This document shows, in pieces, positions 1-32,563 of a stretch of 32,563 nt of DNA. Both the position numbers and the translations under genes were made by a program. The DNA is from Gammaproteobacteria bacterium. Lineage in GTDB: Bacteria; Pseudomonadota; Gammaproteobacteria; Ga0077536. Positions within the stretch are counted from its first letter, which is position 1. Every line of letters starts with the position of its first letter. A model generated the notes under the pieces. The model saw only the letters and a program-made list of their open reading frames with translations. It did no database searches and was not told the origin of the DNA. The DNA is taken from the NCBI GenBank assembly GCA_030833185.1, contig JAURHQ010000020.1, positions 1 through 32,563 on the forward strand. The letters run 5' to 3'.

Positions 1-210
1 AACATCTTCCTGCAGATGCCGGTGATGTCGCTGGTCATTCCGGGCGCGGTGGTGCTGCTGATGAGCGGTTTCATCCTGTTCGACACCAGCCGCATCATCA
101 ACGGCGGGGAGACCAACTACGTGATGGCGACCATCAGCCTCTACCTCAACATTTTCAACCTGTTCGTCAGCCTGTTGCAGTTGTTGGGCATCGCCCGCAG
201 CGACGACTAG
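1..210 (+). CDS. Bax inhibitor-1 / YccA-like membrane protein, C-terminal fragment (5' end outside window)
   Basis: Open frame from base 1 (NIFLQMPVMSLVIPGAVVLLMSGFILFDTSRIINGGETNYVMATISLYLNIFNLFVSLLQLLGIARSDD); the FDTSRI..G...NYV.A..SLYLNIFNLF..LLQ motif is typical of BI-1/YccA C-termini. Confidence 0.88.
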   Translation, partial: NIFLQMPVMSLVIPGAVVLLMSGFILFDTSRIINGGETNYVMATISLYLNIFNLFVSLLQLLGIARSDD

Positions 211-273
211 GCCTGATACCCGCCGCCCGGCGTCAGGCCGGGCGGCGCAACCACCCTGCCGGAGGGCGCACCC

Positions 274-453
274 ATGGACTGGATGAAAATTGCCTCTGCC
301 GTCGCGCTGGGCATGATGATTCTGGTGCTGGCGCCGCGGGCGAAAGAAATCTTGACCAACACGCCGAAAGGCAGCGGTAGCGACTGGCAGGCTGCCCTGT
401 TGCCGCTGCTGGTCGTGCTGGGCGTGGTGGCCTTGCTGATGTCCGCGGTCTAG
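274..453 (+). CDS. Small hydrophobic protein (59 aa), two probable TM segments, unknown function
   Basis: ATG at 274 with GGAGGG about 9 nt upstream; MDWMKIASAVALGMMILVLAPRAKEILTNTPKGSGSDWQAALLPLLVVLGVVALLMSAV*; absent from the ORF track because it is under 60 aa. Confidence 0.7.
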   Translation: MDWMKIASAVALGMMILVLAPRAKEILTNTPKGSGSDWQAALLPLLVVLGVVALLMSAV

Positions 454-494
454 CACCGCGCCCTCGCGGCGTGCGTGGAGACGTCAACGCCGCC

Positions 495-552
495 TGTAGG
501 AGCGGCGCGTGCGCCGCGAGTGGCTTTGACGGACACGCACGCGCCGCGCCTA
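495..552. repeat. REPIN-like inverted pair of GTAGGAGCGGC-type REP elements
   Basis: Left arm TAGGAGCGGCGCGTGCG (497-513), right arm CGCACGCGCCGCGCCTA (536-552); arms are reverse complements at 16/17 positions; lies between convergent genes. Confidence 0.65.
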
Positions 553-580
553 AAAATGCAGCCGCGTAGATTTGCCCAAT

Positions 581-1933
<1,353 letters not shown>

Positions 1934-1953
1934 TTAGTACCGCGCGGTATCAG

Positions 1954-2337
1954 TCAAAGCTGCCGCGCCAGCCACATGCCGAGACCGCAGGCGCCCAGAC
2001 AGAGCACGAGATTGGCCAGCACGTTGACGGCCGCGCGGGCCAGTTGTCCGCTCTGCATCAGGAGCAGCGTGTCGACCGAAAACGCCGAGAAGGTGGTGAA
2101 CGCGCCGAGAAATCCCACCGCGACCAGCAGCCGCCAGAGCGGATCAACCCCCGGCCGTTCGCTCAGCAGCACAAACACGAGCCCGGCGACCAGACAGCCG
2201 CTGACGTTGGCCACCAGCACACCCCAGGGCAGCCCGGCGCGGGTCGCGCCCGCCAGCGCCAGCACCACCACATGGCGCGCAATCGCGCCGATGGCCCCGC
2301 CCAGCGCTATGACACCCAGACTTTGCCAGGAGAACAT
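1954..2337 (-). CDS. crcB: Fluoride channel CrcB/Fluc
   Basis: 127 aa, four TM segments, GGAIGAIARH and GFLGAFTTFSAFSVD motifs. Confidence 0.94.
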   Translation of the reverse strand: MFSWQSLGVIALGGAIGAIARHVVVLALAGATRAGLPWGVLVANVSGCLVAGLVFVLLSERPGVDPLWRLLVAVGFLGAFTTFSAFSVDTLLLMQSGQLARAAVNVLANLVLCLGACGLGMWLARQL

Positions 2338-2340
2338 CGC

Positions 2341-3654
2341 TCAGCCGTTCCGCCCGTCGCCAGACTCGCGCTCGCCGCGCAGATAGCGGAGCTTCTCGGC
2401 AATCTTGATCTCAAGCCCGCGCCCCACCGGCTGGTAGTAGCGGCGAGTGGCGAGCACCGGCGGCAAAAAGGTCTGACCGCTGGCGTGGGCGTCGGGCTCG
2501 TCGTGGTCGTAGCGATAATCCTTGCCGTGCCCCAGCGAGCGAGCCAGCGCGGTGGGCGCATTGCGCAGATGGTCGGGCACCGGCAGGGAGCCGTGGCGTT
2601 CGATGTCTTCGCGCACGCGCTTTAGTCCGGCATAGACCGCATTGCTCTTGGCGGCGACCGCGCAGTACACCACCGCCTGTGCAATCGCGAGTTCGCCTTC
2701 CGGTGCGCCAAGACGCTCGAACGTATCCCAGGCGTCCAGCGCTATTTGCTGTGCACGCGGGTCGGCAATGCCAATGTCTTCGATCGCCATCCGCACCACG
2801 CGCCGCGCGATGTAGAGCGGGTCGCAGCCGCCGTCGATCATCCGCGCAAACCAGTACAGCGCCGCGTCGGGATCGGTGCCCCGCACCGACTTGTGCAGGG
2901 CCGAAATCTGGTCGTAGAAGGCGTCGCCGCCCTTGTCGAAGCGGCGCATGCCGGCGCCACCCACAAAGGCCTCAATGAAGGGGCGATCCATCGGCGCGCC
3001 ACCGGCGTGACCCACCGCCAGTTCCAGCAGGTTGAGCGCGCGGCGGGCATCGCCGTCGGCGGCGGCGGCCAGCGCGGCGAGCGCTTCGGGCGTGATGTCG
3101 ACTGCCGCCTCATCCCGCAACACGGCGACCGCGCGGTCCAGCACGCTGACGATCGCCTCGGGCTCCAGCGAACGCAGCACGTACACCCGCAGCCGCGACA
3201 ACAGCGCGTTATTCAGCTCAAACGCCGGGTTTTCGGTGGTCGCGCCGACGAACGTGATGGTGCCGTCTTCGATGTGCGGCAAGAAGGCATCCTGCTGCGA
3301 CTTGTTGAAGCGGTGGACTTCATCGACAAACACCACCGTGCGCTGGCCCGTTTCCCCGGTGTGACGTCGCGCCTCGTCGATCGCGGCGCGGATCTCCTTC
3401 ACCCCGCTCAGCACCGCCGAGACCGACACGAAATGCGCCGCGACGCGGCGGGCGATGAGTTGCGCGATGGTGGTCTTGCCGGTGCCCGGCGGGCCCCACA
3501 GCACCAGGGAATGCACCTGGCCGGCATCGAGCGCGCGGCGCAAGGGTTTGTCGGGATCGAGTACCTGCGGCTGACCGACGATGTCTTCGATTGACTGCGG
3601 GCGCAGCCGGTCGGCCAGCGGCCGCGGGTCGGTGGGCGCGCGCGGCGGGCTCAT
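2341..3654 (-). CDS. rarA: Replication-associated recombination protein RarA/MgsA (AAA+ ATPase)
   Basis: PLADRLRPQSIEDIVGQ, Walker A WGPPGTGKTT, FVDEVHRFNKSQQDAFLPHIE. Confidence 0.96.
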   Translation of the reverse strand: MSPPRAPTDPRPLADRLRPQSIEDIVGQPQVLDPDKPLRRALDAGQVHSLVLWGPPGTGKTTIAQLIARRVAAHFVSVSAVLSGVKEIRAAIDEARRHTGETGQRTVVFVDEVHRFNKSQQDAFLPHIEDGTITFVGATTENPAFELNNALLSRLRVYVLRSLEPEAIVSVLDRAVAVLRDEAAVDITPEALAALAAAADGDARRALNLLELAVGHAGGAPMDRPFIEAFVGGAGMRRFDKGGDAFYDQISALHKSVRGTDPDAALYWFARMIDGGCDPLYIARRVVRMAIEDIGIADPRAQQIALDAWDTFERLGAPEGELAIAQAVVYCAVAAKSNAVYAGLKRVREDIERHGSLPVPDHLRNAPTALARSLGHGKDYRYDHDEPDAHASGQTFLPPVLATRRYYQPVGRGLEIKIAEKLRYLRGERESGDGRNG

Positions 3655-3669
3655 CGGGTTTCCCGCGGC

Positions 3670-4302
3670 CTAGCCGCCGGTGCCGTGAATGATGTCGACA
3701 CCGGTCGGCGGCGTAAACGTAAACGTGGCGGGCGGCACCGCAGGATTGCGGGCGATCTGCGTGAAGCGAATTTCGGTGGTCTGCCCCAAATTATCCTGCA
3801 GTCGCATCACCGCCAGTTCGCCCTCACGAAAGCCGATGCGGACCGCCTTGAACTGCGGCTTCGGCTGCTTTGAGCCCAGGCTTACCCAGTCGATGCCGGC
3901 TTCGCTGACCGCCTCACCGACGGTAAAGCTGGCCTCGAGATCAAAGTCATCGCCCAGCAGGCGGGCCGGCGAATCCGCCGCGTTGGTATTGACCGGATTC
4001 ACGGTGACCTGGGCGAGGTCGGCGTCGTACACCCACAGCGTCTTGCCATCGGAGACGATGCGTTGCTGGTAAGGCGTTTGGTAATCCCAGTTGAAGCGGC
4101 CCGGGCGCGCAATACACACCTTGCCACGGGCGGTCTCGACCAGCGTGCCCTGCTCGTCAAACTGCTGCTGCTCGAAACTCGCGTTAAAGGCCCGCACATC
4201 CGCCAGAAAATGCTTGAGCTGCGCGGCCGCAGACTCGGCGCAGGCGACCAGCGGCTGCAGGCTCAGCACCAGCGCGAATACCCCAAAGGCAAGCCGGCGC
4301 AT
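3670..4302 (-). CDS. lolA: Outer-membrane lipoprotein carrier protein LolA
   Basis: Signal peptide; FNASFEQQQFDEQGTLVETARGKVCIARPGRFNWDYQTPYQQRIVSDGKTLWVYDADLAQVTV. Confidence 0.94.
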   Translation of the reverse strand: MRRLAFGVFALVLSLQPLVACAESAAAQLKHFLADVRAFNASFEQQQFDEQGTLVETARGKVCIARPGRFNWDYQTPYQQRIVSDGKTLWVYDADLAQVTVNPVNTNAADSPARLLGDDFDLEASFTVGEAVSEAGIDWVSLGSKQPKPQFKAVRIGFREGELAVMRLQDNLGQTTEIRFTQIARNPAVPPATFTFTPPTGVDIIHGTGG

Positions 4303-4306
4303 GGGT

Positions 4307-6622
<2,316 letters not shown>

Positions 6623-6902
6623 GTGCTCAACCTGATTATGCGAATGATCGATTAACTTGATGTGATCTAAAGTGAATCTGATGATACCTGCATTAGTTTC
6701 TCAAGACTATCATCCGTGCACGTCAAGGCAAGATCCGGCGGCTGGACAGCCCCGCCGACCGCCCCACGAACGCCCATGCATTGATCTGCCGCGGGTTTCC
6801 CGCGCCCCGCCGGCCGCTCCGTGTAACCGGGCGCGCTGCGGGGGTGAATAATTTCGGGCCGGGCTCTAGTATCGAATCCACCTCCCGAGGACACAGCACA
6901 AT

Positions 6903-7238
6903 ATGAAGCGGCAGCGCACCTACCGTGTGAGCTTTCACAATCAGGGCAAGATTTATGAAATCTATGCCCGCAACGTCAGCCAGAGCGGGCTGATGGGTTT
7001 TGTCGAAATCGAAAATATCGTTTTCGGCGAGCGGACCACGCTGGTGGTCGACCCCAGCGAAGAGCATTTGAAATCCGAGTTCGAGGGCGTCAGCCGCACC
7101 TACATCCCGATGCACTCGGTCATTCGTATTGATGAGGTGGAGAAATCCGGGCCGTCGAAAATCACCGACGGACGGGGCGACAAAGTCACCCCCTTTCCGG
7201 TCTTCACCGGCCCCGCCGGCACGCCGCCGGCGAAGTAA
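6903..7238 (+). CDS. DUF1820 family protein
   Basis: 111 aa, YRVSFHNQGKIYEIYARNVSQSGLMGFVEIENIVFGE, recognised as DUF1820-like. Confidence 0.8.
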   Translation: MKRQRTYRVSFHNQGKIYEIYARNVSQSGLMGFVEIENIVFGERTTLVVDPSEEHLKSEFEGVSRTYIPMHSVIRIDEVEKSGPSKITDGRGDKVTPFPVFTGPAGTPPAK

Positions 7239-7283
7239 AAGGAGAACCCCGCCGTCCGGCCACGCCGCCGGCCGGCATGCCCC

Positions 7284-8441
7284 ATGAACTCGCCCGCTCC
7301 CGACATTCGCCTCATCCGTCGCCTCTCAGACTTGCCCGCCGCCCAGTGGAACGCGCTGGCGCTGGGCGGCGACCCGTTCCTGCGACACGAGTTTCTGGCC
7401 GGCCTGGAAGACCACGGCTGTCTTGAGGGCCACGGCTGGGATCCCGTGCATCTGCTGGCCTTCGTGGATGACGAACTGGTCGGGGCCCTGCCGCTCTACG
7501 CTCGCGACAACTCCTACGGGGAGTTCGTGTTCGACTGGAACTGGGCCGAGGCCTATCAGCGAGCCGGCGGACGTTACTACCCGAAGCTTGTAACCGCCGT
7601 CCCCTTCACCCCGGTTGCCGGTGCCCGCGTATTGCTGCGCGACGGGCACCCGGCGCGCGCGGCGGTGGCAGCCCAACTGGTCACGGCCGCGATGGAGATG
7701 ACCCGCGAGCTGGGCGCCTCGTCCTGGCACTGCCTCTTCCCGCAGGACAGCGATCTGCCGCTGCTCGAGCGGCCCGAGTTGCTGGTGCGGGAAGGCTGCC
7801 AGTACCACTGGTACAACCCGGGCTACGCCGATTTTGAAGACTTCCTCGCCGGCCTCACCTCCAAGCGGCGCAAGGAGATCCGCCGCGAGCGCCGCGACTG
7901 CGCGGCGCTGGGGCTGGAGATCGAACTGCTGGAAGGCGCGGCCATCAGCGACGAGCACTGGGCGGTCTTCCACGCGTTTTACTGCTCGACCTTCGAACGG
8001 AAATTTGGCGAACCCCGTCTGACCCTCCCGTTTTTGCGTCACCTGAGCGCAGCCCTGCCGGCGGCCCCGGTCCTGCTGCTGGCCAAGGATCAGGGACGCT
8101 ACGTGGCCGGCGCTTTCGCGCTACGCGGCGCCACCACGCTGTATGGGCGCCATTGGGGCTGCAGCGGCTACTACCGCAACCTGCATTTCGAGCTTTGCTA
8201 CTACCGCTTCATTGACTACGCGATCGCCGCGGGGCTGCAGCACTTTGACGCCGGCGCGCAGGGCGAACACAAGGTGCCGCGCGGCTTCATCCCAATCAAA
8301 ACCTGGTCGGTCCACTGGCTGCGCGACAGCGGCTTCCGCCAGGCAGTCGCCGACTTCCTGCGGCGCGAGACGCGCGCGATGGACCGCTATGTCGAAGAGG
8401 TGTCCGAGCACACGGCGTACCGGGAAAAGCAGGACAGCTGA
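7284..8441 (+). CDS. COG3146 / DUF482 family GNAT-fold protein (putative N-acyltransferase)
   Basis: 385 aa; ALPLYARDNSYGEFVFDWNWAEAYQRAGGRYYPKL, LTSKRRKEIRRERR, FDAGAQGEHKVPRGFIP motifs. Confidence 0.85.
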   Translation: MNSPAPDIRLIRRLSDLPAAQWNALALGGDPFLRHEFLAGLEDHGCLEGHGWDPVHLLAFVDDELVGALPLYARDNSYGEFVFDWNWAEAYQRAGGRYYPKLVTAVPFTPVAGARVLLRDGHPARAAVAAQLVTAAMEMTRELGASSWHCLFPQDSDLPLLERPELLVREGCQYHWYNPGYADFEDFLAGLTSKRRKEIRRERRDCAALGLEIELLEGAAISDEHWAVFHAFYCSTFERKFGEPRLTLPFLRHLSAALPAAPVLLLAKDQGRYVAGAFALRGATTLYGRHWGCSGYYRNLHFELCYYRFIDYAIAAGLQHFDAGAQGEHKVPRGFIPIKTWSVHWLRDSGFRQAVADFLRRETRAMDRYVEEVSEHTAYREKQDS

Positions 8442-8445
8442 GCCC

Positions 8446-9177
8446 GTGCTGCCGTCCGCCGACGCGAGCTTCTTCAGTTTTGCCGACGAGCGCTGGTTGC
8501 CTCAGCTGCCGTCGCCGGCCCGCGCGCTGCGCGACCCCGACGGCCTGCTGGCCGCTGGCGGCGCGCTGGACACACCCACCCTGCTCGCGGCCTACGCGCG
8601 CGGCATTTTCCCGTGGTATTCCCAGGGCCAGCCCATCCTGTGGTGGTCACCCGACCCGCGCGCGGTGTTTTATCCCGAACGCTTTCACGTGTCGCGCTCG
8701 CTGGCGCGCACCCTGCGGCGCGGCGAGTTTGAGTTGAGTCTCGACCGTGACTTCGTCGGCGTGATGCGCGCCTGTGGTCCCGAGCGACGCGGCGAGTCCA
8801 GTAGCTGGATTACCCCGGCGATGCTGCAGGCCTACACCCGCCTGCACGCCGAAGGCCACGCCCACTCCATCGAGTGCTGGCGCGCAGGTGAACTGGTCGG
8901 CGGGGTTTACGGGGTGGCGATCGGGCGGGTATTTTTCGGCGAGTCGATGTTCAGCCGCGCCACCGATGCCAGCAAGGTCGCGCTCGCCACCCTCTGCCAC
9001 GCGCTGTGTGGCTGGGGATATGAACTGTTTGACTGCCAGATGGCGAGTGCGCATCTCAGTTCGCTGGGCGCGCAGAGCCTGTCCCGGCCCCGTTTTTGCG
9101 AAATGCTTGACGCACTGATTCCAGCGCCACCGCTGGCCACGGCCTGGCTGGCGCTTGCGGAGAACCCGACCCGATGA
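8446..9177 (+). CDS. aat: Leucyl/phenylalanyl-tRNA--protein transferase
   Basis: GTG start at 8446 chosen over the ORF-track ATG at 8143, which overlaps the upstream gene; LLAAYARGIFPWYSQGQPILWWSPDPRAV. Confidence 0.95.
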   Translation: MLPSADASFFSFADERWLPQLPSPARALRDPDGLLAAGGALDTPTLLAAYARGIFPWYSQGQPILWWSPDPRAVFYPERFHVSRSLARTLRRGEFELSLDRDFVGVMRACGPERRGESSSWITPAMLQAYTRLHAEGHAHSIECWRAGELVGGVYGVAIGRVFFGESMFSRATDASKVALATLCHALCGWGYELFDCQMASAHLSSLGAQSLSRPRFCEMLDALIPAPPLATAWLALAENPTR

Positions 9178-9896
9178 AGCCGCCGACCGGAACCCAGCTT
9201 GGTTTTTTCGTCACCCCGCCGCACAAATGCGGCTACCTGCCCGACCGCAGCGCCGTGACCATTTTTGTCGATCCACGGCGCCGCCCCAGCGTGGCCACCT
9301 ACACCATGCTTTCGCAGCACGGCTTCCGGCGCAGCGGCGACCACGTCTACCGCCCGCAATGCCCCGACTGCATGGCGTGCATCCCGGCGCGCATTCCGGT
9401 CGATCAGTTTGTGCCAAGCCGCGCCCAGCGGCGAACGCTGCGGGCCAATGCCGATGTGACGCTGGTGCCCAAGTCGTCGACCTACCATGCCGAGCACTTC
9501 GAGTTGTACGAGCGTTACGTCAATGCCCGCCATCGGGGCGGCAGCATGGAAAATCCCGACCGCGACAGCTACCTCGAGTTTCTGACCTCGGGCTGGGCCG
9601 ACAGCGTGTTCTATGAATTCCGCCTGCGCGAGCGCCTGCTCGGCGTGGCGGTGGTCGACCATCTGCACGACGGGCTGTCGGCGGTCTATACCTTTTTTGA
9701 TCCGGAGGAGACCGGACGCAGCCTCGGGCGCCTCGCGGTGTTGAAGCAGGTGGAACTCGCGCGTGCCCTGCAGTTGAAGTGGCTTTATCTTGGTTACTGG
9801 ATCGAGGACTGTCGGAAGATGAGCTACAAGCGCGAATACGCGCCGCTGGAAGTCCTGCGCGACGGTCAGTGGGTTGTGCTCGAAGACAGCCCCTGA
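9174..9896 (+). CDS. bpt: Aspartate/glutamate leucyltransferase (Bpt/Ate family)
   Basis: HKCGYLPDRSAVTIFVDPRRRPSVATYTMLSQHGFRRSGDHVYRPQCPDCMACIPARI; 4-bp ATGA overlap with aat. Confidence 0.95.
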   Translation: MKPPTGTQLGFFVTPPHKCGYLPDRSAVTIFVDPRRRPSVATYTMLSQHGFRRSGDHVYRPQCPDCMACIPARIPVDQFVPSRAQRRTLRANADVTLVPKSSTYHAEHFELYERYVNARHRGGSMENPDRDSYLEFLTSGWADSVFYEFRLRERLLGVAVVDHLHDGLSAVYTFFDPEETGRSLGRLAVLKQVELARALQLKWLYLGYWIEDCRKMSYKREYAPLEVLRDGQWVVLEDSP

Positions 9897-9983
9897 GACC
9901 GTCCGCCTTTACCCGGACAGCGCTTATCGGGCAGAATCGGCCACCCCGTCCGGGGGCCCCTCCCCCACGGCCACAGAGGAAGC

Positions 9984-10202
9984 ATGGCGAAAGAAGACCA
10001 CATTGAACTCAAGGGCAAAGTTGTTGAGACCCTGCCTAATACGATGTTCCGGGTAGAACTCGAAAACGGACACATCATCACCGCCCACATCTCGGGCAAG
10101 ATGCGCAAGAACTACATCAGGATTCTGACCGGCGACGTGGTGCTGGTTGAACTGACGCCCTACGATTTGAGCAAGGGCCGCATCACTTTCCGCGAACGCT
10201 AA
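9984..10202 (+). CDS. infA: Translation initiation factor IF-1
   Basis: 72 aa [72 protein letters not shown]. Confidence 0.98.
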
Positions 10203-10954
10203 ACGCCCGCCTGCGCCAGCATTGCGCTGGCGCGTGCCAGATCGGCCGGCGTATCAATCCCCATCCCGCAGGCTTCCAGCGCGTCAGGCGCGATGATCCG
10301 CATGCCGTGGGCCATGGCGCGTAGCTGCTCCAGACGTTCCAGCAGCTCCAGCGCCGACGGTGGCCAGGTCACGAACGTTTGCAGGAATTGCACGCGATAC
10401 GCGTACAGCCCGACGTGACGCCGGAACGGCCCTGCGGGCTGCCATTCGTGTTCGCCATCGCGCGGGTAAGGCACCGGGGCACGGCTGAAATAAAGCGCGT
10501 AATCGGCGTCGTCGCGCACAATTTTCACCATATTCGGGTCCCGCCATTCCTCGATCGTGGCCAGCGGTTCGCAGACCGTCGCCATGTCTGCATGTGCGGC
10601 CGTCGCAAGCGCGTGCGCCACCTGATGAATCACCGCCGCGGGCATGAACGGCTCGTCGCCTTGCAGGTTGACGATGATTTGCCCGGGCGCTTCACCACGC
10701 TGCGCCACGGCTTCGGCTAGGCGTTCGGTCCCGGACTGGTGCGCCGGGCTGGTCATACACACGATCGCCCCAAAACCGCGGGCGTGATCGGCAATGCGTT
10801 CGTCGTCGGTCGCGATCACGACTTCGTCAGCGCCGCTCGCGAGCGCGCAGGCGTGCACCCGCTGCAGCATGCTCTGTCCGGCCAAATCGAGCAGCGCCTT
10901 GCCGGGCAGGCGCGTCGACGCGAGGCGCGCCGGAATGTAGACCTTGAACCTCAT
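10199..10954 (-). CDS. kdsB: 3-deoxy-manno-octulosonate cytidylyltransferase
   Basis: [61 protein letters not shown]. Confidence 0.96.
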
Positions 10955-11142
10955 CGTCCGAGTTGTTCCAGTTCTTCGTCGCCCAGTTCGCGCGCCTCCT
11001 CTTCCAGCATCACCGGAATATCGTCGCGAATCGGGTAGGCCAGCCGCGCGCTACGGGAGATCAGTTCCTGCCGCGTCCGGTCGTACACCAGTGGGCCCTT
11101 GGTCACCGGGCACACCAGAATTTCAAGCAGCCGCTTGTCCAT
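10951..11142 (-). CDS. Trm112/YcaR family protein
   Basis: [51 protein letters not shown]; internal ATG at 11142 (RBS AGGGAG) preferred to the ORF-track start at 11181. Confidence 0.92.
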
Positions 11143-12160
11143 CGTTTTCTCCCTTGAGCAGCGTTTCGAGTCGCTGCGCAAAAATTTCGGGCAGTTCTGC
11201 CGTCACCGGCACCAGCCAGCAACGCGCGCTGGCAAAAGCCTCGCATTTGATGGCGTCTTTCTCGGTCATCAGCACCGGATAGTTATCGCCAAACTCCAGA
11301 TCCTGCGGCCGAAACCGGTGGTGATCGGGAAAGGCGTGAGGAATGACTTTCATCCCCTTGCTCTTGAGCATGGTGAAAAAACGCTGCGGGTTGCCAATGC
11401 CCGCTACCGCGTGCACCGGCTCGTTGCCGAAGTCGCGATAGGCCCGGCTTTGTCCGCGCTGGAGCAGGTTGATGGGGTCGACCGGCACGTATTTCATCGC
11501 GTATTCGTTGCGCCCGGCGACGCCGTTGTTCACCACGAAATCCACTTCTTCGAGGCGGGAGGGTGGTTCCCGCAGCGGCCCGGCCGGGAGCAGTCGTCGG
11601 TTGCCCAGCCGCCGCGCGCCGTCGATGACCGCAATTTCCAGCGCTCGCCCCAGCGCGTAGTGCTGCAGGCCGTCGTCGCTGATCACGATATTGCAGTCGG
11701 TATGTTCGAGCAGCGCACGCACCGCGGCGCTGCGATCCGGTCCCACGGCCACGGGCCGCCGGGTGCGCCGTGCGATCAGCACCGCCTCCTCGCCCACCGT
11801 GTCGGGATCGCTATCCGGACGCACCTGTTGCGGCCAGCGCGTGGCGCGTCCGCCATAGCCGCGGGTCACGATCCCCGGCCGCAGGCCGAGCGCCGAGAGA
11901 TAACCCGCCAGCCAGATGACGAGCGGCGTTTTGCCGCTGCCGCCTACGGTCAGATTGCCGACCACGATCACCGGCACCGGGGCGTGGTAGGTCGCGAAAA
12001 GGCCCGAGTTATAGGCTTTGCGCCGCAGACTGGTCACCAGCTGAAAGATGAAGGCCAGCGGCAGCAGGAGTACGGACAGCGGATTGCGTCCGTACCAGAG
12101 TTCATCCAGCCAGCGTCCTTCCCGGCGCTGCCGCTGGCGACGGCGACGGCGCACGTTCAC
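11123..12160 (-). CDS. lpxK: Tetraacyldisaccharide 4'-kinase
   Basis: [46 protein letters not shown]. Confidence 0.95.
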
Positions 12161-12167
12161 CGGCGGC

Positions 12168-12587
12168 TCACTCGGCGGCGCGCGCGGTGGTGGGAAAGGA
12201 AACGCGGGTCAGCCCCACCTTGCTCGCCGCATCCATGACGTCGACGACCCGCTGAAAGCCGGTCTCGCGGTCGGCGCTGATGACCACCGTGGGCGACTCG
12301 CGGCCGGCCGCCGCTTCGCGCAAAGCCTGCTCGAGCGTCGTCAGGCTGGTATTCACCAGCGCCTTGCCGTTGATGTAGTACTGCTGCTGGCGGTCGATCG
12401 AGACCTCGATCACCGCCGGGTCCCGCGCGCTCGCTGTTGGCGAGGCAACCGGCAGGCTGAGCTTCAGCTGCGAGTGTTCGACGAAACGCGTGGACACCAT
12501 GAAAAAAATCAGCAGCAAGAGCACCACGTCGATCAGTGAAGTGACGTTGATGTCGATGTCTTCCGGCTTGCGGCTGCTGAATTTCAC
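12168..12587 (-). CDS. exbD: Biopolymer transport protein ExbD/TolR family
   Basis: MKFSSRKPEDIDINVTSLIDVVLLLLIFFMVSTRF. Confidence 0.93.
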   Translation of the reverse strand: MKFSSRKPEDIDINVTSLIDVVLLLLIFFMVSTRFVEHSQLKLSLPVASPTASARDPAVIEVSIDRQQQYYINGKALVNTSLTTLEQALREAAAGRESPTVVISADRETGFQRVVDVMDAASKVGLTRVSFPTTARAAE

Positions 12588-13246
12588 GATGCCGTGCGCC
12601 CCGCTTCGCGCTCGCCGTGCAGCACTTCTACCAGCTTCAGCGACTCCTGCTCCATGCCGATCACGAGGCTCTCCACGTGGCCACGCAGGTGGCGGTAGAA
12701 GTAGAGCGATGGAATGGCGACCACCAGTCCGGCGGCGGTGCTGATCAGCGCCTGGCCGATGCCGCCCGCGAGCTGCGCCGGATCGCCCGCCCCCCCGGTC
12801 TGCAAGGCGCCAAACATCTGAATCATGCCGAACACGGTGCCCAGCAGCCCCATCAGCGGCGAAATCGCGGCGATGGTGCCCAGGGTGTTCAGGTAGCGTT
12901 CCAGCTCGTGCACCGTCAGGCGTCCCGCCTCTTCGATGCTTTCCTTGATGATTTGCCGGTCGTGGCGCCGGTTGATGAGGCCCGCCGCCAGCACCCTGCC
13001 GAGCGGGGAACCGGCGCGCAGGCGCTCCAGTTGTTCGTCGTTAAACGTGCCCTTGCGCAGCGACTGCCAGAGTTCGGCCACCAGTTGTTCGGGCAGCACC
13101 CGCTTGCGCTGCAGTGACCAGAATCTTTCGATAACGATCGCGGTCGCCATCACGGAAGCCAACAGGATGGGCCACATGACCCAGCCACCCGCCTTGATTA
13201 GTTCAAACACGCCCCTGACAGCTCCCGGTTCGGGCAGCGCCTGCAC
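12584..13246 (-). CDS. exbB: Biopolymer transport protein ExbB/TolQ/MotA family
   Basis: TLGTIAAISPLMGLLGTVFGMIQMF, GGIGQALISTAAGLVVAIPSLYFY; 4-bp overlap with exbD. Confidence 0.93.
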   Translation of the reverse strand: MQALPEPGAVRGVFELIKAGGWVMWPILLASVMATAIVIERFWSLQRKRVLPEQLVAELWQSLRKGTFNDEQLERLRAGSPLGRVLAAGLINRRHDRQIIKESIEEAGRLTVHELERYLNTLGTIAAISPLMGLLGTVFGMIQMFGALQTGGAGDPAQLAGGIGQALISTAAGLVVAIPSLYFYRHLRGHVESLVIGMEQESLKLVEVLHGEREAGRTAS

Positions 13247-13299
13247 GGCGCCGCAGCCTGCGGGACGTTACCAAAGCGATCCGGCGCAGGGAAGCCGGC

Positions 13300-15582
13300 T
13301 CATCTGCCCGTTTGATGCCAGTAGCGTTTGGCCTGCGCGCGATAGGCATCGACCGTCAGGCCGGGCGGACCCAGTTGCAGGCGGAGCGCCCCGGACTCGC
13401 GGGTGTCAACGATTGTGATCCCACGCTGCGCGTAGCGCGCCAACACCGCCGGCGCCGGCTGCCCGAAGCGGTTGAGATAGCCAACGGACAGCAGTGCGAC
13501 CTGTGGTCGCACCGCATCCAGCAAGGCCGCCGAGGACGAAGACAGGCTGCCGTGATGCGGCACCAGCAAGACGTCGGCGCGCAGGGCATCCGGTCGTCGC
13601 AGCAGCTGCGCCTCGGCGGCCTGCTCGATGTCGGCCGTGAGCAGCAGACGCTGCGCCCCGGCGCCGATTCGCAGCACGCAGGAGGCGTCGTTTTCGCTGC
13701 TGCCCGGCGGCGCGCGTGAAGGCGGATGCAGGATTTCGAAGTCGACCCCCTCCCACCTCCAGCGCTGACCCGCCGTGCAGCGCTCAACCGGTCCGTCCCA
13801 ACGATGTTGCGGGCTTAGCATCAGGGACGTCACGGGCACATCGCGCAGGATGGTTCCGAGCCCCCCGGCGTGGTCCGCGTCGGCGTGGCTGACGATCAGG
13901 CGATCAATCCGGTGATGACCGCGATGACGCAACCAGGGCAGCACGACGTCTTCCCCCGCGTCGCGACCGCCGTAGGTCTTTGGCCCGGCATCAAACAGCA
14001 GCAGGTGGCGATGCGTCTCAACGGCCACCGCCAACCCCTGTCCCACATCGAGGACGGTCACCGCAACGCTGCCCGCCGGCGGACGGGGCAAGGGCCAAAC
14101 GCTGCCAATCCCCAGCAGGCATAGCGCAAACCACCAGCGCCGGCGACCCAGCGGCAGCATCAGCGCGCCCAGTCCGAGCACCCCCAGCAAGGCCTCGGGC
14201 ACCGACGGCACGCGGTCAACGACGAGCGGCGGCGCGGAGTCGGCCAGCCAGCGCAAGCCGGCCCACACCAGCAGCCATAGCTCACCGGCACCTTGCCAGC
14301 AGGCCTCGGCCGCCGCTGGCCACCAGGGCGAGAACGCAATGCCGGTCAGCACCATCGGCACCACGCCCCAGGTCACCAGTGGCACGAGCAGCGCGTTGGC
14401 CAGCGGCGACGTCCAGGCCACTAGCGGACTGACGGTGGCGAGCAGCGGCGCAAGCAGTACCGCCAGCCACAGATGCGCGCCTAGCCAGCCCGCCAGCGCG
14501 CCGGTCTGCCGATGCACCGCCCCGACCATGACCAGCACAGCGAGCGCCCCGAAGCTGAGCCAGAAACTGCTGCTCAGGCTGGCCAGCGGATCCATCGCCA
14601 GGACCAGCGCCAAGGCAACCAGCAGTCCGTCGCCATCCAGCAGCCGATGCCCGCGCCAGCGACGCACCGCCATGCAGGCCAGCATGAGGACCGAGCGCTG
14701 GGTGGGCACCGTCCAGCCGGCGAGCACGGCATAGCCGGTCGCCGCGATGAGACCGCTCAGCAAGCCGAGGCGCGGTGCGGCCTGATGGCAGCCCGGCACC
14801 AGCCCCAGCCCGCGCCGGACCAGCACCCACATCGCCAGCGCCACCATCGAGACGTGCAGCCCGGAGATCGACACCATGTGGGTGGTGCCGGTCGCCCGCA
14901 GCACCGCCCACTGGCGGTCGTTCAGACGCGCCTGCTCCCCCACCGCCAAGGCCGACAAAATGCCGGCCACTTCCCCGCCCGGCACGGCGGCGGTAATCCG
15001 GGCGGCGAGCGTCGCCCGGGCCGCGTCAGTCGCGCCCGCAAGCCCGCCGGGTCCGCAATGATTGGCCGGGTGCGCAATGACCTGTCCCTGGGCATCGATG
15101 CCGGCGGCAAACAGCCAGCGCTCATAGTCGAAACCACCGGGATTAAGCGCCCCACGCGGACGCCGCAAGCGAACATACAGCCTGCAATATTGACCGGGGG
15201 CCGGCGTGATGGCGGCGTCCTGCACCGACAGCGACAGCCGTCGCAGGGCGTTGGGCGCGGGGCGTCGGTCCTGCCGGACGGCAGCGACCTGCAGTTCAAA
15301 ACGCAGCCGCGGGGGATCGCTGCGGCTTAGCCCAATGATACGTCCCTCGACCTGCAGCGCTTCATCCTCAAGCCTCAAGGGCAACTGCGCGGCGAGCCCG
15401 ACCTGGCCCTGCCACACCGCCCAGCTGAGACCCATCAGACCGGCCGCCAAGGCAGGGCAGGCGCGACGACAGGCCCACAGCGCCACAAGCAGCGGCAGAC
15501 ACAACCAGCCCGGCGCGGGCAAGGCCGGCCAGAGTTGGACCAGCAGCACGCCGGTCACGAAGGCAGCAAGCAAGCGGCGCAT
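13300..15582 (-). CDS. comEC: DNA internalization competence protein ComEC/Rec2
   Basis: 760 aa; TTHMVSISGLHVSMVA (competence domain); C-terminal metallo-beta-lactamase domain (DVGQGLAVAVETHRHLLLFDAGP, VSHADADHAGG, LLVPHHGS). Confidence 0.94.
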   Translation of the reverse strand: MRRLLAAFVTGVLLVQLWPALPAPGWLCLPLLVALWACRRACPALAAGLMGLSWAVWQGQVGLAAQLPLRLEDEALQVEGRIIGLSRSDPPRLRFELQVAAVRQDRRPAPNALRRLSLSVQDAAITPAPGQYCRLYVRLRRPRGALNPGGFDYERWLFAAGIDAQGQVIAHPANHCGPGGLAGATDAARATLAARITAAVPGGEVAGILSALAVGEQARLNDRQWAVLRATGTTHMVSISGLHVSMVALAMWVLVRRGLGLVPGCHQAAPRLGLLSGLIAATGYAVLAGWTVPTQRSVLMLACMAVRRWRGHRLLDGDGLLVALALVLAMDPLASLSSSFWLSFGALAVLVMVGAVHRQTGALAGWLGAHLWLAVLLAPLLATVSPLVAWTSPLANALLVPLVTWGVVPMVLTGIAFSPWWPAAAEACWQGAGELWLLVWAGLRWLADSAPPLVVDRVPSVPEALLGVLGLGALMLPLGRRRWWFALCLLGIGSVWPLPRPPAGSVAVTVLDVGQGLAVAVETHRHLLLFDAGPKTYGGRDAGEDVVLPWLRHRGHHRIDRLIVSHADADHAGGLGTILRDVPVTSLMLSPQHRWDGPVERCTAGQRWRWEGVDFEILHPPSRAPPGSSENDASCVLRIGAGAQRLLLTADIEQAAEAQLLRRPDALRADVLLVPHHGSLSSSSAALLDAVRPQVALLSVGYLNRFGQPAPAVLARYAQRGITIVDTRESGALRLQLGPPGLTVDAYRAQAKRYWHQTGR

Positions 15583-15727
15583 GGTTCATCCTTGAACGCG
15601 GCCATGAGGACGATAAGCACGGCGCGATTCCTGCGCCCCGGCTTCGCTGGCTATGATACCCATCCACCCGCCGCCTGAAAGGACGGTCCGGAGCCGTGCA
15701 AACGCGGCACCGGCCCACAAGCACTGC

Positions 15728-16252
15728 ATGAGCCTACGTCGTCATCTGGAGAAGCGCCTGCCGCAGCGCGAAGCGCTAAGCAACAGCCGCTGGCTGCGCC
15801 GCTTCGCGCACCTGCTGCACGAGCCGAGGCTGTGGCATTTCGGCAGGCGCAGCGTGGCGCGCTCGGCCGGCTATGGGTTTGCGCTGGCGTTCTTCCCTAT
15901 TCCCATCCACATGCTGTTGGTGTTCCCGCTGGCGTGGTTGCGGCGCCTCAACCTGCCGGTGGTGGTGGGCGCGCTATGGATTACCAACCCGGTGACCTGG
16001 GTGCCCTTCTTCTACTTTGCCTACCGGGTGGGTTTGCTGCTGACCGGCGAGGCCGCGCAGCCGGCCGACGCGCTGCCGCTGGCGGCCGACTGGGCAAGTA
16101 TCCGGGCCGTGCTCGACCAGATCTGGTTGCCACTGTGTCTGGGATCGCTGATTTGCGGCGTGGTGGCCGGCTTGCTGGGCTATGCGGTGATCGACGGGCT
16201 GTGGCGACTCAGCATCATGCGCCGCTGGCGCGCGCGCCACGCGCGCCCCTGA
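15728..16252 (+). CDS. DUF2062 domain membrane protein
   Basis: MSLRRHLEKRLPQREAL...GYGFALAFFPIPIHMLLVFPLAWLRRLNLPVVVGALWITNPVTWVPFFYFAYRVG; ATG at 15728 preferred to 15653. Confidence 0.88.
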   Translation: MSLRRHLEKRLPQREALSNSRWLRRFAHLLHEPRLWHFGRRSVARSAGYGFALAFFPIPIHMLLVFPLAWLRRLNLPVVVGALWITNPVTWVPFFYFAYRVGLLLTGEAAQPADALPLAADWASIRAVLDQIWLPLCLGSLICGVVAGLLGYAVIDGLWRLSIMRRWRARHARP

Positions 16253-16260
16253 GCGTCTGC

Positions 16261-16953
16261 TCAGGCGGCTTCGAGCCGCCCGTCGACCAGCCGCACCACG
16301 CGATCCATGCTGGCCGCAATGGCCAAATCGTGCGTGACCAACACCAGCGCGGTGCCTTCTTCCTGCTTCAGTTCCAGCATCGCCTGCAGCGTGCTGGCGG
16401 CGGTCGCGGCGTCCAGATTGCCGGTGGGCTCGTCGGCCAGCACGCAGGCCGGACGCATCACCAGCGCGCGGGCGATTGCCACCCGTTGACGCTCGCCGCC
16501 TGACAGCTCGGCCGGCCGATGGGCGAGCCGCGGCGCCAGGCCCACGCGCGTCAGCAGGGCGCGCGCCCGCGCCTCGGCCGCCGCCACGCTGGCGCCCCCG
16601 ATCAGCATCGGCAAGGCGACGTTCTCCAGCGCCGAGAACTCCGGCAGTAGATGGTGAAACTGATACACGAAGCCGAGCAGCCGGTTGCGCGCCAGACCAC
16701 GCCGGGTTTCGTTCATCCCGGCCAGGTCTTCACCCTGCAAAAGCACCTGTCCGGCGCTGGGCAGTTCCAGCCCGCCCAGCAGATGCAGCAGCGTGCTCTT
16801 GCCCGAGCCCGAGGCGCCGAGAATCGCCACGCTTTCGCCGGCCTCGACCGTGAAATCGAGCCCTTTCAGCACGCTCACCTGCAGCGCGCCGTCGATATAG
16901 GTTTTGACCAGTCCCAGCGCGCGCAGGGCGGGCACAGCAAGCACGTCATTCAT
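16261..16953 (-). CDS. lolD: Lipoprotein-releasing ABC transporter ATP-binding protein LolD
   Basis: [46 protein letters not shown]. Confidence 0.95.
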
Positions 16954-18190
16954 GGCGTAAGGCCTCGGCAGGACGGATACGGCTGGCGCGCCACGCGGGG
17001 TACAGCGGTGCCAGCAGGCACAGCACGGTGGCGGTCAGCAGGGCAATTACCACGTCTGCGACTTCCAGCTGCGAGGGAATGCGGCTGATGTAATAGACGT
17101 CGGGCGAGAGAATATGAAAGCCAAACGCGCGCTCGAGGGTGCTGACTATCGTCTCCACATGCAGCGCCAGCGTGACGCCCAGGGTGCCGCCAATGGCCAC
17201 CCCGGCCAGCCCGATGATGGCGCCCTGAGTCATAAAAACGCGCAACAGTCGCCGCGGCGTAAGGCCCAGCGTGGCGAGGACCGCGATTTCGGTCTGCTTC
17301 TCGCCCACCACCATCACCAGCGTCGACACCAGATTGAAGGCCGCGACGGCGACGCTCAGCAGCATGATCACGAACATCACGATTTTTTCGGTCTGCAAGG
17401 CCCGAAACAGATTGGTATGCAGCATGGTCCAGTCGCGCACGCGGAGCTCGCCCAGCTGCGGCGCCAGCCCGGCCGCGATTCGGGGCGCGTCAAACGGCTC
17501 GGCCAGTCTGGCGCGCCAGCCGCTCATCCGCCCGTCGGTGCGAAACACCCGCGCGGCGTCGGCCAGCGCAACAAATGCCGTGGCTTCGTCGTATTCCTGC
17601 ACGCCGGCTTCAAAAATGCCGGCCACCGTGAAGGACTTGAGCCGCGGCAACACGCCGGCGGCGGTGCGCATGGGTTCCGGCAAGACCAGCGTGACCCGAT
17701 CGCCCAACCCCACCCGCAGGCTGTTGGCGAGACCGCGCCCCAGAACAATGTTGAACGTCGACGGCCGCAAGGCGGCGAAATCGCCCTGCGCCAGCGTGGT
17801 GTGGATGCGGGTGACCTGCGCCTCAAGGCCGGGCTCGACGCCCACTACCCGCACGCCCTGCACGTCGCCCGCATGGGTCAGCAAGGCTTCGGCGGTGATG
17901 TACGGCGCCAGCGCCAGCACGCCGGGGGTCTGCGCGATCAGCTGGTCGAGCCGGGCTTCGTCGCGCACCCAGCCGGCCGTGCTGTCGATGGTCAAATGGG
18001 CGGACATGCCGAGCAGCCGGTCGCGGAGCTCGCGCTCGAAACCGTTCATGATCGACAGTATGGTGATGAGCGAGGCGATGCCGAGCGCTACCCCGCCGAT
18101 CGAGATGGCGGCAATCAACGAAACGAAGCGCGTTCGGCGGCGCGCCCGTGTATACCGCCAACCGATGAAGGCTTCGACAGGAGTGAACAT
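16946..18190 (-). CDS. lolC: Lipoprotein-releasing ABC transporter permease, LolC/LolE family
   Basis: [55 protein letters not shown]; FtsX-like C-terminus; overlaps lolD. Confidence 0.93.
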
Positions 18191-18253
18191 GTGTCGCGAT
18201 TATAGCCATGGCTGTCGCCCAGCGGCGGCGTCCTTCGTGAGCCGGCCGCAAGC

Positions 18254-18913
18254 ATGAGGCTGCTTGCGCTGGAAACCGCGACCGATGCCTGCTCCGTCGC
18301 GCTGCGGCTGGACGGAGAAATCCTGCAACAGTTTGAGCTCGCGCCCCAGCGGCACACCGAACTGCTGCTGCCGATGGTGGCGGCGCTGTGCGCCGAGGCC
18401 GGGTGTTCACTCGGGAGCCTCGACGCCATCGCGGTGTCGGTCGGGCCGGGGGCCTTCACCGGGGTGCGGGTCGCCTCGGCGCTGGCGCAGGGCCTCGCGC
18501 TGGCGCACGGCCTGCCGGTAACCGCGGTCTCGACGCTGGCCGCGCTGGCGGTGGGTGGCCATCGGCTCAGCGGCGTCGCGCACTGGCTGGTGGCGCAGGA
18601 TGCGCGCCGCCAGGAGCTGTACTGGGCGCATTACGAAATCCTCGATCAGGGCGACGTCCTGGCGCTCACACCCGAGCAGGTCAGCCCGCCGTCACGCCTG
18701 TGTCTGCCCGCGGCGGCGGATTGGGGCATTGCCGGGAGCGGCTGGGCGGTGCACGGGGGTGAGATTGCCGACGGGTTTCACGCGGCCAGACCGGTCACGC
18801 TGGTCTTTCCCGAGGCGCAGGATGTGGCCGCACTGGGCGCCCGGCAGGCGGCCGCCGGCCAACTCGCCTCGCCCGAGCACCTGGCCCCGGTCTATCTGCG
18901 GCCGGCGGTGTAG
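18254..18913 (+). CDS. tsaB: tRNA threonylcarbamoyladenosine biosynthesis protein TsaB
   Basis: LLALETATDACSVAL, HTELLLPMV, SVGPGAFTGVRVASALAQGLALA. Confidence 0.95.
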   Translation: MRLLALETATDACSVALRLDGEILQQFELAPQRHTELLLPMVAALCAEAGCSLGSLDAIAVSVGPGAFTGVRVASALAQGLALAHGLPVTAVSTLAALAVGGHRLSGVAHWLVAQDARRQELYWAHYEILDQGDVLALTPEQVSPPSRLCLPAAADWGIAGSGWAVHGGEIADGFHAARPVTLVFPEAQDVAALGARQAAAGQLASPEHLAPVYLRPAV

Positions 18914-19018
18914 GCGCGCGGCCCCGGGGCAAATTTCCTAAGGCCCTGATCCGGCAAGTTTTCGTCGACTTATCCCCAGTTTTTACCCATCTTTTAGCCA
19001 GCCCATCCCCGCGCTGAT

Positions 19019-19066
19019 GCACAGTATCTAGTGGTCAGCGGCTTGCGTGACCACATGTGCTTGTGG
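19019..19066 (+). promoter_or_regulatory. Putative tandem NrdR boxes upstream of nrdA
   Basis: GCACAGTATCTAGTGG (19019-19034) matches acaCwAtATcTwGtgt at about 13/16; CCACATGTGCTTGTGG (19051-19066) at about 10/16; start-to-start spacing 32 bp. Confidence 0.7.
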
Positions 19067-19172
19067 TGTCATAGCCTTGCCCGTCGAACCCGGCCTCAGC
19101 CGTCCGCGATCCGGGTAACGAGCCGCTCAACAACACCCAGCCGCACTGGGCATCCGTGTCGGAGAACACAGC

Positions 19173-22061
19173 ATGGACCTCGAAAATTCAGCAGTTTCCA
19201 GGCGTGAAAACGCCACCCGTTGGTCCGCAGAAGAGAATCAGGCCGCCTCGCCGGCCGAACTCGCCGCCACCGCGCCGGGCGAGTTCAAGGTCATTCGCCG
19301 TAATGGCAAGGTCACGGTGTTTGATGGCGACAAAATCAAGATCGCCATTACCAAGGCCTTCCTCGCCGTTGAAGGCGGCAACGCCGCGGCCTCTTCCCGC
19401 ATTCACGAGACGGTCGATGTGTTGACCGACAGCGTGGTGCGCGCGATCACCCGCCGCATGCCGGCCGGTGGCGCTGTCCATATCGAAGACATTCAGGACC
19501 AGGTCGAACTCGCGCTGATGCGCGGGGGCGAACACAAAGTGGCCCGCTCCTACGTGCTGTATCGCGAGGAGCGCGCCCGCGAACGCCAGAAAAAACAGGA
19601 ACAGGTGCTGGGCGAAATCCAGCGGCCGAGCCTGCAGGTCACCCGTGCCGACGGCACGCGCGTGCCGCTGGACGAAGTGCGCCTGCGCCGGATTGTGGAC
19701 GAAGCCTGTCAGGGCATCGCCAATACCGAAGCGACGGCGATCCTCGAAGAAACCACCCGCTCGCTGTTCGACGGCGTGGCCGAGGACGATGTCTCCAAGG
19801 CGCTGGTCATGAGCGCGCGCATGTACATCGAGCGCGAGCCCAACTACAGCCTGGTGGCCGCCCGCCTCCTGATGGATTCGTTCCGGCAGGAAGCGCTGAG
19901 CTTCATCGGCAACCACGCTGACGCCGCCACCCAAAATGAAATGACGGAGCGCTATCCACATTACTTCGAGGCTTACATCAAGCGCGCGATCGATCTGGAA
20001 CTGATGGATCCACGGCTGGGTAACTTCGACCTCAAGCGGCTGGGTGCCGCCATCGAGGCGAACCGCGATTTCCAGTTCAACTACCTCGGTCTGCAAACGC
20101 TTTACGATCGCTACTTCCTGCAGAGCGACGGCACGCGCTTTGAATTGCCGCAGGCGTTCTTCATGCGCGTCGCGATGGGCTTGGCAATCAACGAAATCGA
20201 GCCGGAAACCTGGGCGATCGAGTTCTATCACCTGCTCTCCACCTTCGATTTCATGAGCAGCACGCCGACCCTGTTCAACTCCGGCACGCTGCGCCCGCAG
20301 CTGTCGTCCTGCTACCTGACCACCGTGCCCGACGATCTGGACGGCATCTTCGGCGCGGTGCGCGACAACGCCCTGCTGTCGAAATTCGCCGGCGGGCTGG
20401 GCAACGACTGGACGCAGGTCCGCGGCATGGGCGCTCACATCAAGGGCACCAACGGCAAGTCGCAGGGCGTCGTGCCTTTCCTGAAGGTTGCGAACGACAC
20501 CGCGGTGGCGGTCAACCAGGGCGGCAAGCGCAAGGGCGCGGTCTGCGCGTATCTGGAAACCTGGCATATCGACATCGAAGAGTTCATCGAACTGCGCAAG
20601 AACACCGGCGACGACCGCCGCCGTACGCACGACATGAACACCGCCAACTGGGTGCCCGATCTGTTCATGCAGCGGGTGTGTGAAGACGGCGAATGGACGC
20701 TGTTCTCGCCGGACGATGTGCCGGACCTGCACGATGCTTTCGGCGAAGACTTCGCCCGCCGCTACGCGGTGCACGAGGCGCGCGCGGAACGCGGCGAAAT
20801 CCGCAACCACCGCAAACTGCGGGCGCAGGACCTGTGGCGCAAGATGCTCGGCATGCTCTATGAAACGGGCCACCCGTGGATCGCCTTCAAAGACCCCTGC
20901 AACCTGCGCTCGCCGCAGCAGCACGTGGGCGTTGTCCACAGTTCCAACCTGTGCACGGAAATTACGCTGAACACCTCGGCCGGTCAGGAAATCGCCGTGT
21001 GTAACCTGGGCTCGGTCAACCTGGCCCAGCACATGACCGTTGGCGGCATCGATGTGGCGAAACTCGAACGCACCATCAACACCGCGATGCGCATGCTCGA
21101 CAACGTCATCGACTACAACTTCTACAGCGTGCCGACCGCGCGGGCTTCCAACCTGCGTCACCGCCCGGTGGGTTTGGGCATCATGGGCTTCAACGACTGC
21201 CTGTATCAGCTGCGGCTGCCCTATGCCTCGCCGGAAGCGGTAGACTTCGCCGACACCTCGATGGAAGCCGTCAGCTACTTCGCGATCAAGGCCTCGACCG
21301 ACCTCGCCGCCGAACGCGGCAGCTACCCGAGCTTCAAGGGCTCGCTGTGGAGCCGTGGCATCCTGCCGATCGACTCGCTGGACTTTGTCGAACAAAGCCG
21401 GGGCAGCTACTTCGATGTCGATCGCAGCACGCGTCTGGACTGGGACGGGCTGCGGGAACGCGTACGTACGGTGGGCATGCGGAACTCCAACTGCATGGCG
21501 ATTGCCCCGACGGCGACGATTTCCAACATCTGCGGCGTTAGCCAGTCGATCGAGCCGACCTATCAGAATCTCTACGTCAAATCGAATCTCTCCGGCGAGT
21601 TCACCGTGGTCAATATGTACCTGGTGGAGGACCTGAAAGAGCGCGGACTGTGGGACGAAGTGATGGTCAACGACCTCAAGTACTACGACGGCAGCGTGGC
21701 GCAAATCGACCGCGTGCCGCGCGACCTGCAGGCGCTGTATGCGACCTCGTTCGAAGTCGACCCGCGCTGGCTGGTGGAAGCCGGTTCGCGCCGCCAGAAA
21801 TGGCTGGACCAGGCGCAGTCGCTCAATCTCTACATGGCAGAGCCCAGCGGCGCGAAGCTGGACAACCTCTACAAGCTGGCCTGGGTACGGGGACTTAAAA
21901 CCACCTACTACCTGCGCACCATGGGCGCGACCCACGTCGAGAAGAGCACCTTGAAAGACGGCAAGCTCAACGCCGTGCAGCAGGCGCCGGCGATCAGCGC
22001 GGAGGCCACGGCCCCCAAGGTCTGCCTGATTACCGACCCCGACTGCGAAGCCTGTCAGTAA
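19173..22061 (+). CDS. nrdA: Class Ia ribonucleotide reductase alpha subunit with two N-terminal ATP-cone domains
   Basis: 962 aa; FKVIRRNGKVTVFDGDKIKIAITKAF and SLQVTRADGTRVPLDEVRLRRIVDEAC ATP cones; catalytic NLCTEITLNTSAGQEIAVCNLGSVNL; redox tail CLITDPDCEACQ. Confidence 0.97.
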   Translation: MDLENSAVSRRENATRWSAEENQAASPAELAATAPGEFKVIRRNGKVTVFDGDKIKIAITKAFLAVEGGNAAASSRIHETVDVLTDSVVRAITRRMPAGGAVHIEDIQDQVELALMRGGEHKVARSYVLYREERARERQKKQEQVLGEIQRPSLQVTRADGTRVPLDEVRLRRIVDEACQGIANTEATAILEETTRSLFDGVAEDDVSKALVMSARMYIEREPNYSLVAARLLMDSFRQEALSFIGNHADAATQNEMTERYPHYFEAYIKRAIDLELMDPRLGNFDLKRLGAAIEANRDFQFNYLGLQTLYDRYFLQSDGTRFELPQAFFMRVAMGLAINEIEPETWAIEFYHLLSTFDFMSSTPTLFNSGTLRPQLSSCYLTTVPDDLDGIFGAVRDNALLSKFAGGLGNDWTQVRGMGAHIKGTNGKSQGVVPFLKVANDTAVAVNQGGKRKGAVCAYLETWHIDIEEFIELRKNTGDDRRRTHDMNTANWVPDLFMQRVCEDGEWTLFSPDDVPDLHDAFGEDFARRYAVHEARAERGEIRNHRKLRAQDLWRKMLGMLYETGHPWIAFKDPCNLRSPQQHVGVVHSSNLCTEITLNTSAGQEIAVCNLGSVNLAQHMTVGGIDVAKLERTINTAMRMLDNVIDYNFYSVPTARASNLRHRPVGLGIMGFNDCLYQLRLPYASPEAVDFADTSMEAVSYFAIKASTDLAAERGSYPSFKGSLWSRGILPIDSLDFVEQSRGSYFDVDRSTRLDWDGLRERVRTVGMRNSNCMAIAPTATISNICGVSQSIEPTYQNLYVKSNLSGEFTVVNMYLVEDLKERGLWDEVMVNDLKYYDGSVAQIDRVPRDLQALYATSFEVDPRWLVEAGSRRQKWLDQAQSLNLYMAEPSGAKLDNLYKLAWVRGLKTTYYLRTMGATHVEKSTLKDGKLNAVQQAPAISAEATAPKVCLITDPDCEACQ

Positions 22062-22100
22062 GGCCGGCGCTTTAACAAGATAACGCTGAAGGAATACCTG

Positions 22101-23333
22101 ATGTTGCTATGGGATGATCCGATCGGACAACTGAAGTCGCGCGCCCCGCGCGCGACCGAGCCCGGCCTGCTGGCGACGCAGGTGCTGGAAACTATTGAGA
22201 CACCAGCGCCGGTGGTCACACCGGCCGCGGTGCTGGACACCACGCCCCCGGCAGCGGCGCCCGAGTCAACGGCCAGCACGCATGCCGCGGGTCTGGAGCA
22301 GGTTGAATTTGGCGCCCGCCGTCTGGCGGTCGACGACAAGCAAATGATCAACTGCCGGGCGGACCTCAATCAGCTCGTGCCGTTCAAGTACAAGTGGGCC
22401 TGGCAGAAGTATCTCAATGCCTGCGCCAACCACTGGATGCCGCAAGAAATCAACATGAATGCGGACGTCTCGCTGTGGAAAAGCCGTGATGGCCTGACCG
22501 AGGACGAGCGCCTGATCATCAAGCGCAACCTGGGTTTCTTCTCCACCGCCGACTCGCTGGTCGCGAACAATCTGGTGCTGGCGGTGTACCGCCACATCAC
22601 CAACCCGGAATGCCGCCAGTACCTGCTGCGTCAGGCCTTTGAAGAAGCGCTGCACACCCACGCCTACCAGTACTGCATTGAAAGTCTGGGGCTGGATGAA
22701 GCCGAAATCTTCAACATGTATCGCGAGATCCCGGCGGTGCACGACAAGGCCTCCTGGGCCCTGCGCTTCACCGAAAGTCTGGGCGACCCGACCTTCAGCA
22801 CCGGCACCACCGCCGCCGACCAGCGGCTGCTGCGCGACCTGATCGCGTTCTATGTGGTGTTTGAAGGCATCTTCTTCTACGTCGGCTTTGTGCAGGTGCT
22901 GTCGATGGGTCGCCGGAACAAGATGACCGGCGTTGCCGAGCAGTTCCAGTACATCCTGCGCGACGAGTCCATGCACATGAACTTCGGCATCGACGTCATC
23001 AACCAGATCAAGGTCGAGAACCCGCAGCTGTGGACCGAGCAGTTCCAGCGCGACATCGCGGAGCTGATTGACGACGCCATCAAGCTCGAACTGCGCTATG
23101 CGCAGGACACCATGCCGCGCGGCGTGCTGGGGCTGAACGTCAACATGTTTGAAGAATATCTGCACTACATCGCCAACCGGCGCTGCGCCCAGATTGGTCT
23201 GGCCGAGCAGTATCCGGGGGCCAACAACCCGTTCCCGTGGATGAGCGAACTCATCGACCTGAAGAAGGAGAAGAACTTCTTCGAGACGCGCGTCACGGAA
23301 TATCAGACAGGCGGCGCACTTAGCTGGGACTAA
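22101..23333 (+). CDS. nrdB: Ribonucleotide reductase beta subunit
   Basis: 410 aa; [32 protein letters not shown] metal-site motifs; follows nrdA. Confidence 0.97.
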
Positions 23334-23382
23334 TTGGGCATTAGACCAGACCTCCACGCATGGAGCTAAGCTGCGTTGCATT

Positions 23383-23425
23383 GGTCGGCGGCCGGTAACC
23401 CCGGTCGCCGACCTTTCTTATTCTC
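23383..23425 (+). terminator. Rho-independent-type terminator downstream of nrdB
   Basis: GGTCGGCGGCCGG-TAAC-CCCGGTCGCCGACC stem followed by TTTCTTATT. Confidence 0.75.
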
Positions 23426-23482
23426 TGCCGGCTCATCAGTAGCCGAGCTTCCAAAATCCTCGATTTCCCGGCTTAAAAACAC

Positions 23483-23515
23483 AAAAAAAAGCGCGACCCC
23501 ATGACAGGGTCGCGC
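23483..23515 (-). terminator. Rho-independent terminator for the MCP gene
   Basis: On the minus strand GGCGCGACCCTGTCATGGGGTCGCGCTTTTTTTT. Confidence 0.85.
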
Positions 23516-23544
23516 CTTGAGACGCGGCAATCCTCGCCTGCGGA

Positions 23545-24726
23545 TCAGGACAGACGGAACTTCCCGACGTGCCCCTGCTGCGATGCTGCCAGCCGCGCGA
23601 GGTCATGGCTGGCCTGCGCGATATGCAGCGAACCCTGCGTGGCTTCGGTGCCGATGATCTTGATGCTCTCGATGCTGGTCGAAATGTGCTGGGCGTTCTG
23701 CCGCTGGTAGTCCGCCGCCGCCGCGATCTGGCCGTTCATCTCGCGGATGGTGTCGACCATCGCGGTGATGCTGGCAATCGACTGACCGGCCTGCTGCGCC
23801 TGGGCCACGCTGTCCTGCGCCTTCTCGAGCCCGGACTGCATGACTTCCACCGCCACGTTCGCACCGTTCTGCAGGCGTTCGATCATGGACTGAATCTCAC
23901 GCGTGGACTGCTGGGTGCGGCTGGCGAGACTGCGGACTTCGTCGGCCACCACCGCAAAGCCACGGCCCTGCTCGCCGGCACGCGCCGCTTCAATCGCGGC
24001 ATTGAGCGCCAGCAGGTTGGTCTGTTCGGCGATGCCGCGAATTACGTCCAGCACCTGCCCGATGTTCATGCTGTCAGCTTTAAGATTGCTGAGCGCTTCG
24101 GAGGTTTGCATCACTTCGCCGGCCAGTTCCTCGATTGCACGGCCGGTCGCGCGGACGACCTTGAAGCCGCGCTGCGCTTCCTGATCGGCCTCGTTGGCCG
24201 CATCTGCAGCGCGTTGCGCCTTTTCCGCCACCGAATCGACCGACTCGGTCATCACCGAGATCGAGCCCGCGACGCGCTCGGTCTCCGCGCTCTGCCGGCT
24301 CATGCCGCTTTTGCTGTGGGCGGTGACGGCGGACAGTTCTTCGGCCGAGGCAGCGATGGTGCCCGAACTCTCGACAATCGCGTCGACCAGTTGCGTTACA
24401 TTCTTGCGGGCCTTGGAAAACTCCCAAGCCAACCAGGCCAGCTCGTCACGGCCTTCGATTTCGCATTTGGGGGTGAGGTCGCCCTCGGCCATTTTCTTCA
24501 GGGCGTTGACCACAATCTCGGTCCGCTTGGCCGCCAGACCGCCCAGCGACCAGGCGAGGGTCAGCGGCCCTAGCACCACCGCGGCGCCGATCAGGTAGAG
24601 CAGCCCCTGGGCGCTGTCCGGCAACCCCATCATGAGCAGGTGAAACAGACCCTGTCCCACCAAACCGACGATCACCAACATCAGCATCTGCTGCTTGAGG
24701 TTAAACCGCGCTACCAATTCGTTCAT
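23545..24726 (-). CDS. Methyl-accepting chemotaxis protein, two N-terminal TM segments and HAMP-like linker, minimal periplasmic domain
   Basis: Signalling hairpin [47 protein letters not shown] at 24726 with GGAG at 8 nt spacing. Confidence 0.92.
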
Positions 24727-24799
24727 CTCTGCTGCTCCGCTCGGCGTCATTGCCCATGCCGTCTATCGGCGAGTGGCAGGCCGGACTTGAACAGTCGGT

Positions 24800-25402
24800 T
24801 TAATCCGGCTGAATACGTTGCGCTTCAGCGGTCTCTATCGGTGGAAGCCCGGCGGGCAAATCGGCCGCCGACCACCAGTAGCAAGGCAGCGGTCTGGCGC
24901 GTAGCAAGGCTGGAAAAAAGGCATCGACATAACCGGCCGCCGACAGTGCACTGGCGCGCTGCTCGGTCGTGGCGGGCGCGGCGGATTTCAGCAGCACCAG
25001 CCCGCGTGCCGCCTGCGTCTGCGCAACCCAGAGCGCGATGGAATCGGCGCTGACGCGCCAGTCTTCCGGTAAACCCTGCAGCCGGGCTGCGGCGTCGCCT
25101 TCAGGGCACCAGATAGCGCCGCCCGCGTCATCGGCCAGCGCCGCAAGTTTGGCGTTGGCGGTGAGCGCGGGCTGCATCGCGGCGAGTTGGACGCCGAAAA
25201 GCCCCATCGCCTGCACCGCCATGCGATGCGCGTGGGCATCGTCAAAACGCCAGCGGCCCTGCATCTCGCGCACCGTGTCGGCATAGGGCCCGCCCCCCGG
25301 CACGATCAGCCAGCGGCGAGCGCGGTCCTCGGCCAACAGCGACAGCCAGCCGGGCAAGCGGGCGTTGCCCGCCAGGCTACCGCCAATCTTGATGACCCAC
25401 AT
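24800..25402 (-). CDS. Amino-acid-kinase-fold protein, candidate MfnE-like kinase of (methylo)furan cofactor biosynthesis
   Basis: MWVIKIGGSLAGNARLPGWLSLLAEDRARRWLIVPGGGPYADTVRE (amino-acid kinase motifs); internal start; overlaps pabB 3' end; located in the H4MPT cluster. Confidence 0.78.
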   Translation of the reverse strand: MWVIKIGGSLAGNARLPGWLSLLAEDRARRWLIVPGGGPYADTVREMQGRWRFDDAHAHRMAVQAMGLFGVQLAAMQPALTANAKLAALADDAGGAIWCPEGDAAARLQGLPEDWRVSADSIALWVAQTQAARGLVLLKSAAPATTEQRASALSAAGYVDAFFPALLRARPLPCYWWSAADLPAGLPPIETAEAQRIQPD

Positions 25403-26780
25403 GGGCAGGCTCCGCACGCGCAAAGACTTCGAGCATCGCGGACGCCTTGGCCAGCGACTCGGCGTATTCGGATTCAAGCCCCGAGTCCATCACGATTCCG
25501 CCGCCGGCCCAGCAGTACATGCGGCCGCGATGGCAAAGCAGGGTTCTGATCGCGATGTTGGTATCCATACGACCATCCGCCGACAGATAGCCGATGGCCC
25601 CGCAGTACACGCTGCGGCGCTGGGGTTCGAGTTCCTCGATCACTTCCATCGCCCGCAGCTTGGGCGCACCGGTAATCGAGCCGCCGGGGAAGCAGTCGCG
25701 CAACACCGTGAGCGGCGAGACGCCGGCGGCCAGCCGCGCCCGCACCGTGCTGACCAGATGGTGCACCTTGGCAAAACTTTCGACCGCAAAGAGCTTCGGC
25801 ACTTCCACGCTGCCAAGCTCGCTGTGCTTGCCGAGATCGTTGCGCAGCAGGTCAACGATCATCACGTTCTCCGCCCGATCCTTGGGGCTTTGCGCCAGTG
25901 CAGCCGCGAGCCGACGGTCTTCTTCCGGCGTGGCTCCCCGCGGCACCGTGCCCTTGATCGGCCGGGTTTCAACCACGCCGGCATCGATCCCGATGAAGCG
26001 CTCGGGCGAAGAACTGAGCACCGTGCCTTCCGGCAGCGCCAGATAGGCCGAATACGGCGCGGGATTGATTGTGCGCAGACGCAGGTAGGCATCCCAAGGG
26101 TCGCCGCTGACGCTGGCCGAGAAGCGCTGCGTCAGATTGACCTGATACACATCGCCTTCGCGCAGATAGCGTTTGATTTGCCGCCATGACGCGGCGTACT
26201 GCTCAAAGCGGAGTTCGGGGCCGGCCGGCGAGGTCACCTCAAACAGACTGCCGAAGGCCGCCGGCGTCAGCGGGCGCTGCGCCTCCCAGGCCCGTAGCAC
26301 CTTGTCCTCGTCGCAGCTCGCCTGCGGATGAATCAACAACTCGGCAGACTCGGTCTGGTGGTCAACGACGATCGCCCAGCCGTAGATGCCGACCGCCATC
26401 TCCGGCATGTCGATGTCGCGGGCGGCGCGGGCGGGCAGGCGTTCCACGCGCCGCCCCAAATCGTAGGCGAAGTAACCTAGCGCCCCGCCGGTGAAAAACC
26501 CCGCCTCGCCGGTCGGCGGCAGGTGGCTCGCCAGGGTGCGCTCAAGCACCGCGAAAGGGTCGTCGGCGGAAGCCTTGCTGTCGCTCGCGGTGGTGACGGT
26601 GGTGGTGTCGCCCACGGTAACGACGGTGGCCAGCGGGTCGCAGGCGATGAGGTCGTAGCGCCCACCGCTGCAGCCGTCGCGACAGCTGTCGAGAAAGACG
26701 AACCAGGGCCGAGCGGTAAACCGGCCGAGACTGGCGGCGACCGCCCGGCGATAGCTGAGGCCGATGCGTTTCAGGCCCAT
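25377..26780 (-). CDS. pabB: Aminodeoxychorismate synthase component I
   Basis: Chorismate-binding motifs: EGDVYQVNLTQRF, RPIKGTVPRG, ENVMIVDLLRNDLGK, GGSITGAPKLRAMEVIEELE, YCGAIGYLS. Confidence 0.92.
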   Translation of the reverse strand: MGLKRIGLSYRRAVAASLGRFTARPWFVFLDSCRDGCSGGRYDLIACDPLATVVTVGDTTTVTTASDSKASADDPFAVLERTLASHLPPTGEAGFFTGGALGYFAYDLGRRVERLPARAARDIDMPEMAVGIYGWAIVVDHQTESAELLIHPQASCDEDKVLRAWEAQRPLTPAAFGSLFEVTSPAGPELRFEQYAASWRQIKRYLREGDVYQVNLTQRFSASVSGDPWDAYLRLRTINPAPYSAYLALPEGTVLSSSPERFIGIDAGVVETRPIKGTVPRGATPEEDRRLAAALAQSPKDRAENVMIVDLLRNDLGKHSELGSVEVPKLFAVESFAKVHHLVSTVRARLAAGVSPLTVLRDCFPGGSITGAPKLRAMEVIEELEPQRRSVYCGAIGYLSADGRMDTNIAIRTLLCHRGRMYCWAGGGIVMDSGLESEYAESLAKASAMLEVFARAEPAHVGHQDWR

Positions 26781-27823
26781 TGCCGCGCTCCCAGCAAGGC
26801 CATCGCAACCGCGGGCGCATGTTCACTGGCGGTAGCCCGCAGCGCTGCCGGCAAGCCCAGCGCCTCGGCGAAGTCGATATACGGCCAGCCTGCGTCATCC
26901 GCCACCTGCCGGATCAGGAAGCGGCCGATGCCCGCCCCCACGATGAACGCGCGGCGCCCCCTGCGCGGCTGTTCTACGCGCTGAATCGCCTCGCGCAGAC
27001 GCCGGCGCTGCGCCGCTGCCAAATGCATCGCCAGCGCGTGCACGGCCTCCTCGTGGCCAGATGCATCGTCGCCCACCATGCGCGCCAGCCGCGCGGCCGA
27101 CTCGGCCAGCGACTTGCCCCGCCCGTCGGCGCTGGGCTGCAGATCTGCGGTCGGCGGCAAGCTGCCACACAGCCGATGGACGTCCGCCGTCGTCGCAAAG
27201 TATTCCGCCGCCAGTCCCTGCCATTCGCCCCGATAGGGCACGCGCGCCGCGAGCGCCATCACCGGCGTCCGCACCACGCCCTGATAGACCAGTTCGTCAC
27301 TCGTCAGTCGGCGGCGATCGTCGATACCAGCCGTCACCACCTGGCCCTGTTCGATACGGATGAGGTCGGTGGTCGTGCTGCCCATGTCGATCAGGAGCGC
27401 ATCCGGCAGGACGCCCGCGAGCGCGCTGGCGCTGGCGTGCCAGTTCATCGATGCAACCTTTGCCGCCGGCAGCGCGGGCGGTTCAAGCAAGGCCTGGTCG
27501 ACGGCGTAAACCCGGCACTGGCCGCCGGGCACGCGTGCCGCAAACCAGCCGGCGATCGCAGCAACGCCCGCCTGACGGTCGCTAAAGAGGTCGCACATTT
27601 CGCCCGTCATCGTCAGCGCGTGGCGGCAGGCGGCGAGGTCGACGTCTTGCGCCACCGTGGCGACTGCCGCCGCGAGTTGGTCGAGACCCTGCCACAGCGG
27701 ACAAGGCAGCGACCAGACTTGCAGCAGCTCCCCGCTGGCCGAGACCGACGCCGCTTTCAAATGCGCCCCGCCCACGTCCCAGCCGATCACCGCCGCCGAT
27801 GCGCTCACCGCACGACCTGCCAT
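26771..27823 (-). CDS. H4MPT-linked C1 transfer pathway protein (hydantoinase/ASKHA-like; TIGR03123 / MfnF-type family)
   Basis: IGWDVGGAHLKAA, CRHALTMTGEMCDLFSDRQAGV, SMNWHASASALA, LLIDMGSTTTDLIRIEQGQ motifs. Confidence 0.85.
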   Translation of the reverse strand: MAGRAVSASAAVIGWDVGGAHLKAASVSASGELLQVWSLPCPLWQGLDQLAAAVATVAQDVDLAACRHALTMTGEMCDLFSDRQAGVAAIAGWFAARVPGGQCRVYAVDQALLEPPALPAAKVASMNWHASASALAGVLPDALLIDMGSTTTDLIRIEQGQVVTAGIDDRRRLTSDELVYQGVVRTPVMALAARVPYRGEWQGLAAEYFATTADVHRLCGSLPPTADLQPSADGRGKSLAESAARLARMVGDDASGHEEAVHALAMHLAAAQRRRLREAIQRVEQPRRGRRAFIVGAGIGRFLIRQVADDAGWPYIDFAEALGLPAALRATASEHAPAVAMALLGARQWA

Positions 27824-27851
27824 GACAGACGCCGCGCAGGCTTCCTACAAT
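27822..27851 (+). promoter_or_regulatory. Putative sigma70-type promoter for the HisA-like gene
   Basis: ATGACA (27822-27827), 18-bp spacer, TACAAT (27846-27851), 28 bp upstream of the start codon at 27880. Confidence 0.4.
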
Positions 27852-27879
27852 GGGAGCCCTGCCCCTGCTGGAATCTTCG

Positions 27880-28578
27880 ATGCATTGCATCCCCGTACTG
27901 GATCTGTTGAACGGCGTGGTGGTGCGCGGCGTGCGCGGCGAACGCGCGGCCTACCAGCCGCTGGTCTCGACTGTCGTGGAGTCTAGCGCGCCGCTGCGGG
28001 TTGCGGCTGCGTTGCATACGCTTTTCGCCAGTCGCCGGTTCTACATCGCGGATCTGGACGCCATACAGGGGCTGGGCAGCAACGCGACGGTGGTCAGGGC
28101 CTTGGCCGAGCGCTATCCCGACTGCGAGTTCTGGGTCGATGCCGGGCTCACCACGCGTGAGGCCTTCGCGGCCTACTGCCCGGCGCGCAATCTGCGCTGG
28201 GTGCTGGGCAGCGAATCGCTGGCTACGCTTGAGGCCTATCGCGCGCTGGCCGCAGCCGGCCCGCGCGACTTCGTGCTCTCGCTCGACAGCCGCAACGGCG
28301 AGCCGCTGGGTCCTGCCGAGCTCTGGTCAGAACCCACGCTATGGCCCTCCACCCTGATCGCCATGAATCTGGCCCGCGTCGGCGCCAGCGAAGGGCCAGA
28401 TTTCCACCTGCTAGCAGCGCTGCGGGCGCGCTCGCCGGACACCACGCTGGTCGCCGCCGGTGGCACCCGGCACGTCGACGATTTGCACGCGCTGGCGCGC
28501 CTCGGCGTGCAGCAGGTGCTCATCGCGAGCGCGCTGCACGATGGCGCGATCACCCCGCAGGATCTGGCGCAGTGGTGA
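27880..28578 (+). CDS. HisA/HisF-related TIM-barrel protein of H4MPT-linked C1 clusters
   Basis: MHCIPVLDLLNGVVVRGVRGERAAYQPL, FYIADLDAIQG, WVDAGL, VLSLDSRNGE, VAAGGTRHVDDLHALARLGVQQVLIASALHDGAI; internal ATG at 27880 preferred to 27850. Confidence 0.84.
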   Translation: MHCIPVLDLLNGVVVRGVRGERAAYQPLVSTVVESSAPLRVAAALHTLFASRRFYIADLDAIQGLGSNATVVRALAERYPDCEFWVDAGLTTREAFAAYCPARNLRWVLGSESLATLEAYRALAAAGPRDFVLSLDSRNGEPLGPAELWSEPTLWPSTLIAMNLARVGASEGPDFHLLAALRARSPDTTLVAAGGTRHVDDLHALARLGVQQVLIASALHDGAITPQDLAQW

Positions 28579-28826
28579 CTAGCGGCGTGCTGGCCCTGAT
28601 CTGTGCCGGCGCGCTGCTGGCCTTGCCGGCCGCGGCAGATGAAGGCCACGCGGCGGGCTACCGCTGGGCGCTGGCGCAAGGCATCGACGACCCCTACCGC
28701 TGCGCGGGCCAGTCGCCGGCGTTTATTGAGGGCTGTCGCGAAGCGGCACTGGCCACCTGCACGGCAGCATGCGTCGATGCGCAAGGCGGCGACGAGGCAA
28801 GCTGCGAAGCAAGTTGCGACCCGTAA
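28575..28826 (+). CDS. Small probably exported Cys-rich protein (about 83 aa)
   Basis: GTG start at 28575 overlapping the HisA-like TGA (GTGA); hydrophobic signal-like segment then ADEGHAAGYRWALAQGIDDPYRCAGQSPAFIEGCREAALATCTAACVDAQGGDEASCEASCDP. Confidence 0.68.
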   Translation: MTSGVLALICAGALLALPAAADEGHAAGYRWALAQGIDDPYRCAGQSPAFIEGCREAALATCTAACVDAQGGDEASCEASCDP

Positions 28827-28929
28827 GCGCCGGTGCCGTACCTGGCGGTCAGCGCCACGGCTTAAGGATCGGAGCAGATGAACCGGTTTGCCTGAAAAGC
28901 TGGCGGACTGACGCTCGCGCAGCGCCAGG

Positions 28930-28959
28930 CAAAAAAAAAGCCCCACCAGAGGTGGGGCC
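28930..28959 (-). terminator. Rho-independent terminator downstream of fae
   Basis: On the minus strand GCCCCACCTCTGGTGGGGCTTTTTTTTT. Confidence 0.88.
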
Positions 28960-28992
28960 AGCGTTCGTTCAATCGGAGAATCGAGAGGCGAC

Positions 28993-29505
28993 TTATTTGT
29001 GCGCCTGGAACGGATGGTCGACGGCGCCCTTCTGGGCGACGACGGTCGCGGCCTTCGGCTCACGGGCCACGGCGCGCTTGATGGACTCTTTCACCGCCTG
29101 GTAGTTGTAGTCCTGAATCTTCTTGTCGTCTTCGGCCAGCCAGTGGATGAACACACCGACGCAGATGAAGATGTCATCGGCTTCGTTGGCCGGGATGGTG
29201 CCGTCTTCAACGGAATCCGCCACCGCCATCGCCACGCCGCGCTGGGCGGGGCCAAACATCTGCACGGCCTGCTTCGAACCCTTGATGGTCACTTTGTTGA
29301 ACATCACGGTGTTGGGCTTGGTCAGCAGGTTCGGCGCCACCACGGCCAGCAGGCTGCTGAAACCGTCTTTGTTGTTGGTCACGCAGTTGCAGAACGCCGC
29401 TTCCGCCGCGCTGCCACGGGGACCCATGATCAGGTCGATGTGCGCGACTTCGTTACCATCGCCCACGAGGGATTCGCCCACCAAAACTCTGTCGATAACG
29501 GCCAT
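28993..29505 (-). CDS. fae: Formaldehyde-activating enzyme (5,6,7,8-tetrahydromethanopterin hydro-lyase)
   Basis: 170 aa; [93 protein letters not shown]; strong RBS TAGGAG. Confidence 0.97.
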
Positions 29506-29575
29506 GTTTGATCTCCTAAAGGTTACTGGTCATTGCTGCCGGCGTTTTGCGTCCGGCTGTTGTGTAAAGACTCGC

Positions 29576-29627
29576 CCTGAGCGGGTTCCCGTGCCACCGG
29601 GAACCCCTGTTGCGCTGTGCGCTCAGG
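29576..29627. repeat. Nested inverted repeat between the CitG-like gene and fae
   Basis: Outer arms CCTGAGCG (29576-29583)/CGCTCAGG (29620-29627); inner hairpin GGGTTCCCG-TGCCAC-CGGGAACCC (29583-29606). Confidence 0.7.
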
Positions 29628-30495
29628 TCTCGCGTTGTTGCAAGGCCTGCGACAGCAGATGAGCGAACGCGCTGGCGACCGTGAGGTCGGCGCAGGTCCC
29701 GGGGTTATAGCCTCGAGCTTTCAGTTCGCGGTCCAGCGCGTGCAGGGCGCCGCTGAATGCGGCCGGATTCTCGCACGCTTTCCCGGGGCAGGCTACCGCA
29801 GCCGCCTGCGCGCGGACCCCCTCGGCGATCACGTCCCCATACTTGCGCGCGAGGTGGCTATCCGGGCGACTGCTGAGCAGGGCGAGATAGACCGCCTGCA
29901 CGGCCTCACTCAGCCCATCTGCACCCGCGAGCGCCGCGCGCAGGGTCGGCAGGCCCAGTTCAAACACCTCGGCATAGCCGTCGCCGTACTGCTGCGCAAT
30001 GCGGTCGCGACCCGCCGCAAGCGCCATCGCCGTGCCGAGATCTACCGTTGGCGGAGCGTGGACATCGGCCTCGGGCGCGGCGCCCAGTCCGGCGGGCGCG
30101 GCCAGGCGAATGCCGGCAAACGCCCCGACGGCGTCCTCGATATCAAGCGCCGCCAGCCGGGCGCGCAGGCGCGTCCGGAGATCGGTGCCCGGCGCCGGCA
30201 CCAGCGCGGCCTGCGCCAGCGGCGCGGCCAGCAACACGATGCCGAGATTGGTATTGCAGCCCACCGCCTCGCGAGTCGCTGCAATCGCAGCCGCAATCCG
30301 GGCGCCGACCGTCAGACCCGGCGCGGACAAGCAGGGCGCCGACACCGCCGCGCTCCGCAGAAAATCGCGCGCCTCCATGCCGTGCCCCGCTTCCTCGCAG
30401 CTGACATTGCCGGGCTTGAAGGCGATGACGTCGAAGCGGCAGGCCTCGCGATAGGCCTCGGCCACCGCAGCGGCATCGAGCGCCAGCAGGCTCAT
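29623..30495 (-). CDS. CitG/MdcB-like (triphosphoribosyl-dephospho-CoA synthase family) protein of the C1 cluster
   Basis: YREACRFDVIAFKPGNVSCEEAGHGMEARDFLRSA, GCNTNLGIVLLAAPLAQAA, HLARKYGDVIAEGVR, NPGTCADLTVASAFAHLL; internal start at 30495 gives a 4-bp overlap with the upstream gene. Confidence 0.85.
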   Translation of the reverse strand: MSLLALDAAAVAEAYREACRFDVIAFKPGNVSCEEAGHGMEARDFLRSAAVSAPCLSAPGLTVGARIAAAIAATREAVGCNTNLGIVLLAAPLAQAALVPAPGTDLRTRLRARLAALDIEDAVGAFAGIRLAAPAGLGAAPEADVHAPPTVDLGTAMALAAGRDRIAQQYGDGYAEVFELGLPTLRAALAGADGLSEAVQAVYLALLSSRPDSHLARKYGDVIAEGVRAQAAAVACPGKACENPAAFSGALHALDRELKARGYNPGTCADLTVASAFAHLLSQALQQRET

Positions 30496-31403
30496 GCCAA
30501 GGCCAGACGCGCGCAGAAGCCGTCGACGATCGCGGCCGTGACGGCCGGGCCGCAGGCCTGCTGCAAGCCCCACCAGGCCGGCACGCCGTTGACCTCCCCG
30601 ACCCACCACTTGCCGGCCGCGTCCTGCAGCAGGTCGACTCCGGCATAGTCCATCTCCAGCGCCGCCGAGGCCGCCTCGGCCAGTTCACGCAGCGGATTGC
30701 TAAGCGGCACCGCCGCGCAAACCGCGCCGCGCGCGCGGTTGGTGATCCAGTGCTCGCTGGTCCGGCTCATGGCAAAGCAGGCCTCACCACCCACCACCAG
30801 TACCCGGTAGTCGGCATAGGGCAAGGCGGCGCGCTCCACGAAGGTCTGCAGGTAGTAGACGCCATTCACCGGCAGATTGGCGTCGAAGTCGTCCAGCGTG
30901 AACAAGCGCTGCAGGCCCTCGCCCTGCGAGCCAAACAGGGGCTTCAGCACCAGCGAGCCGGCTTCATTCAGCGCCTCGGCCGCCACCGCGCGGGCGGCCG
31001 CGCGGCCTTCCACCACCCAGGTGCGGGGGGTCGGAATGCCGGCGTTGAGCAGCAGAAAACTGGTCAGGCCCTTGTCGACGCTGCGCTCGATTGCCTTGCC
31101 GCGGTTGTAAACCGGGATGCCGGTCAGGTCCAGCGCATGCAGCACGTTGAGGCGCAGGATGACCTCTTCCAGCGTGCCACCGGGGACGCCGCGCACGAAC
31201 GCGCCGGCGGGCGCCGTCTGTTCGAAACCGGGAATGACGATGCGCGGCCGGGCGCCGGCCAAATCGAGCGCGCAGTCTTTCAGCGAGGCGTAGCTGGCCT
31301 GCACCCCGCGCGCCGCCAGGGCCTTGGTCAACACCCGGCCGTGCCAGCCGGGGTCGTCGGTGAAAATCACCGCCCGGCGGTCAGCGCCGCCGAGCGCACT
31401 CAT
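30492..31403 (-). CDS. ATP-grasp ligase (RimK/MptN-like) of the H4MPT cluster
   Basis: 303 aa; [72 protein letters not shown] overlap with mch. Confidence 0.85.
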
Positions 31404-32383
31404 CCGCCGAACGACAGGTCGAGCAAATCTTCGCGCAGCGCGCCGCCGTGGAAGGTCTTGCCGCTCTTCAGCGCGGTGACCGCGCAGGCCGCCGGCGAAA
31501 ACAGCATGGGGTCGACCTTGTAGAAGTCGTAGCCGTATTCCTTGAAGACCTCGCCGAATGGCCGGCCAAAATCGCGCGACGCGCTGGAGGGCAGCTGCGC
31601 GGCGAGCTGGCTGGCCTCGTCGTCGGTCGCGTTCACAAACAGGTGTACGAAGCCGCCAAACAGGATGGCGTCGTTGGTCCGGCCCATCGCCTTCATGAAA
31701 TTGCCGGTCGGCGGCGGCACCGGCGCCGTCCCCGCCCCGTCCACCAGATTGGCCAGCGGAAAATGCAGTTCGTGCACTTTATGCAGCGCGACTTCGAGCA
31801 CGCGCGACACGATTTGCACGCCACCGGCGAGGCTGGTGGTGGGGGTAAGCATCACGGTGAGGTCTTCGGGCCTGATCTGGCAGCGGGTGATGATTTTCTC
31901 GACGACTTCGATCGGCGGCTGCTTGTCGGTTTCCAGCACGATTGCCGTTTTACCCGGCGGATTGCGATTACCCAGTTCTTCAAACAGCGGCTCCTTGCTG
32001 CCCATCGCGCGCGCCGGTCCGGAGCCCATCGCGTAATAGGCGCCCTTGCCTTCGCCGTGGCTCAAGCTCCAGCCCGCGTACTGCGAACCGAGGCAGGCGG
32101 TGACCGGATCGGTGGCGTGAACATCTACCGTCCAGCGCCAGTGCTTGAACGCGACGCCCGCGCGCAGCGTGACGGTGCCCAGACCGCCCATGCAGATTTC
32201 GCCGATCAGGCGCCCGGCTTCCAGTCCGCCCGGCGCGGCGATACCCGCATCCACCACGCGGGTACCGTTGGGCAGCGTGCTGACGCCGACCCGCAGGCGG
32301 TCAGCCTGATCGATGAGCTGTTGAACCAGCGCCTGACTGGCGTGGCTGACGTTGGCGGCACTCGTGATTGCAGATGGACTCAT
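31400..32383 (-). CDS. mch: Methenyltetrahydromethanopterin cyclohydrolase
   Basis: [91 protein letters not shown] upstream of ATG at 32383. Confidence 0.96.
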
Positions 32384-32563
32384 GGCCGAGACTCCTGTGA
32401 GGCGGTTAGTGCGGATGAGGGGGGAGCGCGCGATGCCTGAACATTGACCGGAGACAGCGCGTGGCCGCCACCCTTGAGCATCGCAGCGCGCGGCGGCCAC
32501 TGCCGGTCCTGCCGCACACCTGAAGCGTCATCAACGGTCGCCAGCGGGGCGCTGGCCGTGGCG

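Follow-up and report, generated by a model that had tools for sequence, protein, structure and literature searches.

Genes for H4MPT-linked C1 transfer have been described in methylotrophic Proteobacteria such as M. extorquens and Methylosinus trichosporium, with the islands mch-orf5-orf7-fae-orf17 and fhcCDAB published for the latter (PMC3615186), and the distribution of such C1 genes has been reviewed (PMC5020050). With regard to the methylofuran cofactor, gene deletion and LC-MS established that orf5 (MyfB), orfY (MyfA) and orf17 are needed for its synthesis in M. extorquens (Hemmann et al., PMC8141765); the same paper lists Orf9, Orf21 and Orf22 as homologues of MfnF, MfnE and MfnB, respectively, and calls the role of Orf17 unclear. 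The locus described here lies on a 32,563-nt stretch of DNA (the window), which is an entire contig (C122) of a MAG of 4.40 Mb (743 contigs, 93% complete), and is a canonical 'archaeal-like' H4MPT/methylofuran C1 cluster of the kind already described, in an uncultured host. A synteny comparison proposed by an earlier, sequence-only reading of the window was carried out, and the gene order was found to be shared with the family of the host, Methylococcaceae, Ca. Thiodictyon and Methylosinus (PMC3615186). The methylotrophic Proteobacteria have the same genes, and the order mch-orf5-orf7-fae-orf17 is common to them and the window (PMC3615186), as is the linkage of fhc, mtdB and mptG, which is seen in a contig of a conspecific MAG (L019). 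In contrast to those systems, however, orf17 of the window is on the opposite strand, mfnF-pabB-mfnE comes immediately after it, and all of these genes make up an uninterrupted locus that includes fhc and xoxF. Across the family the order mfnE-pabB-mfnF, orf17, fae-orf7-myfB-mch-(myfA)-mtdB-mptG and fhcBADC is kept with small variations; the mfnE-to-mch block is also present in Methylococcaceae, and the mfnE-like kinase gene is syntenic in nearly all relatives examined. Among annotated records, the same cluster was found on plasmid pTs485 of Ca. Thiodictyon syntrophicum, where mptG-mtdB-myfA-mch-myfB-orf7-fae, a reversed orf17 and mfnF-pabB-mfnE are arranged as here, and in rearranged form in Azoarcus KH32C and Azospirillum. 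The plasmid differs in carrying an extra MfnD-like ATP-grasp gene between orf17 and mfnF, which neither the window nor its family has, and in showing no fhc within the 12 kb displayed.

The cluster occupies positions 24800-32383, and all eight genes named there by the sequence-only reading (mch, orf5/myfB, orf7, fae, orf17, mfnF/orf9, pabB and a mfnE/orf21-like kinase gene) were confirmed in place. They are adjacent, as had been claimed, with ATGA or longer overlaps of 4 bp between mch and myfB (31400-31403), 4 bp between myfB and orf7 (30492-30495), 10 bp between mfnF and pabB (26771-26780) and 26 bp between pabB and mfnE (25377-25402). The gene orf17 is on the + strand and the other seven are on the - strand; the contig ends 180 bp upstream of mch, so that the cluster is cut there. 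The assignment of Mch and Fae to C1 families was borne out by profile searches, with mch (31400..32383, - strand) encoding methenyl-H4MPT cyclohydrolase (TIGR03120, 399 bits, E 1e-119, cut-off 228.8) and fae (28993..29505, - strand), which has its own strong ribosome-binding site, AGGAGA, encoding formaldehyde-activating enzyme (TIGR03126, 243 bits, above cut-off). The product of pabB (25377..26780, - strand) is aminodeoxychorismate synthase component I (TIGR00553, 386 bits, cut-off 328). A small Cys-rich ORF with a GTG start and a signal-like N terminus (28575..28826, + strand) had no family match in profile searches and a homologue only in L019, and is probably lineage-specific. Between orf7 and fae there is a hairpin that is perfect in both the window and L019; it is not retained in more distant relatives and was dropped as a candidate conserved regulator.

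The earlier statement that several of the linked genes have no confirmed bacterial function holds for the chemistry of Orf7 and Orf17, but not for myfB, orf17, mfnF and mfnE as a group, which had been tied to methylofuran (MYFR) synthesis in model methylotrophs by 2021 (PMC8141765). The ATP-grasp gene orf5 (30492..31403, - strand; RimK-type, PF08443, 58 bits) is predicted to encode MyfB, a methylofuran polyglutamate ligase, by its family and its position in mch-orf5-orf7-fae; its best NCBIfam match was MptN (NF040720, 170 bits), below the cut-off of 350. The products of mfnF (26771..27823, - strand) and the mfnE-like gene (24800..25402, - strand; amino-acid-kinase fold, PF00696) are likewise predicted by family and position. 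The former passed the cut-off of TIGR03123 (320 bits against 244), a search suggested by the sequence-only reading, and scored 128 bits against 520 for archaeal MfnF (NF040623); the latter missed the cut-off of NF040622 (57.5 bits against 300) and was filed as MfnE-like by synteny. The equivalog cut-offs for MfnE, MfnF and MptN were built on archaeal enzymes, and the window proteins fall below them.

The HisA-fold protein Orf17 (27880..28578, + strand; PF00977, 92 bits) scored 111 bits with TIGR00734, below the cut-off of a profile that did not discriminate for Orf17 on control genomes, where HisA cross-matched, and only 61 bits with the HisA equivalog, which requires 229. It shares with HisA (ProFAR isomerase) the beta-barrel family and the catalytic pair of aspartates, D8 and D136 aligning with D7 and D129 of E. 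coli HisA and being conserved in 97-100% of 29 aligned Orf17 proteins. In the same alignment the GG of the phosphate-binding site was kept, and D87, E112 and W155, which are absent from E. coli HisA, were invariant. Unlike HisA, Orf17 is linked to C1 genes and its counterpart is needed for methylofuran in M. extorquens (PMC8141765). As the acid/base aspartates and the phosphate-site GG of HisA are kept and D87, E112 and W155 are added, the alignment suggests that Orf17 may act as an isomerase-type enzyme on a phosphorylated compound from which the furan part is made.

No MfnD gene lies between orf17 and mfnF in the window, and no convincing match to MfnD was found in any genome of its family, including those estimated to be 100% complete. 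An MfnD-like ATP-grasp gene is present at this position in relatives outside the family (G037 and G046) and in Ca. Thiodictyon. MfnD appears to have been lost from the whole family, as a lineage-specific detail. Its place may be taken by MyfA or another ligase, or else the methylofuran of the family is of the tyrosine type. A PF00282 decarboxylase gene, which is possibly MfnA, is located in a run of serine-cycle-type genes on contig C742, and such a gene is present in most family members, including some that do not have the C1 cluster. With this possible MfnA present, the absence of MfnD does not settle the case for the tyrosine type.

The remaining gene of the cluster, orf7 (29623..30495, - strand; PF01874, 217 bits), encodes a putative enzyme that is CitG-like by family, and in almost every locus compared it is flanked by myfB and fae. 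The bond that CitG forms to a sugar hydroxyl is of the alpha-ribosyl type. An alpha-ribofuranosyl-deoxyribitol bond is present in H4MPT, and methylofuran has no alpha-ribosyl bond; to our knowledge, no transferase has been assigned to the former. Neither such a transferase nor a named function for Orf7 was found in the openly licensed literature, although subscription papers may hold one for Orf7. On control genomes, PF01874 matched the same four archaea as MptG (M. jannaschii, M. acetivorans, H. volcanii and S. acidocaldarius) in addition to E. coli CitG, while MfnB matched only the two methanogens. As PF01874 tracks MptG and not MfnB in this set, the pattern points to a role for Orf7 in the H4MPT (pterin) branch, with the proviso that co-occurrence in four archaea is a weak test, haloarchaea being thought to use folate (PMC8305020). 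A role in the methylofuran branch would accord with the neighbourhood, since most of the adjoining window genes (myfB, orf17, mfnF and mfnE) are methylofuran genes, and also with the relatives, where the 24 genomes with CitG include 21 with mptG and, about as tightly, 20 with mfnB. It is nevertheless judged unlikely, given that Haloferax and Sulfolobus are among the archaea that CitG shares with MptG and that the bond made by CitG chemistry occurs in H4MPT and not in methylofuran. Within the H4MPT branch, the most likely role of Orf7, put forward tentatively, would be that of the transferase by which the aminophenyl-deoxyribitol moiety of (dephospho-)H4MPT receives its alpha-D-ribofuranosyl group. 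Such an enzyme would apply CitG-type chemistry, forming an alpha-ribosyl bond on a sugar hydroxyl, and would draw on PRPP or ATP for the group transferred. The Orf7 profile also matched a solved protein, 3h9p (E 3e-22), which we take to be archaeal, from Archaeoglobus, and which has the NPGTxADLT and PD motifs in common with Orf7.

The sequence-only reading had noted that fhcABCD, mtdB and the beta-RFAP synthase gene are not in the window. A lack of any such gene, which would have overturned that reading, was not borne out, as they occur in the host MAG, in L019 or in relatives. Contig C642 of the same genome starts with the 3' part of fhcA, then fhcD and fhcC (both above profile cut-offs), xoxJ, pseudoazurin and xoxF, the product of which bears the lanthanide-type motif HDEWDYDG. 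L019, which is 96.6% identical to the window over 9.47 kb of nucleotide sequence and 97.5% identical to the start of C642, joins the two contigs across about 6.5 kb containing an SDR gene, myfA (ATP-grasp), mtdB, mptG, divergent fhcB and the remainder of fhcA. In it, mtdB is located between mptG and myfA (PF09176, 117 bits) and mptG scored 118 bits with TIGR00144 (cut-off 113.5), whereas fhcB and the 5' part of fhcA were assigned by position and homology in L019 and relatives. The host's own cluster copy of mtdB falls in the gap between contigs, L019 supplying a copy; the single Mpt_N gene of the host MAG adjoins fchA and is probably an mtdA-type paralogue. Profile searches of the fragmented, 743-contig assembly found neither mptG nor mfnB (orf22). 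As both occur in relatives, and mptG also in L019, these absences are best explained by assembly gaps: among 58 related genomes mptG was present in 23, orf7-type CitG in 24 and mfnB in 22, and most of the mismatches between the three were in fragmented or incomplete MAGs. Biological loss of MptG or MfnB was dropped as an explanation, both being present in congeners (mfnB in 7 of 8). In one relative, mfnB adjoins apparent pqq genes, read from the sequence and not HMM-scored.

Taken as a whole, the locus is almost certainly a bacterial C1 cluster of the 'archaeal-like' kind, belonging to a gammaproteobacterium that oxidises methanol, with the window genes including those for cofactor synthesis. 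In the proposed pathway, for which gene identities and synteny come from this analysis and reaction roles from characterised relatives, XoxF would make formaldehyde, Fae would condense it with dephospho-H4MPT, MtdB would oxidise the methylene-H4MPT, Mch would hydrolyse methenyl-H4MPT to formyl-H4MPT, and FhcABCD would transfer the formyl group to methylofuran and release formate. Methylofuran would be built by MfnE, MfnF, Orf17 and MyfB, with MyfA and MfnB encoded elsewhere, and PabB would provide pABA for H4MPT via MptG, pABA also being a folate precursor. Elsewhere in the host genome are ftfL (formate-H4F ligase), fchA, which lies beside the MtdA-like gene, and serine-cycle-type genes (glyoxylate aminotransferase and hydroxypyruvate/glyoxylate reductase). 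The earlier proposal that the host oxidises or detoxifies formaldehyde by this route gained support from the protein-family scores, fhcADC and xoxF on C642, the bridging genes of L019 and the gene order kept across the family. It needs one correction, since xoxF, ftfL, fchA and the serine-cycle-type genes indicate that the pathway probably serves methanol oxidation and not detoxification only. A cluster used solely for formaldehyde detoxification in a heterotroph, with no methylotrophic growth, has precedents in the many genomes not known for methylotrophy that carry such genes, among them Burkholderia and Nitrosococcus (PMC5020050), yet is rather improbable here: xoxF-xoxJ adjoin fhc in family members as well as in the host, whose genome also has ftfL, fchA and genes of serine-cycle type, and the pqq-like neighbours of mfnB in the one relative also argue against it.

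Homologues of Orf7 are annotated in public records as triphosphoribosyl-dephospho-CoA synthase, and its membership of PF01874 could be read as showing a true prosthetic-group synthase of citrate lyase or malonate decarboxylase, present here by chance. KPGxV, the NT/G motif and PGxxADL are indeed partly shared with E. coli CitG, and the PF01874 fold is common to Orf7, CitG and MdcB. However, Orf7 has other conserved residues (in the motifs CNTNLG, PDxHxxRK and NPGTxADLT it departs from E. coli CitG) and is linked to H4MPT genes; it scored only 39, 30 and 26 bits with CitG, MdcB and PRK01237, whose cut-offs of 282, 280 and 272 are roughly ten times as high, and the adjacent genes include none for citrate lyase or malonate decarboxylase. 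With its nearly constant placement between myfB and fae, this makes a true CitG highly improbable; a function in citrate or malonate metabolism was rejected on score, motifs and neighbours, and the family name is misleading for Orf7. A binning error, or a recent arrival of the cluster as a foreign island, as might be feared of a MAG in 743 contigs, is scarcely credible, as the contig has genes that, judged by sequence, are those of an ordinary chromosome (seryl-tRNA synthetase, FtsK and ribonucleotide reductase) and an even GC of 0.62-0.70, congeners have the identical gene order and a conspecific MAG has identical neighbours.

The C1 system itself is already known, and the present locus is one more member of it, in an uncultured host. 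With it, an uncultured gammaproteobacterial family can be counted among the lanthanide-methanol oxidisers of serine-cycle type that have a complete H4MPT/methylofuran locus. The two enzymatic questions that remain are also narrowed down, as Orf7 tracks the pterin branch and Orf17 retains the acid/base pair of HisA. Should Orf7 indeed be the ribosyl transferase, this would fill a gap of long standing in the biosynthesis of H4MPT, for both bacteria and methanogens.

The cluster was also found in two metagenome-assembled genome (MAG) records titled Klebsiella pneumoniae, CAMCQE010000012.1 (L016) and CAMAXW010000012.1 (L017), which were placed in the window's own genus (as G003 and G004); the species label on both records is evidently wrong. 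A small Cys-rich ORF, located downstream of the HisA-fold gene orf17 (window 28575-28826, + strand), was found elsewhere only in the contig of the conspecific MAG (L019), and it was likewise only in this contig that the perfect 9-bp inverted repeat between the CitG-like gene orf7 and fae (GGGTTCCCG-6-CGGGAACCC, window 29570-29610) was kept. No T run accompanies this repeat in the window. Unlike the intact orf7 of the window, the one in the conspecific contig is split by a frameshift (L019, 9589-10457), which is likely to be a sequencing error, the MAG having low coverage.

With regard to methylofuran synthesis, an MfnD-like ATP-grasp gene was absent from the cluster (between window 27823 and 27880) and from all family genomes (G001-G035), and was found in class-level relatives. 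The mfnB gene (orf22) of congener G003 lies apart from its main cluster (contig C27; L152, 1312-9065), where it appears from sequence to be surrounded by pqqB-, pqqC- and pqqE-like genes and molybdopterin genes. On contig C742 of the window's own genome (L141, 3017-12685), a PF00282 pyridoxal decarboxylase gene lies in the same run as genes for a glyoxylate aminotransferase, a hydroxypyruvate/glyoxylate reductase and a peroxiredoxin-like protein, together with ftfL. It is possible that this decarboxylase is MfnA, the source of tyramine for methylofuran.

The xoxF gene, which encodes the lanthanide motif HDEWDYDG, is located with its flanking genes on contig C642 of the same genome (L011, 3957-6620). 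In the open-licence literature, two papers mention both XoxF and pseudoazurin, and judged by title or abstract neither of them deals with a pairing of the two. One further locus (L150) has kept only the cupredoxin of the xoxF partners. Both here and in five family members (L145-L149), xoxF is flanked by genes for a pseudoazurin-type cupredoxin and XoxJ, and a cytochrome cL gene is missing from among the three; the arrangement suggests that the electron acceptor of XoxF is a copper protein.
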